This document shows, one piece after another, positions 1-64,000 of a stretch of 64,000 nt of DNA. The notes under the pieces were generated by a model. That model was not told the origin of the DNA and searched no databases. It saw only the letters and a list, made by a program, of their open reading frames with translations. Within the stretch, counting starts at the first letter, position 1, and each line of letters begins with the position of its first letter. Location of the stretch: positions 1 through 64,000 of the forward strand of contig JAPUEB010000012.1 in assembly GCA_027492795.1 (NCBI GenBank). Reading direction: 5' to 3'. The position numbers and the translations under genes were made by a program. The DNA is from Chryseobacterium sp. (GTDB lineage Bacteria; Bacteroidota; Bacteroidia; Flavobacteriales; Weeksellaceae).

Positions 1-105
1 CCTAAAGTTTACACTTTCTTGTCAACCGATTTTATGAAATATCAAACTAGAAACTCGGAACCAGAAACCAGAAACTAGAAACAAAAAATAACTAAAAAAT
101 ATATT

Positions 106-2013
106 ATGAAGAACTTGTATATCGACGATTTGCCTGATTATTTCAAGCAGTATAAGAAGTCTATTAAAAATCCTAAAAAATTCTGGGATAAGATTGCAGA
201 TGAAGGTTTTGTGTGGTATCAACGCTGGACAAAAGTGGTGGATTTTGATATGGAGGAAGCCAAAATTAAGTGGTTTAAAAACGCCAAACTGAACATTACG
301 AAAAACGCTTTGGACAGACATCTATCTTTGCGAGGCGATAAAACCGCAATTATCTGGGAACCGAATGACCCGAATGAAGAAGCGCAGCACATCACTTATC
401 GCGATTTGCACGAACGCGTTTGTAAAATGGCGAATGTCCTCACAGAAATGGGCATCCAAAAAGGTGACCGAGTGTGTATTTATTTGCCGATGATACCGGA
501 ATTGGCAGTTACGATGTTGGCTTGTGCGAGAATGGGAGCGGTTCATTCCGTTATTTTTGCAGGATTTTCGGATAGTGCGGTTGCGTCGCGTGTGAATGAT
601 TGTGAGGCGAAGTTAATCATTTGTTCTGACGGAAGTTACAGAGGAAATAAAGCGATTGATTTAAAAGGAATCATCGATAAAGCCGTCGAAAAATGTCCAA
701 GTGTGGAAAGAGTGTTGGTTGTGAAAAGAACCGGCGGCGAAGTGAATATGAAGGAAGGCAGAGATTTTTGGCTGGATGATTATTATCCGAAGGCTTCGAG
801 TGATTTTGTAACGAAAATTATGGATGCTGAAGACCCGCTGTTTATCCTTTATACATCGGGTTCTACAGGAAAACCGAAAGGAATGTTGCACACTTGCGCC
901 GGATATATGGTTTATACGGCTTACACTTTTAAAAATGTCTTTAATTACCGCGAAAACGATATTTATTGGTGTACCGCAGACATCGGTTGGATTACGGGAC
1001 ACTCCTATATTTTGTACGGACCTTTGGTAAATGGCGCTACAACAGTCATTTTCGAGGGAGTTCCGACGTATCCTGAACCAGACCGTTTTTGGGCGGTAAT
1101 TGAAAAACATAAAGTAACGCAATTTTACACGGCTCCAACAGCAATTCGTTCTTTGGCGAAGGAAAGTTATGAATGGGTAGAAAAACACGATTTATCCAGT
1201 CTGAGAGTGATTGGATCCGTTGGTGAACCAATAAACGATGAAGCGTGGCATTGGTACAACGACCACGTTGGAAAGAAAAAATGCCCGATTGTTGATACTT
1301 GGTGGCAAACAGAAACCGGAGGAATTATGATTTCGCCAATTCCTTTTGTAACGCCTACAAAACCAACATACGCCACACTTCCACTTCCTGGAATTCAGCC
1401 GGTTTTGATGGATGAAAAACGCAACGAAATTACAGGAAATCAGGTCGATGGAAATTTATGCATCCGTTTTCCGTGGCCTGGAATTGCAAGAACGATTTGG
1501 GGCGACCATCAAAGATATAAAGAAACCTATTTTACGGCATTTCCGGGAAAATATTTCACGGGCGACGGTGCTTTGCGCGATGAAACCGGCTATTACAGAA
1601 TTACAGGCCGTGTTGATGACGTGATTATCGTCTCCGGACACAATTTGGGAACTGCGCCAATTGAAGACAGCATCAATTTACACCCTGCTGTTGCGGAATC
1701 TGCGATTGTTGGTTATCCTCACGATATTAAAGGAAGTGCGTTGTACGGTTTTGTGATTTTGAAAGAGGACGGGCAAACAAGAGACCGCGACAATCTTCGC
1801 AAAGAAATCAACCAAATTATTGCCGACACGATTGGGCCAATCGCAAAACTGGATAAAATTCAGTTTGTTTCTGCGCTTCCAAAAACTCGTTCCGGTAAGA
1901 TTATGCGTAGGATTTTGAGGAAAATTGCGGAAGGTGATTTTGCTAATTTTGGGGATACTTCTACTCTACTCAATCCAGAAATTGTGGAGGAGATTAAGAA
2001 TGAGAAGATTTAA
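106..2013 (+). CDS. acs: acetate--CoA ligase (acetyl-CoA synthetase)
   Basis: This cytosolic AMP-forming enzyme activates acetate with ATP and CoA to acetyl-CoA. At 635 aa it has the normal Acs length. The adenylation P-loop YTSGSTGKPKG is at residues 249-259. The mobile C-terminal domain carries PKTRSGKIMRR with the catalytic lysine K598, the residue that protein acetylation normally switches off. The adenylate-binding stretch WWQTETGG lies mid-protein. The gene stands alone and is followed by a terminator at about 2077. The upstream leader consists of short AGAAAC-type repeats with no clear promoter. The family call is secure; acetate as substrate rests on overall similarity. Confidence 0.95.
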   Translation: MKNLYIDDLPDYFKQYKKSIKNPKKFWDKIADEGFVWYQRWTKVVDFDMEEAKIKWFKNAKLNITKNALDRHLSLRGDKTAIIWEPNDPNEEAQHITYRDLHERVCKMANVLTEMGIQKGDRVCIYLPMIPELAVTMLACARMGAVHSVIFAGFSDSAVASRVNDCEAKLIICSDGSYRGNKAIDLKGIIDKAVEKCPSVERVLVVKRTGGEVNMKEGRDFWLDDYYPKASSDFVTKIMDAEDPLFILYTSGSTGKPKGMLHTCAGYMVYTAYTFKNVFNYRENDIYWCTADIGWITGHSYILYGPLVNGATTVIFEGVPTYPEPDRFWAVIEKHKVTQFYTAPTAIRSLAKESYEWVEKHDLSSLRVIGSVGEPINDEAWHWYNDHVGKKKCPIVDTWWQTETGGIMISPIPFVTPTKPTYATLPLPGIQPVLMDEKRNEITGNQVDGNLCIRFPWPGIARTIWGDHQRYKETYFTAFPGKYFTGDGALRDETGYYRITGRVDDVIIVSGHNLGTAPIEDSINLHPAVAESAIVGYPHDIKGSALYGFVILKEDGQTRDRDNLRKEINQIIADTIGPIAKLDKIQFVSALPKTRSGKIMRRILRKIAEGDFANFGDTSTLLNPEIVEEIKNEKI

Positions 2014-2076
2014 AATCCGCTTTCGGCTTTCTGCTTTCTGCTTTTAGCTGATTGCTGAAAGCTGAATGCAATTAAG

Positions 2077-2108
2077 AAAAACCTTGCGGAGACGTGAGGT
2101 TTTTTTTT
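2077..2108 (+). terminator. rho-independent terminator after acs
   Basis: The stem CCTTGCG / CGTGAGG (two G-U pairs) around a GAGA loop is followed by a run of eight or more T. Confidence 0.75.
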
Positions 2109-2580
2109 AAAAACAAAGATTTCAAAAAATTGCGTAAAGCCTGCAAATGAATTTATACCAATTATTGTTTATAACATGACAATTTTTAAAACCACAAAAG
2201 TCACAAAAGTTAAAAAGTTAAAAAATCAATTTATTAAAGGGAAAATAAGATTTCAATGCAGACTTATTTTAAATTTTAAAAAAAATATAAATTTGACAAT
2301 CAAGAACTTATAAAATATTTTCAAAAAGATGAGCTAATCTAATCTGACTAATGTGTTAAAAAAAATATACCAGTTGATATTTTAATTTGTTATTAAAAAA
2401 AAACTTTAAGACATTTTCACCTAATTAATCCTTTCGACATTGAACGCGAAAAAAACTTTGAGAGCTTTGTGAAATAAATAATAAATCCTTAATTGTATTA
2501 ACTCTCCATTAACTCTTGTTTTTAAAGCATTTTCCGATGGTAATTATTTGTAAATTGCGAATTATTTTTTGAAAAAATTT
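2109..2580. other. long AT-rich intergenic region
   Basis: Very AT-rich non-coding stretch between acs and the TonB receptor gene. I see no credible ORF, RNA gene or consensus promoter in it, only A/T runs. It presumably holds the receptor gene's promoter. Confidence 0.4.
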
Positions 2581-4872
2581 ATGATTCGTACTTTTTCGTT
2601 CGTACTGCTTCTTTTCAGCATTTCTTTTTTTGCCCAAAACAGCATCAGTGGCTTTGTTACCGCCGAAAATTCCGGTGAAGCCATCATTGGGGCATCCGTA
2701 AATATTTCGGGAACCAATTCTGCTGTGAAAACCAATGAATTCGGCTTCTACTCTATTTCTACAAATTTGCAAAGTGGAAATCTCATCGTTTCGGCTTCCG
2801 GGTTTGAAAGCATTTCTGCTCCGTTTGAAATTACTTCCGGACAAAAAATTAATTTGAAACTTCCGGCTTTAGGATCCGAGAAAGAAAAAGAAATTGAAGG
2901 TGTTACCATTACCGCTACAAAAAGATTAAACAAAGTGAACAGCGCACTTTCGGGTGTAGAAAAACTGAACATTCAAACCATCAACAAGCTTCCGGTTTTG
3001 CTTGGAGAAAGGGATTTTGTGAAATCTCTGCAATATTTACCGGGCGTAAAATCGGGCGGTGAAGGTCAATCCGGTTTTTCGGTTCGTGGTGGAAATTTAG
3101 ACCAAAATATGGTGCTGTTGGATGATGCTCCCGTTTATAACATTTCTCATTTAATGGGTTTTTTCTCCACTTTTAATTCGGATGCCATAAAAGATGTCAC
3201 TTTTTACAAAGGAAGCGCTCCAGCTCAATTTGGCGGCAGACTTTCTTCGGTGGTGGATGTGAAAATGAACGATGGAAACAATAAAAAATTCGGTGTGAGT
3301 GGCGGAATTGGTATCATTGCATCCCGACTAAATGTGGAAGGACCGATACAAAAAGAAAAATCTTCATTCATCATCAGTGGAAGAAGAACTTACGCCGATT
3401 TATTTTTGAAAATGGACAAAGAATATAAAGACAATATGCTCCATTTTTATGATTTGAACGCAAAATTCAACTATAAATTTACGGAAAAAGACCAGATTTT
3501 TGTCTCGGGATATTTTGGAAAAGATGTTTTGGGCATCAAAAATGAATTTGGTTTGGATTGGGGAAATTCTACCGCAACAGTCCGTTACAACAGAGTTTTG
3601 AACGACAAATGGTTTTCCAACACTTCCATGATTTACAGCAATTACAATTATAATATCGACATAAAAGACAACGCAAATCCTTTCAAAATAAAATCCAACA
3701 TTAAGGATTATAATTTTAAACAAGAGCTTCAGTTTAGTCCAAATAACGAGAATTCATGGCGTTTCGGAGCCAATGCAATTTACCACACCATAAAACCGGG
3801 TGAAATTTTCAACAATAAAACCAATAACAGCGATACGGAACGGAAAAACGGTTTTGAGATGATTCTTTACGCCGGAAACGACTGGAAAGCCACCGAAAAC
3901 CTGAAAATAAATTATGGCGTTCGATTAAGCAGTTTCAGTGTGTTGAAAGGAACTTATTATGAATTGAACGACCAAAAAGAAGTCATTAATACCATAAAAT
4001 CCGATAAAACCATCAAAACGTATTTCAATGTAGAGCCAAGGTTTTCTGCAAACTATAAGTTGAATGAAAATTCTTCGGTAAAACTGGCTTACGCGCGAAA
4101 TACACAAAACTTCCACCTCATCAATAATTCCGTAGCAACAAGTCCTACCGATCGTTGGGTGATGAATACCAATATCATAAAACCCGAAATTGCCGACCAA
4201 ATTTCTGTAGGATATGTAAAAAATTTCAAGGACGATATGTACGAATTTGGCGGAGATATTTACTACAAATCCATGAAAAACCAAATCGATTATAAGGACA
4301 ATGCCCAAGAAGCAGAACCCATTATCGAAACACAATTGCTTTTCGGAAAAGGCAGAGCTTACGGTTTGGAAATGCTTTTAAGAAAAAATAAAGGGAAATT
4401 TACCGGTTGGATGAGCTATACTTTATCGAAAACCGAAAAATTAATAGAAGGCGTAAACAACAATACTTGGTACAACTCTCGCTACGACCGCACCCACGAT
4501 TTTACGGTTGTAGGAATGTACGAACTCACCAGAAAACTAAGCGCTTCCGCTTTGTGGACGTTCCAAACCGGAAATGCGGTAACTTTCCCTAGCGGAAAAT
4601 ACTTGATTAATGGTGAAATGTTATGGTATTATACCGAAAGAAACGCTTACAGAATGCCTCCTTATCACCGATTGGATGTGTCGCTAAACTGGATTTTGAG
4701 CAACAAAAAAAGATGGAAATCCGAACTTGTTTTCGGAGTGTATAACGCTTATGGAAGACAAAACCCTTACATGATTGATTTCCGCCAAAAACCAAATTCA
4801 AACGAAACGGAGGTTGTACAAATCTCATTGTTCAGATATGTTCCGTCTATAACCTACAATTTTAAATTCTAA
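2581..4872 (+). CDS. TonB-dependent outer-membrane receptor with carboxypeptidase-like domain
   Basis: Outer-membrane active transporter energised by TonB. A hydrophobic signal peptide ends near FFAQ. A carboxypeptidase-regulatory-like beta domain follows (ISGFVTAENSGEAIIGASV), then a plug domain (GVKSGGEGQSGFSVRGGN), then the barrel, ending in an aromatic terminal strand (ITYNFKF). The ATG at 2581 is preferred; a TTG at 2569 would add four residues (MKKF). Four bases downstream lies a DUF4249 lipoprotein gene, a recurrent partner of this receptor type in Bacteroidetes. The pair resembles a substrate-specific uptake unit, but unlike SusC/SusD the partner is not SusD. The substrate is unknown. 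Confidence 0.88.
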   Translation: MIRTFSFVLLLFSISFFAQNSISGFVTAENSGEAIIGASVNISGTNSAVKTNEFGFYSISTNLQSGNLIVSASGFESISAPFEITSGQKINLKLPALGSEKEKEIEGVTITATKRLNKVNSALSGVEKLNIQTINKLPVLLGERDFVKSLQYLPGVKSGGEGQSGFSVRGGNLDQNMVLLDDAPVYNISHLMGFFSTFNSDAIKDVTFYKGSAPAQFGGRLSSVVDVKMNDGNNKKFGVSGGIGIIASRLNVEGPIQKEKSSFIISGRRTYADLFLKMDKEYKDNMLHFYDLNAKFNYKFTEKDQIFVSGYFGKDVLGIKNEFGLDWGNSTATVRYNRVLNDKWFSNTSMIYSNYNYNIDIKDNANPFKIKSNIKDYNFKQELQFSPNNENSWRFGANAIYHTIKPGEIFNNKTNNSDTERKNGFEMILYAGNDWKATENLKINYGVRLSSFSVLKGTYYELNDQKEVINTIKSDKTIKTYFNVEPRFSANYKLNENSSVKLAYARNTQNFHLINNSVATSPTDRWVMNTNIIKPEIADQISVGYVKNFKDDMYEFGGDIYYKSMKNQIDYKDNAQEAEPIIETQLLFGKGRAYGLEMLLRKNKGKFTGWMSYTLSKTEKLIEGVNNNTWYNSRYDRTHDFTVVGMYELTRKLSASALWTFQTGNAVTFPSGKYLINGEMLWYYTERNAYRMPPYHRLDVSLNWILSNKKRWKSELVFGVYNAYGRQNPYMIDFRQKPNSNETEVVQISLFRYVPSITYNFKF

Positions 4873-4876
4873 AAAA

Positions 4877-5689
4877 ATGAAATTCCATAAAAAATTTAAA
4901 AATTTATTGTACCAATTTAGATTTCCCATCGTATCTTTTCTTGCAGCTTTTTCCCTGATTTCCTGCGAGAAAGTGATTGATATTGATTTAAACGACAGCG
5001 CACCAAAATTGGTAGTAGAAGCAGTTGTAGGTCCGGAAGCAGGTTCTGCAGCGGTTTTTCTTACAAAAAGCATCAATTTCAAGCAAACAGAAATTCCGGT
5101 AGTTGGTGGAGCTCAAATAACAGTGGAAGATCTAACCTCACATACTGTTTATTCTTTTTCAGAAATAGATCCTGGAGTTTACATCAATGCATCTTTAAAG
5201 TCTGTTGCAGGGCATTCTTACAAACTTACCATTCAATCTGAAGGAAAAACCTACACTGCTCATTCAGGTTTTAATCATGCAGTAAATTTGGATAATTTGG
5301 AACAAAAAACCTTTTCCAATTCCGCATTATTTGCAAATCTTGTAGAAATTACCCCAAAATTTACCGATCCCGCGAATACCGAAAACTATTATCAACTTCA
5401 ATTGGTGAGAAACGATACTATTCAGAAAGATATTTTATTGATGAATGATGTTGGTTACGATGGATTGATGAACACGAGAAGCCTCATTATAGAAGCCAAA
5501 AAAAATGATGTGGTGGAACTGGAATTGCAAAGTATCGATAAAGCTGTTTACAATTATATGATTGGCTACAAAGAAAACCTCATCAATTATTCGGCTACAC
5601 CGGCAAATCCGCCTTCAAATATCACCAATGGGGCTTTGGGTTATTTTAAAGTACATTCCTCCAGTGTAAAGCAAATTGTTATCAATTAA
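4877..5689 (+). CDS. DUF4249 domain-containing lipoprotein
   Basis: A 270-aa protein with an N-terminal hydrophobic segment and lipobox (FSLISC). The diagnostic DUF4249 opening CEKVIDIDLNDSAPKLVVEA follows, and then beta-rich sequence with Ig-like character. It is translationally coupled to the upstream TonB receptor (4-nt gap), and such pairs are common in Flavobacteriia. The known biology of DUF4249 is limited. The inferred role is a surface or periplasmic lipoprotein that helps the receptor bind its ligand. Many relatives are longer, so this is a compact member. Confidence 0.8.
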   Translation: MKFHKKFKNLLYQFRFPIVSFLAAFSLISCEKVIDIDLNDSAPKLVVEAVVGPEAGSAAVFLTKSINFKQTEIPVVGGAQITVEDLTSHTVYSFSEIDPGVYINASLKSVAGHSYKLTIQSEGKTYTAHSGFNHAVNLDNLEQKTFSNSALFANLVEITPKFTDPANTENYYQLQLVRNDTIQKDILLMNDVGYDGLMNTRSLIIEAKKNDVVELELQSIDKAVYNYMIGYKENLINYSATPANPPSNITNGALGYFKVHSSSVKQIVIN

Positions 5690-5789
5690 TTTTCAAAAAC
5701 CTTAAATATCTCATTTTCAATAAAAAACATCAAATATTTTTTGGTAGTTTCGGTAAAATTTCGTAAGATTTGTAGAAGAAATATAGGAT

Positions 5790-6146
5790 ATGAAAACTAC
5801 AAATTTTGTTGGATTTTTCCAAAGTACAGAAAAGCTTCAGAAAGCTTTAAACAGTTTAGAAATTGCAGGTTTCAAACCATCTGAAATTATTGCACAAACG
5901 GATACGAACGACCATTTAATGGTTTGCGTACAGTTAGCGGATCAATACGATCACAGAATGGCTTTCAATATTTTTAAATTTTACGGCGTAAATCATACCG
6001 ATGAATTTGAAGGAAAAATAGATAATTCTGATGATTTGCGAAGAATAATTTCCATACATTCCAAACAGCAAATTTTTTCGCCAAAAACCAACAGGCATCA
6101 CAACCATTATCATGAAGGGATGAACTCTGAAGTGAAGTTTACTTGA
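5790..6146 (+). CDS. small stress-type paralog A (EGMNSEVK tail)
   Basis: An uncharacterised 118-aa soluble protein. It begins with a beta-alpha pattern (VGFFQSTEKLQKALNSLEIAGF) like the YflT / general-stress-protein-17M fold, in which a short strand and helix repeat. A His-rich stretch (HHNHYH) near the end precedes the tail EGMNSEVKF. The same layout, the QIF motif and the tail recur in the 144-aa protein at 6473, so the two are paralogs. No signal peptide or membrane segment is present. Function unknown; the resemblance to YflT is pattern-level only. Confidence 0.6.
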   Translation: MKTTNFVGFFQSTEKLQKALNSLEIAGFKPSEIIAQTDTNDHLMVCVQLADQYDHRMAFNIFKFYGVNHTDEFEGKIDNSDDLRRIISIHSKQQIFSPKTNRHHNHYHEGMNSEVKFT

Positions 6147-6425
6147 TTTTAGAGCATCAATTGTTAAAAATCATATGATTATTTTGATGCTACGAATGTA
6201 CGAATGAATTTGTTCGTGTATTCGTTGTATTAATTTTAACTCAAAATGATGAAAATAGGCATTAATAGTTGAAAATTTTACTTTACTGAATTTCATTTTG
6301 TCATTCTTATAAGCAGAGATAACATCTTGAGTTTTACATTTTCAAATTAATAAAAATATTTATGATTTTTATCAATTTTATGTTAATATTTTAAATTTTA
6401 ACTTTAATGTCGCAAAAATATTGCG
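6147..6425. other. intergenic region with palindromic repeat
   Basis: The only recognisable structure in this AT-rich gap is the hairpin-forming repeat at 6189-6228. No ORF is supported. Confidence 0.5.
6189..6228. repeat. dispersed palindromic repeat, copy 1
   Basis: A 40-bp imperfect palindrome (GCTACGAATGTACGAAT ... ATTCG). It aligns with the perfect palindrome at 39130-39169 over its whole length, mostly with C/T differences. It can form a stem of about 17 bp. Confidence 0.75.
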
Positions 6426-6433
6426 TATATTTG
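6426..6433 (+). promoter_or_regulatory. TATATTTG -7 element for the 6473 gene
   Basis: Matches the Bacteroidetes -7 consensus TAnnTTTG and lies 39 nt upstream of the ATG at 6473. Confidence 0.6.
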
Positions 6434-6472
6434 TTCCACAAACAATAAGTAAAATTTAAAAACAATATAAAA

Positions 6473-6907
6473 ATGGCGTACACAGTAGTTGGCTTATTTC
6501 AAAACAGAGAAAAAGCTGCAGCAGTTTCCACAGGATTAGAGTTTGAGGGTTTTAAAGATTCAGATTACATTATTTATAAAACCAATAACCCAGCAGAACA
6601 TAAACCCACACTTTGGGAAAGAATTTTTGGTAGCGCAGAAATAGATTTTGTAAGTACAGAAGCAGATAAAGTGATTACCAGTGTGGAAATTCACAACAAA
6701 GAGGAAATGAATGCTGTAAAAAAAGTATTTGAAGACAACGAGGTTGTTCATACCTACGAGTTTCAGGATATGACGATAGAGGAAGCGAAAGACCTGAACT
6801 ACATCAAAAAAATCATTGAAATACGAGCAAAATCGCAAATTTTCACCATACCAGAATCTAGAAAATTCGGTACTACCGAAGGAATGAATTCTGAAGTGAA
6901 GGTATAG
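6473..6907 (+). CDS. small stress-type paralog B (EGMNSEVK tail)
   Basis: A 144-aa soluble, acidic protein with a YflT-like opening (VVGLFQNREKAAAVSTGLEFEGF). The central part is Glu-rich, followed by IKKIIEIRAKSQIF and the tail EGMNSEVKV. Start, middle (VHTYEF versus NHTDEF) and tail match the neighbour at 5790, so a tandem duplication followed by divergence is likely. It has its own promoter at 6426 and a strong terminator at 6939. Function unknown; a stress or redox-related role is a guess from the fold pattern. Confidence 0.65.
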   Translation: MAYTVVGLFQNREKAAAVSTGLEFEGFKDSDYIIYKTNNPAEHKPTLWERIFGSAEIDFVSTEADKVITSVEIHNKEEMNAVKKVFEDNEVVHTYEFQDMTIEEAKDLNYIKKIIEIRAKSQIFTIPESRKFGTTEGMNSEVKV

Positions 6908-6938
6908 TTTAATTTCATATTTTTCATTTATAAGTTGA

Positions 6939-6964
6939 GTCCGCATCGTTTGTGCGGACTTTTC
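6939..6964 (+). terminator. rho-independent terminator
   Basis: Perfect stem GTCCGCA / TGCGGAC followed by TTTT. It closes the gene at 6473. Confidence 0.85.
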
Positions 6965-7019
6965 TATTGCAATTTTCCTCATTTTTTAATACTTTCGTTC
7001 TAGAAAAGGCGCATAAAAG

Positions 7020-9224
7020 ATGGTTTACGATTTAGAACAGGAAAACAAAGAAATCCTTGCAAGATACAAGGATCTCATTTCCAATACTTACCGCACGCTT
7101 ACCGAAGAACAGAATAAGGTTATAAGAAAAGCCTTCGATATTGCTTTGGATGCGCACAAAGATCAGCGCAGAAAATCGGGAGAACCATACATTTACCATC
7201 CGATTGAAGTGGCGAAGATTGTTGCCAACGAAATTGGTTTGGGTGCTACTTCCATTGCTTGTGCGTTGCTCCACGACGTCATTGAAGATTCGGAATACAC
7301 CTACGAAGACATTAAGAAAATTTTTGGTGAAAAAATCGCGAATATCGTGAACGGACTTACCAAAATTTCGGTAATGAACCATCAGAATATTTCGATACAG
7401 TCTGAAAATTACAGAAAACTTTTGCTCACACTTTCCGAGGATTTCCGCGTGATTCTCATCAAAATTGCCGACCGTTTGCATAATATGAGAACGCTGGAAA
7501 GTATGGCGCCGGATAAACAGAAGAAAATCGCTTCAGAAACGGTTTACATCTACGCTCCTCTCGCACATCGTCTTGGTTTTTACAATATAAAATCTGAGCT
7601 TGAGGATTTATCTTTAAAATACAATAATCCCGATGTTTACAACGAAATACTTGGGAAATTGGAAATTGCTAATGAACATAGGCAAAAATATGTAGATGAA
7701 TTTATAAAAGAGGTTTCCGAGCGTTTGAAAGAAGAAGGCTTGAATTTCACCATAAAGGGTCGCGCAAAAGCCATTTCTTCCATTTACAGAAAAATGCTGA
7801 AGCAAGGCGTTCCTTTTGAAGAAGTTTTCGACAATTATGCCATCAGAATCATCTATAAATCGGATGCAAAAAACGAAAAATTTCTCGCTTGGAAAGCCTA
7901 CTCCATCGTTACCGACCTTTACCACAGCAATCCGCTGAGAATGCGCGACTGGATTACACAACCGCGTTCTACAGGTTACGAAAGTTTGCATTTAACCGTT
8001 CTTGGTCCCGATAAAAAATGGATTGAAGTACAAATTCGTTCTGAAAGAATGGACGATATAGCGGAAAAAGGTGTCGCCGCACATTACAAATACAAAGAAG
8101 GTTTCCGGCAAAACAGCGACGAAAGAAATTTTGAACAGTGGGTTACAGAAATCCGCGAAGTGATAGAACAGCAGCAAAACCTTTCTGCAACGGAACTTTT
8201 AGATAATATTAAACTAAACCTTTATACCAAAGAAGTTTTTGTTTTCACGCCAAAAGGTGAAATAAAAATTCTTCCGATTGGTTCTACAGCCTTGGATTTT
8301 GCTTTTTCCGTTCACTCGGATTTGGGAACGAAATGTCTTGGCGCGAAAATCAATGGAAAGCTGGTTCCGATTTCTTATGTTCTTCAAAACGGCGATCAAG
8401 TAGATATTCTTTCCTCCCAAAACCAAAAACCAAAATTGGATTGGCTTGATATTGTAGTCACTTCCAAAGCAAAATCTAAAATCAAAGCGTATCTCAATTC
8501 TCAAAAAAACGAAATAACACAAGAAGGTAAAGAAACGCTGCAAAGAAAACTTCGTCACGTTAAAATTAATTTTAATGACGAGGAAATCAACAAAATGCAG
8601 AAGTTTTTTAATATGAAAACCTCTCAGGAATTGTTTATGGCTTTTCAAACCGGAACTTTGGATACGGGAGATTTGCGAAAATATCTTGAGAGCAAAAGCG
8701 TTATCAATAATCTTTTGAGCCGTTTCCGAAAATCACCTAACAAAAATGAATCGTTCGAGGAAGTTCCAGAAACCAATCTCGATATGATTGTTTTCGGGAA
8801 AGATGAAGAAAAATTGAATTATACTTACGCCAAATGTTGCAGCGTAATTCCTGGCGATAAAATTTTCGGATTTATTACGATTTCTGATGGGATAAAAGTG
8901 CATAACGATAATTGTCCGAACGCGATAAACCTTCGCGCACAGTACGATTACAGAGTAATGCCTGCAAAATGGGTGAACGCAGAAAGTTTCAAAAATCGTG
9001 TAAAAATTGAAATTGAAGGTCTCGACAGACTCGGTATGATCAACGATATTACCCAAGTCATTAGCCAAAGTATGAGTATGGATATGAAAAGCATGTCGAT
9101 AGAATCCAACAACGGTGTTTTTACCGGAAGCATCAACCTTGAAGTGAAAAACAAGAACCAATTGGAAGAGACTTTCAGGCAATTAAAAAATATCAACGGC
9201 GTTTCTAAAGTTAAACGTATGTAA
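7020..9224 (+). CDS. spoT: bifunctional (p)ppGpp synthase/hydrolase (RelA/SpoT family)
   Basis: Makes and degrades the alarmone (p)ppGpp in the stringent response. Domains in order: HD hydrolase (about residues 25-180, with H60 and the HDVIED box at H85-D90), RelA/SpoT nucleotidyltransferase (about 240-350, with RSTGYESLH), TGS (about 405-465), a helical/zinc-finger-like region, and a C-terminal ACT domain (about 658-734). The loop RMRD at 307-310 sits where bifunctional Rel enzymes have RFKD rather than the acidic EXDD of monofunctional RelA. At 734 aa it is standard length. nhaA follows after 3 nt, so the two are co-transcribed. It looks like the organism's long Rel protein; spoT and rel are both used as names. 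Confidence 0.93.
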   Translation: MVYDLEQENKEILARYKDLISNTYRTLTEEQNKVIRKAFDIALDAHKDQRRKSGEPYIYHPIEVAKIVANEIGLGATSIACALLHDVIEDSEYTYEDIKKIFGEKIANIVNGLTKISVMNHQNISIQSENYRKLLLTLSEDFRVILIKIADRLHNMRTLESMAPDKQKKIASETVYIYAPLAHRLGFYNIKSELEDLSLKYNNPDVYNEILGKLEIANEHRQKYVDEFIKEVSERLKEEGLNFTIKGRAKAISSIYRKMLKQGVPFEEVFDNYAIRIIYKSDAKNEKFLAWKAYSIVTDLYHSNPLRMRDWITQPRSTGYESLHLTVLGPDKKWIEVQIRSERMDDIAEKGVAAHYKYKEGFRQNSDERNFEQWVTEIREVIEQQQNLSATELLDNIKLNLYTKEVFVFTPKGEIKILPIGSTALDFAFSVHSDLGTKCLGAKINGKLVPISYVLQNGDQVDILSSQNQKPKLDWLDIVVTSKAKSKIKAYLNSQKNEITQEGKETLQRKLRHVKINFNDEEINKMQKFFNMKTSQELFMAFQTGTLDTGDLRKYLESKSVINNLLSRFRKSPNKNESFEEVPETNLDMIVFGKDEEKLNYTYAKCCSVIPGDKIFGFITISDGIKVHNDNCPNAINLRAQYDYRVMPAKWVNAESFKNRVKIEIEGLDRLGMINDITQVISQSMSMDMKSMSIESNNGVFTGSINLEVKNKNQLEETFRQLKNINGVSKVKRM

Positions 9225-9227
9225 TAT

Positions 9228-10394
9228 ATGAAAATAACAAAATATTTCCAGAATTTTTTTCACAGCAGTCAGTCATCAGGAATTTTATTAATCATTTGCG
9301 TCATCATTTCGCTGATGACGGCAAATTCTTCACTTGGAGGACCATTTCACGAACTTTTGGACTCTAAAATTGGAGCCTATACTGTGAGTGTTTGGATTAA
9401 TGATGGTTTGATGGCGATATTCTTCCTTTTGGTAGGTTTGGAAATCAAAAGAGAAATTGTAGAAGGCGAACTTTCCACTTTTAAAAGTGCCTCACTTCCT
9501 ATTTTTGCGGCGATTGGTGGAATGTTGGTTCCTGCCTTAATTTATGTTTTTTTTACCAGCGGAAGTGATTATGCAAAAGGTTGGGGAATTCCGATGGCGA
9601 CGGATATTGCGTTTTCATTGGCGATTATTTCAATGTTGGGACGCAGAGTTCCGGATGCTGTAAAAATATTTTTGGCAGCATTAGCAATCGTAGATGATTT
9701 GGGCGCGATAATGGTTATCGCAATTTTTTATACGGATCAAATTCATTGGAACTATCTTTTATTAAGCGGCGGTGTAGTTTTACTGTTGATTGCACTTAAT
9801 TATTTTAAAGTAACAAAACATATTTTTTATCTCGTTCCGGGTGCATTTTTGTGGTATTTTATGCATCATACCGGAATTCACGCTACGATTGCGGGTGTAA
9901 TTTTAGCCTTTACAATTCCTACGAACTTGTCAGACACGGAAATTTCTCCGCTCGAAAAACTGGAGCAAAAACTTCATCTTCCGGTGAATTTCCTCATTAT
10001 GCCGATTTTTGCTTTGGCGAACACCAATATTATTTTCAAAACAGGAATGGTGGATGGACTTTTCACCAATTTCGGTTACGGAATAATTTTCGGTTTAGTT
10101 TTAGGTAAAGTTTTGGGAATCAGTTTATTTTCATTTGTCGCCATCAAAACAAAAATTAGCGAACTGCCCTATAAAAGCAACTGGATGCATATGATTGGAG
10201 CCGGACTTTTGGCGGGAATTGGATTTACAATGTCGATTTTTATTGCCTTACTCTCGTTCAAAGGACATCCGGAAATACAGGAAGAAGCGAAATTTGCAAT
10301 TTTGGTGGCGTCTGCAATTTCAGGATTTTCAGGTTATTTGGTATTGAAATATTTTGCCAGAAAAAAGGGTTCCTTTTCTGACTTTAAGGAGTAA
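9228..10394 (+). CDS. nhaA: Na+/H+ antiporter NhaA
   Basis: Inner-membrane antiporter exporting Na+ in exchange for H+. It has 388 aa and about twelve membrane segments. The hallmark AIVDDLGAI contains the ion-binding aspartate pair D156-D157, equivalent to D163/D164 of the E. coli protein. The conserved opening (SGILLIICVIISLMTANS) and the C-terminal GIGFTMSIFIALL match NhaA. It begins three bases after the spoT stop codon, so expression is probably coupled to the alarmone gene. Confidence 0.95.
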   Translation: MKITKYFQNFFHSSQSSGILLIICVIISLMTANSSLGGPFHELLDSKIGAYTVSVWINDGLMAIFFLLVGLEIKREIVEGELSTFKSASLPIFAAIGGMLVPALIYVFFTSGSDYAKGWGIPMATDIAFSLAIISMLGRRVPDAVKIFLAALAIVDDLGAIMVIAIFYTDQIHWNYLLLSGGVVLLLIALNYFKVTKHIFYLVPGAFLWYFMHHTGIHATIAGVILAFTIPTNLSDTEISPLEKLEQKLHLPVNFLIMPIFALANTNIIFKTGMVDGLFTNFGYGIIFGLVLGKVLGISLFSFVAIKTKISELPYKSNWMHMIGAGLLAGIGFTMSIFIALLSFKGHPEIQEEAKFAILVASAISGFSGYLVLKYFARKKGSFSDFKE

Positions 10395-10433
10395 AAAGGT
10401 CAATTTTAGAGTTAAATATGGGTAAGATTATAT

Positions 10434-11099
10434 TTATGAATCTATCCATTTTTCTATCAACTCTCTATTTTTGGTAAGACTTCCAATCATAAAGGATTTA
10501 CTGCTCTTTAGAGCAACCGATTTTCGAATATTTTCTTTCACAACGCCTTTTCTGTTCATATAATTTGAATGCAGAAAATAGAAATCTTTGTTATTTTTTA
10601 AAACATAACCAGTATGGAAATCTAATCCAATAATAAAAACGGAGTTATTGGGTTGTGTTTTTAGGTAGTTTTCCAAATCATTAAATTTTGAGAAATGCCT
10701 AATATCAACACATAATTCTTTTATCATTTTTGATGAAGGCGATTGCGCAAGATTTATTCTTTCCATTTGAAATCCTAAATCTGTCAAAGTATTTGTTACA
10801 AAATAACCACAAGCAATACTCCCTTGTTGGGGTATCCTTGTAGTTCCATTAAAATCCCAAGGAGTGCCTTTCCAATATTCATAAATAGAATGATCAATTA
10901 AGTTGTATAATAATTGATGACGTACAAAATTGTCTTTATCTGAAACTGCTTTTTTCTTTTTTGAAATTGTTTTTAGAAATTCTGTATAAGGCAATTTTTT
11001 TTCAATTCTGATATTTTCTTGTACAACATTGGTATTGTCTTTTTTACAAGAGATCAAAATGAATACTAATAGCAGTAAAAATATAGGCGTTTTTGACAT
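10434..11099 (-). CDS. lipoprotein with a cysteine-peptidase-like core
   Basis: The ATG at 11099 gives a typical lipoprotein start, MSKTPIFLLLLVFILISCKK. The longer frame up to 11162 would overlap the upstream gene and bury this signal. The mature part has ACGYFVTNTLTDLGF and, later, GLDFHTGYV. This Cys-then-His spacing is typical of NlpC/P60- or papain-like folds, so an amidase or peptidase acting at the envelope is possible. I do not recognise a named family. It lies 37 nt downstream of the YihY gene on the same strand. Confidence 0.6.
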   Translation of the reverse strand: MSKTPIFLLLLVFILISCKKDNTNVVQENIRIEKKLPYTEFLKTISKKKKAVSDKDNFVRHQLLYNLIDHSIYEYWKGTPWDFNGTTRIPQQGSIACGYFVTNTLTDLGFQMERINLAQSPSSKMIKELCVDIRHFSKFNDLENYLKTQPNNSVFIIGLDFHTGYVLKNNKDFYFLHSNYMNRKGVVKENIRKSVALKSSKSFMIGSLTKNRELIEKWIDS

Positions 11100-11136
11100 T
11101 ATTTTAAATCTAATTTGCCAAATTCTAATTAATTTT

Positions 11137-12141
11137 TTAAGATTTTTTCTCCTCCAAAACAATCGTGTGATCCTCGGGAATTTCTTCTTCTGTAGCTTCT
11201 GCCTGAAATTTTTCGGTTTCTTTTTTCAACTCGTCCGAAATCAATTTTTCCAGGCGAACTCTTCTAATGGCAAGATTCAATTCATTGCCAAAAAGTAAAA
11301 GATAAACGTTTACATTCACCCAAACCATCAACAAAATCATTGTTCCAATCGATCCGTAAAGAACGTTATAACGCGCGAAATTCCTCACATAAATAGCAAA
11401 AAAATACGTTGTTAAAACAAATAAAAAGGTGGTAAGAATAGCACCAGGAATCGCTTGTTTAAACTTCGTAATCTTCACCGTTGCCACCCAATAAAAAAAG
11501 GTAAGCAATATGAAATAGAACAACGGAAAAGAGATAAATCCGATGATTTTTGAAAGGTTATCTACAAACCAAGAAATATCATATTTGGGAGTAAAAAGTT
11601 TCAGCACTACTTCAGAATAATACACGCCGAAAAGTGCAAGCAAAACCACGCTGATAAAGCCACAAGTGACGAAAAACGCCACGATAAACTCCTTTACATC
11701 GTTGTGTTTTTCTTCGGTATTTTCGTTGAAACCATCGATAAGTGCAAACGTTCCGTTCGTTGCAAATATTAAGGCCAAAATAATAGTAATATTGCTGATA
11801 CTCGAAGTATTCGGCATGATGTTGTTCTGAATATAATCTACCACATCTCCCTCGATTTTTCCTGGAAAAACATTGTGAATCAGCACTTCAAAAATATAAA
11901 ACTGCAATTTATCGTAATGCGGTAAAAAAGGCAATATTGAAAGTACAAAAAGAATGAAAGGAAACAGCGAAAACACGAAGTTCCAAGAAATTGCCGCCGC
12001 TTTTCGCCCGATTTTGTCTTTAAAAATACCCTGAATATAGATGTCGAACATTTTATACAGCGAAATTCCCAAAAACGGTATATGGATTCCGTCCACAAAA
12101 CGATGGATTTGTTTGATGAATTTCGGCGTCTTTACGGTCAT
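11137..12141 (-). CDS. YihY/virulence factor BrkB family membrane protein
   Basis: A 334-aa inner-membrane protein with about six membrane helices. It shows the YihY signature AAAISWNFVFSLFPFILFVLSILP near the start and GSIGTMILLMVWVNVNVYLLLFGNELN near the end, followed by a charged tail rich in Glu. The ATG at 12141 is chosen over a TTG at 12162 because the -7 element at 12160-12167 overlaps the latter. Family function is unresolved: early reports as ribonuclease BN were withdrawn, and a transport role is suspected. Confidence 0.85.
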   Translation of the reverse strand: MTVKTPKFIKQIHRFVDGIHIPFLGISLYKMFDIYIQGIFKDKIGRKAAAISWNFVFSLFPFILFVLSILPFLPHYDKLQFYIFEVLIHNVFPGKIEGDVVDYIQNNIMPNTSSISNITIILALIFATNGTFALIDGFNENTEEKHNDVKEFIVAFFVTCGFISVVLLALFGVYYSEVVLKLFTPKYDISWFVDNLSKIIGFISFPLFYFILLTFFYWVATVKITKFKQAIPGAILTTFLFVLTTYFFAIYVRNFARYNVLYGSIGTMILLMVWVNVNVYLLLFGNELNLAIRRVRLEKLISDELKKETEKFQAEATEEEIPEDHTIVLEEKKS

Positions 12142-12146
12142 TACAG

Positions 12147-12154
12147 TATATTTG
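12147..12154 (+). promoter_or_regulatory. TATATTTG -7 element for rlmH
   Basis: Consensus TAnnTTTG, 18 nt before the rlmH ATG. Confidence 0.6.
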
Positions 12155-12159
12155 CAAAA

Positions 12160-12167
12160 CAAAGATA
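12160..12167 (-). promoter_or_regulatory. TATCTTTG -7 element for the yihY-type gene
   Basis: On the minus strand TATCTTTG fits TAnnTTTG. It lies 19 nt before the ATG at 12141 and only 5 bp from the oppositely oriented rlmH element. Confidence 0.55.
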
Positions 12168-12171
12168 AGAA

Positions 12172-12645
12172 ATGCGCATCAATTTACTGTGTATCGGAAA
12201 AACAGACGACAAAGAAATCAAAAATCTGATTTCCTACTACACTGCGCGACTTCCCAAACATTGGAATTTCGAAATCACAGAAATCGCCGATGTGAAAAAC
12301 GCCCGAAACCTTACGCCCGAACTTCTGAAAAAAGAAGAAGCTAAACTGTTCCAAAATTATTTTGAAAATTCAGATTTGGTAATACTTCTTGATGAAAAAG
12401 GCAAACAATTCACCAGCCGTGAATTTTCGCAAAAAATGGATGCTTGGATGAATTCTTCCGTGAAGAAAATTCATTTCCTAATTGGGGGAGCTTACGGTTT
12501 TTCTGATGAAATTTATAAAAGAGCCAACGAAAAAATTGCGCTTTCAAAAATGACCTTCACGCATCAAATGGTACGTTTATTTATGGTAGAACAGTTCTAC
12601 AGAGTCGACCAAATTTTGCAGGGAAAACCCTATCATAACGATTGA
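12172..12645 (+). CDS. rlmH: 23S rRNA (pseudouridine(1915)-N(3))-methyltransferase
   Basis: SPOUT-class enzyme that uses SAM to methylate pseudouridine 1915 in helix 69 of 23S rRNA on assembled 70S ribosomes. At 157 aa it has the typical length. The C-terminal knot is intact: FLIGGAYGFSDE around residues 101-112, then the conserved TFTHQMVRLFMVEQFYRV and the terminal GKPYHND. The gene ends exactly where the convergent TPR gene ends, with no gap. Confidence 0.97.
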   Translation: MRINLLCIGKTDDKEIKNLISYYTARLPKHWNFEITEIADVKNARNLTPELLKKEEAKLFQNYFENSDLVILLDEKGKQFTSREFSQKMDAWMNSSVKKIHFLIGGAYGFSDEIYKRANEKIALSKMTFTHQMVRLFMVEQFYRVDQILQGKPYHND

Positions 12646-13458
12646 TTACTTTTCGCATTTTTTCAGCAAATCTAGAATGAGATATTTTTCAAAACCTGTT
12701 GATAATGCTTTGTCTAAAGCTTTGCAAGCTTCAGTTTTGTTTCCGGTTTCAAACATTAATTTTGCTTTGGTAACGTAAGTTAAGGAAAATTTTGGATCCA
12801 ATTTTATAGCTCTTTCCAAATCGGTTGAAGATTCTTTGTATTTTTTCATTGCCAAATAAAGATCTGCTCTATTGTTATAGATAAGGCTTTCGGGTTTTTC
12901 GGAAATTAGCTGGTTGTAATCTTTTAGAGCTTCTTCCAGTTTTCCGCGATTTTTTTTGAAGGCCGCGTAATTTGTTTTTGCAATCGTATTTTGTGGAGCT
13001 GCGGCAATTATGTATTGGTAATCTTTTTCTGCAAGCTCATATTTCTTTAAATCTTCATAAATTTTTGCTCTGGTAAGAAGAAGGTCTGCGTTTTCGCTAT
13101 CAATCATCAGTCCTTTGTTGGCGAAGTCCAGCCCTTTTTCCTTGCTTCCTCTTTGTGCGTGCATGGAACTTAAATTAACGTAGGATTCCAAAGATTCAGG
13201 ATCGGCAATTAATGCATTTTGGAAAGACTTCATTGCCAAAGTATGTTTTGCCTGTCTTCGCTGCGAAGTTCCTAATTGATTGTAAAATTTAGATTTTAAG
13301 CGGCCGATTTGCTCTTTTTCGGCGAGTGCGGCATATGCGGTTTCTGCGCATTTGTAATCGGCTTTTTTGAAACAGTCGTCCGCAAGTTTTGTGTCTTGTA
13401 GTTGTGCAGGCATTACTCCGAAAGAAAGTAGCAATGCAAAAAGAAGATTTTTTTTCAT
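12646..13458 (-). CDS. secreted tetratricopeptide-repeat protein
   Basis: A 270-aa protein with a cleavable signal peptide (MKKNLLFALLLSFGVMPAQ) and about six TPR units, for example QNALIADPESLESYVNLSSM and ERAIKLDPKFSLTYVTKAKL. TPRs make a superhelix for protein-protein contacts, and in this phylum exported TPR proteins often serve envelope assembly or gliding/secretion complexes. No further domain is visible, so the partner is unknown. It is convergent with rlmH and 79 nt downstream of the PAP2 gene. Confidence 0.75.
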   Translation of the reverse strand: MKKNLLFALLLSFGVMPAQLQDTKLADDCFKKADYKCAETAYAALAEKEQIGRLKSKFYNQLGTSQRRQAKHTLAMKSFQNALIADPESLESYVNLSSMHAQRGSKEKGLDFANKGLMIDSENADLLLTRAKIYEDLKKYELAEKDYQYIIAAAPQNTIAKTNYAAFKKNRGKLEEALKDYNQLISEKPESLIYNNRADLYLAMKKYKESSTDLERAIKLDPKFSLTYVTKAKLMFETGNKTEACKALDKALSTGFEKYLILDLLKKCEK

Positions 13459-13537
13459 ATCCAGATTTTTATGGTTTGTGCTTATTAATCAGCCATTTCC
13501 TCCTTCAATTTCGCCATGTGAAGATAGCGATAAAATG

Positions 13538-14095
13538 CTATACTTTTCTATGGATGACTTTTAAACTTAAAGTTGCAAAAAAACCACCCAGTAAAAACCC
13601 AACTGCAGCTCCCATTACGACATCCAAGGGATAATGAACTCCGAGATAAATTCGGCTGTATGAAACTATTGCCGCCCAAAAAAATAAAAAAAGTGGAAAC
13701 CAGCCGTATTTTTTCCGCATCAGCATCGTCATAAAACTGGCGATAAAAAATGTATTGGAAGCATGTGCAGAATAAAATCCGAAATTTCCGCCACAATCTA
13801 CTTCGCGCATTATCCCGTCCAAAGTAGGTTCGTGACAGGGTCGTAATCTTTCGATTCCCATTTTGAAGATTCCTGCTATCTGATCGGAAGCCGTAAGTCC
13901 TAAACCAATAAAAACGAGGATATAAAGTAGGGATTTCCAGCCGTAATTTTTATAAAGTAGCACCATAAAAACAAGATAGAGCGGAATCCAAATCCATTTG
14001 TCGGAAATTAGCATCCAAAATCTGTCGAAAGCCGGATCTCCCAAATTATTGAGGAACAAAAACAAGCTGCGGTCTTCCTGAATAATCTCTTCCAT
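13538..14095 (-). CDS. PAP2-superfamily membrane phosphatase
   Basis: A 185-aa inner-membrane protein with about five helices carrying the three-part phosphatase motif: K78-x6-R85-P86, S109-A-H111, and S147-R148-x5-H154-x3-D158. Such enzymes dephosphorylate lipid phosphates in the periplasm, for example undecaprenyl pyrophosphate or phosphorylated lipid A. Which substrate applies cannot be read from the sequence. It follows tatA by 6 nt, so the two share a transcript. Confidence 0.88.
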   Translation of the reverse strand: MEEIIQEDRSLFLFLNNLGDPAFDRFWMLISDKWIWIPLYLVFMVLLYKNYGWKSLLYILVFIGLGLTASDQIAGIFKMGIERLRPCHEPTLDGIMREVDCGGNFGFYSAHASNTFFIASFMTMLMRKKYGWFPLFLFFWAAIVSYSRIYLGVHYPLDVVMGAAVGFLLGGFFATLSLKVIHRKV

Positions 14096-14101
14096 AAATT
14101 T

Positions 14102-14431
14102 TTATCTGCTTACAGGTCCTTGGTAAGAATCGTCCAGCTGATTTTCTTTTGCAGGTTTCACAGAGGAATCAATTCCTTCCAATTCTTTTCGTATGTTTTC
14201 GGTAGGATCATATTCTTTAGCTGCGTTTTTTACCTTTTCAACTTCTCTTTTTATTTCGGAAACTGGGTTGTCTGCTTCCTTCATAATCTCGGTTTTTATA
14301 TCTTCTACCGCGCCTTTCATTTTTCGCACTCCGGTACCAAGATCCCTTGCAATTTGTGGGATTTTATCGGGTCCGAATAGCACAACTATTGCCAACATTA
14401 TTACCAGTATTTCTGTAAAGCCTAATTCCAT
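14102..14431 (-). CDS. tatA: Sec-independent protein translocase TatA/TatB-type subunit
   Basis: A 109-aa protein with one N-terminal membrane helix (FTEILVIMLAIVVLF), then the hinge motif GPDKIP and an amphipathic helix (ARDLGTGVRKMK), then a long charged tail rich in Lys/Glu. This is the TatA/TatE plan: oligomers form the pore that exports folded proteins with twin-arginine signals. The long tail is somewhat TatB-like, and a single TatA-like protein may serve both roles here. No tatC is in the window. Confidence 0.88.
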   Translation of the reverse strand: MELGFTEILVIMLAIVVLFGPDKIPQIARDLGTGVRKMKGAVEDIKTEIMKEADNPVSEIKREVEKVKNAAKEYDPTENIRKELEGIDSSVKPAKENQLDDSYQGPVSR

Positions 14432-14517
14432 GGTGCTAAATTACATATTTTATTTTACGTTTTGAAAAAACGGTTATTTTGGTTTTAAAGAAATTGTATT
14501 TTTAAAAAGCCGATATT

Positions 14518-15741
14518 TTATTTGGGTTCTCTTTTTTTATGAAAAACATGATAAACGAAATAAGCGCTGAGTCCCATCAAAATAAATCCTAAAAAGAATG
14601 GCGCTCCTGCAAATTTGAAAGGAGCCTCATCGTGCGTGAAATAATAAAAAATATTAGTCATGAGAGGTGGACCAATGATGGAGGTTAAACTCACCACACT
14701 CGTCAATGCCCCTTGCAAATCACCCTGTTCATTTGCAGGGACTTTAGAAGAGATTACAGATTGCAGCGCGGGTCCAGCAATTCCCCCGAGACAATACACT
14801 GAGAGAATAGCAAACATCATCCACGCTTTTCCGGCAAATGCGAAAAGAATCATACCGAAACAATACATTAAAATTCCGTAGAGAATACTTCGTTCGTTCC
14901 CAATTTTAGGATGAATTTTACGAATTAAAAATCCCTGAACTATTGCTGTAAATGCCCCCATCACGCCAAGTGAAATTCCAACCATTTTTTCATCCCAATG
15001 GAATTTGAACATGGTAAAATACGCCCAGTTTGTCTGTACAGCATGGCTCGCAATGTATACTAAAAACCATGCAACCAGAAGATTAAGAATTTCCGGATGT
15101 TTTCTTACCTGATATAGGCTACCTACAGGATTTGCTCTTTTTATATTGAATCGCCTTCGGTTTTCCTTTGAAAGACTTTCGGGCAATACAAATAATCCGT
15201 AGAGGAAATTAATTAAACATAAAATTCCTGCTGCAAAAAAAGGAACACGTGGACCAAATTGCCCGAGTAATCCGCCAATTACAGGGCCGATAATAAATCC
15301 CAATCCAAATGCGGCACCAATCATTCCGAAATTTTTGGATCGGTTGCTATCATCGGAAATATCTGCGATATATGCGCTTGCTGTGGTAATACTCGCGCCG
15401 GTAATTCCAGAAAAAATTCTGCCTACAAATAGCCAAAAAATCGTAGGAGCCCAAGCTTGAATAAAGAAATTAATAGAAAAACCAAGTAATGAAAACAAAA
15501 TAACCGGCCTCCTTCCATATTTGTCGCTCAAATTTCCTAAAACCGGTGCAAATACAAACTGCATGAAGGCATACAAAAAACTCAGCCAGCCTCCATATTT
15601 AGCAGCTTCCGAAATATCTGCATGTATGAGTTGTTCGATTAATTTTGGAACTACAGGAATTACAATTCCCCAACCGGTAATATCAAGAAGCAGGGTAATG
15701 AATATAAATCCAATAGCAGCAGATTTCCGGTTGTTTTTCAT
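14518..15741 (-). CDS. TCR/Tet-family MFS transporter
   Basis: A 407-aa, twelve-helix major facilitator protein. Motif A is GNLSDKYGRRPV after helix 2. The N-terminal FITLLLDITGWGIVIPVVP and the antiporter motif GAAFGLGFIIGPVIGGLLG place it with the TetA-like DHA1 drug/H+ antiporters. Chromosomal members of this group are common in flavobacteria and do not by themselves show tetracycline resistance. It lies 86 nt upstream of tatA on the same strand. Confidence 0.85.
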   Translation of the reverse strand: MKNNRKSAAIGFIFITLLLDITGWGIVIPVVPKLIEQLIHADISEAAKYGGWLSFLYAFMQFVFAPVLGNLSDKYGRRPVILFSLLGFSINFFIQAWAPTIFWLFVGRIFSGITGASITTASAYIADISDDSNRSKNFGMIGAAFGLGFIIGPVIGGLLGQFGPRVPFFAAGILCLINFLYGLFVLPESLSKENRRRFNIKRANPVGSLYQVRKHPEILNLLVAWFLVYIASHAVQTNWAYFTMFKFHWDEKMVGISLGVMGAFTAIVQGFLIRKIHPKIGNERSILYGILMYCFGMILFAFAGKAWMMFAILSVYCLGGIAGPALQSVISSKVPANEQGDLQGALTSVVSLTSIIGPPLMTNIFYYFTHDEAPFKFAGAPFFLGFILMGLSAYFVYHVFHKKREPK

Positions 15742-15784
15742 GGTGCGAAGTTAAGGAAAAATAGATATTTGCGTTGATGCGCAC

Positions 15785-15810
15785 AAAAAAATGTCCCCTA
15801 AACGAGGACA
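15785..15810 (-). terminator. terminator after secDF
   Basis: Minus-strand hairpin TGTCC / GGACA with a TCGTTTAGG loop, followed by seven T. It lies 22 nt past the secDF stop. Confidence 0.8.
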
Positions 15811-15831
15811 CTCTTTTTATTATTAATCAAA

Positions 15832-18744
15832 TTATTTCTTTTTGTCTTTGCTGGATTGGTCGTAACCCAGTATATCATCGTCGGATTTCTTTCCCGGTCT
15901 CCTTTTAAGAAGGTCGTAAGATACAGCTGAAGCGATAAACCAAGTAGAATAGGTACCGAAACCTACACCAATTAATAGCGCAAACATAAATCCTCTTAAG
16001 TTTTCGCCACCAAAGATAAAGATGGCTAAAATCACAAGGAATGTCGCAAATGCCGTGTTGAATGTTCTTCCCAGAGTACTTGAAATAGAGTCATTGAACA
16101 AGTTTTCTAATGTGAGCGATTTTTTGTCGTTCAAATATTCTCGGATTCTATCGAAAATAATTACGGTATCATTGATGGAATATCCCAATACTGTAAGAAT
16201 TGCCGCTATAAAGTCCTGATTGATTTCCATATTGAAAGGCATTATATTTTTCAGTAAAGAATATGCACCCAAAATAATAATAGCATCATGCATCAATGAT
16301 ACAACCGCACCTGTAGAAAACTGCCATCTTCGGAACCTTAATAAAATATAGAGGAAAATCCCAACCAAGGCAACTAAAAGTGCAAGTGCACCTCCTGTTT
16401 TAATATCGTCCGCTACGGTAGGCCCCACTTTCACGGAGCTTATAATTCCCAAATTATCTTGACTAGAATCTTTAAAGGATTGCAATGTGGAATTGGCAGG
16501 AAGCATTGGTTTTAAACCTTCAAAAAGTTTCTTTTCTACTTCCATATCTGCCTCTACGCTTTCTTCATTTATCTTATAGTCGGTTGTAATTTTCAGTTGG
16601 TTATCTGTACCAAAAGTTTTTACATCTACGGCGCTTTTATCTCCATTAATTACGAATTGCTTCTGTAGATTTTCATCAGCCTGAATTGCATTTACAGGTT
16701 TATCAAAACGTACCACGTAACTTCTACCGCCATTAAAATCTACACCAAATTTAAATCCTTGCGTAAATATGGATATAAGGCAAATAATTGTTAAAATTGC
16801 TGAAAATACATAGGCTATTTTTCTTTTTCCGATGAAATTAATCCAAGTATTTCTAAAAAGATTTTTGGTTGGTGCAGTCCATACGGAAAGTCCTTTTCCT
16901 TTCTCCAATCTACTGAAGATCATAACCCTTGTTAAAAGTACACAGGTAAACATTGACATTAGGATACCGATACCCAAAGTAACGGCGAAACCTTTAATAG
17001 GCCCTGTTCCGAAAATATAGAGAACAACAGCTGTTAATAGCGAAGTAATATTACCATCAATAATCGCAGAAAGCGAGAAGTTGAAACCTTCTTTGTAGGC
17101 TTCTTTGATATTTTTGCCTGCAAATAATTCCTCTCTGGTTCTTTCATATACAATTACGTTAGCATCAATAGCCATCGCCATGGATAATACCACACCGGCA
17201 ATACCTGGAAGTGTAAGGGTTGCATCCACAGAATCCATAATTCCCATAAGGAAGAAAAGGTTGAGTATCATTGCAATTACTGCGTAAACACCTGCTCCTC
17301 CATAATAGAAAATGAGGTAAACCACCATAATAAGGAATGCGATAAGGAAAGACCAGAAACCGGATTGTACAGATTCTGCACCAAGAGACGGCCCTACAAC
17401 CTCTGCCTGAACAATTTTTGCGCCTGCAGGAAGTTTACCTGCCCCCAAAACATTCACCAAATCTTGAGCTTCCTGCTGCGAGAAGTTTCCAGAAATTTGG
17501 GTTCTTCCACTTGGGATTGCTTCGTTTACGTTTGGAGCGGTATATACAATATTATCAAGGGTTACAGCAACTGGTTTTCCAACGTTTTTCTCGGTCATTG
17601 TTTTCCAGTCTTTTGCACCTTTAGAATCCATCTGCATATCTACCACTACCCTTCCTACCTGATCGTAGCCAATATTTGCCTGCTCCACAGCTCCGTCCAC
17701 TGGTGCCTTTTGCGAAGCATTACCACGAATTGCATATAGAACAAGGTTGCCTTCGTTTCCAGCTTCAGGTTTGTATCCCCATAAAAACTGGGTATGTTTT
17801 ATGTTGGATGGTCTTTCTTTCTTAGCAATCGTGCTGTTCAAAATTTTATTTACAGCGGCGGTATCAGAAAGTTTTACGTTAGCTACTCCATTGGTTGGGA
17901 AACTTCCCACCTGAAGCATCTTCATCAAATCAGTATTTTTTGCAATACCTATTGAATCTCCTTTTACTGCAACTACTTTAGAAAGCTGGTCGAAGTATGG
18001 AAAAATTTCCTGTACTTGCTGCACTTCCCAGAACTGTAGTTTTGCGGAAGTTTGAAGCATTTTTTTAACTCGGTCGATATCTTTTACACCAGGCATTTCA
18101 ACGGAAATCCTTCCAGTTCCTGGAACTCTCTGCACGTTTGGCTGTGTAACTCCCATCTTATCGATACGGGTTCTGATAACTTCATAAGCGGTACCGGTAG
18201 AAAGTTCAATTCTATTTTTAACGATTTTGCGAACCTCATCATCATTGGTATTGAATCTAATTTCAGAAAGGTTGGTATTTCCAAAAATTTCAGGGTCTGC
18301 AAGTTTTAGATTTGCATTTTTTTCTTTGTTTACAATATCGAATTGCTTGAAGAAATTATCAACATAATTGCCAGTAGAATTCTTTTGTACCTGGTCTGTA
18401 CGATTCAAAGCCTCTATGAGGATTGGGTTTTCAGAATAATTGGTAAGATTGTTGATAAGATCGCGCTGGTTGATTTCCAAAAGCACATTAATACCTCCTT
18501 TCAAATCCAACCCCAGCTTCATTTCTTTCTCTTTGGCTTTGGTATAGTAAAGTTTGGTAAAACCCAAATTCAGGGTGTCTTTGGAAAGCCTGCCCAACTC
18601 TTTTTGATATTTCGCAGGGTTACCGGCAGAAGCGGCTGTAGCCTGTTTTTCAATATTACTTGCGTACCATGTTGGCAAAAGTTCATTGATACAGATTAAC
18701 CCTAAAATAACCGCAATAAGCGTAATAAATCCTTTTCCTTGCAT
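15832..18744 (-). CDS. secDF: protein translocase subunit SecDF (fused SecD-SecF)
   Basis: A 970-aa inner-membrane RND-type protein that uses the proton gradient to pull secreted proteins through SecYEG. The N-terminal SecD half has a first helix, a large periplasmic domain (GLDLKGGINVLLEI near residue 80) and a helix bundle with MAMAIDANVIVYERTREEL. The SecF half begins near residue 630 with a second helix, a short periplasmic domain (FKFGVDFNGGRSYVV) and the bundle with LGYSINDTVIIFDRIREYL. The single-chain fusion is normal in Bacteroidetes. A TATATTTG promoter element precedes it and a terminator follows. Confidence 0.97.
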   Translation of the reverse strand: MQGKGFITLIAVILGLICINELLPTWYASNIEKQATAASAGNPAKYQKELGRLSKDTLNLGFTKLYYTKAKEKEMKLGLDLKGGINVLLEINQRDLINNLTNYSENPILIEALNRTDQVQKNSTGNYVDNFFKQFDIVNKEKNANLKLADPEIFGNTNLSEIRFNTNDDEVRKIVKNRIELSTGTAYEVIRTRIDKMGVTQPNVQRVPGTGRISVEMPGVKDIDRVKKMLQTSAKLQFWEVQQVQEIFPYFDQLSKVVAVKGDSIGIAKNTDLMKMLQVGSFPTNGVANVKLSDTAAVNKILNSTIAKKERPSNIKHTQFLWGYKPEAGNEGNLVLYAIRGNASQKAPVDGAVEQANIGYDQVGRVVVDMQMDSKGAKDWKTMTEKNVGKPVAVTLDNIVYTAPNVNEAIPSGRTQISGNFSQQEAQDLVNVLGAGKLPAGAKIVQAEVVGPSLGAESVQSGFWSFLIAFLIMVVYLIFYYGGAGVYAVIAMILNLFFLMGIMDSVDATLTLPGIAGVVLSMAMAIDANVIVYERTREELFAGKNIKEAYKEGFNFSLSAIIDGNITSLLTAVVLYIFGTGPIKGFAVTLGIGILMSMFTCVLLTRVMIFSRLEKGKGLSVWTAPTKNLFRNTWINFIGKRKIAYVFSAILTIICLISIFTQGFKFGVDFNGGRSYVVRFDKPVNAIQADENLQKQFVINGDKSAVDVKTFGTDNQLKITTDYKINEESVEADMEVEKKLFEGLKPMLPANSTLQSFKDSSQDNLGIISSVKVGPTVADDIKTGGALALLVALVGIFLYILLRFRRWQFSTGAVVSLMHDAIIILGAYSLLKNIMPFNMEINQDFIAAILTVLGYSINDTVIIFDRIREYLNDKKSLTLENLFNDSISSTLGRTFNTAFATFLVILAIFIFGGENLRGFMFALLIGVGFGTYSTWFIASAVSYDLLKRRPGKKSDDDILGYDQSSKDKKK

Positions 18745-18771
18745 TGTAATACAACATTAAATTTTAGTCGG

Positions 18772-18779
18772 CAAATATA
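18772..18779 (-). promoter_or_regulatory. TATATTTG -7 element for secDF
   Basis: Minus-strand consensus TAnnTTTG, about 28 nt before the secDF ATG. Confidence 0.6.
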
Positions 18780-18838
18780 ATGATTTCCAAATCAATTAAG
18801 AATTTTTTATGATAGGATTTTATTAAAAATTACAACAT

Positions 18839-18876
18839 AAAAAAGGGTAAAGAATTCAAAACATCCTTTACCTTTT
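18839..18876 (-). terminator. terminator after hemN
   Basis: Stem GGTAAAG / CTTTACC around a 13-nt loop, with T runs on both strands. It lies 43 nt past the hemN stop. Confidence 0.7.
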
Positions 18877-18918
18877 ATATTACCCAGTAAAATATTTTCA
18901 AAAAGTGGAACAATCCAC

Positions 18919-20334
18919 TTACACCGTCATTGAAAATATTCTTGTTTCAGGCTTGTTTCGGAGCATCCTTAAGTCTAGAGTCATTGCAACATTTCGGGTA
19001 AAAGCGCGTCCGTTTTCAGTAATCTTGATATGGTTATCCGATATTTCCACCAAACCGTCGGATTCCATTTCTTTTAGTTTTTCTATGGATTCCGCAATTT
19101 CTGGAACAAAATTTCCTTCACTCCAAGAGGTTTCCAACTGGCACATCAAGTTCAGGATATGTTTTCTGATGATTAAATCTTCGCTGTTCAGAATATGTCC
19201 ACGAAATACGGGGATTTCGCCTTCTTCCACTCTTTTTTGGTATTCCTCCACTGTTTTTTCGTTCTGTGCGAATGCATACCATGAATCTGAAATGGCACTC
19301 ATCCCTAAACCTATCATCAATTGAGTCTTACTAGAAGAGTATCCCATAAAATTCCTGTGAATTTTACCGTTTATCATGGATTGGTAAAGGTCATCATGTT
19401 CCAAGGAGAAATGATCCATCCCCACTTCTCTGTACCCAAGCTTCTCTAAAAGCTGTTTGCCATTTTCGTATAGTTTACGTTTTTCTTCACCGCTTGGGAG
19501 ATCGTTTTCATCAAAACCTCTTTGTCCTACACCTTTTATCCACGGAACGTGCGCGTAAGAATAAAATGCTAATCGGTCTGGTTTCAGCTCCATGGTTTTG
19601 CGTATAGTATGCTCCATTTTTTCCCATGTTTGATGTGGTAAACCAAAAACCAAATCGTGCGAAACACTTGTGTAACCTATTTCCCTTGCCCATTGCGTTA
19701 CTTTTTCCACATTTTCGAACGGCTGAATCCTGTTGATGGCTTTTTGTACCGTAAAATCATAATCCTGAACTCCAAAACTGCATCTTCGGAATCCTAAATC
19801 GTACAAAGTCTGCAGGTGTTCTCTTGTGGTATTATTGGGGTGTCCTTCAAATGAAAATTCAGGATTTTCAGCAATTATTGCTTTACTAAATATGCCTTCC
19901 AAGAGGATTTTCAAATTTTCGGGAGAAAAAAAGGTTGGAGTTCCGCCGCCGAGATGCAATTCCTTGATTTTTGGCGTTGCAGTGTTGGAATTTTGGAGAG
20001 TTGGAGCGTCTTCGGACTTAATGCTTCCTGCTTTTGACTTAAACAAATCGACGTATAAATCCCACTCCTTCAAAACGCTTTGCAGATAAGGCGTTTCTAC
20101 AGAGTGTTGCTTTGTAATGCGTTTATGACAGGCACAAAATGTACACAACTGCTCGCAAAAAGGAAGATGGATATAGATGGAAATTCCCTCGGATTGGTTG
20201 CTTTCATTAAATGAAACTTTTACGGATTCCTTCCAAAGATCAGCAGAAAATGCAGATTCGTCCCAAAACGGAACTGTAGGATATGATGTGTAACGAGGCC
20301 CCGGAATATTATATTTATCGATTAGTGTATTCAT
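18919..20334 (-). CDS. hemN: oxygen-independent coproporphyrinogen III oxidase
   Basis: Radical-SAM enzyme that decarboxylates coproporphyrinogen III to protoporphyrinogen IX without oxygen in haem synthesis. It has 471 aa. The family opening KYNIPGPRYTSYPT is followed by the 4Fe-4S motif C60-x3-C64-x2-C67 with an extra nearby Cys (CACH). The SAM-binding LGGGTP follows and, later, FGVQDYD and FGLPHQT. Residues of about 99-121 (19972-20040) form an extra, polar, low-complexity linker just before the LGGGTP strand; it seems to be an in-frame insertion outside the core fold. The promoter is at 20373. Confidence 0.93.
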   Translation of the reverse strand: MNTLIDKYNIPGPRYTSYPTVPFWDESAFSADLWKESVKVSFNESNQSEGISIYIHLPFCEQLCTFCACHKRITKQHSVETPYLQSVLKEWDLYVDLFKSKAGSIKSEDAPTLQNSNTATPKIKELHLGGGTPTFFSPENLKILLEGIFSKAIIAENPEFSFEGHPNNTTREHLQTLYDLGFRRCSFGVQDYDFTVQKAINRIQPFENVEKVTQWAREIGYTSVSHDLVFGLPHQTWEKMEHTIRKTMELKPDRLAFYSYAHVPWIKGVGQRGFDENDLPSGEEKRKLYENGKQLLEKLGYREVGMDHFSLEHDDLYQSMINGKIHRNFMGYSSSKTQLMIGLGMSAISDSWYAFAQNEKTVEEYQKRVEEGEIPVFRGHILNSEDLIIRKHILNLMCQLETSWSEGNFVPEIAESIEKLKEMESDGLVEISDNHIKITENGRAFTRNVAMTLDLRMLRNKPETRIFSMTV

Positions 20335-20372
20335 TATTTAAACTTTAACCCTTTTTTAGGGGTTTGAGAAGG

Positions 20373-20380
20373 CAAAAGTA
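20373..20380 (-). promoter_or_regulatory. TACTTTTG -7 element for hemN
   Basis: Minus-strand match to TAnnTTTG, 39 nt before the ATG. A small hairpin (AACCC / GGGTT) lies in the leader. Confidence 0.5.
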
Positions 20381-20440
20381 AGGAATTATTTTTCGAGGAT
20401 TATGCTATTTGTTTTTGCAGTTGCAGTAAATTATTTTTTT

Positions 20441-21688
20441 TCAGTAGTTCGCAATTATTAAGACTAATTCCTGCAAAACCTTCATAGAAACGAAGTTCAT
20501 AAAGTCTTTTCTATCTAAATGAGGCAGATAAAGTTTGAAAGTTTTTTCAAAATCTTTTATTCGGATGGAATAGAAAACCGTTCCAATTTCATTATTAAAC
20601 TCATCCGAATTCGGGCCTGCAACTCCCGTTGTAGAAAGCGAAACATCACTTTTGAAGAGTTTTTGGCAACCCAAACTCATTTCCTGCGCCACTTCCTCTG
20701 AAACCACTGATTTTTCTAAAATAGTTTTTTCCGAAACACCCAAAATCTCAATTTTTTTGTGAAAATCATAGGTTACAATTCCGCCCAAAAAATAGTTGGA
20801 ACTACCGGAAACCGAGGTAATTAAATGCGATAGCTCTCCGCCGGTGCAACTTTCCGCTGTGGAAAGTGTAAGCTTTTTTTTGATGAGTAAATCGTGGAGA
20901 ATTTCTTCAATTTTATCACCGTTTTCAGAAATAATAAATTCTTCAATTAAGGGTTTGAGTTTCAAAACTTCTTCATCAAGTTGTTGATTGAGAACATTTT
21001 CGTCATTTCCAATTGCAGTTAATTTTAATTTCACACGATTTGCAATCGGCAAATAGGAAAGTGAAATATTTTTTGGCAAAGAAAGTTCCCAACTTTCCAA
21101 TTTTTCAGATAATAAACTTTCAGGGAAATTCACCACTGAAATAATTCTGGAAAAAATAAAATTCTGTTGAAATCTTTCCTGTAAATAAGGAATTATCTGT
21201 TCTTTAATGAGTGGTTTTACCTCGTAAGGAACTCCCGGTAGACAAATCGCGATTTTTCCGTTTTCTTCCATCATCAAACTCGGTGCAGTACCATTGAAGT
21301 TTTGAAAAACCTTTGCTTTGGAGGGAATTTCAGCTTGCGGTTTGTTGATTTCCAACAAAAATTCGCGTTTTCTTTTAATTAATAATTGTTCAAGATGCAA
21401 GAAAGTTGCATCATCCAACACCAGCTCGTCATTAAAAAACTCACAGAAAGCTTTTTTGGTTTTATCGTCTTTTGTAGGGCCTAAACCTCCGGTTGTAACC
21501 ACTAAATCATCACTTTCGAAGGCAGTTTTCAACGTTTTTTTGATGCTTTCAACTTCATCAGAAATCGTAAAAATCTGTGAGACTTTTATCCCAATATTTT
21601 TCAGTTGCGAAGCGATAAAATTGGAGTTGGTATCAACGGTGGTTCCGGAGAGAATTTCGTCGCCGATGGTGATGAGAACTGCGTTCAT
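20441..21688 (-). CDS. cinA: CinA family nicotinamide-nucleotide amidohydrolase
   Basis: A 415-aa, two-domain protein. The N-terminal molybdopterin-binding-like (MoCF/COG1058) domain begins MNAVLITIGDEILSGTTVDTN and has VVTTGGLGPTKDD. The C-terminal PncC domain (about 255-415, TAESCTGGELSHLITSVSGSS, STTGVAGP) deamidates nicotinamide mononucleotide in pyridine-nucleotide recycling. The N-terminal domain is an ADP-ribose-type pyrophosphatase in studied homologues. It is last in a likely operon with the lipocalin and META genes (gaps of 20 and 14 nt). Confidence 0.92.
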   Translation of the reverse strand: MNAVLITIGDEILSGTTVDTNSNFIASQLKNIGIKVSQIFTISDEVESIKKTLKTAFESDDLVVTTGGLGPTKDDKTKKAFCEFFNDELVLDDATFLHLEQLLIKRKREFLLEINKPQAEIPSKAKVFQNFNGTAPSLMMEENGKIAICLPGVPYEVKPLIKEQIIPYLQERFQQNFIFSRIISVVNFPESLLSEKLESWELSLPKNISLSYLPIANRVKLKLTAIGNDENVLNQQLDEEVLKLKPLIEEFIISENGDKIEEILHDLLIKKKLTLSTAESCTGGELSHLITSVSGSSNYFLGGIVTYDFHKKIEILGVSEKTILEKSVVSEEVAQEMSLGCQKLFKSDVSLSTTGVAGPNSDEFNNEIGTVFYSIRIKDFEKTFKLYLPHLDRKDFMNFVSMKVLQELVLIIANY

Positions 21689-21702
21689 ACAAAATTTATG
21701 AA

Positions 21703-22518
21703 CTACAAAGATAACTTTTTAAAACGTAAAACACTGTTGGATTTTGAAGTTAGAATTAAAACACTGTCACTCTCAATAATAAAATTTTTGTTTTTTTCTA
21801 TTCCATCCCAAAAAATTTTGTCCCAATCACCATAACAGGCTCTTGCATTACCTTCCGTTCCCCTGGAAACAAAATAATTTTCAAAAAAATTTACTTTTGT
21901 ACTGAAGGAATTACAACCGGAATATCCACCAATAGTATTTTTTTCGTAGTTAAACAAAATTATTGGTTGCGATTCATTTTTGTTTACTGCCTTTTTTATA
22001 TCGAATGGTTTTCCGTTGATTTGGGAAAGTTCCCAACGTCCCTTTTCCAATGGTTTCAGGATTCTTTTTTTGAATTGCATCGTTTCGCCATTTTTTCCAA
22101 AAACTTTCAAATCTTTACCAATAAATTCAAATTTTTGAATTTCGGAGAGACGATTAAAATAATTTGTTTCCCAATCATTAATGTTGCAGCCCATTTCTGT
22201 AGCGGTAATTTTTGAGAAACTTATATTAAATACGTTATTTTGAATTTTACCGCCATAAGAGTTACAGCCCGAAAATCCTTTAACTGTTTCTTCTTTCAGA
22301 TTGATTATCATCGTTGGTTGGTCTTGGTCAAAACCAATAATTTTATCAATATCAAAGATTTTATCATCAATTTTTTCAAGTATCCAATAGCCGTCAATCG
22401 TATTTTTTTCAACAATATCTGTTTGAGTTTTTTGTGATTTTGCCACAATATTTTCTTTTTCTTTTTTACAGGAAAACAGAAAAATTGAAATTAATAAAAT
22501 GTATAAAAATCTACCCAT
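21703..22518 (-). CDS. lipoprotein with two META (HslJ-like) domains
   Basis: A 271-aa lipoprotein (lipobox IFLFSC near residue 17). The mature region holds two consecutive META domains of about 105 residues. Each has the family Gly-Cys-Asn core: KGFSGCNSYGGK and GGYSGCNSFSTK. Conserved openings (GYWILEKIDDK and GRWELSQINGK) precede them. The META domain is a small beta fold found in HslJ of E. coli (novobiocin/heat-shock related); its biochemistry is unclear. It sits between the lipocalin and cinA genes, so it is probably an envelope stress factor. Confidence 0.82.
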   Translation of the reverse strand: MGRFLYILLISIFLFSCKKEKENIVAKSQKTQTDIVEKNTIDGYWILEKIDDKIFDIDKIIGFDQDQPTMIINLKEETVKGFSGCNSYGGKIQNNVFNISFSKITATEMGCNINDWETNYFNRLSEIQKFEFIGKDLKVFGKNGETMQFKKRILKPLEKGRWELSQINGKPFDIKKAVNKNESQPIILFNYEKNTIGGYSGCNSFSTKVNFFENYFVSRGTEGNARACYGDWDKIFWDGIEKNKNFIIESDSVLILTSKSNSVLRFKKLSL

Positions 22519-22538
22519 TTTAATTTTTATATCCAGAA

Positions 22539-23078
22539 TTACTTTTTATCGTGCTTCACCCAAATCAACTCTTCATTTTTGAAGCCCAATTCCTTAGATT
22601 TTTTCAGAAAACGTTGCTTGATGGTTTCAGGAATCGTGGTTTCTCGTGACAAAATCCACAAATAATCCGTGTTGTTTCCGGCAACCAAAGCGTATTTGTA
22701 ATCCACCAAATCAATTACATTATAACCAGACCAAATTGGTTTGAAAAAAGAAACTTTTAATCGCGCTTCGGTTGGCTCATTCACAAATCTGGCTTCTCCA
22801 ACGCTTTGTTTCCATTCTTTTTTCACGTAATGATAACCACGATTGTCCACTTTTATGCTACCATCCGAATTTTTGGAATAGGTTGCGGTTACATTGTCCA
22901 TATTTCTTTCGAAACGGTAATCAAATCGGGCAATTTCGTACCATTTTCCCAAATATTTGTCGGCATCAAAATTTTGAACGGCGGTTGCACCTTTCGGAAT
23001 TTCTACCGAACAAAAATTTAAAACAAGAAGTCCTGCTGCTCCAATAGCGATAGGAATGAATATATTTTTAAGTTTCAT
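22539..23078 (-). CDS. blc: bacterial lipocalin (Blc-type lipoprotein)
   Basis: A 179-aa outer-membrane lipocalin that binds fatty acids or lysophospholipids. The signal sequence ends in a lipobox-like LNFC. The lipocalin signature GKWYEIARFDYRFERN starts near residue 45, followed by GEARFVNEPTEARLKVSFF, DYKYALVAG and the terminal WILSRE, all characteristic of Blc. It is first in a three-gene unit with the META lipoprotein and cinA. Blc homologues are typically induced by envelope stress; no recognisable promoter element stands upstream here. Confidence 0.9.
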   Translation of the reverse strand: MKLKNIFIPIAIGAAGLLVLNFCSVEIPKGATAVQNFDADKYLGKWYEIARFDYRFERNMDNVTATYSKNSDGSIKVDNRGYHYVKKEWKQSVGEARFVNEPTEARLKVSFFKPIWSGYNVIDLVDYKYALVAGNNTDYLWILSRETTIPETIKQRFLKKSKELGFKNEELIWVKHDKK

Positions 23079-23414
23079 ACATTAATATTTATTGAGGTCA
23101 TAACTTACTTGCATAGATTTATGAAAATTTAGTTTTGATTATCAATCAAATACAAAAATAAACGCAAAGTTTGTCATGCTGAAAGCATCTCTACAAAGAT
23201 TATTTAGATTCCTACGGAATGACAAACGCCTTGTTTATAAGGATTATTAAATATGAAGTTAAGTTATGACCTCAAAATATTTAATCGCAAAAATAATCGT
23301 CTTAGATAAATTATTTCTTACAAAATTTCATCAAAAAATTTCAATTCAAACGATATAGGGAATTATATAAAAAATACAGAACAATCGTGTAATACAAAAG
23401 AGTTACGGACCCTG
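23079..23414. other. intergenic region with dispersed repeat
   Basis: Divergent gap between blc and dps. Its only clear structure is the repeat at 23173-23227; otherwise it is AT-rich with no supported ORF. Confidence 0.5.
23173..23227. repeat. dispersed repeat with inverted TTTGTCAT / ATGACAAA ends
   Basis: The segment begins TTTGTCATGCTGAAAGCATC and ends CCTACGGAATGACAAA, so its termini are inverted copies. It resembles the GTCATTGCGA-type repeats at 37815-37873 and 52157-52190. Confidence 0.55.
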
Positions 23415-23422
23415 TAGTTTTG
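23415..23422 (+). promoter_or_regulatory. TAGTTTTG -7 element for dps
   Basis: Match to TAnnTTTG, 38 nt before the dps ATG. Confidence 0.55.
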
Positions 23423-23460
23423 CAATAATAATTTCAATTAATACTTAAAAAAATAATACA

Positions 23461-23940
23461 ATGAAACCCGATTTAGGAATTACACAAAAAAATTTGAATG
23501 CTGTAAACACATTACTAAATAAAGTTTTGGCAGATGGAAATGTACTTTACATTAAATTGAGAAAATTTCACTGGAATCTTTCCGGAGATAATTTTATGGA
23601 ACTTCACGAACTTTTTGAAGCACAATACGATGCCATTGCAGAAGCGATTGACGAAGTTGCAGAACGCATTTCCACATTAGGCGGAACTGCGATTGGAACG
23701 ACTTCCGAGTTTGCAAAACATTCACAATTAAAAGAAACTCCGGGAAAAGTTCCGGACAACCAAGGAATGTTGAAAGAACTTGTGGAAGACCACGAAACAA
23801 TCGTAAAAGCATTAAGGAAATTCATCGATGAATGTGATACAAAATATGGCGATGTTGGAACCGCAGATTTCTTAACCGGACTCATCCAAGAACACGAAAA
23901 AATGGCTTGGAAACTGAGAAAATATTTTAAAGGAGCTTAA
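23461..23940 (+). CDS. dps: Dps family ferritin-like DNA-protection protein
   Basis: A 159-aa cytosolic four-helix-bundle protein that forms 12-mers, oxidises Fe2+ with peroxide and stores iron, shielding DNA in stationary phase or oxidative stress. The inter-subunit ferroxidase motif is visible: KFHWNLSGDNFMELHELFEAQYD, followed by IDEVAERISTLGG, with the conserved His, Asp and Glu ligands. It is a single gene with its own promoter and a strong terminator. The Lys-rich DNA-binding tail of E. coli Dps is absent, so direct DNA binding is uncertain. Confidence 0.93.
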   Translation: MKPDLGITQKNLNAVNTLLNKVLADGNVLYIKLRKFHWNLSGDNFMELHELFEAQYDAIAEAIDEVAERISTLGGTAIGTTSEFAKHSQLKETPGKVPDNQGMLKELVEDHETIVKALRKFIDECDTKYGDVGTADFLTGLIQEHEKMAWKLRKYFKGA

Positions 23941-23953
23941 TTCTCACAATAAA

Positions 23954-23979
23954 TCCCTCTCCAAAGGAGAGGGACTTTT
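23954..23979 (+). terminator. terminator after dps
   Basis: Perfect stem TCCCTCTCC / GGAGAGGGA with an AAA loop, then CTTTTC. It starts 13 nt past the stop codon. Confidence 0.85.
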
Positions 23980-24010
23980 CTTGTGTTTTTGTTAGAAATT
24001 TTTCAATATA

Positions 24011-24844
24011 TCACTTAAAAATTTCTTCCAAAAACTTCTTCATATCGTTCCAAGATTTTTCGTCGGCTTCTTTATTGTAGGCAATTTTTAGGTTGAACTT
24101 TTTGCCCATTTCCGTAGCATCTGGATTGGTAAAAGAATGCAAAGAATTCGCATAATCTACAAACTGATAATTGATTTTTGCCGAATCCATCTCTTTTTTG
24201 AAGGCCGCAATTTCTTCAGGCGATACAAAACTGTCGTTTGCACCGTTCGCAACAAAGTATTTTACTTTATTATTTTTTGCACGAATTCCTGTTTTCAAAT
24301 TTCCGTGGAAACTTACCACACCTTTAAAATCATCAGAAATCCTTCCCATGTTCAATGCTTGTGCACCACCGAAACAATAGCCAATAATCGCCATTTTATT
24401 GTAATCTGCCTTTTCCTGCAAACTTACCTGATGTTTGGCTGCATCAAACATTCGACGCGCATCAATCGGAATTTCGTAAAAGTGTGAAGACAATTTTTGA
24501 GCTTCTTCTGGCGTATTCACCACTTTTTGGTCGCCATAATAATCTACTCCAACTGCGTAATAGCCTAATTCAGCGAGCTGTTTTACCCTTTTTTTGGCGT
24601 AATCGTTCAAACCCCACCATTCCGGAAGTACGAAAACCACGGGAAGTTGCCCTTCTAAATCTGCATTATAAGCGGCAAAAGAACGATGAGTTACACCGTT
24701 GATTTCGGTTTTCAGTTCTTCGGTTTTTATATTTCCTGAAGTTTGCGAAATGTTTTCTTTGGAGTTTTCTGCACCGTTTTTTTTCTCGCAAGAAATTGCT
24801 AATAAACCAAAAACAAGCGCTATTGAGAACAATTTCATTTTCAT
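24011..24844 (-). CDS. dienelactone hydrolase family lipoprotein
   Basis: A 277-aa alpha/beta hydrolase anchored as a lipoprotein (LLAISC, C19). The dienelactone-hydrolase layout is intact: nucleophile elbow GYCFGG with C157, acid NGANDSFV and base NSLHSF. LPEWWGLNDYAKKRV before the elbow is also typical. These enzymes hydrolyse esters or lactones; an exported version suggests an extracytoplasmic ester as substrate, not chlorocatechol breakdown. It follows the GH92 mannosidase gene by 44 nt, so the two may act on the same glycan or glycoside material. Confidence 0.87.
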   Translation of the reverse strand: MKMKLFSIALVFGLLAISCEKKNGAENSKENISQTSGNIKTEELKTEINGVTHRSFAAYNADLEGQLPVVFVLPEWWGLNDYAKKRVKQLAELGYYAVGVDYYGDQKVVNTPEEAQKLSSHFYEIPIDARRMFDAAKHQVSLQEKADYNKMAIIGYCFGGAQALNMGRISDDFKGVVSFHGNLKTGIRAKNNKVKYFVANGANDSFVSPEEIAAFKKEMDSAKINYQFVDYANSLHSFTNPDATEMGKKFNLKIAYNKEADEKSWNDMKKFLEEIFK

Positions 24845-24888
24845 AATTTCACAATTTTAGCTTTAAAGATAACATTTTTAAATCAAAA

Positions 24889-27687
24889 CTATTTCACCGA
24901 AATTTCATCCACAAAAATATACGCATCACCGCCAAAACCTTGATGCCAATCCGGAAGTTTTCCAAAATTATAGGCAACAACTTTTACATAACGTGCTTCT
25001 GTTGGAAGAATTTCCGCTTTGAAATTTTTGATTTGAACATTCGTGTTCTTTGGGTCAACATCATTTTCCACAGATGCAATTTTGAAAAAATCTTTGTTGT
25101 TGGATGAAACAAAATATTCCACTTTTTGCGGCATTAAAATCCAAGCGCGACTGTCCTGAAGGTAAGTGGAAGAAATTTCAGTAATGTTTCGCAACATTTT
25201 TAAATCAATCGTAGCTTCAAAATTTTGCCCCTGATAACCTTGCCATTCTCCTTTTCTCCAGTTTTCGATGCCGTGAATTCCGTCTATTAAAGCCAATTTT
25301 CCACCGGCGTGATACTGAACGTGCCATTTGCTTTTAACATCAATATCCCAATGATTAGGTCTTTTGTGAAAAACTGCATTGTTGATGCTGCTTTTGATAC
25401 CGTTTCGTTCCGAATAAGCTGAAACCGTGGTCGTTTTTTCAATTTTAAAAGGTTTTTTGTAGGGAATAAAACGTTTTCTAACATTCGCATCACCTTCATC
25501 CATCGTCATGTAATAAATTTTATCCTTTGGATTTAATGGCGAAATTTCCACATTTGATGTAAAATCAAAAATATGGTCTGCTTTGATGACGGGCGTTGCG
25601 ATAAGTTGATCAAATTTTCCCTCCGGTAAAGTTTTTACATTTTCAAATCCTAATTTTCTCAATTCATATTTTGGAGTATTTTTAGTAATGATTTTTGAAG
25701 TTCCGTCCTCAAAATTAATTTTCACTTCATCGAAATAAGGTGTCGTGGTTTCCCACTCCGGTTTTCCGGGTGTTACGCTGTAAATTCCCATTGAACTGAG
25801 GACAAACCAAGCGCTCATTTGTCCGCAATCTTCATTTCCAATCAAACCGTCGGGTGAGTTTTTATAAAAATTGTCTAAAATAAATTTCACTTTTTCATCT
25901 GTTTTTTGCGGTTTTCCAACAAAATTGTAGAGATAAGCGATGTGATGGCTCGGTTCGTTTCCGTGCGCATATTGCCCGATTAATCCTGTAATATCCACCT
26001 GTTCGCGACCAGTAGTTTGTTCGGGAGCGGAAAAAATCCCATCTAAAAATTTTTCAAAATTTGCTTTTCCACCGTGAGCTGCGATGAAACCTTCCACATC
26101 TTGCGGAACAAAAAACGAATATTGCCAAGAGTTTCCTTCGGTAAAATTATTGTTCACTTCGCGCGGCTCGAAAGGTTCCAACCAATTTCCGTTTTTTCTT
26201 GGCTGCATAAAGCCATTTTTCGGATTGTAAAGGTTTTTCCAACTTTGCGATCGCTTCATAAAATAATTGTAATCCTCTTTTTTGCCTAAAATTTTCGCCA
26301 TTTGCGCAATGCACCAATCGTCGTAAGCGTATTCCAACGTTTTTGAAACACTTTCATGCTCGTCATCCACAGAAATATAGAAATTCTGTTTGTAGGCATT
26401 CAAACCAAAAATATCGAGCATTGCAGAGTTTTTTGCCGCCTGAAAAGCTTTTTCGTAATCAAAACCTTGAATTCCTTTTGCCATAGCATCTGCAATTACA
26501 GAAACGGAATGGTAACCAATCATACATTCGGTTTCGTTGGCAGCAAGTTCCCAAACCGGCAGTTTTCCGCCCTGTTCGTATTGTTTGATGAAGGTATTGA
26601 TGAAATCTGCAGTTCTTTTTTTATCAATTAAAGTCATCAAAGGATGCGCTCCACGAAAAGTGTCCCAAAGAGAAAAAACGGTGTAATAATCGTGTTCCGA
26701 AGTATGAATTTGATTGTCGCGACCTCGGTATTTTCCGTCAACATCCTGATAAATATTGGGTTGTGTGAAAACGTGATATAAAGCTGTGTAAAAAATGGTG
26801 AGTTTATCTGTATCGTTGAATTTTACTTCAATTTTGGAAAGTTCTTTGTTCCAAAGTTGCTCTGCCTGATTTTTAATTTCATCAAAATTGTTGGAAGTTC
26901 CTTCAGCAAGCATATTTTTTTGCGCACCTTCGTAAGAAGTTGGTGAAAGAGAAACTTTTATGAGGATTTTTTCACCTTTTTTAAATTCATTTGAAAAAGC
27001 CAACGCCAATTTGTTTCCGGAAAAGTTTTTGTCGGAAATCTTAAAATTTCCATTCACTTTTGAGATTTTCATCGGTTTAGAAAACTCAATTCTCGCATAA
27101 ACATATTGATTTTCAGCCCATGCTCTACTTCTACGGAAAACTTCGATGGTTTTGTCATCAATAATTTTCACTTCGCCTTGCAACAATTCATCACGATGGT
27201 TTAAATCTAAAATAATATTGGCTTGTCCCGATTTATTAAAAGTATATTCGTGATAACCCACTCTTTTTGTAGTCGTTAAACGAACATCAATATCATCATC
27301 CAATAATTTTACGGAATAAAATCCTGCGCTCGCTTTTTCATTTTGATGCGAAAATTTTGAAGAATAATCCTTGCTATCCAAACTCGGATTTCCCATCGTC
27401 GGCATCAACATTATATCGCCATAATCCGAAACTCCGGTTCCATTAAGATGCGTGTGCGAAAAACCATAAATCACATTATCCGAATAATGGTAACCGCTGC
27501 AACCGTCCCAACTGCCGTCAATACGAGTATCGGGGGAAAGCTGAACCATTCCAAAGGGAACAGTTGCGCCCGGAAAAGTATGTCCGTGACCGCCGGTTCC
27601 GATGAAAGGATTGACGTATTTTGAGAAATTTTGAGAAAAAACATTAAAAAAAGTAAACGATAAGATTATTAGGAAGAGTTTTTTCAT
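24889..27687 (-). CDS. GH92 family alpha-mannosidase (secreted)
   Basis: A 932-aa exported glycoside hydrolase. The signal peptide MKKLFLIILSFTFFNVFSQ is followed by the GH92 N-terminal beta-sandwich opening YVNPFIGTGGHGHTFPGATVPFGMVQLSP. The (alpha/alpha)6 catalytic part has GNEPSHHIAYLYNF and GNEDCGQMSAWFVLSSMG, motifs around the calcium and acid/base residues. The C-terminus adds a chitobiase-like domain and an F5/8 type C (discoidin-like) carbohydrate-binding region, making it longer than a minimal GH92. The family removes alpha-1,2/1,3-linked mannose from N-glycans, with calcium. Confidence 0.92.
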   Translation of the reverse strand: MKKLFLIILSFTFFNVFSQNFSKYVNPFIGTGGHGHTFPGATVPFGMVQLSPDTRIDGSWDGCSGYHYSDNVIYGFSHTHLNGTGVSDYGDIMLMPTMGNPSLDSKDYSSKFSHQNEKASAGFYSVKLLDDDIDVRLTTTKRVGYHEYTFNKSGQANIILDLNHRDELLQGEVKIIDDKTIEVFRRSRAWAENQYVYARIEFSKPMKISKVNGNFKISDKNFSGNKLALAFSNEFKKGEKILIKVSLSPTSYEGAQKNMLAEGTSNNFDEIKNQAEQLWNKELSKIEVKFNDTDKLTIFYTALYHVFTQPNIYQDVDGKYRGRDNQIHTSEHDYYTVFSLWDTFRGAHPLMTLIDKKRTADFINTFIKQYEQGGKLPVWELAANETECMIGYHSVSVIADAMAKGIQGFDYEKAFQAAKNSAMLDIFGLNAYKQNFYISVDDEHESVSKTLEYAYDDWCIAQMAKILGKKEDYNYFMKRSQSWKNLYNPKNGFMQPRKNGNWLEPFEPREVNNNFTEGNSWQYSFFVPQDVEGFIAAHGGKANFEKFLDGIFSAPEQTTGREQVDITGLIGQYAHGNEPSHHIAYLYNFVGKPQKTDEKVKFILDNFYKNSPDGLIGNEDCGQMSAWFVLSSMGIYSVTPGKPEWETTTPYFDEVKINFEDGTSKIITKNTPKYELRKLGFENVKTLPEGKFDQLIATPVIKADHIFDFTSNVEISPLNPKDKIYYMTMDEGDANVRKRFIPYKKPFKIEKTTTVSAYSERNGIKSSINNAVFHKRPNHWDIDVKSKWHVQYHAGGKLALIDGIHGIENWRKGEWQGYQGQNFEATIDLKMLRNITEISSTYLQDSRAWILMPQKVEYFVSSNNKDFFKIASVENDVDPKNTNVQIKNFKAEILPTEARYVKVVAYNFGKLPDWHQGFGGDAYIFVDEISVK

Positions 27688-27763
27688 TTTAGTAATTATA
27701 GATTTGCTAAAAATAGTAATTTTTCAAACAGATAAAATTTGATTTGGTATTTTTTTTAATTTA

Positions 27764-27771
27764 TATATTTG
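27764..27771 (+). promoter_or_regulatory. TATATTTG -7 element of a decayed toxin-antitoxin operon
   Basis: Perfect TAnnTTTG, 18 nt before the ATG of the antitoxin relic; it appears intact although the genes are broken. Confidence 0.5.
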
Positions 27772-27788
27772 TATAAATCTTATCTACA

Positions 27789-28016
27789 ATGAGTTCAGTG
27801 CAGATACCCCATAAATTAAGCAACTTACAATTAGAATTGCTAAAAATATACAGTTTTGATATTGACAATCAACAATTACTTGAAATAAAATCTATTTTGA
27901 GCTAATATTTTGCTGAAAAAGTTTCTAAAAATATGGACAAACTATTTGAAGAAAAAAATTGGGGAAAAGACAAAATTAAAGAATGGTCCGAAGAACATAT
28001 GCGCAGTAAAAAATAA
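27789..28016 (+). pseudogene. antitoxin of a PIN-type toxin-antitoxin module, interrupted by a stop
   Basis: Reading from the ATG gives a 75-codon frame with TAA at codon 39 (27903-27905). Before the stop: SSVQIPHKLSNLQLELLKIY and LLEIKSILS. After it, in the same frame: YFAEKVSKNMDKLFEEKNWG and KEWSEEHMRSKK. Joined, these look like the ~75-aa antitoxins (LSNLQLELLKLFS...LLEIKxLLxxYFAEKA) paired with PIN toxins in Bacteroidetes. The nonsense codon sits where relatives have a polar residue before YFA, so a point-type lesion is likely. The frame overlaps the toxin start by one base (TAATG), as intact pairs do. Confidence 0.65.
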
Positions 28017-28087
28017 TGCAAAGAATTGTTTTAGATACGAATGTTCTGTTGATTTCTATCCCAAAGATTTTCTCTCTGAAATTGTAG
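28016..28087 (+). pseudogene. N-terminal fragment of a PIN-domain toxin
   Basis: The frame MQRIVLDTNVLLISIP matches the first strand and first catalytic Asp (DTN) of PIN ribonucleases, then degenerates (KIFSLKL, stop). In a different frame the same DNA reads PKDFLSEIVDL up to a stop at 28095, which resembles a toxin C-terminus. A large internal deletion with frame shift is therefore suspected. An intact toxin would be ~140 aa. No functional product is expected. Confidence 0.6.
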
Positions 28088-28200
28088 ATTTATAGAAATA
28101 GTTACATCATCCCTTCCAAATTCCATTTTCCTTAAACCACTTGATAATTATCATCAGCCAAATTTGTTTTTATTCATTCTAAATTAACTTTTATTTTTCG

Positions 28201-28208
28201 TAAATTTG
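28201..28208 (+). promoter_or_regulatory. TAAATTTG -7 element for the mrp gene
   Basis: Match to TAnnTTTG, 25 nt before the ATG at 28234. Confidence 0.55.
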
Positions 28209-28233
28209 TCAATCAATTTTTTAGAAGATAATT

Positions 28234-29337
28234 ATGTTGACGAAAGCAAAAGTTCAGGACTTCCTGAAAGAGATAGAAGTAGATGATTTGGTGCAGAATT
28301 TCCAAGTAATGGGAAATGATGTGTATATCGATATGATTGCACATTCACCGGCAATGCACGAAAAAAAGAAATTGGAAGTTGCTATGAAACAGGCATTTGC
28401 TTCAGAATTTGGAGAAGATGTAGTTTTAAAACTGAAAATTTCCTCTCCTGAACCGACTGAGGTTCAGCAAAATCAAATCAAAGGAAAACAAATTCCGGGA
28501 ATTCAAAATATCATTGCTATCGCTTCCGGAAAAGGCGGCGTTGGAAAATCTACTGTTGCAGCAAATTTGGCGGTAACGTTAGCAAAAATGGGCTTTAAAG
28601 TTGGACTTTTAGATGCCGATATTTACGGACCTTCCGTTCCAACAATGCTCGACACAGAAGGCGCAAAACCACTTTCTGTAGAAGTCAACGGAAAAAAACT
28701 AATGCAACCGATTGAAAATTACGGCGTGAAAATGCTGTCTATCGGCTATTTTTCCGGTGCAAATCAGGCGGTTGTTTGGCGCGGACCAATGGCTTCAAAA
28801 GCCCTAAACCAAATGATCCGCGATGCACATTGGGGAGAATTGGATTTTCTTTTAGTCGATCTTCCTCCGGGAACTGGCGATATTCATTTATCTATCATTC
28901 AAGAAGTTCCGGTAACGGGAGCCGTGATTGTTTCTACACCGCAACACGTTGCTTTGGCAGACGTAAGAAAGGGAATCGCAATGTTTACGATGGAAAGCAT
29001 CAATATTCCGGTGCTTGGTTTAATTGAAAATATGTCGTATTTTACCCCAGAAGAATTGCCGAACAATAAATATTATATTTTTGGAAATCAAGGCGCACAA
29101 TATTTGGCAGAAGATTTGGGAATTCCGGTTTTAGGAGAAATTCCATTAATTCAAAGCATCAGAGAAGCCGGAGATGTTGGAAGACCTGCTGCGTTACAGG
29201 AAGGTTCTAAAATTGAAGAAATTTATAAGAAAACCGCCCAAAATATGATTGAAAGTTTAGTGGAAAGAAACAAAAACCTTCCTCCAACCGAAGCCGTAAA
29301 AATCACAACAATGGCAGGCTGTTCACCGAAAAAGTAA
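28234..29337 (+). CDS. mrp: Mrp/NBP35 family iron-sulfur cluster carrier ATPase
   Basis: A 367-aa cytosolic P-loop ATPase that carries and inserts Fe-S clusters. An N-terminal DUF59/MIP18-like domain (about 1-85) precedes the deviant Walker A GKGGVGKST (residues 99-107). LLDADIYGPSVPTML, the Walker B-like LLVDLPPGTGD and a C-terminal tail follow. The N-terminal DUF59 fusion is typical for bacterial Mrp. The next gene encodes a NifU-type scaffold, so the two form an Fe-S assembly unit. The CxxC pair seen in many Mrp proteins near the end (PEEL region) is missing here; only a Cys near the C-terminus remains. Confidence 0.92.
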   Translation: MLTKAKVQDFLKEIEVDDLVQNFQVMGNDVYIDMIAHSPAMHEKKKLEVAMKQAFASEFGEDVVLKLKISSPEPTEVQQNQIKGKQIPGIQNIIAIASGKGGVGKSTVAANLAVTLAKMGFKVGLLDADIYGPSVPTMLDTEGAKPLSVEVNGKKLMQPIENYGVKMLSIGYFSGANQAVVWRGPMASKALNQMIRDAHWGELDFLLVDLPPGTGDIHLSIIQEVPVTGAVIVSTPQHVALADVRKGIAMFTMESINIPVLGLIENMSYFTPEELPNNKYYIFGNQGAQYLAEDLGIPVLGEIPLIQSIREAGDVGRPAALQEGSKIEEIYKKTAQNMIESLVERNKNLPPTEAVKITTMAGCSPKK

Positions 29338-29353
29338 ATTTTAGTTGGACATT

Positions 29354-29428
29354 GTTTGATAAATTTGATATGGTTTGAAATACTTAATCAAATCAAACGA
29401 CTTCAAACAACATCAAACCTTATCAAAC
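29354..29428. repeat. TCAAAC-rich inverted repeat between mrp and nifU
   Basis: Outer arms GTTTGATAA and TTATCAAAC are perfect inverted copies. Between them are several more GTTTGA and TCAAAC units. It can form a large hairpin just upstream of the nifU start. Confidence 0.6.
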
Positions 29429-29442
29429 AAAATAAAAAAAAC

Positions 29443-29688
29443 ATGAAGAAAAATACTCACGAAGAAACCGTTACAAAAGTTTTGGAAGCGCTCGAAAGCA
29501 TTCGTCCGTTTCTGGTAAGCGACGGCGGCGATATCGAGTTGGTAAATGTAGAAGGCGACAAGGTTTTTGTGAAATTACAAGGAAACTGCAACGGTTGTCC
29601 CATGAGTTTTTCTACGATGAAATTGGGTGTGGAAAATACCGTAAAACAGTTTGCGCCAGAAATTAAAGAGGTTTTGAGTGTAAATTAA
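29443..29688 (+). CDS. NifU C-terminal domain Fe-S scaffold protein
   Basis: An 81-aa protein, essentially one NifU C-terminal domain. It contains LVSDGGDIELVNVEGDKVFV and the cluster-binding CxxC pair C49-N-G-C52. The ATG at 29443 is preferred; an in-frame extension back to 29356 would run through the repeat. It is co-directional with mrp (105 nt gap) and closed by a strong terminator. It presumably holds a transient 4Fe-4S or 2Fe-2S cluster for transfer to Mrp clients. Confidence 0.9.
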   Translation: MKKNTHEETVTKVLEALESIRPFLVSDGGDIELVNVEGDKVFVKLQGNCNGCPMSFSTMKLGVENTVKQFAPEIKEVLSVN

Positions 29689-29710
29689 ACCGAAATCTAT
29701 AAGAAATACT

Positions 29711-29747
29711 ACCCTTTCAGCGTTATCAATCGCTGAAAGGGTTTTTT
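29711..29747 (+). terminator. terminator after nifU
   Basis: Perfect 11-bp stem CCCTTTCAGCG / CGCTGAAAGGG followed by TTTTTT. Confidence 0.9.
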
Positions 29748-29780
29748 GTTTAGAAGAAGATTTTAGAAAATTACTTTCAT

Positions 29781-29788
29781 TATATTTG
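29781..29788 (+). promoter_or_regulatory. TATATTTG -7 element for dacB
   Basis: Match to TAnnTTTG only 13 nt before the ATG, implying a very short leader. Confidence 0.6.
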
Positions 29789-29801
29789 AATAAAAATTTT
29801 T

Positions 29802-31172
29802 ATGAAAAGGATTTTTGCAATCATCATATTATCTTCCAACCTATTTTTTGCCCAAAATATCGCCCAAAAGTTAGATGCAGCAACAAAAAATTTGCTAAAT
29901 TCCGCTCCTGCATATTCCGCAAATCTATCTTTTTACATTGCTGAAGAATCTGGAAGTTTTGTTTATGAGTATCAAGGAAATAAGGGACTTTCTACGGCAT
30001 CAACACAAAAAATTTTTACGGCTGCAGCAGCTTTGGAAATTTTAGGAAAAAATTATACCTACAAAACAGTTTCCTCCTACTCCGGAACAATTTCCAACGG
30101 AATTCTTAACGGAAATTTATTCATCTCTTCTAACGGCGATCCTACGCTTGGAAGTTGGCGCTACGACGGCTATAAACCTGAAAATTTTAAACAAAAATTA
30201 ATTTCCGCCATCAAAAACAAAGGGATTTCAAAAATTTCCGGCGACTTGGTGTTGGATGATGTATATTTTGATTTCCAAACCATTCCCGGAGGTTGGCCTT
30301 GGGATGATTTGGGAAATTATTATGGAGCCGGACTTTGGAGCATCAACTGGCGCGAAAACCAGTTTGACATGAACATGAGCGGCAACGATATCAAAGGTTT
30401 TAATGTAGAAATGAACGATGTAAAATGGGTAAATGATGTAAAAACCGCAGGAAGTTCCGACCAAAGTTTAATTTTTACCGCGCCTTATTCTAATGTTGCC
30501 TTAATTAATGGAACTCTTCCTGCAAAATCTATCACGGTTTCCGGTTCTATGCCAAATCCACCGCTGACTTTAGGAAATGAGGTGAAAAAATGGTTGAATG
30601 AGGCGGGAATTGAGTTTCAGGGAAATATTTTAACAAATTCTATGCAGAGAATTGAGGGAAAACAACAGTTTTCCATCCCAAAAAACAATATTTTTTTCAC
30701 CTACGATTCCCCAACTTTAGATAAAATCGTTTACTGGTTTTTAAGAAAAAGTGTGAATCTTTACGGCGAAACTTTTATTAAAACTTTAGGAAAAGAAAAG
30801 AAAAACAACGGAAGTTTTTCAGCCGGAGTTGATTTTCTGAAAGATTTTTGGAAGAGCAAGGGAATCAATGCCTCAATGATTAATTTTGCTGATGGAAGCG
30901 GTCTTTCTCCACAAAATTATGTTTCGGCAAGAGCTGAAGTTCAAGCTTTGCTTTATGCAAAAAAACAACCTTGGTTCAGCTCCTATTTTGAAGGTTTTCC
31001 AGAACAAAACGGCATGAAAATGAAAAGCGGCACCATTCGCGATTCTAAATCTTTTGCAGGTTACCACACTTCGGCAACCGGAAAAAAATATGTTTTTGCC
31101 ATCATTATCAACAATTATCAAGGTGAAAACATCAGCGATGCTCTCTATAAAGTACTTAATCATTTAAAATAA
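29802..31172 (+). CDS. dacB: D-alanyl-D-alanine carboxypeptidase/endopeptidase (PBP4 type)
   Basis: A 456-aa periplasmic class C penicillin-binding protein trimming peptidoglycan peptides. Signal peptide: MKRIFAIIILSSNLFFAQ. The three catalytic motifs are present: S67-T-Q-K70 (SxxK), DGSGLSPQN (SxN) near residue 365 and K-S-G-T near 408. A large insert domain separates the first two motifs, as in PBP4. A histidine kinase gene starts one base after its stop codon, so the two are co-expressed. Confidence 0.92.
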   Translation: MKRIFAIIILSSNLFFAQNIAQKLDAATKNLLNSAPAYSANLSFYIAEESGSFVYEYQGNKGLSTASTQKIFTAAAALEILGKNYTYKTVSSYSGTISNGILNGNLFISSNGDPTLGSWRYDGYKPENFKQKLISAIKNKGISKISGDLVLDDVYFDFQTIPGGWPWDDLGNYYGAGLWSINWRENQFDMNMSGNDIKGFNVEMNDVKWVNDVKTAGSSDQSLIFTAPYSNVALINGTLPAKSITVSGSMPNPPLTLGNEVKKWLNEAGIEFQGNILTNSMQRIEGKQQFSIPKNNIFFTYDSPTLDKIVYWFLRKSVNLYGETFIKTLGKEKKNNGSFSAGVDFLKDFWKSKGINASMINFADGSGLSPQNYVSARAEVQALLYAKKQPWFSSYFEGFPEQNGMKMKSGTIRDSKSFAGYHTSATGKKYVFAIIINNYQGENISDALYKVLNHLK

Positions 31173-31173
31173 A

Positions 31174-32328
31174 TTGAAAAGACCGTTTCTTACCAGAATC
31201 AACCAATGGATGGTGTTTTTGCTGCTAACTTTGTTTGCAGTATTAATTGTTGCAGCTGCAGCAGTACTGTTCAAATATCTACGAAAAGAAGAGATAAAAC
31301 GTATCAATTTGCTTTCGCTCGCCATAAAAATGCAGCAGGATGTAGAATCTCCGGATCCTGCAATTTTTGAACTTGTACAGGAAATTCGGTCAAGTAATTC
31401 TACCATTCCTATCATTATTTTGTATAAAAAAGACAACGCGGTTTATGAGCATATCAATATTCCAACAGAATACAGCACAAAGGAAAAAGTGGTTGCTTTG
31501 GCAAAAGAAATGGGAAAAAATTATCCGCCTATCGAAATTAAATCACCGGATGGAAACAACCAGCTTGTATATTATGATAACTCTAAATTACTCAATACCT
31601 TACAGTATTCTCCTTACCTTTTAGGGCTTTTTATTTTTGCTTATCTCCTGTTTTCCTTTTGGTTTTTAAGAACCATCAAAAAAACCGACGAGGGCTTTCT
31701 ATGGGCTGGTTTGGCTAAAGAAACGGCGCATCAAATCGGGACACCGCTTTCCTCCATGATTGGCTGGATTGAAATTATGAGGATGGAAAATCCCAACTCC
31801 GAAAGTGCCACTGAAATTGAAAAAGATGTAGAACGTTTGCGAACCATTTCCGAACGTTTTTCTAAAATCGGTTCTGTACCGGAGCTGAACGATATGAATC
31901 TCACAGAAACCATTCAGCAGAATTATGATTATCTGAAAACGCGGATTTCCGGAAAGGTAGATTTTCGACTTCAACTTCCTGCCAAAGAAATTTTAATGAA
32001 TCACAACAGAATTTTGATGAGTTGGGTAATTGAAAATTTGGTAAAAAATGCCGTGGATGCCATGAAAGGACAGGGAAAACTGGATATTTCTTTGTACGAA
32101 AAAAACAGAAATATCATCATCGATTTTAAAGATTCCGGTTGCGGAATGACGAGCCGACAAGCTGCGAACGCTTTCAAACCCGGATTTTCCACCAAAAAAC
32201 GTGGATGGGGATTAGGATTAAGCCTTGCAAAAAGGGTGATCAACGAATATCACAAAGGCGACATTAAAATTGCGCAAACCGATGTGGGAAAAGGTTCTAC
32301 TTTTCGGATAGTTTTGAAGAAAAATTAA
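31174..32328 (+). CDS. two-helix sensor histidine kinase
   Basis: A 384-aa inner-membrane kinase. The start is a TTG (31174), one base after the dacB stop; no ATG precedes the first membrane helix. Two membrane helices (about 12-37 and 146-165) bracket a ~110-residue extracytoplasmic domain. The dimerisation/phosphoacceptor box is KETAHQIGTPLSSMIGW with H186. The ATPase part has NLVKNAVDAM (N box), DSGCGM and GWGLGLSLAKRV (G boxes). No response regulator gene is adjacent. Coupling to a cell-wall hydrolase suggests envelope sensing, but the signal is unknown. Confidence 0.85.
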   Translation: MKRPFLTRINQWMVFLLLTLFAVLIVAAAAVLFKYLRKEEIKRINLLSLAIKMQQDVESPDPAIFELVQEIRSSNSTIPIIILYKKDNAVYEHINIPTEYSTKEKVVALAKEMGKNYPPIEIKSPDGNNQLVYYDNSKLLNTLQYSPYLLGLFIFAYLLFSFWFLRTIKKTDEGFLWAGLAKETAHQIGTPLSSMIGWIEIMRMENPNSESATEIEKDVERLRTISERFSKIGSVPELNDMNLTETIQQNYDYLKTRISGKVDFRLQLPAKEILMNHNRILMSWVIENLVKNAVDAMKGQGKLDISLYEKNRNIIIDFKDSGCGMTSRQAANAFKPGFSTKKRGWGLGLSLAKRVINEYHKGDIKIAQTDVGKGSTFRIVLKKN

Positions 32329-32331
32329 GAA

Positions 32332-33945
32332 TTATAACTCTCGATATTTCACATAGAAATTCTTATCCAAAGTCACTTTATCAGTGGTTTTCAGCGTAAT
32401 TGTTTGCCAATTTTCCGTAGGAAAAATCGTTTGATTTCCATTAATTCTTAATGGCAGTTTAAAGTCTTTCACCACTTTTTGGTAACGAAAATTCAACTGA
32501 TTTCCTGTTTGCTCATATTCAAAAACTGGAATATTTGTAGTTCTTAAATACTGGTCGAAAACAGTGGAAAAATCAATGCCTGATTTTTTGGAGATGTAAT
32601 CTTCAATCTGCTTTGTGATAACGGTTTGGTGATAAAAATCTTTGTTAATTCCACGTAAAATCTGGCGAAATTTCTCATCATCGTTGATGACTTGTCGAAT
32701 CGTATGAAGCATATTGGCGCCTTTGTAATACATATCGCCACTTCCTGCCTTTCTCACGCCGTACTTTCCAATAATAGGACGGTCGTTTTGCACCGCAACT
32801 CTTGTTCCCTGAACATATTTTTCGGCAGAGATTTTATCCAAATATTTTTCTGTAAAAAGTGTTTCCGAATAAGCTGTAAAACTCTCGTGAATCCACATAT
32901 CAGCAGGATCTTTCGCGGTAATATTGTTCGCAAACCATTCGTGTCCGCTTTCGTGGATGATGATGAAATCCCATTTTAAACCAACTCCCGTCATTGAAAG
33001 ATCGCGTCCCAAATAACCATTTGCATATTTGTTTCCATAGGCAACATTGCTTTGATGTTCCATTCCGAGATATGGAGTTTCCACCAATTTGTAGGAATCT
33101 TTGTAAAAAGGATAGGGTCCAAACCAATATTCAAACGCCGAAAGCATCGGTTTTACCTGCTGAAACTGTTTTTTTGCTTTTTCAAGGTTGTAATCCAAAA
33201 CCCAATAATCGAGGTTTAGTTTTCCTTTTTCACCATCGAAAGTATCTTTAAAGTTCACATATTTCCCAATATTTGGAACGATAGAATATGCATTAATCGG
33301 GTTTTTCACTTCCCAAACGAAAACATTTTTGCCTTTTTCCTCTTTTTTTGAAATCAATCTCCCGTTTCCTACTCCGGTTAAATCTTTTGGGGTGATAATT
33401 TCCATCACAATTCCATGATCCGGTTCATCGCTCCAAATATCTTTTATCGGAAGCCAAACAGAAGTTCCGATTCCTTCCTGCGCAACACTTATGAAAGGAT
33501 TTCCCTTTTCATCGGTTTCAAAAACCCAACCTCCGTCCCAAGGAGCGCGTTTTGCAATGGTAGGATTTCCAAAATATTCAATATTGATAAAATATTTTTC
33601 GCCTTTTTTAAATTTTTTCTTCGCTGAAACAAAAATAAAATCGCCATCTCTTTTAAAATTATCGATGGTGCGAAAGTTTGCCTGAAGTTTTTCTACCTGC
33701 ATCGGCTGCTGCAAATCAATCTGAAAAATCGGATTTAGGATGTCTTTGGTGATTTCAAAGCTAATTTTATTGTTTCCCGAAACGGATTTTTTCTGAAAAT
33801 CAGGTTCTACCGAAAGTTCATATTTTTTCACGTCCCAAAAGTTGCGAAACTTGGTGTCGGAGCCTTTCAAGCTATCGGTTTTTGTGAAATTTTGTGCAGA
33901 TAAAATTCCTGCTACAAAGATGAAGATTATGGAAGCTTTCCTCAT
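32332..33945 (-). CDS. M1 family metallopeptidase (secreted)
   Basis: A 537-aa zinc aminopeptidase. The signal peptide MRKASIIFIFVAGILSAQ starts at the ATG at 33945; an upstream TTG (33966) overlaps the -7 element and is rejected. A beta-sandwich domain precedes the thermolysin-like domain with HESGHEWFAN (HExxH) and, 18 residues on, the Glu of HESFTAYSE. YLGMEHQSNVAYG stands where M1 enzymes have the GAMEN-like exopeptidase loop; GMEHQ is a recognised variant in this phylum. It likely degrades peptides in the periplasm or outside. Convergent with the kinase gene, 3 nt apart. Confidence 0.9.
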   Translation of the reverse strand: MRKASIIFIFVAGILSAQNFTKTDSLKGSDTKFRNFWDVKKYELSVEPDFQKKSVSGNNKISFEITKDILNPIFQIDLQQPMQVEKLQANFRTIDNFKRDGDFIFVSAKKKFKKGEKYFINIEYFGNPTIAKRAPWDGGWVFETDEKGNPFISVAQEGIGTSVWLPIKDIWSDEPDHGIVMEIITPKDLTGVGNGRLISKKEEKGKNVFVWEVKNPINAYSIVPNIGKYVNFKDTFDGEKGKLNLDYWVLDYNLEKAKKQFQQVKPMLSAFEYWFGPYPFYKDSYKLVETPYLGMEHQSNVAYGNKYANGYLGRDLSMTGVGLKWDFIIIHESGHEWFANNITAKDPADMWIHESFTAYSETLFTEKYLDKISAEKYVQGTRVAVQNDRPIIGKYGVRKAGSGDMYYKGANMLHTIRQVINDDEKFRQILRGINKDFYHQTVITKQIEDYISKKSGIDFSTVFDQYLRTTNIPVFEYEQTGNQLNFRYQKVVKDFKLPLRINGNQTIFPTENWQTITLKTTDKVTLDKNFYVKYREL

Positions 33946-33963
33946 TATTCTAAAAATTTCTTT

Positions 33964-33971
33964 CAAAAGTA
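33964..33971 (-). promoter_or_regulatory. TACTTTTG -7 element for the M1 peptidase gene
   Basis: Minus-strand TAnnTTTG, 18 nt before the ATG at 33945; it supports that start. Confidence 0.55.
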
Positions 33972-34069
33972 GTCATTAATTTTACATCTATAATTATTGG
34001 GACATTTATCGTTGAAATTTGAAAACTCCAATTAAAATTCAGTCATTCCTAACCATAAATTACATTATT

Positions 34070-34516
34070 ATGATTAAAAAAATCTTCTTCGTTTCCACCA
34101 TGCTTGCTTTTGCAATAGGTTGTACAAAAAAGGAAACCGTTACAGAAACTCCCGAAACCACAACAAATACTACTGTTGTAAAGGAAAATTCATCGGATAA
34201 GGCTGTTGAAAAAAATGAAAATGTCGCAGAAAAACCCGAAAAATCGGAGAATGAAAATAATGATGATCTTTCAAATGATGAAACAACAAAAATTCAGGAA
34301 TATACCTATGAAGGCAGATTGCTAAAACTCACGTTCCGCCACGACGGTGAAGGAAATGAAGTGGTGGTAATAGATGAAGCAGGAAAGCGTTATCCTTGGC
34401 TTTATAGAGACAGGCAAACCAATGTTTATGAAATGGATGGTGTAAAACTTACCGTAAATGGAAATAAAGTGGAACTGGATGAACAGGGTAAAAAAACGGT
34501 TTTTAATTTGAAGTAA
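34070..34516 (+). CDS. small lipoprotein with C-terminal beta domain
   Basis: A 148-aa lipoprotein: MIKKIFFVSTMLAFAIGC, then a Thr/Glu/Asn-rich, disordered, acidic linker of about 70 residues (many ENDD and KPEKS stretches). A compact ~65-residue beta domain ends the protein (YTYEGRLLKLTFRHDGEG through VELDEQGKKTVFNLK). The last domain vaguely resembles MliC-type lysozyme-inhibitor folds, but no diagnostic residues support that. The upstream TTG at 34019 is not used because the lipobox needs the 34070 start. Confidence 0.6.
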   Translation: MIKKIFFVSTMLAFAIGCTKKETVTETPETTTNTTVVKENSSDKAVEKNENVAEKPEKSENENNDDLSNDETTKIQEYTYEGRLLKLTFRHDGEGNEVVVIDEAGKRYPWLYRDRQTNVYEMDGVKLTVNGNKVELDEQGKKTVFNLK

Positions 34517-34566
34517 TTTTTTTGTAAATCCTTATAAATAGTTGGTTACCTATCATTTTTATTTCC

Positions 34567-34574
34567 TAATTTTG
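34567..34574 (+). promoter_or_regulatory. TAATTTTG -7 element with TTGG upstream
   Basis: TAnnTTTG 8 nt before the sigma-factor ATG, with TTGG at 34542-34545 spaced 21 bp as a -33 candidate. The transcript would be nearly leaderless. Confidence 0.6.
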
Positions 34575-34582
34575 GATGTAAA

Positions 34583-35143
34583 ATGAAGGACGACCAACTT
34601 TTTTCTTTAATTCTTGCAGCGCGCAACAAAGACCAGAAGGCGCAAACCAAACTCATCAACCTTTTTTGGGTGGATGTTTTTTCATTTGTTCTGAAAAAAG
34701 TTCAGGATGAAAACGACGCGGACGAAATAACGGTGAATGTTTTCTCAAAAATTTTAAACAAACTCGACCTTTACGACCCTGATTTTCAGTTTAAAACTTG
34801 GATCCTTACCATAGCTCAAAACACAGTTATTGATTTCTGGCGCAAAAAAAACCGTGAAAACGAAGACGCTTCCGATGAACTTCACGAGGTGAAAAATCAG
34901 TTTGCAAAATCTCCCGAAGAACTCCTTATTTCCGAAGAAGAACAGGCAAAAATTCAGAAAATTGTTGAAAGTATGGACACGAATTATCAGGACATCATCC
35001 GACTTCGATTTTTTGAAGAAAAGAGCATCAAAGAAATCGCCGAAGAGCTGAATCTATCGGTTTCCAACACGAAAGTCCGCATTATGCGCGCAAAAAAAGT
35101 CCTAGCGCAACTTCTTAAAGACCATAATCTCGATACAGAATAG
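34583..35143 (+). CDS. ECF-type RNA polymerase sigma factor
   Basis: A 186-aa sigma factor with only regions 2 and 4. Region 2 is about 8-95 (DADEITVNVFSKILNKLDLYDPDFQFKTWILTIAQNTVIDFWRKK). A short acidic linker follows, then region 4, about 125-180 (MDTNYQDIIRLRFFEEKSIKEIAEELNLSVSNTKVRIMRAKKVL) with its helix-turn-helix. It directs RNA polymerase to a dedicated regulon. No anti-sigma gene is adjacent, unlike many Bacteroidetes ECF factors tied to TonB systems. Confidence 0.9.
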   Translation: MKDDQLFSLILAARNKDQKAQTKLINLFWVDVFSFVLKKVQDENDADEITVNVFSKILNKLDLYDPDFQFKTWILTIAQNTVIDFWRKKNRENEDASDELHEVKNQFAKSPEELLISEEEQAKIQKIVESMDTNYQDIIRLRFFEEKSIKEIAEELNLSVSNTKVRIMRAKKVLAQLLKDHNLDTE

Positions 35144-35247
35144 TTTGAAATACGAATTACGAAATACGAATTACGAACTTTAAATTAAAAATACGAAGAC
35201 GTATTCCGCATCCAGCATCCAACTCCCAACATCCAGCAAAATTTGCG

Positions 35248-35255
35248 TATTTTTG
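35248..35255 (+). promoter_or_regulatory. TATTTTTG -7 element for lipA
   Basis: TAnnTTTG, 17 nt before the ATG at 35273. It lies inside the longer frame opened by a TTG at 35243, which argues against that start. Confidence 0.6.
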
Positions 35256-35272
35256 TACATTCAATTCAGAAA

Positions 35273-36139
35273 ATGGAAAATTTAACTCAAGATACCACCA
35301 TTCAAAAACCAAAATGGATTCGTGTAAAACTTCCTACAGGAAAGAACTACAGAGAACTCCGAACTTTGGTGGACAAATATAAACTCAACACCATTTGCCA
35401 AAGCGGAAGCTGTCCGAATATGGGCGAATGTTGGGGCGAAGGAACGGCAACTTTTATGATTTTGGGAAATATTTGCACCAGAAGTTGCGGTTTTTGTGGC
35501 GTAAAAACCGGAAAACCTATTGATGTAAACTGGGATGAACCGGAAAAAGTAGCACGTTCCATTAAATTAATGAAAATAAAACACGCGGTTCTCACTTCTG
35601 TAGATCGCGATGATTTGAAAGATATGGGTTCCATTATTTGGGCAGAAACCGTAAATGCCGTTCGCAGAATTTCTCCCGAAACCACGATGGAAACACTAAT
35701 TCCAGATTTTCAAGGAATCCACAAACATTTGGACCGAATGATTGAAGTGGCTCCCGAAGTGATTTCCCACAACATGGAAACGGTAAAACGTTTAACCCGT
35801 GAAGTGCGAATTCAGGCAAAATACGAACGTAGTCTAGAAGTTTTACGATACCTGAAAGAAGCCGGACAAAACCGCACAAAAACCGGATTGATGCTTGGTT
35901 TGGGAGAAGAAAAAGACGAAGTTTTTGAAACCATTCAAGACGTTCGAAATGCGAATGTGGATGTAATTACCATTGGACAGTATTTGCAGCCAACGAAAAA
36001 TCATTTGCCGGTAAAAAAATTCATCACACCGGAAGAATTTCAAGAATTTGGCGATTTTGCAAGAAGTTTAGGCTTCCGACATGTGGAGAGTTCGCCTTTG
36101 GTGAGGAGTTCTTACCATGCGGAAAAGCATATACATTAA
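35273..36139 (+). CDS. lipA: lipoyl synthase
   Basis: Radical-SAM enzyme inserting two sulfurs into protein-bound octanoyl groups to make lipoyl cofactor. It has 288 aa. The auxiliary cluster cysteines are C42, C47 and C53 ([12 protein letters not shown]); the SAM cluster cysteines are C68-x3-C72-x2-C75 (CTRSCGFC). The family end RSSYHAEK is present. The start at 35273 follows from the promoter element. Substrate enzymes include pyruvate and 2-oxoglutarate dehydrogenases. Confidence 0.96.
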
Positions 36140-36157
36140 TCGTAGAAATCATAAAAC

Positions 36158-36186
36158 TAAAAAAGCGTCGGTTGACGCTTTTTTTC
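36158..36186 (+). terminator. bidirectional terminator between lipA and symporter
   Basis: Stem AAAAGCGTC / GACGCTTTT with a GGTT loop and flanking A and T runs. It serves lipA and possibly the convergent symporter gene. Confidence 0.85.
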
Positions 36187-36237
36187 TTTGGAGTTATATA
36201 AGTTAGATTTTTTTTCAAAATATCAAATCAAAAAACT

Positions 36238-37488
36238 CTACAGTTCACCACCGTGATTATCCAATTGTCCTTCCCATTTTGAAACTGCGGAAGTTGCCAA
36301 AGCATTCCCTAGAACGTTCGTCATACTTCTTCCCATATCGCAAAAATGGTCGATTGGTAGAATAAGCGCAATTCCTTCCGGCGGAATTCCGAACATGGCG
36401 CAAGTTGCCACGATAATTACCAAACTTGCACGTGGAACTCCTGCAATTCCTTTGGAAGTAAGCATCAAAACCAAAAGCATGATAACTTGCTGTCCAATCG
36501 ACATTTCGATGCCGTAAATTTGTGCGATAAAAATCGATGCGAAGGTCATATACATCATACTTCCATCCAAATTGAAGGAATATCCTAAAGGTAAAATAAA
36601 GGAAACAATTCGGTTGTTACAGCCAAAACGCTCCAATTCTTCCACCAATTTTGGAAAAACCGCTTCGGAACTCGTGGTGGAAAATGCGATGAGTAGAGGT
36701 TCTTTTATCCTTCTGAAAAGCTCGAAAAGTCGTTTTCCTAAAATCATGTAGCCTACCAAACATAAAATCAACCATAAAACCGCCAACGCAAAGAAGAAAT
36801 CCCTTAAATAAACTGCGTAAACCGTGAAAATTTCAAAACCTTTTGTAGCCACAATTGCTGCGATTGCACCAAAAACTCCCATTGGAGCGAGCCACATGAT
36901 GTAACCTACCATTTTCAAAATTGCGTGGGCGCAAACATCCAAGGCTTTTACAATCGGTTTCGTGTATTGTTCTCCCATATTGGCAAGCGCAACTCCGAAC
37001 ATTACGGAAAAAACTACTATTTGAAGGACTTCATTGGTAGCAAAAGCCTCGAACAAGGATTTTGGAACGACGTGTTTCACAAAATCTTCCAAGGAAAAAC
37101 CTTTGGTATTGTCCATAATTTCTTTTGCGGAAGAAGTGTCGGTAAGGTCGAGTTTGGTAACGTGTCCCGGTTCCAGCCAGTTCACGAATAAAAGACCTAT
37201 AACCAATGAAACTAAAGATGCCGTGATGAACCACAACATGGCTTTTGTTCCTACCCTTCCAATCATACTCATATCGCTCATTTTTGCAATTCCCACTACC
37301 AAAGTGGTGAAAACAAGTGGCGCAATAATCATCTGCACCAAACGGATGAAAATAGTACCTAAAAGTTTGATGTTTTTTGAAAATCCTTCTGCGTTTTCAG
37401 GATATTGGAAGTGAACTAATGCACCTGCAGCAACACCCAGCAAAAGCGCGATGATGATGGCGATAAAGAGTTTGTTTTGTCCTTTCAT
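36238..37488 (-). CDS. dicarboxylate/amino acid:cation symporter (DAACS family)
   Basis: A 416-aa inner-membrane transporter of the GltP/DctA type, importing glutamate/aspartate or C4-dicarboxylates with Na+ or H+. Family motifs are clear: AFSTTSSEAVFP (the serine-rich re-entrant hairpin 1), FILPLGYSFNLDGSMMY and LTSKGIAGVPRAS (hairpin 2), and IDHFCDMGRSMTNVLGN near the substrate site. The start at the ATG of MKGQNKL (37488) is preferred; the longer frame passes through a repeat. Substrate preference cannot be told from sequence alone. Confidence 0.9.
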   Translation of the reverse strand: MKGQNKLFIAIIIALLLGVAAGALVHFQYPENAEGFSKNIKLLGTIFIRLVQMIIAPLVFTTLVVGIAKMSDMSMIGRVGTKAMLWFITASLVSLVIGLLFVNWLEPGHVTKLDLTDTSSAKEIMDNTKGFSLEDFVKHVVPKSLFEAFATNEVLQIVVFSVMFGVALANMGEQYTKPIVKALDVCAHAILKMVGYIMWLAPMGVFGAIAAIVATKGFEIFTVYAVYLRDFFFALAVLWLILCLVGYMILGKRLFELFRRIKEPLLIAFSTTSSEAVFPKLVEELERFGCNNRIVSFILPLGYSFNLDGSMMYMTFASIFIAQIYGIEMSIGQQVIMLLVLMLTSKGIAGVPRASLVIIVATCAMFGIPPEGIALILPIDHFCDMGRSMTNVLGNALATSAVSKWEGQLDNHGGEL

Positions 37489-38040
37489 AGGTATTCTATT
37501 TTTTTTAAGTTCTTTTGTCTTGAAACAAAAGAACCAAAAATTCAAGACTTGGATTTTTTTGCTAAAAATTTTGAAAGCTTCCTAAAATTTCCAAACTCGG
37601 GCGGGAACTTGATTTTGATTCTAACAAGATTTTTGCCGCCACTCAAACAGTGGAAATTTTTTAACGGAACCTTTCAAAATTTTCTTAACGCAAAAAACTC
37701 CGAAGTCAAAATTGGCACTTCTGAATCTAGCATTTTCAATGTTGTACAAATATATGTTTTTTTGCGAAATGTTGTTGTGATGACGAATCTCGGACAAGCG
37801 ATGGTAACGGAAATCCTGTCATTGCGATGCAGAAAGCTTTCTACGGATTGCTTCACTTCGTTCGCAATGACAGATTGCAGTGGACAGCGCGGTACCGATG
37901 AAAATTTTCTTTGAACTAAAAATGGTGAAAATTTTCATCGGGATGGCCCATAAAAAATATAATGACTGATTGTGAATAACTTCCTGCCATTTTAACGAAA
38001 TTTTAGCCTTTTTTAAGAGTTTTGGTATAGATTTTATTAG
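37489..38040. repeat. repeat-rich intergenic region
   Basis: No credible gene. The DNA from about 37510 to 37700 (CTTGAAACAAAAGAACCAAA and beyond) has the look of intergenic repetitive DNA seen in flavobacteria; the frames through it are accidental. A second element with inverted TGTCATTGCGA / TCGCAATGACA ends is at 37815-37873. ATG-started frames here lack coding character. Confidence 0.45.
37815..37873. repeat. GTCATTGCGA-type palindromic repeat
   Basis: Termini TGTCATTGCGA and TCGCAATGACA are perfect inverted copies; the inside holds GGATTGCTTCACTTCGTT. This repeat type is widespread in unrelated bacteria. A half copy is at 52157-52190. Confidence 0.7.
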
Positions 38041-38048
38041 TAAATTTG
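38041..38048 (+). promoter_or_regulatory. TAAATTTG -7 element (TTTG at -33) for the BON gene
   Basis: TAnnTTTG 41 nt before the ATG, with TTTG at 38021-38024 as the -33 element. Confidence 0.6.
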
Positions 38049-38088
38049 AGCAAATAAATTTTGTTAAAACATTAAATTAAATTACACT

Positions 38089-38571
38089 ATGAAAAAAACA
38101 TTCGCAATGGCTGCTTTGGCGCTTGCCGTGTCTTTCGGATCTGTTTCTTGTAAAAAGAAAGTTTCTGATGCTGATCTTACTACTAAAGCTACAACTGTAG
38201 TTGCTGCTTATCCTGGAACTTCTGTGGAAGTGAAAGAAGGTACAGCTCATTTGAGCGGAGTTTTCGCTTCTGATGCTGACAAAACCGCCGCTATTGAAGC
38301 TTTGAAAAAAGTGGAAGGCGTGAAAGATGTAATGGATATGGCTACCGTAACTCCTCCGGCTCCTGCTGTGGAAACTACTTCGGCTGTAGATCCTGCAATT
38401 CAGCAAAAAGTTGCTGATGCTGTGAAAGATTTCCCATCTGTAAAAGTGGAAACTGTAAACGGCGAACTTACCCTTACTGGAAATGTTTCTCCGGAGCAAG
38501 CTAGAAAAATTAAGCAATCTGTAGATGCTTTGAAAGTTGGAAAAGTAAACTTCAACTACACTGTTAAATAA
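38089..38571 (+). CDS. lipoprotein with two BON domains
   Basis: A 160-aa lipoprotein (signal ending GSVSCKKK) with two BON domains separated by a Pro/Ala/Thr-rich linker (TPPAPAVETTSA). Each domain has the typical helix-strand pattern, for example VKEGTAHLSGVFASDADKTA and VNGELTLTGNVSPEQARK. BON domains bind phospholipid or other envelope components, as in OsmY. It shares strand, promoter and terminator with the next gene (27 nt gap). Confidence 0.85.
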   Translation: MKKTFAMAALALAVSFGSVSCKKKVSDADLTTKATTVVAAYPGTSVEVKEGTAHLSGVFASDADKTAAIEALKKVEGVKDVMDMATVTPPAPAVETTSAVDPAIQQKVADAVKDFPSVKVETVNGELTLTGNVSPEQARKIKQSVDALKVGKVNFNYTVK

Positions 38572-38598
38572 TTAACAATTAATAATTAAGAAATAATA

Positions 38599-39018
38599 AT
38601 GAGCGCATTACAAGATAAATATGCAAGCGTAATTTCTGCGGCACAGTCTGCAGGAGTTGCAGATTTGAGAGTTCAGGAGCAGGACGGAATTCTTTATGTT
38701 TCCGGTTCTACTACTTCTAACGCTGCAAAAGATGCAGTTTGGAACGCACTTGGAGCTATTGATTCTACTTATTCTGCTTCGGATATCAATATTGATGTTC
38801 AGGTGGCAGGTTTAGCTTCAGGTTCTTCTCTTACTGTTGCTACTGAGGAAGGTAATCTAAACATCCGTCAAGAGCCATCTACAGAAGCTGCAATCGTAGG
38901 AAAAGCCGGAAAAGGCGAAACGGTAACTTTGGTGGAGCAATCTTCTGACGACTGGTGGAAGGTAAGAACTGCCGATGGTGAGGAAGGATATGCTTATTCA
39001 AGATATCTTAGAGCGTAA
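38599..39018 (+). CDS. BON-like plus SH3b domain protein
   Basis: A 139-aa protein. The N-terminal ~75 residues have a BON-like fold (VQEQDGILYVSGSTTSNAAKDAVWNAL). The C-terminal ~60 residues form a bacterial SH3 domain (NIRQEPSTEAAIVGKAGKGE, then WWKVRTADGEEGYAYSRYL), which commonly binds peptidoglycan. No signal peptide is evident, so its location is unclear: it may be cytosolic or exported by another route. Co-transcribed with the two-BON lipoprotein, suggesting they act together on the envelope. Confidence 0.75.
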   Translation: MSALQDKYASVISAAQSAGVADLRVQEQDGILYVSGSTTSNAAKDAVWNALGAIDSTYSASDINIDVQVAGLASGSSLTVATEEGNLNIRQEPSTEAAIVGKAGKGETVTLVEQSSDDWWKVRTADGEEGYAYSRYLRA

Positions 39019-39040
39019 TTTCTCTGAAAATAATAATGGA

Positions 39041-39066
39041 ATCCCCGAGAAATCGGGGATTTTTTA
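39041..39066 (+). terminator. terminator after the BON/SH3 operon
   Basis: Perfect stem ATCCCCGA / TCGGGGAT with a GAAA loop and a T run. Confidence 0.9.
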
Positions 39067-39129
39067 TTTTCTTGAATTGAAACATAACCGAAAACATATA
39101 TGATATAGTTCAATATGAGCGTTTTTTTT

Positions 39130-39169
39130 GCCACGAATGCACGAATGAATCTATTCGTGCATTCGTGGC
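39130..39169. repeat. dispersed palindromic repeat, copy 2
   Basis: Perfect 17-bp inverted repeat GCCACGAATGCACGAAT / ATTCGTGCATTCGTGGC with a six-base loop, flanked by T runs. Homologous to the copy at 6189-6228. Confidence 0.85.
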
Positions 39170-39274
39170 ATTTTCTTTAATAATTTTTTTGGTGTATTTT
39201 ATATTTGTTGTTCGGTATTACAAACAATAATTTCAAAAAATTGAAATTATTTATGTGAAAACATTCTGCTACAA

Positions 39275-39889
39275 TCAAATCTCCACGATTGTTCTGAAAG
39301 TAAGATTAATTCTTGAAGTTAAAACCTTTTTTGTAGGTGGCAAACGATGGAGCCAAAAGCTTTGTGTTTCATCTTTCATCACAAGCAAACTTCCGTTTTC
39401 AAGAACAATTTCTACTTTTTCTTTGGTGAATTTATGCTTGAACGAAAATTTTCTTTCAGCGCCAAAAGTAAGTGATGCGATTGCGCCGTTTTTCTTTAAA
39501 TCTTTTTCGCCGTCGCTGTGATATGCCATTCCTTCGCTGCCGTCATGATAGAGGTTGAGCAAACAGGAATTGTAGGTTTCGTCGGTTAATTCCTCACATT
39601 TTTTCTTTAATGCTAAAAGTTTCGGCGTAAAAATTTCGGCGCGTTTTGTTCTTCCGGAATACGAATATTCAAAAGGGGTTTCGCCAAACCAAGCTACTTT
39701 ACGCTTCGTTTCAATCAACTTTCCAAAAATTACCGCTTCATCGCTTTTCCATGGAATTTCTTTTAATAAATGATGAAAATATTCTTGCGATTCTTCTTGT
39801 GCAAATACTTTTCCGTAATAGTTTACCGTTCCGTCTTTTGGAAGAAGATTTTTGTGGGAATCAAATACGTCGTCGAATAGGTTTTGCAT
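39275..39889 (-). CDS. AlkB-like 2-oxoglutarate/Fe(II)-dependent dioxygenase
   Basis: A 204-aa protein with the jelly-roll dioxygenase core. Iron ligands are the H-x-D of GMAYHSDGE and a distal His in SFWLHRLPPT. The Arg pair in SRINLTFR binds 2-oxoglutarate. LTFGAERKFSFKHK matches the AlkB/ALKBH2 type. It directly reverses 1-methyladenine and 3-methylcytosine in DNA. The ATG at 39889 is preferred over a TTG at 39895. Confidence 0.9.
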   Translation of the reverse strand: MQNLFDDVFDSHKNLLPKDGTVNYYGKVFAQEESQEYFHHLLKEIPWKSDEAVIFGKLIETKRKVAWFGETPFEYSYSGRTKRAEIFTPKLLALKKKCEELTDETYNSCLLNLYHDGSEGMAYHSDGEKDLKKNGAIASLTFGAERKFSFKHKFTKEKVEIVLENGSLLVMKDETQSFWLHRLPPTKKVLTSRINLTFRTIVEI

Positions 39890-39895
39890 TTTCAA

Positions 39896-40206
39896 AAATA
39901 AAAAATTGTTATTATGGATTTGTAATTTATAAAATAAATTTTGGCTAAAGCCAAACAGAAAATTCCAATAAAAAAACGGGCTAAAGCCCGTTCCTATTAT
40001 GAATATCTGTTAAATGTAATTGCTTAATTTTTAATATTCGCAATTGCTAAAAAGCATACTTTTCACTGCGCTGAAGTAACATTAATTTACTGAAGTAGAT
40101 AATCAATAATTTCATCATGACAAGCATTGCACTTATTTTGGATGTAATTGATAATCAGAATTCAGTTTTATAACTATAGATAAATAACTAAGGATCTCAA
40201 AAAATT
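39896..40206. other. intergenic region with GGCTAAAGCC repeats
   Basis: AT-rich gap between alkB and pafA. It contains two neighbouring palindromes described at 39941-39998; no ORF is supported. Confidence 0.5.
39941..39998 (-). terminator. paired GGCTAAAGCC palindromes, terminator-like for pafA
   Basis: Two hairpins: TTTTGGCTAAAGCCAAA and ACGGGCTAAAGCCCGT. On the minus strand the second, GGGCTTTAGCCC, is followed by seven T, so it can terminate the pafA transcript although it lies 210 nt past the stop. The double palindrome looks like a known type of flavobacterial repeat. Confidence 0.6.
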
Positions 40207-41850
40207 TTACTTCTCCAAAACCTCTACAATCGGCTGTCCAATGTTTCCGCTTGGATTTTCAATTTTTAGAATTTGAGCCAACGTTGGCGCTATGTCGGTC
40301 ATATGATACGGTTTTGCGCTTTCGCCTTTTTTGATGTTTTTTCCCATGAAAATTAAAGGAATGTGTGCGTCATAGGAATTCCAAACGCTGTGTGTAGTTC
40401 CTTTTTTGGCGTAAGTTGGCAACATTCCGTCGTGGGAGATGATTTGGATATCGCCGCTTCTTTGCCAGTTGTAGCCGTTGATAATTCTGGTTTTTATAGG
40501 TTCCGGAATGGCGCTCTCTCCCACTTCTTTCAGGTCAACAGCATACAGAACTCGCGGATCTTTGTTGAGTTTATCAATCAAGTGGTTTTTGATGTCTTCC
40601 TCATCCAGATTTTTTTCTTTAATTAAATTTTGATTGAGATAAATCTGATAATTGTCGATTGCCCAAATCATTTTTTCGTTGGCATATTTGGCTTTCAAAT
40701 CTTCTTCTAAGTTTTTCTGCATCCCATCATCGAAAAATCCGGTTTGCATTTTGTTGGCCTGCATATAACCTTCAGCGTGCGCTCCGCCGTGATCTGCGGA
40801 AAGAAACACCAAATATTCGCCTTTCCCGATTTTCTGGTCCAACATTTTGAAAAATTCTTCCAAATCTTTATCCAATCTTAGGTAAGTATCCTGAATTTCA
40901 ACAGAATTTGGTCCGAAAGAGTGACCCACATAATCCGTAGAGGCAATATTGATGGCGAGAAAATCCGTTTCTGTGCCTCTTCCCATGTTGTAACCGTCGA
41001 TTGCGGCCTCGGCAACTTTTAACGTTAAAGTATTTCCGAAAGGTGTTGTACGGATAATCCCTTTTTTTGCAGCATAATCTGCAGCCAGATTTTGATACGG
41101 AAAAGTGGGCGTTTTTGCGCTTCCGAGAAGATGTTCCCAGCTTACATTATCTGCGGTGCTTTCTTTGTATTCTGAAATGGGTTTTATAGTATTCCAACCG
41201 TTGGCTACTAATTTTTCGCCCCAATTTTGAGCATTAAAATTTTTCAGCCATTGCGGAAGATCGTTCATATAGTAAGAACTTGTTACAAAATTTCCGGTGC
41301 CTTCATCAAACCAAAACGCACCTGTAGGATTATGACCTGCAGGAAGTATCGAAGCGCGATCCTTCAAAGAAACTCCCACCACTTTTGAGCGGAAATTGGT
41401 CGCCATTCCCAACTGGTCAGTAATCGTTGTACTCCAAAGCTGATGCGGCGAATGCGCCCCGATTTTTTCGGAAGAAGAACCCACTCCTTTCACATTTTTG
41501 TCGGTCGTACAATAAACATTTTCGCCGGTTGTGCGGTCTGTCCAGTCATTTCCTGCGATTCCGTGGATGGAAGGAACGGAACCAGTGTAAATGGAAGTGT
41601 GTCCTAAAGCTGTAACCGTAGGAATATAATCTATCATTACATTATTAAAATTATAACCTTCCTTCATCAATCTATTGAAACCGCCTTTTCCGTAATGCGC
41701 CTGATAACGGTACAGAAAATCCCAACGCATTTGATCTACCACGATTCCGACAACGAGTTTCGGGCGATCTACAGAACTGTTTTTACCTTTTTGGGCGTTG
41801 ATTGCTAATGAGAACAATGCAAATAATAACAGTGAAAACTTTTTGAACAT
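40207..41850 (-). CDS. pafA: alkaline phosphatase PafA
   Basis: A 547-aa exported phosphomonoesterase of the alkaline phosphatase superfamily. The signal peptide ends AINAQ. Active-site residues match PafA from Elizabethkingia meningoseptica with an offset of one: nucleophile T80 (PTVTALGHTS), N101 (GNDWTDR), K163 and R165 (SLKDR); the zinc ligands lie in IVVDQMRWD, ASTDYVGHSFGP and SADHGGAHAEG. PafA enzymes are expressed regardless of phosphate level and release phosphate from many monoesters. The promoter element is at 41872. Confidence 0.95.
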   Translation of the reverse strand: MFKKFSLLLFALFSLAINAQKGKNSSVDRPKLVVGIVVDQMRWDFLYRYQAHYGKGGFNRLMKEGYNFNNVMIDYIPTVTALGHTSIYTGSVPSIHGIAGNDWTDRTTGENVYCTTDKNVKGVGSSSEKIGAHSPHQLWSTTITDQLGMATNFRSKVVGVSLKDRASILPAGHNPTGAFWFDEGTGNFVTSSYYMNDLPQWLKNFNAQNWGEKLVANGWNTIKPISEYKESTADNVSWEHLLGSAKTPTFPYQNLAADYAAKKGIIRTTPFGNTLTLKVAEAAIDGYNMGRGTETDFLAINIASTDYVGHSFGPNSVEIQDTYLRLDKDLEEFFKMLDQKIGKGEYLVFLSADHGGAHAEGYMQANKMQTGFFDDGMQKNLEEDLKAKYANEKMIWAIDNYQIYLNQNLIKEKNLDEEDIKNHLIDKLNKDPRVLYAVDLKEVGESAIPEPIKTRIINGYNWQRSGDIQIISHDGMLPTYAKKGTTHSVWNSYDAHIPLIFMGKNIKKGESAKPYHMTDIAPTLAQILKIENPSGNIGQPIVEVLEK

Positions 41851-41871
41851 TTCAGAAAAATTATATTACCG

Positions 41872-41879
41872 CAAAAGTA
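41872..41879 (-). promoter_or_regulatory. TACTTTTG -7 element for pafA
   Basis: Minus-strand TAnnTTTG, 21 nt before the pafA ATG. Confidence 0.55.
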
Positions 41880-41942
41880 TAATATTTTAATAATCTTTGA
41901 AGTTAAAATTGCTTAATTTTAAAAAATCAAATCACTTAAAGT

Positions 41943-42911
41943 ATGCAAAAAATTATTGTTCTGTTTTGTGTGTCAATCTTGCTCTTTTCCTGTAAAAAAG
42001 CCATCAAAAACTCGGACGAAAAAGTGGTGGACGAAGTTTCAAATGTTTCGCCCGACTCTTTAAATCAAAATAAAAGTATGGGAAACGGAAATTTATCCAT
42101 CAAAAACAAAGAAGATATTTTGGGATTTTGGGTGGGTTATTTTGAAAATGCTGATGAAAATAAATGGGATAAAATGGTGGAAGCCGACGAAAGCCTTTCT
42201 TGGACGCGAGAAAATAAAATCAATATTTCAATAGACGAAATTGATGTGAAAAATGTAGTGGGACATTCCGTGGTTGCGGGAAACAACCGCCCTTTTAAAG
42301 GAACTTTGAAGGAAGAAAATGATAGATTTTCTTTTGAACTTTCGGAACCTGGAACCGATAAATACGACGGAAAATTCACCTTTGAAATCAAGAAAAATGA
42401 TACTTTGTTGATTGGGACTTGGAACGCTTTCAAAAAAATTGAAATCCCGAAAAGGAAATATGAACTCCAAAAAAAGATTTTCAAATACAATCCGGAGCAA
42501 ATGCTAACGAGATTTGATGCGAGAAGATATGGAGATTGGGGAAAATCTAAAAAGCAAAAATCTATTGACGAAGGTGAAATTGATGCATACGGAGATTATT
42601 ATCAGGAATTTTCTTCTGCCACCGAGAAAATTTATGAAATCAACGCTTCCAACAAACTTTTGAAAAAAGAAGATGTTGAAAATCTGAAAAAAGGCGATTT
42701 GCTCATCATACGAAACACGATTTACGCAAGACACGGATATTCCTTCAAAAATCGCCCGCTGCGCGTTTTCTTCGATGCCCAAAAATGGTATATTCCGGTT
42801 CATACCGACATTAAAAGTGATTTGACGGAAACTGAAAAGAAAAACATTCAACTCCTGCTGAAATATGAAAAAAATGCCAAAGAATATTACGATACTTTTG
42901 GTCGCGGTTAG
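41943..42911 (+). CDS. lipoprotein with C-terminal YARHG domain
   Basis: A 322-aa lipoprotein (ILLFSC). The middle part has a beta-rich region (GFWVGYFENADENKWDKMVE, and later GTWNAFKKIEIPKRKYEL). The C-terminal ~75 residues are a YARHG domain: IIRNTIYARHGYSFKNRPLRVFF, then WYIPVHTD. YARHG is an extracellular domain thought to act in peptidoglycan or surface contexts. Its 3' end overlaps the next gene by 47 nt, so translation is coupled to a VanX-like peptidase. Confidence 0.82.
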   Translation: MQKIIVLFCVSILLFSCKKAIKNSDEKVVDEVSNVSPDSLNQNKSMGNGNLSIKNKEDILGFWVGYFENADENKWDKMVEADESLSWTRENKINISIDEIDVKNVVGHSVVAGNNRPFKGTLKEENDRFSFELSEPGTDKYDGKFTFEIKKNDTLLIGTWNAFKKIEIPKRKYELQKKIFKYNPEQMLTRFDARRYGDWGKSKKQKSIDEGEIDAYGDYYQEFSSATEKIYEINASNKLLKKEDVENLKKGDLLIIRNTIYARHGYSFKNRPLRVFFDAQKWYIPVHTDIKSDLTETEKKNIQLLLKYEKNAKEYYDTFGRG

Positions 42912-43572
42912 TTTTTTAATCTCTTGTAAGTTCGACAAACAAAAGGAAAACTCGAAAAACACCCAGAAAGCGGAATCTTCAGTATTAAGTAAAATTTATT
43001 CTGAAAATTTGGTTCAAAAAGATTCTTTGACGAATGATTTTGTTCAAATAAATTTTAAAGAATCCGGATTTGTGGAAAAAATGGTGTATGCAACTCAGGA
43101 CAATTTCACGAAGGAAAAAATTTATCCTTGCGCCGAATGTTTTTTGAGGAAAGAAGTTGCAGAAGCCTTGCAAAAAGCCAAAGAAAAAGCGGAAAAACAA
43201 AATCTGAAAATCGTTATTTTCGATTGTTACCGACCGATTTCTTTGCAGAAAAAAATGTTTGACATCGTGAAAAATCCAGATTATGTTGCAGACCCGAAGA
43301 AAATTTCAAAACATAATCGCGGTGCTGCCGTTGATGTGAGTTTGGCAAATTTTGAAGGAAAATTGCTGAATATGGGAACTGATTTTGATGATTTTTCGGA
43401 AGCTGCACATTACGCAAACACCGCATTCAAAAGTGAAGAGCGAAAAAACCGAAAAATTTTGCGCGACTTAATGGTGGAATCCGGATTTGTTCCTTACGAT
43501 AAAGAATGGTGGCATTTTAATTTTAAAAATACAGATTTTCCAGCTTCGGATTTCGTGTGGAAGTGTAAATAA
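42865..43572 (+). CDS. M15 family D-Ala-D-Ala dipeptidase-like lipoprotein
   Basis: A 235-aa lipoprotein (SFLISC) with the VanX/DdpX metallopeptidase core. Zinc ligands: H and D in SKHNRGAAVDVSL, H in EWWHFNF, with the catalytic E of EWW. Also FDCYRPISLQ, the family's substrate Arg region. The expected reaction is D-Ala-D-Ala dipeptide hydrolysis, and its export suggests recycling of cell-wall dipeptides. The start overlaps the upstream gene; an ATG at 42874 is an alternative. No vanH/vanA-type genes are nearby, so resistance is not implied. Confidence 0.88.
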   Translation: MKKMPKNITILLVAVSFLISCKFDKQKENSKNTQKAESSVLSKIYSENLVQKDSLTNDFVQINFKESGFVEKMVYATQDNFTKEKIYPCAECFLRKEVAEALQKAKEKAEKQNLKIVIFDCYRPISLQKKMFDIVKNPDYVADPKKISKHNRGAAVDVSLANFEGKLLNMGTDFDDFSEAAHYANTAFKSEERKNRKILRDLMVESGFVPYDKEWWHFNFKNTDFPASDFVWKCK

Positions 43573-43574
43573 AT

Positions 43575-44228
43575 ATGAAATTTTCTGCAAAATTTTGGTT
43601 TCATTTTTTGGTGTATCTCGCTTTGGCGTTTTTCACGTATTTAATGATCCTCATTACGTTGCAGTACATCCCGATCGATTTCGGCGTGGCTTTTTTGGTA
43701 ACGAAAGAAAGGGAAATTCAACTTCCACACTATCAAATTTCATTTTTTACACACGTTTATACAAGTATTTTTGTTTTGATTTTCGGAGCGTTTCAGTTTT
43801 CAAAAATTTTAAGAAAAAAATTTCCAAAACTTCATGAAAACTTCGGTAAAATCTATATTTTTTTGATTCTATTTTTTTCCGCACCTTCCGGATTTGTAAT
43901 CGGGGTTTACGGAAACGGCGGAATTTCTTCGCAAGTTTCTTTCTGTATTTTGGCGGTTCTTTGGTTCTATTTTACGCTTAAAGCCTATTTAAAAATCAGG
44001 AAAAAAGATTTCGTTTCGCACCGAAATTTTATGATTTTAAGTTATGCTTTAACGCTTTCTGCGATTTCCTTACGACTATTCAAATGGATTATTTCAAACA
44101 CTTTGCAACTTCCTCCTATGGATACTTATCGAATTGTATCTTGGTTGGGATGGATTTTTAATTTGGCGATTGCAGGAATCATTATATTTTCAAAAAAAAG
44201 AAAAATATTCCTAAACAAAAAACTTTAA
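43575..44228 (+). CDS. DUF2306 family membrane protein
   Basis: A 217-aa protein with about six membrane helices, including SFFTHVYTSIFVLIFGAFQF and SHRNFMILSYALTLSAISLRLFKW. The conserved His/Arg positions between helices (LHENFGKIYIF) are typical of DUF2306, a family with features reminiscent of haem- or quinone-binding membrane proteins but no proven role. It begins 2 nt after the peptidase stop, making a three-gene operon (YARHG lipoprotein, VanX-like, DUF2306). Confidence 0.78.
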   Translation: MKFSAKFWFHFLVYLALAFFTYLMILITLQYIPIDFGVAFLVTKEREIQLPHYQISFFTHVYTSIFVLIFGAFQFSKILRKKFPKLHENFGKIYIFLILFFSAPSGFVIGVYGNGGISSQVSFCILAVLWFYFTLKAYLKIRKKDFVSHRNFMILSYALTLSAISLRLFKWIISNTLQLPPMDTYRIVSWLGWIFNLAIAGIIIFSKKRKIFLNKKL

Positions 44229-44300
44229 GCGATTTTAAACACTGAAAGGTTATATGACTGATGTGTAAATTAAATTTAAATTGGAAGTTGCCATCAATCG

Positions 44301-44323
44301 AAAAATCCCCTATAATTAGGGGA
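44301..44323 (-). terminator. terminator after the 44410 gene
   Basis: Stem TCCCCTA / TAGGGGA with a four-base loop and five T on the minus strand. Confidence 0.7.
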
Positions 44324-44409
44324 CTCACATGGTTATTAGCTTTCACCTTGAAGTGAAAAAATATGGATGGATGGATTGGTTTCTATAATTCCATTTTTAG
44401 TTGATCATA

Positions 44410-45042
44410 TCAAACTGAAATATGTTTAGGGTTTTTAAAATCATTAAATTTTTCCTCAATACTTTTTAATTCAGATCTTAGTATGCTTGTTAGCCAGTTA
44501 ATTTCAGTTTTAATTCTTCCTTTTTCCGAATCTGAAATATCTAAAGGAGAATTAATGGCCAAATATATGGAAAGGTCGCTGCAAAGTTCATCCAAATCTT
44601 CATTAGTAATACCATAAAGCGTTAGTGAATTAATTATTGGAGTAAGTTCATCCAGAATTTGATTAATTTTTATTACAACTTCATTATCCCGAAGTTTCAT
44701 GATTTCAGAAAAAGTGAAACTGAAATTTTCCTTCATAGCTGAATCATTAACGTGCATAGCGTAAACTTTCGCCTTTTTCGCAATTGTTGTTGCGGTTTTA
44801 GCCAATTGTCTTTTATCGTTCAATTTTAAATTTTCATTATCTGATTGACGGTTAATGCCTAACTTATCCCTATGATCGTTTATGGATTCAACTATGCTTG
44901 AAATATGATTCAAAGAGTTTGAGAAATTTTCATTTTCTCTCCACTTATTTTGGTTTTGATACATAAAGAGAAGCTTTCTTTCTGCTGAATTTAAGAAGAA
45001 GAGATCGGCTATTTTCATTAGGATGAGGTTTATAGTTTTCAT
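44410..45042 (-). CDS. helical protein of unknown function
   Basis: A 210-aa, almost wholly helical, soluble protein. The pattern LAKTATTIAKKAKVYAMHVND followed later by MKLRDNEVVIKINQILDE and LYGITNEDLDELCSDLSIYL recalls a common Bacteroidetes family of ~200-aa hypothetical proteins in which RDxE and YGIT motifs recur. No catalytic motif, signal peptide or membrane helix is seen. It stands alone with its own terminator. Function unknown. Confidence 0.6.
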   Translation of the reverse strand: MKTINLILMKIADLFFLNSAERKLLFMYQNQNKWRENENFSNSLNHISSIVESINDHRDKLGINRQSDNENLKLNDKRQLAKTATTIAKKAKVYAMHVNDSAMKENFSFTFSEIMKLRDNEVVIKINQILDELTPIINSLTLYGITNEDLDELCSDLSIYLAINSPLDISDSEKGRIKTEINWLTSILRSELKSIEEKFNDFKNPKHISV

Positions 45043-45126
45043 ACTGTAAAATTAAGTATGCTAAGAATACATTTTTAAGGGAAAATACTCCTTAATACTT
45101 CAAATTTTAAAGTAAATAATTTATAC

Positions 45127-45154
45127 AAAAAAAAAGACGCGCGAAAGCACGTCT
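45127..45154 (-). terminator. terminator after mdh
   Basis: Minus-strand stem AGACGTG / CGCGTCT (one G-U pair), CTTTCG loop, then nine T. Confidence 0.85.
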
Positions 45155-45188
45155 CTTATATATTTTCTTAATTGAAACTATCCCACGG

Positions 45189-46115
45189 TTAAAACTTCAA
45201 ATCGCCGTTCACTTCTCTCACAGCATTTGCGGCTTCTTCAAATTTTGCCTTTTCAGCGTCTGTTAAAGGAACGTCTACAATTTTTTCAACGCCATTTTTC
45301 CCGATAATTGCAGGAACACCAAGACAAATGTCGCTTTGTCCGTATTCTCCGTCCAACATTAGCGAGCAAGGAATCATTTTTTTCTGGTCGCAAGCGATAG
45401 ATTGAACGATTACAGAAACAGCCGCACCTGGAGCATACCAAGCGGAAGTTCCCAATAATTTTGTTAATGTAGCACCTCCAACTTTGGTTTCTTCGATAAC
45501 GTAAGCCTGTTTTTCATCGTTCAAAAATTCGGTTACAGGAACTCCGTTTCTTGTTGCTTTGCTCATTAAAGGCAGCATTCCGGTGTCGCTGTGAGCTGCG
45601 ATTACCATTCCATCCACATCTGAAGCTGGACAATCTAAAGCTTCAGAAAGTCTGTACTTGAAACGTGCGCTATCCAAAGCACCTCCCATTCCTATTATTC
45701 TGTTTTTTGGAAGTCCGGAAGTTTTGTGAACCAAATACGCCATCGTATCCATCGGATTGGAAACCACGATGATGATTACGTTCGGCGAGTGTTTTACCAA
45801 ATTCGCAGTTACTTCTTTTACAATTCCTGCGTTGATTCCGATGAGTTCTTCGCGCGTCATTCCTGGTTTTCTTGGGATTCCGGAAGTGATAACGGCAACG
45901 TGCGAATCTGCTGTTTTACTGTAATCACCTGTTGTACCGGTAATTTTGGTATCAAAACCGTTTAAAGATGCGGTCTGCATCAAATCCATCGCTTTACCTT
46001 CGGCAAAACCTTCTTTAATATCCACTAAAACCACTTCTGAACAGAAGTTTTTCATCGCAATGTATTCTGCACAACTCGCACCTACAGCACCTGCGCCAAC
46101 TACGGTAACTTTCAT
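45189..46115 (-). CDS. mdh: malate dehydrogenase
   Basis: A 308-aa LDH-like NAD-dependent enzyme of the citric acid cycle. Nucleotide-binding GAGAVGASCA opens the protein, with D at the end of strand 2 (VVLVDI) giving NAD preference. Substrate Arg residues lie in GIPRKPGMTREEL, and the catalytic pair is in MGGALDSARFKYRL (D, R) and VIAAHSDTGMLPL (H). The R at IPRKPGM marks malate rather than lactate. A single gene with a strong terminator. Confidence 0.95.
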   Translation of the reverse strand: MKVTVVGAGAVGASCAEYIAMKNFCSEVVLVDIKEGFAEGKAMDLMQTASLNGFDTKITGTTGDYSKTADSHVAVITSGIPRKPGMTREELIGINAGIVKEVTANLVKHSPNVIIIVVSNPMDTMAYLVHKTSGLPKNRIIGMGGALDSARFKYRLSEALDCPASDVDGMVIAAHSDTGMLPLMSKATRNGVPVTEFLNDEKQAYVIEETKVGGATLTKLLGTSAWYAPGAAVSVIVQSIACDQKKMIPCSLMLDGEYGQSDICLGVPAIIGKNGVEKIVDVPLTDAEKAKFEEAANAVREVNGDLKF

Positions 46116-46277
46116 AATATTATTTTTATTTAAATTTTAAAGGGAATTATGGAAACTAACGTTTTCATAACTATATTTTATTTACATTTTTAACTAATTC
46201 TTCAAAATTACAAAATATTGAAGTTTTGAACAATTTTCTTTATTCTAAATTTTTGTTAAATAGTTTCTTGTTAACAT

Positions 46278-46310
46278 AAAAAAAGCCCCCCGCAAAATTT
46301 GCGAAGAGCT
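46278..46310 (-). terminator. terminator after the large secreted protein gene
   Basis: Minus-strand stem AGCTCTTCGCAAA / TTTGCGGGGGGCT with several G-U pairs, followed by seven T. Confidence 0.75.
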
Positions 46311-46340
46311 TCCATTTAATCTCTAAAAACTTACATGGGT

Positions 46341-49298
46341 TTATTTTCTTACAATCACTTTGAATGATTTTTGAATACTTATTGATTTTACAGTTAAGAT
46401 ATACAATCCTTCAAATAAATCATAATTATAATAACTTACAGTAACCTCATTACCATTTCTAACCACATTTCTTGATAAATCCGCTATCATTTTTCCTGAA
46501 GAATTGAATAACTGAACAGTCAAGGTTTCCTCTTTTTCAGTAGTAAATTTCAAATTGATGTCTCCTTTTGTAGGGTTTGGATAAACTGTAAATTGAGTTT
46601 CTTCAACTATTGGTTTTACTTCCCGAATAACTTTTGGTGCAACTTTCGCGAATGGAGCCGGTGTAGAAACACAAGGACAAGCCAAATAACCGTTATTGGT
46701 AGTTCCATTGTCGAAATTATTATTAATAGCATCAACAATTGCATTCATTGCAGAAGGTGAATATTGCGTAGAAGTTCCACCTAAAATTTGGTTTGCAAGT
46801 GCTAAAACTTGTTTTACCGTACAACCCTGCATTGGTCCAGAAGTTACAATCATATCACCCAAACTGGTAGTTGATGCTCCGAAATTTGGATTTGCCAAAT
46901 CAAAACCTACGTTCAAAGTTAATGCTACAACGTTATTTGCTAAAGTATTTTTGTTGTTTGCTGGGTTGGTTGCGCTTCCTGGCAATACCGCTGGATTTCC
47001 ACCACTTTTCAAGAAATTTTTAACTGCTAAAGCTGTTGTAAATTTGAAGATTTTGCTTCCAGAACCTATTTGTAAATAAGGAGGATTGGAATTTGCGTTG
47101 AATACAGAGGCAAAATTATTATCTCTATACATTCCCCAATTGTTTCCGTTTGCCGGAGCTCCCCAACCTCCAAGAGTTACCGTAGTTCCTTGGCAAGTAA
47201 CTTGTTTCACGGTTACAGAAGCAGTTTTTGGACAACCATTAGCATCTTGAATTGAAACTGTATAAATTCCAACAGATAAATCAACCGGATTTCCTGTAGC
47301 TACAACTGTTCCGTTTTGGCTCCAAGTTACGCTGTAAGGTGCATTTGGAGCTGCAAAAGGAGTTCCGCCGGAAATGTTTACGGTAATATGTGAAGTTCCG
47401 TTATAGCAAGTTACATCAGGAGCATTTACTGTAAACAAAATATAGGTAGGTGAGATAAGATTTAACGCAGCTTCATCAGGATTTGTACAATTATGGCTGT
47501 CCCAAACTTTCACGGTATAAACACCTGCCGCCGCATTTTGTAAAGTATTGGAATTGTTGCTTAAAGCTACTCCATCTTTTGTCCATTGGTAAGTAACGTA
47601 ATTTCCTGTTCCGCCGTTTGCAGTCGCAGTGAGTGTTGCCGTTTGTCCGTAGCAAAGAATTGCGCCAGAAATTGATACATTAATTTTTGGATATTCTGAA
47701 ACGATAATATCAAGTAGTGTTTTGCTGCATCCATTAAGATCAGAGACAACAACTTTGTATTTTCCGGCAGGTAAATCCACTGGATTTCCGGATGCAAAAA
47801 CTGAAGAATTATAATCTGCACCACTCCACTGATACCATTTTACAACATAATCAGATACTGAATTTACAGTTCCACCGCTAATGTTTACTGAAGCTGAAGA
47901 AGTTCCCTGATAACAAGCTGTATCTATTGCATTTGCTGTTAGCATAATTTCGGTTGGTTGCCCAAGTTGGTGAGAAACTGAACCTGAAGCGCAACCAATA
48001 TTATCGATTACTTCCACAGAATAATTTCCTGCAACTGCATTTTGTAGCGTGTTTGAGCTTCCAGACTGAACAACATTTCCAGATCCATCTTTCCAAATGT
48101 AATTGCTATAACTTCCTGAACCGCCTGTTGCAGTTGCTACAAGATTGGTATTTCCTCCAAAGCAAGAAATATTTCCGCTGAAATTGACTTCAATTTTTGG
48201 ATTTTCTGCAATTACTACAGAAACTGAATCAGAATGACAGTTTTTAGAATCTGAAACTACTACACTATAGAAACCTGCTGTTAAATTCACTGGATTTCCG
48301 GTATATTGCTGATTGGTAGAAGTATTTGTCCAAACAATTGAATAGGATTGTCCGCCTGTAAGTGTTCCTCCAGAAATATTTTGAAGTTCTACTTGACGGG
48401 TTTCTCCAAAACAGGCATTATTATAAGGTTTTACGCTGAAAACAATTTTTGCAGGCTCGGTAATGTATTTACTATCCGAATCATTGCAGTTTCCATCCGT
48501 AACTTTCACTTTATAGTTATGATTTCCCTCTGTAACAGCCAAATCTGCAGAATTTGCTCCCACAATAAGCACATTGTCTTTATACCATTGAATTTGTGGC
48601 GATGAAGAACCAGAAATATTGGCGTGAAGAACAGTTCCGTCACCAAAGCAAGTTATATTATTTCCGCTGAGTGTAACTTTTAAAGCACAGCAAGACAAAT
48701 AACCGTTATCATTAATTCCTGCGTCAAAATTCTCGTTAATTGCAGTTGCTACAGCATTAAAGTCGTCGCCAGAATAAAGGGAGTTTCCACATCCACCCAT
48801 AAAATTATCCGCTAAAGCAAGAAATTGGTTCACCGTCATTCCTGCAAAAATTCCTGATGTGAAAATTTGGTTTCCAATGGTTGTAACCGCAGAGGAGTAA
48901 TTTGGATTATACTCATCAATTCCTACAGCAAGCTTCACTGCGATAAGTTGAGAAGCCAAAGTGTTCTTTAAATCTATGGTTGCGGGATTGGTGTAATTTG
49001 TTGTTAAAGCCAATGATGGTCCTCCAGCAGGAAGATAATCTCTAATTGCAGCCGCGGAGGTGAAGTGCAGTTGATATCCTGAGGAACAACCTACAGTAAG
49101 TCCGTTGGGAAAAGCGCCGGCAAAATTATTGGCAAGAAGTTGATAATTAGGATTGTTGGGGTTTTCATTTCCCCATCCTCCTATAGTAAGTGTATAACCT
49201 TTACAATTATCACTTTGCGAATACGAAAAAGAAAAAATGAGCAACAATAAAATTGAAACCATTTTTCCCAATAAAGTTTGGAAATTTCTATGATCCAT
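46341..49298 (-). CDS. T9SS-exported SprB-repeat adhesin-like protein
   Basis: A 985-aa surface or secreted protein. The signal peptide MDHRNFQTLLGKMVSILLLLIFSFSYSQ starts at ATG 49298; the TTG-opened extension is rejected. A ~170-aa module (TLTIGGWGNENP ... AINENFDAG) comes first. About six SprB/PKD-type repeats follow (forms of AGNYSVEVIDNIGC and AGVYTVKVWDSHNC). A second copy of the first module (TVTLGGWGAPANG ... AINNNFDNG) follows, then a type A T9SS sorting domain (FTVYPNPTKGDINLKF to FKVIVRK). SprB repeats occur in flavobacterial gliding adhesins. Confidence 0.85.
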   Translation of the reverse strand: MDHRNFQTLLGKMVSILLLLIFSFSYSQSDNCKGYTLTIGGWGNENPNNPNYQLLANNFAGAFPNGLTVGCSSGYQLHFTSAAAIRDYLPAGGPSLALTTNYTNPATIDLKNTLASQLIAVKLAVGIDEYNPNYSSAVTTIGNQIFTSGIFAGMTVNQFLALADNFMGGCGNSLYSGDDFNAVATAINENFDAGINDNGYLSCCALKVTLSGNNITCFGDGTVLHANISGSSSPQIQWYKDNVLIVGANSADLAVTEGNHNYKVKVTDGNCNDSDSKYITEPAKIVFSVKPYNNACFGETRQVELQNISGGTLTGGQSYSIVWTNTSTNQQYTGNPVNLTAGFYSVVVSDSKNCHSDSVSVVIAENPKIEVNFSGNISCFGGNTNLVATATGGSGSYSNYIWKDGSGNVVQSGSSNTLQNAVAGNYSVEVIDNIGCASGSVSHQLGQPTEIMLTANAIDTACYQGTSSASVNISGGTVNSVSDYVVKWYQWSGADYNSSVFASGNPVDLPAGKYKVVVSDLNGCSKTLLDIIVSEYPKINVSISGAILCYGQTATLTATANGGTGNYVTYQWTKDGVALSNNSNTLQNAAAGVYTVKVWDSHNCTNPDEAALNLISPTYILFTVNAPDVTCYNGTSHITVNISGGTPFAAPNAPYSVTWSQNGTVVATGNPVDLSVGIYTVSIQDANGCPKTASVTVKQVTCQGTTVTLGGWGAPANGNNWGMYRDNNFASVFNANSNPPYLQIGSGSKIFKFTTALAVKNFLKSGGNPAVLPGSATNPANNKNTLANNVVALTLNVGFDLANPNFGASTTSLGDMIVTSGPMQGCTVKQVLALANQILGGTSTQYSPSAMNAIVDAINNNFDNGTTNNGYLACPCVSTPAPFAKVAPKVIREVKPIVEETQFTVYPNPTKGDINLKFTTEKEETLTVQLFNSSGKMIADLSRNVVRNGNEVTVSYYNYDLFEGLYILTVKSISIQKSFKVIVRK

Positions 49299-49663
49299 GA
49301 TAAAAAAGTTTGAAAAGTTGAAAAAAGTTGGGCAGACTAGTGAAAGTCGAGTTTCAATTAGTGAAGAGAAGGAAAAAGAAAAAATCAATCATTTGTGTTT
49401 TTGAGATTCGATCTTATTTACAGATCACTAAAAGTATCAATCATTTGTATTTTTAGAAATTGTTGTTTATGTATATCATCAAGTTTTCGTTTTTGGCTAT
49501 TCAAATGTATATTAATATGAGCAATCCAAATAGAGGAAAAACACCCTTTTTTACTTAACATAATATCTCAAAACTAAAAAACCCTTGTAAAACAAGGGAA
49601 TATAAAATCGAACAAACAAAAGAATATAAAAAATACGTAAAAATGCGTAGTAAATTTTAAATT
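49299..49663. other. intergenic region at the edge of the accessory island
   Basis: Holds the terminator at 49576-49598 for the NA37 gene. The rest is AT-rich and contains two direct copies of ATCAATCATTTGT (49383-49395 and 49438-49450) near the adhesin start; no ORF is supported. Confidence 0.5.
49576..49598 (-). terminator. terminator after the NA37 operon
   Basis: Stem CCCTTG / CAAGGG with a TTTTA loop and six T on the minus strand. Confidence 0.85.
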
Positions 49664-50692
49664 TTATTTTTCCTCTTCGAAATACAATCTATAATACTTC
49701 CCTTTTTCGTCTTGTCCGGTTTCAATCATTTTTCTATCGCCGTGAACGTAAATATGGAAATTTTTATCCAACTTAATTATTGATTTAAAATACCGCTGGT
49801 TTTTCTTCAACGCAGAAGTATTAATCGGAAATTCTTCGGCGATGGAAACCTGCATTTCCTGTTCATAATCGGTTTTGTAATTGACGAAACTTTCAATCAC
49901 ATTTTTGTCTGCCAAAACTTCGTTGGTAAATTCCTCAAAGTCAAACTGCTCTTTTTCTTTGAAAAAATTGAGAGATTTATTCAGAAAATCGGCTTGGTCT
50001 GCTTTGGAAATTTCAAATTCCTGCGGAAGTTGTTTGATGACATAATCTTTGTAAATCTGCAAAGTTTCCTGCGTGTGAAAATAATCGTCGTCGCGTTGTT
50101 TTACTTTTAGGAAATCTTCAAACCAATAGTATTCATCACCGTTTTTGTTGTTATCAATGACTGAAACAGCGTAACCAGTTTCTTTTCCGTTGTTGTAAAT
50201 CAATGCGCCTTTATCCAATTTTGAAAGTCCGATTCCGTAATCTTTTTCCAATTCGTAATCATCATTTTTAGGATAGATTTTCAGGAAAGGTTCTTTCTTT
50301 TCGGTTTTGAAAATCCCGATGAAATCTACTTTTTCGCCTTTATTATCAGAATTTTCCAAAGGCTCTCCTTCAAAATAACAAACAAATAATTCTCCGCCTT
50401 GAATTCTTGGATTTTCAGAAATTTCATACAAATGTTTTGCAATGGTTTCGCTTTCCCACTGAAATTTATTCTGGTCTTCAAAAATTTCGGAAACCGCACC
50501 ATAAACGACATTATTCGCCAAGTAAGAATCGCTGTAAAACTGAAACTGTTCTTCGGATTTGAAACTTTTAAGAAAAAAATCGGTCAACAATTCTTTCATT
50601 TCATCTTCCAACTGCAATGCTTCCGACGAAAGAAAAAGATTTTCCTGATTGATTTTGTTTCCGACTTTGTGGACGATTATCTTTTTAATCAT
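49664..50692 (-). CDS. nucleoid-associated protein (NA37/YejK family)
   Basis: A 342-aa cytosolic protein of the 37-kDa nucleoid-associated family. The family layout is visible: MIKKIIVHKVGNKI, an ISENPRIQGGELFVCYFEG strand region, IFKTEKKEPFLKI, and the C-terminal RYFKSIIKLDKNFHIYVHGDRKMIE. YejK-type proteins bind DNA or the nucleoid; their job is unknown. Here the gene overlaps the membrane-protein gene before it by 8 nt, so it is the third gene of a tightly coupled operon. Confidence 0.82.
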   Translation of the reverse strand: MIKKIIVHKVGNKINQENLFLSSEALQLEDEMKELLTDFFLKSFKSEEQFQFYSDSYLANNVVYGAVSEIFEDQNKFQWESETIAKHLYEISENPRIQGGELFVCYFEGEPLENSDNKGEKVDFIGIFKTEKKEPFLKIYPKNDDYELEKDYGIGLSKLDKGALIYNNGKETGYAVSVIDNNKNGDEYYWFEDFLKVKQRDDDYFHTQETLQIYKDYVIKQLPQEFEISKADQADFLNKSLNFFKEKEQFDFEEFTNEVLADKNVIESFVNYKTDYEQEMQVSIAEEFPINTSALKKNQRYFKSIIKLDKNFHIYVHGDRKMIETGQDEKGKYYRLYFEEEK

Positions 50693-51179
50693 TTTTTGTT
50701 ACTAAAAAATAATAATTAAGTATTGAATTTACTAATTCCAGAATTGCAAAGATGATAATTCCTATGTCGATTACAAAATAAATTAAGTAAGATGAAAAAA
50801 CTTTTATAAATATCAAAGGAAATAAAAAGTTGAAAATTAACAAAATAGATAATAAAATAATAACAAAAGCTATATTGATTATTAAGCAATCAAATAGTGA
50901 AAATTCTGTTTTATAAAACTTACTCTTTATTTTTTCATTTTTAGCTTTTTTTATCAATTCATTTTCAACTGAAAGAATGACCGCAAATAATGAAATTGTA
51001 AAGCCAAGCAAAATGCCTAATAAATTTATTGCATTCGATGAAAAAGTAATTGCTTCTGTAGTTTTGACATTTAAATAATAAAAAAAAGTAGAAAACAATA
51101 AAGCAACAAAAATGTTACCTATGACACCTTTGCCACGGGTTTTGAGATATTCAAAAAAAAGTATAAGATAACTTAACAT
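50685..51179 (-). CDS. four-helix membrane protein of unknown family
   Basis: A 164-aa protein with four predicted membrane helices at about residues 20-38, 47-70, 96-122 and 128-152 and short Lys/Glu-rich loops (KKAKNEKIKSKFYKTE between helices 2 and 3). The start codon follows the stop of the 300-aa gene immediately, and the end overlaps NA37, so translation is coupled on both sides. No family is recognised. Small four-helix membrane proteins next to a soluble partner are typical of membrane-damaging phage defence effectors such as lambda RexB, but no sequence match is claimed. Confidence 0.65.
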   Translation of the reverse strand: MLSYLILFFEYLKTRGKGVIGNIFVALLFSTFFYYLNVKTTEAITFSSNAINLLGILLGFTISLFAVILSVENELIKKAKNEKIKSKFYKTEFSLFDCLIINIAFVIILLSILLIFNFLFPLIFIKVFSSYLIYFVIDIGIIIFAILELVNSILNYYFLVTKND

Positions 51180-52082
51180 TTAGAATGCTCTTGCTATTTT
51201 TAGCAATTGTTTAAGAAATTCTTCAGTTATAAATTCTCCCTTATCTTCATCCATTAAAGAAGAAATAAATTCCTTTCTTGCAAGATGCTCAGTATCTATA
51301 GTTGTTTCATTCCCATTTTCATCATTTCCTCTAATTCTAACACGTGTTATTCCACTTTTACTATTTCCAGTTAATTTATTATATGCTTCCAAAGCAATAG
51401 AATTAATATCTAAGCCTTTATCAGCCTTCATAGTTAACATAACATCTTCTTTTACTGGAACAACTCGATTTTTATTGAAATTTAGATAATCGGAACCTAA
51501 AATCTTTTTATCGTAATAAACTTCAGCAACTTTCGTTCTACTAAATCTCTCTAATTCAGTCTTAAAATTATTAATACCTACTAAATCGTGCTTTAAAGAA
51601 TATTGATCTGATTCTTTAATTTTTCGATTATAAAACTTAGAATAAATATTGAAATAGTTAGTAAGATTCAGAAGTGATACGCCGTTAAAATTACTTTCTA
51701 AAAAAAGATAAACCGAATTATCATCTTTGTCAATTTTTATTACAAAATGTGTTTTTTCAATTTCACCATCTAATTTTGATTTTGGGTTTGGTCTTTCATC
51801 ACCAGTTGTCTTATTTATTATATTAGGTCTAAATTTATTTCTAGCACTTTTAAATGTTCCTGATATATAATTCCCATCAATTTCTGCATCATCAATAAAA
51901 CAAAATTTATCAGACTTAAGATTGTAAAATCTTTTCTTCTTTGCCAATTTTATTATAAACTCTACAACCTTGTCAACTTCATAAAAAGGAACTTCTTGTA
52001 TATCATTACTTTCTACTATTTCTGTTTTATAAATCCTTTTAAATAATACAGCAAATTGAATTCTCGCATCTTTGTTTTCCAT
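51180..52082 (-). CDS. unknown 300-aa soluble protein
   Basis: Start at ATG 52082 (MENKDARIQFAVLF); the longer frame reads through a terminator hairpin and repeat upstream and is rejected. The beta-rich N-terminal half has YISGTFKSARNKFRP, then EIEKTHFVIKIDKDDNSVYLFLESNFNGVSLLNL. The C-terminal part has VMLTMKADKGLDINSIALEAYN and GITRVRIRGNDENGNET. No catalytic motif or known family is recognised. It is first in the operon with the membrane protein and NA37. The order soluble sensor-like protein then small membrane protein is similar to lambda rexA-rexB; that is an analogy of layout only. Confidence 0.6.
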   Translation of the reverse strand: MENKDARIQFAVLFKRIYKTEIVESNDIQEVPFYEVDKVVEFIIKLAKKKRFYNLKSDKFCFIDDAEIDGNYISGTFKSARNKFRPNIINKTTGDERPNPKSKLDGEIEKTHFVIKIDKDDNSVYLFLESNFNGVSLLNLTNYFNIYSKFYNRKIKESDQYSLKHDLVGINNFKTELERFSRTKVAEVYYDKKILGSDYLNFNKNRVVPVKEDVMLTMKADKGLDINSIALEAYNKLTGNSKSGITRVRIRGNDENGNETTIDTEHLARKEFISSLMDEDKGEFITEEFLKQLLKIARAF

Positions 52083-52107
52083 ATCAATTAATTTTCTATA
52101 AAAATAC

Positions 52108-52135
52108 AAAAAATCCCCAAGCAAAAACTCGGGGA
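52108..52135 (-). terminator. terminator-like hairpin upstream of the 300-aa gene
   Basis: Minus-strand TCCCC / GGGGA stem with a long loop and six T. It would stop read-through from hipA, so the downstream operon needs its own promoter between 52083 and 52107. Confidence 0.65.
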
Positions 52136-52156
52136 CTTTCAATTTATTTAAGTGAA

Positions 52157-52190
52157 CAACGGATTGCTTCGTCATTCTTCCTCGCAATGA
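52157..52190. repeat. half copy of the GTCATTGCGA-type repeat
   Basis: ACGGATTGCTTCGTCATTCT followed by TCCTCGCAATGAC matches the right half of the repeat at 37815-37873. Confidence 0.65.
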
Positions 52191-52539
52191 CTATTTCACC
52201 TCCTCGAAAATGAACATGCAAACCAGTCAATGAGTTACGATTTTTATGGTACAAAAATGATTGATAAAAATCGGTCAAAACTTTTCCGATTTGTGAAGTA
52301 ACACCCTGTACATCTTCTACTTACGAGCAAATTTAATAAAATTTATTTATTCTATCAAAAAACACGATTTTGTTCAATAAAAATTTGCGTTCAATGACAT
52401 TGAACAGGTGAAAATATTGAACATTTTTTTCGCTTTTTGAGGTGATGGTTTCAGAATCGCAAGACAAAGATAAACAAGCGAACGGAGAAATTATAACTAT
52501 TTAATTAATGTGATTATAAATTTTCTTGCCAACAAATAT

Positions 52540-53769
52540 CTAAAATATTAGAAAACGTTTCTCAATCAACTCAATATTTTCAATCTTAACACCATTTCCC
52601 TTCGCTAAATTTTTCCAATTTCCCAATGCAGCAATTGTATTTTGAATGACTTCATCTATAAATGCTTTTGAAAGTTTTGCTTCCAAACCTAATTTTTCAA
52701 GGTGAGTTCGAGTAATATTTCGCCCCTCTCCCATCACCATCGTGCTTTGTTCTCCACCTAGTCCATTTGAAAATGTGAGATCGTACGCGGGTGACAATTT
52801 CCATTCGCCAAATTCATTCATTAAGAAGCTGAAATTTTTAGCATGGTCGTCTCGATTGTGTGCCATGACATTGAAAACTGCTAGTCGAAACATTTTTTCA
52901 ACCTCTCGAATATCTTTGGTAAGTACGTTCGTTAAAGCCAATAAATCTTCATAATCATGAGATGGAAACCTGAAATTACTATGGATCAATCCACTCACGG
53001 CATGCATGTGGAAGCGCTTATTTTTATTTCTGTCAAATCTTTTTACAGCAAAATATCCACTTCCTTTTTGTGAAGGAAATAAATGTGTTGCAGGCATTTC
53101 TAATCCAGCATTTTTTGCAATTATAGCATAAACATATTCAATAGCTCCTGAATCATTACCATCTTGCGTGTTCGGAAATTTCACAATCCAATGTTCAAAA
53201 CCTTCGCTCAATTCACCTGTTCCGTGAGAAATGTTTTTTCTTTCAGAATCAAGACCAATCATTGCTTTTGGTCTCGCTCCGGCTGAAGATCCGTTCAGTG
53301 CCAAAAGTTCATTGATGACTTCTCCAGATTCACCTTCCAAAACTTGCTCAGTTTGCGATGCCAAAACATCGAGGTTAATTTTTTCATCATAATGGTTTGG
53401 ACTTTCATCTGGTTCATAAACCAACGCTCCCATTCCGTTTAATCCAACATACGCTAAGCGATCAAGTGGTGTAACATCATTCGGCAAAATTCCTTCAGCT
53501 CTCAACATCCTATCAAAAAGCAATCTTCCCCAACCGTCGGGCAAGCTGTCATTGAAAACACCTGCCAATCCTTCAAAGGGTGTTTTTGGAAGTTCTATTA
53601 CTCCACGTTGTAAAGGAAGTTTTATTGGTGATATTTCCAAATTTCTTTCAACGAAAGTATTTTCAAATTCGAAATAAATGATTCCATCACGAATCGCTAA
53701 TCGTCCAACTGGCTGAATCTTTTGTCCAAAATTCAATCCTACTTTTAATTCTTTGATTGATGTTCTCAT
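52540..53769 (-). CDS. hipA: HipA family toxin kinase
   Basis: A 409-aa Ser/Thr kinase toxin. It has the HipA N-terminal subdomain (TPFEGLAGVFNDSLPDGWGRLLFDRML), the ATP-loop NGSSAGARPKAMIG, the catalytic loop AHNRDDHAKNFSFLMN with the catalytic Asp, and the metal-binding LSPAYDLTFS. HipA kinases phosphorylate glutamyl-tRNA synthetase or other targets, stopping growth. Its start overlaps the hipB stop by four bases. All key kinase residues are present, so the toxin should be active. Confidence 0.93.
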   Translation of the reverse strand: MRTSIKELKVGLNFGQKIQPVGRLAIRDGIIYFEFENTFVERNLEISPIKLPLQRGVIELPKTPFEGLAGVFNDSLPDGWGRLLFDRMLRAEGILPNDVTPLDRLAYVGLNGMGALVYEPDESPNHYDEKINLDVLASQTEQVLEGESGEVINELLALNGSSAGARPKAMIGLDSERKNISHGTGELSEGFEHWIVKFPNTQDGNDSGAIEYVYAIIAKNAGLEMPATHLFPSQKGSGYFAVKRFDRNKNKRFHMHAVSGLIHSNFRFPSHDYEDLLALTNVLTKDIREVEKMFRLAVFNVMAHNRDDHAKNFSFLMNEFGEWKLSPAYDLTFSNGLGGEQSTMVMGEGRNITRTHLEKLGLEAKLSKAFIDEVIQNTIAALGNWKNLAKGNGVKIENIELIEKRFLIF

Positions 53770-54071
53770 TTCTTACTTCCTCTTTTCTTAACAGTTTTTT
53801 CACCACTTTTAATAACTTCATCTATAGATTTAAAAACCGATGCATTAGGTTTTAATCCTTCAATTATTTCTTCCAAACCACCAACAATAGAGAGAATTTT
53901 CAAAAAAGATTCTAAAGAAATCATTCCAGTCTGTTCAAACTTTCTCAAAGTCGATAAAGGAACGCCCGATCTTTCCGCTAAACCTTCTTGAGTAAGATCC
54001 ATCTGCAATCTTCTTTCACGAACATTTTGAACTAAGGTTTTTTGGGCTTTTGAAAGAGAAATAAATAACAT
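53766..54071 (-). CDS. hipB: HipB-type helix-turn-helix antitoxin
   Basis: A 101-aa DNA-binding antitoxin. The HTH_3 motif is RRLQMDLTQEGLAERSGVPLSTLRKFEQTG (residues 20-49). A Lys-rich tail (EKTVKKRGSKK) may act in toxin contact or degradation. It is encoded first and overlaps hipA by four bases (ATGA), the normal order. It presumably represses the operon at the palindrome 54098-54119, which sits over the expected transcription start. Confidence 0.9.
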   Translation of the reverse strand: MLFISLSKAQKTLVQNVRERRLQMDLTQEGLAERSGVPLSTLRKFEQTGMISLESFLKILSIVGGLEEIIEGLKPNASVFKSIDEVIKSGEKTVKKRGSKK

Positions 54072-54097
54072 TATAAGAGTAATTATTAGTAAAAATT

Positions 54098-54119
54098 TAC
54101 AATAACTAATATTATTGTA
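54098..54119. promoter_or_regulatory. candidate HipB operator palindrome
   Basis: Perfect inverted repeat TACAATAA - CTAATA - TTATTGTA, centred about 37 nt before hipB and about 15 nt after the -7 element. A second, 7-bp inverted pair TATTAGT (54084-54090) / ACTAATA (54105-54111) overlaps it. Confidence 0.6.
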
Positions 54120-54122
54120 TTA

Positions 54123-54130
54123 CAAATGTA
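54123..54130 (-). promoter_or_regulatory. TACATTTG -7 element for hipBA
   Basis: Minus-strand TAnnTTTG immediately upstream of the operator palindrome. Confidence 0.6.
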
Positions 54131-54206
54131 CAGAAAATTTAATACAAGTTTGTCAGATTTAATTTATTTGGTTCAATCTTTTTCACAAATCCATCCGCTA
54201 ACAAAA

Positions 54207-55985
54207 TCAATCTTCTGAAATTGATTCCACTTCCTCATTCGTTACATTTAAAACTCCTTTCAGTAGGGACTTTAGTTTTGTTTTCCTTTTTTCGAAAAAA
54301 TCATCAAAATCAACAAAGTCCAAAGAAACTTCGGTATCGATATGATTCTGCAATAGATATGTCGATTGATCTACAGGATTTGGATAAACCGAACTTAACC
54401 AATCTTTAAATTCTTTGCTGTTTTTCTCAAGATTCAAATTCGTTTGTAAAAGCTGAAGATTCGGAAGTTTATTGTATTTTGAGATAAACAAATCTGGATC
54501 TGCAATTCCTCGATTTAGTAGATTTCTTTTACTGAAGAAAGATTTCGGATGAATATGGTCTTGGTGATATTTAAAGGAATAGTTCAACGCAGGATACAAT
54601 AAAGTTAATGCACAGTAAGTTCTTGCCGAACCATAATCGTAATTGAGGATGTTTTCGATATCGTCATTCGTGAAACTGATTGACTTTCTTTTACCACGAT
54701 AATTATCAATCACTTCTTTGATTGGAAATCTTCCTAAATTCTCATTAACGAGATTTCTCATTACAGGATAAATTGCATCAGGAGTTCCACCAAAAGTTCC
54801 TTTTAATAATACTCGTGCCAACCATTCTTTTATTGCTCTTCGGTCATTTTCCCTTGCTGAAGAATGAAGTATTGAATCATTGAAATTATTCTTCTGTATA
54901 AAATATGCAATTGGTATTACCGCATTCAATGAGATTAAGTTATCTCGGTTATAGCCATATTTTGCAAGAAGTTCAATTGCCTTTTTCACAGATTCAGAAA
55001 TGTTGTCCCAATTTTTTTCAATGGCAACCATATTTTCTTTAGTGAAATTGTCCACCTTAAATTTGATGTCGTTAAAATCTGCCAAAACCAAACAAGATTT
55101 CAGCACAAAGTCTTTATTAAAGGCGAAACCTTCACCGATTGCATTAATCTCATCCACAAATTCGTGGATCACTTCTCTTGCATCTTTTTCTTTCCATTGT
55201 GCAGTTGCAATTGAGAGCAATAAATCTGAATAACTAAGTTTGGTTCCGCCACTATTAATTCTTATAAAAATTTGCAGAACTTTATCCAATTCTTCGCCTT
55301 CTTCAAGGAAAAAACTGATGTTTCCTTTTTGGTGAATCGCATTTTGAAGTTTACTTAGAGTATCTGTCGCGAATTTCTGTTGATACTGACTATATTTAGA
55401 AGAATCCATCAATTGATTTTCAATTATAAACTGCATCACACCAGACAAGCCATTAAAATCTAAAACTTTAGATACAGTAAACCAAAAATTATTTTCATCA
55501 TTTTTTGCTTCGATGTCACTTAAAAATCTGAAATCATATTCCAATTCTATATCATCTGATTTCTTCAAAATATTCAGATACAGTTTCTTTTTTGGAAAAG
55601 CGTGTGGACTATCCCATCTGTAATATGGAATTTTCTTCGCATAAGAACCATTTAACGCAATATAGAGTGATGTCATTCTTTGCTGTCCATCCAAAATAGA
55701 AATAACATCTTCATCGCCTACCAAATCTGCTTTTTGGTTGTGTCTGTTATCTTTTTCGTGATAATTTTTAAGAAATTCATAAAACTGAAAATCTTTTATT
55801 TTGTTTTTATCAACCTTCCAAAAAAGAAAAGTGCTTATTGGATAATCTCTCATTAAAGAATCGAAAAGACGCTCTATCTGTTCTGAATCCCAAACAAACT
55901 CACGCTGAATTGAGGGCAAAACATAATGCTTTTTCCGAATATTTTCTATTGCTTTTTTGATGGTGATTGGTGCTTCGTATGCCAT
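54207..55985 (-). CDS. DUF262/DUF1524 protein (GmrSD-type nuclease)
   Basis: A 592-aa protein. The N-terminal DUF262 domain has LPSIQREFVWDSEQIERLF, DYPISTFLFWK and ISILDGQQRMTSLYIAL (the DGQQR nucleotide-binding/hydrolysis motif). The C-terminal DUF1524 domain has the HNH-like YHQDHIHPKSFF and NLQLLQTNLNLEKN. This is the plan of single-chain GmrSD type IV enzymes, which cut DNA with modified cytosines such as glucosylated hydroxymethylcytosine of T-even phages. An ATG at 56003 would add six residues. It follows the recombinase gene by 37 nt on the same strand. Confidence 0.88.
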   Translation of the reverse strand: MAYEAPITIKKAIENIRKKHYVLPSIQREFVWDSEQIERLFDSLMRDYPISTFLFWKVDKNKIKDFQFYEFLKNYHEKDNRHNQKADLVGDEDVISILDGQQRMTSLYIALNGSYAKKIPYYRWDSPHAFPKKKLYLNILKKSDDIELEYDFRFLSDIEAKNDENNFWFTVSKVLDFNGLSGVMQFIIENQLMDSSKYSQYQQKFATDTLSKLQNAIHQKGNISFFLEEGEELDKVLQIFIRINSGGTKLSYSDLLLSIATAQWKEKDAREVIHEFVDEINAIGEGFAFNKDFVLKSCLVLADFNDIKFKVDNFTKENMVAIEKNWDNISESVKKAIELLAKYGYNRDNLISLNAVIPIAYFIQKNNFNDSILHSSARENDRRAIKEWLARVLLKGTFGGTPDAIYPVMRNLVNENLGRFPIKEVIDNYRGKRKSISFTNDDIENILNYDYGSARTYCALTLLYPALNYSFKYHQDHIHPKSFFSKRNLLNRGIADPDLFISKYNKLPNLQLLQTNLNLEKNSKEFKDWLSSVYPNPVDQSTYLLQNHIDTEVSLDFVDFDDFFEKRKTKLKSLLKGVLNVTNEEVESISED

Positions 55986-56022
55986 ATTTATAATTCTTAA
56001 CATTAATCAAATTTACCCAAAA

Positions 56023-56619
56023 TTATTGTAATTTCTCCCTCACAAATTTCGAAACAGTAAAACGATTGACCTTTAATATTCTGGCAATTCCAGCGTATGA
56101 AATTTTATTATCCAACAGATTTTTTATTTTCTTTTCTTGACCTGACAATTTCACCTTATCAGATTTTCTTCCTTTTGGTCTTCCTAAAATAACTCCTTCC
56201 GCTTTTTTTCGCGCTAAAGCTTCTTTCGTTCGTTGAGAAATTAAGTTTCTCTCAATTTCTGCAGATAAGCCGAATGCAAAAGCCAAAACTTTTGAATTAA
56301 TATCATTACCCAATCTGTAGTTATCTTTTATCGTCCAAACCTCAATTTCTTTTTTCATACATTCGTTTAGGACACTCATAATCATAAGAAGACTTCTGCC
56401 TAATCTCGAAAGTTCGGAACATATTAATTTGTCGCCTTTTTTCATTTTTTTAAGCAATTTTCCTAATTGTCTTTCGTGGATTTCTTTTGTCCCAGAAATG
56501 GTTTCTTCAATCCATTTTTCAATAACAAACTCGTGCTTCTCGGAAAAATGGTTGATTTCAAATCTTTGATTTTCTACTGTTTGCTTGTCGCTACTTACTC
56601 TAATGTAACCGTAAATCAT
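56023..56619 (-). CDS. Mpi-type serine recombinase (DNA invertase)
   Basis: A 198-aa resolvase/invertase. The start is the ATG at 56619 (MIYGYIRVSSDKQT); the longer frame lacks family support. S9 is the catalytic serine, with LICSELSRLGRSLLMIM, the long helix AFAFGLSAEIERNLISQRTKEAL and a C-terminal HTH (YAGIARILKVNRFTVSKFV). Strings such as WTIKDNYRLGNDINSKVLAFAF are characteristic of the Bacteroidetes master invertase Mpi family, which flips promoters and genes. It starts 55 nt from the left inverted repeat and is the obvious candidate enzyme for the segment at 56675-58248. Confidence 0.9.
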   Translation of the reverse strand: MIYGYIRVSSDKQTVENQRFEINHFSEKHEFVIEKWIEETISGTKEIHERQLGKLLKKMKKGDKLICSELSRLGRSLLMIMSVLNECMKKEIEVWTIKDNYRLGNDINSKVLAFAFGLSAEIERNLISQRTKEALARKKAEGVILGRPKGRKSDKVKLSGQEKKIKNLLDNKISYAGIARILKVNRFTVSKFVREKLQ

Positions 56620-56674
56620 TTTATTAATATTAGATAAGCTACAAATTAAGAATAATTGACTGAGCATTTAAAAA

Positions 56675-56706
56675 GGACGTTTAAATTGCGCGATGATGAA
56701 GTAGCA
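56675..56706 (+). repeat. left 32-bp inverted repeat of the invertible segment
   Basis: Begins GGACGTTTAAATTG and ends GATGAAGTAGCA. It is identical in reverse complement to 58217-58248 and encodes TFKLRDDEVA in both contexts. Confidence 0.95.
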
Positions 56707-57471
56707 AATGGTATTCATCCACATTATGATTTTGTTAATAACAAGATTAAAAAAAAGCATCCACATTTAAAAGTTAAACAGGGAATATTTGGGTTGTCAA
56801 ACGAAGAAAAAAATGCAATAGAATTTTTAGATATTGAATTAAATCTTATAAAACCATATTATTCCACAGACCAAATAAAAAAATATTTTGCAGATTCAAC
56901 TAATAATGAATGGATCATTTATACTGATTCCACGTTCAGGAATCCTGAGAGAATAAAACCTTTTCCGAATATTAAAAAACACTTAGACCAGTTTAGTGAG
57001 GTTATAACTTCAGACAATAAACCATATGGATTGCACAGAGCTAGAAATCAAGATTTTTTCTGTGGAGAAAAAATTTTAGCGTTAAGAAAGTCGGCAGATT
57101 CTCCTCAATTTACTTATACAAATTTTGAATGCTATGTTTCAGCGACATTTTATATTATTAAAACTCCTCGAATAGATCAGAGATTTCTTTCTCTTTATCT
57201 AAATTCCAAAGTTGTTCAATTTTGGCTTAAAAATAAGGGAAAAATGCAAGGTTCAAACTATCAATTAGACAAAGAGCCTATTACTGATATTCCTATTATA
57301 AAGTCAAAATTTGAAGATGAAATAATTCAACTTTTTTTAAAATTTGAACAAGAGTGGTTAGTTGAAGGAAACATTAGTGAGGTTATTGGGGAATTAGATT
57401 CATTAGTGTACATGAGTTTTGATTTATCAAAGGATGAAATTAAATCGATTGAAAATAATTTATTGTCATAG
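56707..57471 (+). CDS. silent alternative target-recognition domain (TRD-B)
   Basis: An open frame of 254 codons after the left repeat with no normal start codon; the frame opens at a TTG (56656) only by chance. It aligns along its length with the C-terminus of the methyltransferase: WIIYTDSTFRN versus WIIYTDSSFKN, KPYGLHRARNQDFFCGEKI versus APYGLHRARNKYFFEGEKI, and KNKGKMQGSNYQLDKEPI versus KNRGKMQGDIFQIDKEPI, with divergence between these blocks. This is the TaqI-like C-terminal specificity domain. It is expressed only after inversion, giving a 1150-aa enzyme. Confidence 0.85.
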   Translation, partial: NGIHPHYDFVNNKIKKKHPHLKVKQGIFGLSNEEKNAIEFLDIELNLIKPYYSTDQIKKYFADSTNNEWIIYTDSTFRNPERIKPFPNIKKHLDQFSEVITSDNKPYGLHRARNQDFFCGEKILALRKSADSPQFTYTNFECYVSATFYIIKTPRIDQRFLSLYLNSKVVQFWLKNKGKMQGSNYQLDKEPITDIPIIKSKFEDEIIQLFLKFEQEWLVEGNISEVIGELDSLVYMSFDLSKDEIKSIENNLLS

Positions 57472-60400
57472 AACTATCAATTGATTTTACTTCCTCAAAT
57501 GTTAATCCGTAAAGTTTATAAATCATCAAGTCTAATTTTTTAACAAATTCACTATTCGAAATTACATTCTTTTCTTCTATATAATTGAATATAACCATCC
57601 ATTCTGAATCGTCTGATACTGGAATTATAGGAATTGCTAAAATTGGTTCTTTATCTATCTGAAAAATATCTCCCTGCATTTTACCCCTATTTTTCAAATA
57701 AAATTTAATCAAATTAGAATTTAATAATAAGGTAAGGTATTTCAAATCAATTCTCAAAGATTTAATTATAAAGTAAGATTGGGAAACATAACAGTCAAAG
57801 TCTGTATAAGTAAAAGTTGGTTCTTTGCATTTACGAATAGACATAATTTTCTCACCCTCAAAAAAATACTTATTTCTAGCTCTGTGTAAACCATAAGGAG
57901 CAAAATCAGAAGTTATAATTGATTGGTACTTATCTAAATGTAATTTTACCTTTGGATAATCATTAATCTTTCTTTGATTTTTAAAGGATGAGTCTGTATA
58001 AATTATCCAGAACTTATTGTTATCAACGGAAAGGTACTTTTTTAGTTGTTCCGAGGTGAAATATGGTTTTATTATTTCTTTTTCAAGTTCAGAAAAATCA
58101 AAATTTGAGAGTTCTTTTTCTGATAGAACAAAAACTCCGTCACCTTTTTTTGATTTTGAATTAAGTAATTTTGAAGACTTCATATTGACAAAATCTTGAG
58201 GAGCTACAATTCCTTGTGCTACTTCATCATCGCGCAATTTAAACGTCCCTTTACTTTCAATCTTTTTTAGAATCTTATCAATCTCACTATTATTAAAACT
58301 AATAGTTTTTCCAAAATGATTTTCTGGAATTAAATTAAACTGATATTTTTCATCAAAATCATTTTTAGTATTAAAATCTAAAAATCTTATTAATTGACTT
58401 TTGTTTTGCGGTGGTCTTGTCAACAGCGAGAATCTTAAATTATAATCTTTTGACGGATTTTTCTTTTTTTGTAAAAGATAAATCATTGTCTGTATTCCAG
58501 CAGATTGAAATACTTTATAATCTCCAAAATCAATAAATTGTTTAATCTCAGTTCTCTCAAGAACTTCCTTTCTTAAAATACTAGCTCCTGCACTAGTAAT
58601 CCAATTATTTTGTGCTATAAAACATTCAACTCCTTTTTCTTTTAAAATGTCAAATCCTTTGGACGCAAAACCATACCATATATCCATTTTACCCATATAA
58701 TATGGTGAATCTCTGAATCCATCAAAAGCTGACTTGTTTGTATATTCCTTGATATAAGGTGGATTTCCAATCACAATATCAAAACCACCTCCATCAAAAA
58801 TTTCTTTGAAATACAAGTTCCAAAGAAAATATGGTCTAGCTTCTGTATTTTGGAAACCAATTAATTCTTTTTCGATATTTTCAAGACTTTTATGCTTTTC
58901 TTTTTTCAAAAAAAGTTCTTTTAATTCCTTAGACTTTAAATTAAAACCTCTTAAATCACTATTTTTGGAAAGATTATATTTTTTGTAAAAACTATTAATC
59001 GATGCTTCTAGCTTTGATTTTTCTTTAAATATTTTAGAATGGATTTTCCCCTCAATAATTTCATTTAGTTGCTTCTTAATAGCTAATTTGCTCTTTCCAT
59101 TTTTATTACTTGCATTAAAATAACTTTTAATAAGTCTTTGAATTTCTTCAATACTCACGGTATCGAATACGGTAATTTCTTTCGCAAAATCTTCACCAAA
59201 ATCCAAAATTGTTTGTTGTTCAGTAACAACTTCTTCATCAATTGTTGCCAAATTAGAAAGGTCTATCCCATTATAACTTTCCAATAAACTATTTCCCTGC
59301 ATAATTTTATAATCCAAATTAGGCAAAGCTTTTGGCATTCCTTCATCTACCACCAATGATAACCAAAAACGCAATCGCGCAATTTCTACTGCACCTTCAT
59401 CCAAATCAACACCATAAATTGAGTTTTGTATAATCTCTTGTTTAACTTCAGCTGGATTCCATTCTTTTTTTAATTCATACGCAATTAAAGCTTTTAGATT
59501 AAAAATTTCCTGTAACATTCCCATCGGAAAAGCACCAGAACCAATTGCAGGATCACAAATCTTAACAGCATCCAGCAAATTTTCAATTTTTACTAATTCC
59601 TTATCGGAGAATGATGGTTTGCTTTGGTTTTTTACTAGATTTTCAATCTCTTTTCGTTCTTTTTCCAAGTGCGTGTTTAGATATTCAATCAGACTTTCCT
59701 GCGTCATATACTGAACAATTTCCTTTGGCGTATAGAATGTACCTGTGTCCTTATTATAATCAATTAAATTCTCGAAAATATGTCCAAGCATTTCAGGATC
59801 TACCGCAACCGTATGTTCTTCAGGACTGTTTTCGTAAATCGTAAAATTATAGCCATTAAAAAAATTAAAAAGCGATTCAAAAAGGTCTTTTCTGAATTGA
59901 ATATTCCGATGTCCATTTGGTTCTTGTTCTTCTTCAAACAAACCACCATTTAGAAATGGAATACTTACAGTTTGTCCATTCTCCAATTTAAACTCATCAT
60001 TTTTTCTGTCCGGTGTGTTTAATGCATTAAAGAAAATTGGACACAGATATTTTTCATAAAAATCATTATGATTGGCAACATCATTGAAAAAAAGATCACT
60101 TAAAAAATGTGGATTTCCGTCTTTGTATTCTGTGTTGGAAGCTCCCAACCAATGTTTCTTTTGCAAAAAATATAGAAAAACAATACGCCCCATTAATCTT
60201 GAAACAAAGTTTCTTGCTTCTTTTTCGGTTTTATGTTCGGGATCTTTTTGGTTTTCAAAAATTGCTAAGTATCCATGATCTTCATCTAGTAAATAATCAG
60301 AAAAATCCTGATAGAGTTTTTTGTACTCATCGAAGAATTTCTTTGAAACAGGTTCAACATTAAATGCTTCAAAAAAGTCTTCCAATCTAAAACGCGATTG

Positions 60401-60904
60401 TTCCAAATTGTACAGTCTTTCAATTGCAGTTCTATGTTCATCCTGTGTCCCAAAAATATAGGTGTATTTTTTAGGATTGGTTTCTTCGGCTTCTGCTTCC
60501 GCAAAGAAATCACTTGCAGAATTTTTGCTAATAAATGAAAAACGCCATTCTTTTCTATCTTCGGTTTCGTACCCAAAAGTTGCCAATGCTCCTTTTACTG
60601 CATCTTTAATAATGTATTTTTTGATAAAATCATTAACCCCGACTTTGTTATATTCAATTCGAATATTATCTTCCAAAATAATCTCGAAAACAGGAAGTGT
60701 AACACCATCAGAAGTTTTTAGAGTTCCTACTTGATAGAATGTTTTCACAATTCTATCCGCTTCCGTCGTATTAATTTCAATAAGTTTTGGTTCTAAAGAC
60801 AATTGCAATAGATTTCTATTTCCCGAAAGAAACTGCAAGGTTTTGTTCCATCTTACTCTATCGTAATGTTCCTGCAATATATTTTTAAGTTCTGCTCTAT
60901 TCAT
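57440..60904 (-). CDS. Eco57I-type DNA adenine methyltransferase with switchable TRD
   Basis: An 1154-aa class I SAM-dependent N6-adenine methyltransferase. An N-terminal ~400-residue region shows no clear nuclease motif to my eye. The SAM motif C450-D-P-A-I-G-S-G457 and the catalytic N714-P-P-Y717 follow. The C-terminal target-recognition region (897-1154, TRD-A) is in the invertible segment; residues 886-896 (GTFKLRDDEVA) span the repeat. The gene starts 2 nt after the helicase stop, so the two are one operon. The closest types are Eco57I/type IIG and PglX-like enzymes. Methylation marks self DNA; the restriction function may lie in the helicase. Confidence 0.9.
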   Translation of the reverse strand: MNRAELKNILQEHYDRVRWNKTLQFLSGNRNLLQLSLEPKLIEINTTEADRIVKTFYQVGTLKTSDGVTLPVFEIILEDNIRIEYNKVGVNDFIKKYIIKDAVKGALATFGYETEDRKEWRFSFISKNSASDFFAEAEAEETNPKKYTYIFGTQDEHRTAIERLYNLEQSRFRLEDFFEAFNVEPVSKKFFDEYKKLYQDFSDYLLDEDHGYLAIFENQKDPEHKTEKEARNFVSRLMGRIVFLYFLQKKHWLGASNTEYKDGNPHFLSDLFFNDVANHNDFYEKYLCPIFFNALNTPDRKNDEFKLENGQTVSIPFLNGGLFEEEQEPNGHRNIQFRKDLFESLFNFFNGYNFTIYENSPEEHTVAVDPEMLGHIFENLIDYNKDTGTFYTPKEIVQYMTQESLIEYLNTHLEKERKEIENLVKNQSKPSFSDKELVKIENLLDAVKICDPAIGSGAFPMGMLQEIFNLKALIAYELKKEWNPAEVKQEIIQNSIYGVDLDEGAVEIARLRFWLSLVVDEGMPKALPNLDYKIMQGNSLLESYNGIDLSNLATIDEEVVTEQQTILDFGEDFAKEITVFDTVSIEEIQRLIKSYFNASNKNGKSKLAIKKQLNEIIEGKIHSKIFKEKSKLEASINSFYKKYNLSKNSDLRGFNLKSKELKELFLKKEKHKSLENIEKELIGFQNTEARPYFLWNLYFKEIFDGGGFDIVIGNPPYIKEYTNKSAFDGFRDSPYYMGKMDIWYGFASKGFDILKEKGVECFIAQNNWITSAGASILRKEVLERTEIKQFIDFGDYKVFQSAGIQTMIYLLQKKKNPSKDYNLRFSLLTRPPQNKSQLIRFLDFNTKNDFDEKYQFNLIPENHFGKTISFNNSEIDKILKKIESKGTFKLRDDEVAQGIVAPQDFVNMKSSKLLNSKSKKGDGVFVLSEKELSNFDFSELEKEIIKPYFTSEQLKKYLSVDNNKFWIIYTDSSFKNQRKINDYPKVKLHLDKYQSIITSDFAPYGLHRARNKYFFEGEKIMSIRKCKEPTFTYTDFDCYVSQSYFIIKSLRIDLKYLTLLLNSNLIKFYLKNRGKMQGDIFQIDKEPILAIPIIPVSDDSEWMVIFNYIEEKNVISNSEFVKKLDLMIYKLYGLTFEEVKSIDSSMTINYFQSI
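58217..58248 (-). repeat. right 32-bp inverted repeat of the invertible segment
   Basis: Reverse complement of 56675-56706, lying within the methyltransferase frame at codons 886-896. Identity stops at both edges, where single mismatches appear. Confidence 0.95.
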
Positions 60905-60906
60905 TT

Positions 60907-63900
60907 TTAAGCAAAGGTTTCAGTGATTACAATTTTTGGCTCTTCAAATGCTTTTGGCTGATTTTCTTCTTCAGCTCTCAACGCATCTAATCTTGAAATA
61001 TTAGCAATTGGGTAACGATTCATTATCTGATTGACTTCTGAAATAACCTTATCCAAAGGCATTTTTTTCTTTTTTTGTTTTGAAGCTAAATTGGAAATCT
61101 CATTTCGGAATTTTCGAAAAACTCCCATATAGATAATGCGCAGTGATGCATCAATCATTTCAATAAACTCATCTGACAATTCAGCAGGAAAAGATCGCTT
61201 CAAATCTTTTAAACTGTTTAAAAATAAAACCGCATTTCTTTCCGACACTGAAAGATTTGAAGTATCATAATCTTCTACAGTATAAATGGTATTATACACT
61301 TTTTTAAATTGATTTACTGCATTGTTTACTGCATCAAAATGATTTTCAAAGACAGCTGTTGATTTTTCTTTTTTGGTTGCTTCAAAAAGTTTTACTGCCT
61401 GATAAAAAGTAACTTCAACGCAGTTTTTATCGTTTGCGACATAAAACCCTTCTTTTATCTTGTTTCGTAAATAGCAAAGCACGGTATTTTCTAGTGATTG
61501 ACCTATCATTTCTTTGGCTACATCACTTTTGATTTTAGCAAATCGACCAACTCTGCTCTTGAGTGGCAATTTTTTAATTCGTTGATATTCTTTGAAATCT
61601 TTTTCAAAAAGTTCACGAACAATTTCAAGATATTGTAATCTTTCATCAACTTCTTCCTGCGGTTGTAAATTGCCTAAAGTATTTTCAATCAATTGCTCTT
61701 CTTCACTATAAACTTTACTATCCTCACTGAATGCAGAGTGGAAACCTTGTAGTTTTTTTAATGCTTTTTCATTCAACTTTATTAAGTCATTTGACTGAGC
61801 GGTCGGAAAAAAATTGTACACATAAATTTTGTCGGCTTTAGTTCCAATTCTGTTTACACGACCAATTCTTTGCATTAGTTTGGTAGCATTCCAAGGAATA
61901 TCGTAGTTCAAAATAATATTAGAACGATGTAAGTTAATCCCTTCTGCCAAAACTTCGGTTGTGATGATGATATTATATTGATCTTCCTGCTTCTCGGGAT
62001 AATTGGCATCGAAGTTTTTTCTGATTGTGGCGAATCTTTGTTTGCTATTAGATGCACTAATTGCCAAAACATCTTCTCTACCAATGTTTTTGAGTTCTTC
62101 AGCTATGTATTCTACGGTTTCTTTACTTTCAGAAAATATCACCAATTTCTTTTCGATATTCTTTTTATCGAAAAAAGATTTTTTGATTTCGGCAATAAAT
62201 TTTTTGGTTTTCGGGTCTTCTCCAATATTTTCCCAACGCTCATAAAGTTCAAGCAAAACCTCTTGATCTTTCAATAAACCCTTAATATATTCTTCGGAGA
62301 AATCTGATGCTTTAAAAATTTGATTATTAGGAGATTCAGCATTAAGTTCTTCAATCTTTGCTTCCAATTCATCTTGCTTCCCATCATCCAAAAATTTATT
62401 TACATCAATATCAGGTGCGATAAAAACCTTATCATTTTCAAACATTTCAATCATTCTTTGATTTGAAATATAGAATCGATACAAAGATTTCTTGAACGCT
62501 CTGAAACTGCTTTCCAACCTTTTAACCAATTGAGTTTTCATAATGGTTGAGAGTTGCAAAGAAATCAACTGTGCATTATCATAAATTTCTGCGTGTTCAG
62601 GATTTAAAAACTCAATAGCACGATAGCGATAATATCCTAATTGATCGATAACTGCACTAATTGTGTCATAAAATGTCACTTCTTGTTCAGGGGAAAATTG
62701 ATATTCAATCTTATTGGGTCCAACAACATCTGGGAATGTCATTCCTTGTGAAATAACATCTTCATAATAACGAGTGATTTTTCTAATATCAGCCCTAGTT
62801 CTCCTAATCACCAATTCAGAAAATATTTTTTCTCGAATAGGTTCATAAATTTCACGCACTTTGCTAACAAGTTCTGCGTGATCCTTTATCAAATAAAGTT
62901 TCTTGTATTTCTCAATTTTATCCGCGAAAAAGCTTTGCAGGTTTGGAACTCCTTCTAAAGTAGATTTACGGGAATCTTGAAACAAATAAATTTGATTTGC
63001 AATGTCTTCCGGTTTATTATTTAAAGGAGTTGCAGTAATTAGAATAACTTTCTTTTTTCTATCAACATCATTACCAACAGTTGCTCTTGGAGTTTTACAA
63101 ATTAATTCTAGCAATCCATACATTGTAGTACTTGATGTTCTAAATTTATGTGCTTCGTCGACAATAATCAAGTCATAATCTTCAGGCTTTTGATAATTAA
63201 TACTGTTACCTTCAATTATTTTGTGCAAACTTCCATTAGAAACAAAATCTACATAATTAGAAATTCCAAAATCACGAACTGTAGTTTTCCAGTTTGTTTC
63301 TAAAGCATTAGGATAAACAACCAATACTTTTGTATTGTAACCATTCTTATCAATATATTTTTTGATAATTCTGGTAGCAATGATTGTTTTTCCTAGTCCA
63401 ACAACATCTGCCAGAATAAAACCGTTATGCTTCAATAATTTGTGAAAACCTTCTGTTACTGCATCGGCTTGATATTGCAAATTTGTATAACCATCTGGTA
63501 AAGATATGCTCCCAACTTTATCCCGAATAACGGAATCGCCAAAATACTCAACCAACATTTTCAAAAATAAATCGTGCGGAGTAATTTTATCATCTCCTAA
63601 ATAAGTTTTCGATTTAAGTTTTGAAATATCTGCAGGAATTAAATCAGTGGCATCTTTCCACAAATCTTCAAATTCATCGGTTGCAAACTTGACATCTTGG
63701 AAATCATTTAATTGAACATTAAACTCATAATTGGCATTATCATAAGTTCCCAATCCTGAATCAGTTAAGTTAGACGAGCCTGTAATTACACTAGCTAAAG
63801 TGTGTTGATTAAATGGTTTTGGTCTGAAAATATAAATTTTTGCGTGCAGATTTTTTTGTCCGTAAGCTCTAATTTGAACTTTACCAGAAATGATATCGCC

Positions 63901-64000
63901 AATGAATTGCAAAATACTTTTTTCAGTTTTAGAATCATAAGATGCGCTCTCAATATCTTTCGCAACAAAATTCAGATATTCATCTTTAGTCTTTTCGGGA
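60907..64000 (-). CDS. PLD-domain SNF2-family helicase/nuclease (5' end outside the window)
   Basis: An open frame continues to the window edge, so the N-terminus is missing (at least 1030 aa in view). A phospholipase D-like nuclease domain comes first, with one HxK motif (HAKIYIFRP) and GSSNLTDSG. A SNF2/DEAD superfamily 2 motor follows: Walker A DVVGLGKT (near 63390), DEAH (IIVDEAHKFR), ITATPLNNKPED, then the helicase C domain with EVLAEGINLHR and MQRIGRVNRIGTKA. The C-terminal ~250 residues are helical. This fits the restriction/translocation subunit paired with the methyltransferase gene after it. Confidence 0.9.
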   Translation of the reverse strand, partial: PEKTKDEYLNFVAKDIESASYDSKTEKSILQFIGDIISGKVQIRAYGQKNLHAKIYIFRPKPFNQHTLASVITGSSNLTDSGLGTYDNANYEFNVQLNDFQDVKFATDEFEDLWKDATDLIPADISKLKSKTYLGDDKITPHDLFLKMLVEYFGDSVIRDKVGSISLPDGYTNLQYQADAVTEGFHKLLKHNGFILADVVGLGKTIIATRIIKKYIDKNGYNTKVLVVYPNALETNWKTTVRDFGISNYVDFVSNGSLHKIIEGNSINYQKPEDYDLIIVDEAHKFRTSSTTMYGLLELICKTPRATVGNDVDRKKKVILITATPLNNKPEDIANQIYLFQDSRKSTLEGVPNLQSFFADKIEKYKKLYLIKDHAELVSKVREIYEPIREKIFSELVIRRTRADIRKITRYYEDVISQGMTFPDVVGPNKIEYQFSPEQEVTFYDTISAVIDQLGYYRYRAIEFLNPEHAEIYDNAQLISLQLSTIMKTQLVKRLESSFRAFKKSLYRFYISNQRMIEMFENDKVFIAPDIDVNKFLDDGKQDELEAKIEELNAESPNNQIFKASDFSEEYIKGLLKDQEVLLELYERWENIGEDPKTKKFIAEIKKSFFDKKNIEKKLVIFSESKETVEYIAEELKNIGREDVLAISASNSKQRFATIRKNFDANYPEKQEDQYNIIITTEVLAEGINLHRSNIILNYDIPWNATKLMQRIGRVNRIGTKADKIYVYNFFPTAQSNDLIKLNEKALKKLQGFHSAFSEDSKVYSEEEQLIENTLGNLQPQEEVDERLQYLEIVRELFEKDFKEYQRIKKLPLKSRVGRFAKIKSDVAKEMIGQSLENTVLCYLRNKIKEGFYVANDKNCVEVTFYQAVKLFEATKKEKSTAVFENHFDAVNNAVNQFKKVYNTIYTVEDYDTSNLSVSERNAVLFLNSLKDLKRSFPAELSDEFIEMIDASLRIIYMGVFRKFRNEISNLASKQKKKKMPLDKVISEVNQIMNRYPIANISRLDALRAEEENQPKAFEEPKIVITETFA

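Follow-up and report, generated by a model that had tools for sequence, protein, structure and literature searches.

The locus described here is very probably a reversible specificity switch belonging to a two-gene, restriction-modification-like defence system, in which a recombinase inverts a DNA segment and thereby swaps the target-recognition domains (TRDs) of a methyltransferase. In the mechanism that we propose, the Mpi-family recombinase would act on two 32-bp sites and invert the 1.57 kb between them, so that methyltransferase residues 1 to ~886, comprising the N-terminal and catalytic parts, stay in place and the C-terminal TRD is exchanged in frame, the unused copy being carried in reverse and without a start. 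It would follow from such an in-frame exchange that cells within one clone methylate their DNA at one of two different motifs. If the switch is active in this strain, its benefit may lie in presenting a moving target to phages, or in regulation by methylation.

The inverted repeat and the two target-recognition domains

The window, meaning the whole 64-kb stretch of DNA that was analysed, contains one perfect inverted repeat of at least 20 bp (Table 1), and this 32-bp pair lies exactly where the original prediction had placed it. With an expectation of about 2e-9 in 64 kb, an inverted repeat of this kind is more than chance. Across the whole 46-contig genome the 32-mer occurs, at up to three mismatches, in two places only, one on each strand. 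Both arms read TFKLRDDEVA in the same frame, as had been claimed, and this peptide forms residues 887-896 of the methyltransferase, between its catalytic domain and its TaqI_C specificity domain. The Pfam matches to Eco57I and N6_Mtase end at residues 799 and 819, that to TaqI_C begins at 948, and the predicted structure has a helix ending at residue 885, directly ahead of the repeat-coded residues. Because the mean pLDDT of this model is 72 and its pTM 0.43, it was used for domain assignment alone; its best fold matches are CamA, M.BseCI, BrxX and MmeI. The model of the silent TRD was of low confidence and was left unused.

Table 1. Features of the locus, in window coordinates
Feature	Position	Strand	Basis or remark
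hipB/hipA	52540-54071	.	after HEC-05 in minus-strand order
GmrSD-type HEC-05 gene	54207-56003	.	after recombinase in minus-strand order
Cassette differing as a block from Soonwooa buanensis (methyltransferase C-terminal half, invertible segment, recombinase)	55990..59288	.	comparison with L025
Mpi-family serine recombinase	56023..56667	-	NCBIfam NF009949, 338 bits (cut-off 272); likely true start ~56619
Left inverted-repeat arm (recombination site)	56675..56706	+	perfect 32-bp match with right arm; unique in genome
Predicted invertible segment, 1,574 bp	56675..58248	.	ORF intact in both orientations; homologous segment inverted between L038 and L039
Silent TRD b, reversed, no proper start	56677..57471	+	ORF 56656-57471 matches Pfam TaqI_C at 39.3 bits (cut-off 26.5)
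Eco57I-type N6-adenine DNA methyltransferase, 1154 aa	57440..60904	-	Pfam Eco57I (112 bits), N6_Mtase, TaqI_C; NPPY at residue 714; best fold match CamA
Active TRD a, C-terminal end of methyltransferase	57443..58246	-	Pfam TaqI_C 37.7 bits, residues 948-1093
Right inverted-repeat arm (recombination site)	58217..58248	-	encodes TFKLRDDEVA of methyltransferase; unique in genome
PLD-SNF2 helicase, presumed restriction partner, 1110 aa	60907..64000 (on to contig base 64239)	-	Pfam PLDc_2, SNF2, Helicase_C; PADLOC C3a139 HKD+Snf2

That the segment holds two convergent target-recognition regions, one fused to the methyltransferase and the other lacking a start, is borne out by the domain matches. 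Both score above the Pfam cut-off for TaqI_C, the right-hand one within the methyltransferase ORF, and the left-hand copy, which has no in-frame ATG ahead of the repeat and just a TTG at 56656, is open over 264 codons. Inverting the segment in silico changes the 1154-residue minus-strand ORF found in the window (stop at 57440) into one of 1150 residues (stop at 57452), reproducing the intact products that had been predicted; repeats within coding sequence and a frame kept both ways are the marks of a gene-altering programmed inversion.

The protein sequences of TRDs a and b are about 45-47% identical (~45% beyond the arms), and the 47% figure suggests that the two differ in specificity. The inversion could instead act as an on/off switch, with both forms sharing a motif or one form being inactive; the difference in specificity is a prediction from sequence, and at one related locus (L092) the methyltransferase frame is shortened in its present state. 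We nevertheless regard this as unlikely, given that both frames of the window are full-length and that the two TRDs keep the TaqI_C pattern despite a difference at ~55% of residues.

A further alternative to an exchange of specificity by the recombinase is that the repeat reflects protein conservation together with RecA-type homologous exchange, the recombinase serving another role such as movement of the island. The repeat does lie within coding sequence, and the adjoining EVAQGI is conserved in several relatives, but TFKLRDD is unconserved in relatives and yet every codon is identical between the arms (10/10, against 58% of the codons for shared residues in the rest of the two TRDs). Moreover, a 32-bp repeat offers little length for homologous recombination, a tyrosine integrase is already encoded on the island, and Mpi recombinases lie repeatedly beside the same layout, with the inversions of relatives breaking at the arms, all of which makes this explanation extremely unlikely.

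The recombinase and homologous loci in both orientations

Inversion by a dedicated recombinase, the reading that we prefer, agrees with the properties of the enzyme itself, for which the predicted serine recombinase linkage held and could be narrowed to the Mpi family. The catalytic motifs YIRVSSDKQ and SRLGRS are preserved in alignments with the conserved residues intact, phmmer matches the protein to the solved DNA invertase 4m6f, and the gene, single-copy in the genome, sits 8 bp outside the left repeat. Judging from these features, the recombinase can probably flip the 1.6-kb segment. Inversion is the expected outcome at the window because there are just two sites, in inverted arrangement, and excision in its place was rejected on the same ground. 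Three-site loci (Prevotella nigrescens, L116) could excise as well. At most loci of the family the site core does not obviously match the window's site, and among the loci compared no motif common to all was established. In genome G194, the contig end of a helicase-linked methyltransferase (L047, C26) and the contig start of a silent TRD plus recombinase (L082, C108) share the core GGAGGATTTTTATA.

A search of related genomes for both orientations, which had been put forward as a check, found them at homologous loci. Two rumen Bacteroidales loci (L038 and L039) have a gene set of PLD-SNF2 helicase, Eco57I-type methyltransferase and Mpi recombinase, with a third TRD module, and differ by the orientation of a 2,222-bp segment (7760-9981) that is 100% identical between them; the flanks are 95-97% identical and run the same way, with breakpoints at the repeat arms. 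Within Weeksellaceae, 1.76 kb is inverted between L090 and L106, between flanks that are ~81% identical and in the same orientation. The Lactococcus plasmids pJM1F and pUCCL629A also differ by such an inversion: a 496-bp stretch at the start of one plasmid's active TRD matches the other plasmid's silent TRD at 99% identity, the reverse comparison giving 85%. TRD-swapping inversion, as originally proposed, is the right reading because sequenced relatives that share the gene set occur both ways round, with breaks at the repeat arms; the support comes from these relatives and not solely from the window.

Lactococcus plasmids (L164-L167; Firmicutes) carry the PLD-helicase, the methyltransferase and the Mpi recombinase, and include two related derivatives without the recombinase that look locked. 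The Prevotella nigrescens locus (L116 7815-15945, NZ_CP082843.1, strain FDAARGOS_1486) has two reversed half-methyltransferase modules, an ATPase gene and an Mpi recombinase. Of three small circular records from another strain, P. nigrescens DSM 13386, two correspond exactly to the segment that lies between a pair of sites at this locus, one in each orientation, and the third to the stretch between its two directly repeated sites. These records (NZ_CP133466-8) may have arisen during assembly; they are compatible with a rearranging population without proving it.

The window's own locus is known in one orientation, from one genome, and its contig is unbroken at the repeat. The single known orientation, together with the loss of the recombinase from the two locked Lactococcus plasmids, would suit a frozen relic, in which the inverted TRD is left from a duplication or a once-active switch and no longer flips in this lineage. 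However, the silent copy has kept its open frame, the repeats are perfect over their full length and the recombinase is intact. In one relative pair (L102/L103), moreover, purifying selection acts on the silent TRD much as it does on the active one, with dN/dS values of 0.11 and 0.095 respectively (0.03 for the methyltransferase core); other pairs had few changes or were not clean. We therefore consider a relic very unlikely and continue to read the locus as a switch that would still flip.

Distribution and exchange of the layout

The original prediction had further held that this was not a standard described system, a claim that goes too far, since many members of the family have the layout and it also occurs in Lactococcus. 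Our survey covered 320 genomes, taken as Weeksellaceae, with Cloacibacterium, Soonwooa and Kaistella among the named members, and a close Mpi-family recombinase was present in 36 of them, at 37 loci. By manual count, 23 of these loci have a methyltransferase, a reversed silent TRD and the recombinase; at eight, a contig end falls within 1.5 kb of the recombinase on the methyltransferase side, compared with 0.8 expected, an excess that speaks for the switch, and the remaining six are partial, rearranged or without the layout. On in-silico inversion the frame stays open at most loci for which a repeat pair could be detected, though not at L092 and L101 among others; two loci yielded no such pair. 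L102, L103, L156 and L099 have several nested inverted-repeat pairs inside both TRDs, and partial TRD exchange may be possible there too.

Versions linked to a PLD-SNF2 helicase include the window, L038/L039, L116, L145, L155, L156, L099 and the Lactococcus plasmids. Switching is not required by the system, since most close relatives of the helicase-methyltransferase pair, in Cloacibacterium, Soonwooa and Kaistella, lack a recombinase and carry just one TRD, which is fixed. A plasmid search led to the Prevotella and Lactococcus cases, and a scan of viral contigs gave no relatives of the methyltransferase.

Several comparisons suggest a switch that moves as one cassette. The window and the Soonwooa buanensis locus (L025) are 95% identical in DNA over 59288-64000 and 92% over 54164-55990; the block between these flanks is unrelated and could not be aligned. 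The synonymous divergence of the TRD part between L102 and L103 is about one quarter of that of the core, and between L038 and L039 the core has a dS of 0.24, yet the invertible segment is identical. We lean towards a broader model, in which an Mpi recombinase and a reversed TRD form a portable specificity-switch cassette, captured by stand-alone type IIG-like and PLD-SNF2-helicase systems in Bacteroidota and Firmicutes and exchanged between strains, with the helicase steered by the TRD in use. Where the window has its switch cassette, L025 (7617-11550) has another methyltransferase C-terminal half and an AAA-type ATPase.

The helicase partner and relation to known systems

As predicted, the Eco57I-type enzyme is linked to a PLD-helicase gene, and the minus-strand order runs from the PLD-SNF2 helicase through the methyltransferase, the reversed second TRD, the recombinase and HEC-05 to hipB/hipA. 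The PLD domain of the helicase has HAK at residue 132, plus GSSN, with the aspartate of the full HKD motif off its usual spacing. The methyltransferase combines Eco57I and TaqI_C in one ORF, the Type IIG arrangement of methylase and C-terminal TRD in a single chain. PADLOC IIG models match its N-terminus, where no conserved PD-(D/E)XK pattern was seen among the invariant columns before residue 180, and this fits a separate nuclease, here putatively the PLD domain of the helicase.

We infer that the helicase is the restricting partner and that its specificity would come from the TRD of the methyltransferase, in the way that HsdR depends on HsdS. The helicase would have to follow the TRD in use because otherwise each flip would leave sites unprotected, with self-destructive effect. 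Since protection and attack must both change with a single flip, the locus is an argument that the PLD-SNF2 helicase derives its specificity from the methyltransferase, and this makes the defence mechanism testable.

The switching principle is already known from type I hsdS loci, and on our analysis the locus is a further form of it. Phase-variable type I restriction-modification by hsdS inversion has been described for pneumococcal hsdS (PMC4948785) and P. intermedia (PMC5608340) and in a REBASE survey (PMC7394358). Such loci share with the window inverted repeats in coding sequence, a silent reversed TRD, a nearby recombinase and specificity altered by inversion, whereas the TRD of the window is the C-terminus of a single-chain methyltransferase with no separate S subunit, and restriction is presumed to fall to a PLD-SNF2 helicase; a type I system with separate HsdS and HsdR was rejected on these grounds. 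A large survey by Milman, Yelin and Kishony in 2023 reportedly lists type II restriction-modification genes among its predicted gene-altering programmed inversions, which would be the same principle in type II methyltransferase genes and would also weigh against the claim of novelty. The sites of Mpi are promoters. The Mpi master invertase of Bacteroides fragilis flips many distant sites (PMC5903667), and the window has a recombinase of the same family, but a single one beside one site pair, where it would alter coding sequence.

Type IIG enzymes, CamA and BrxX/PglX have the catalytic and TRD fold of the window's methyltransferase, which differs in having a separate helicase partner gene and an invertible TRD. 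BREX was rejected, the PglX match reaching 105 bits against a cut-off of 500, and neither pglZ nor brxC occurring in the neighbouring genes that were examined. DISARM and type-2 BR (HKD-helicase) systems also pair an N6 methyltransferase with a helicase gene, of the SNF2 or the HKD type (PMC12839542). DISARM class 1 was rejected on a DrmD score of 148 bits (cut-off 610), and BR methyltransferases, unlike that of the window, have an internal TRD and DUF499 and DUF3780 partners. In the limited set of papers searched, we found no description of Mpi-linked TRD inversion in type II enzymes, nor of the combination of Mpi recombinase, single-chain methyltransferase and PLD-SNF2 helicase. With this locus, reversible switching of specificity would reach beyond type I S subunits to single-chain methyltransferases coupled to a little-studied helicase-nuclease. 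It predicts that many bacteria from environmental, oral, rumen and dairy sources carry mixed methylation within their clones, and such mixtures would affect how methylomes are read, how phage resistance is tested and how accessible these bacteria are to genetics.

The locus is probably carried on a mobilizable element, because the defence island in which it lies (HEC-05 GmrSD and hipBA; 49664-56003) adjoins relaxase, NikA-like, VapE-like and tyrosine integrase genes (contig C12, 64610-72867).
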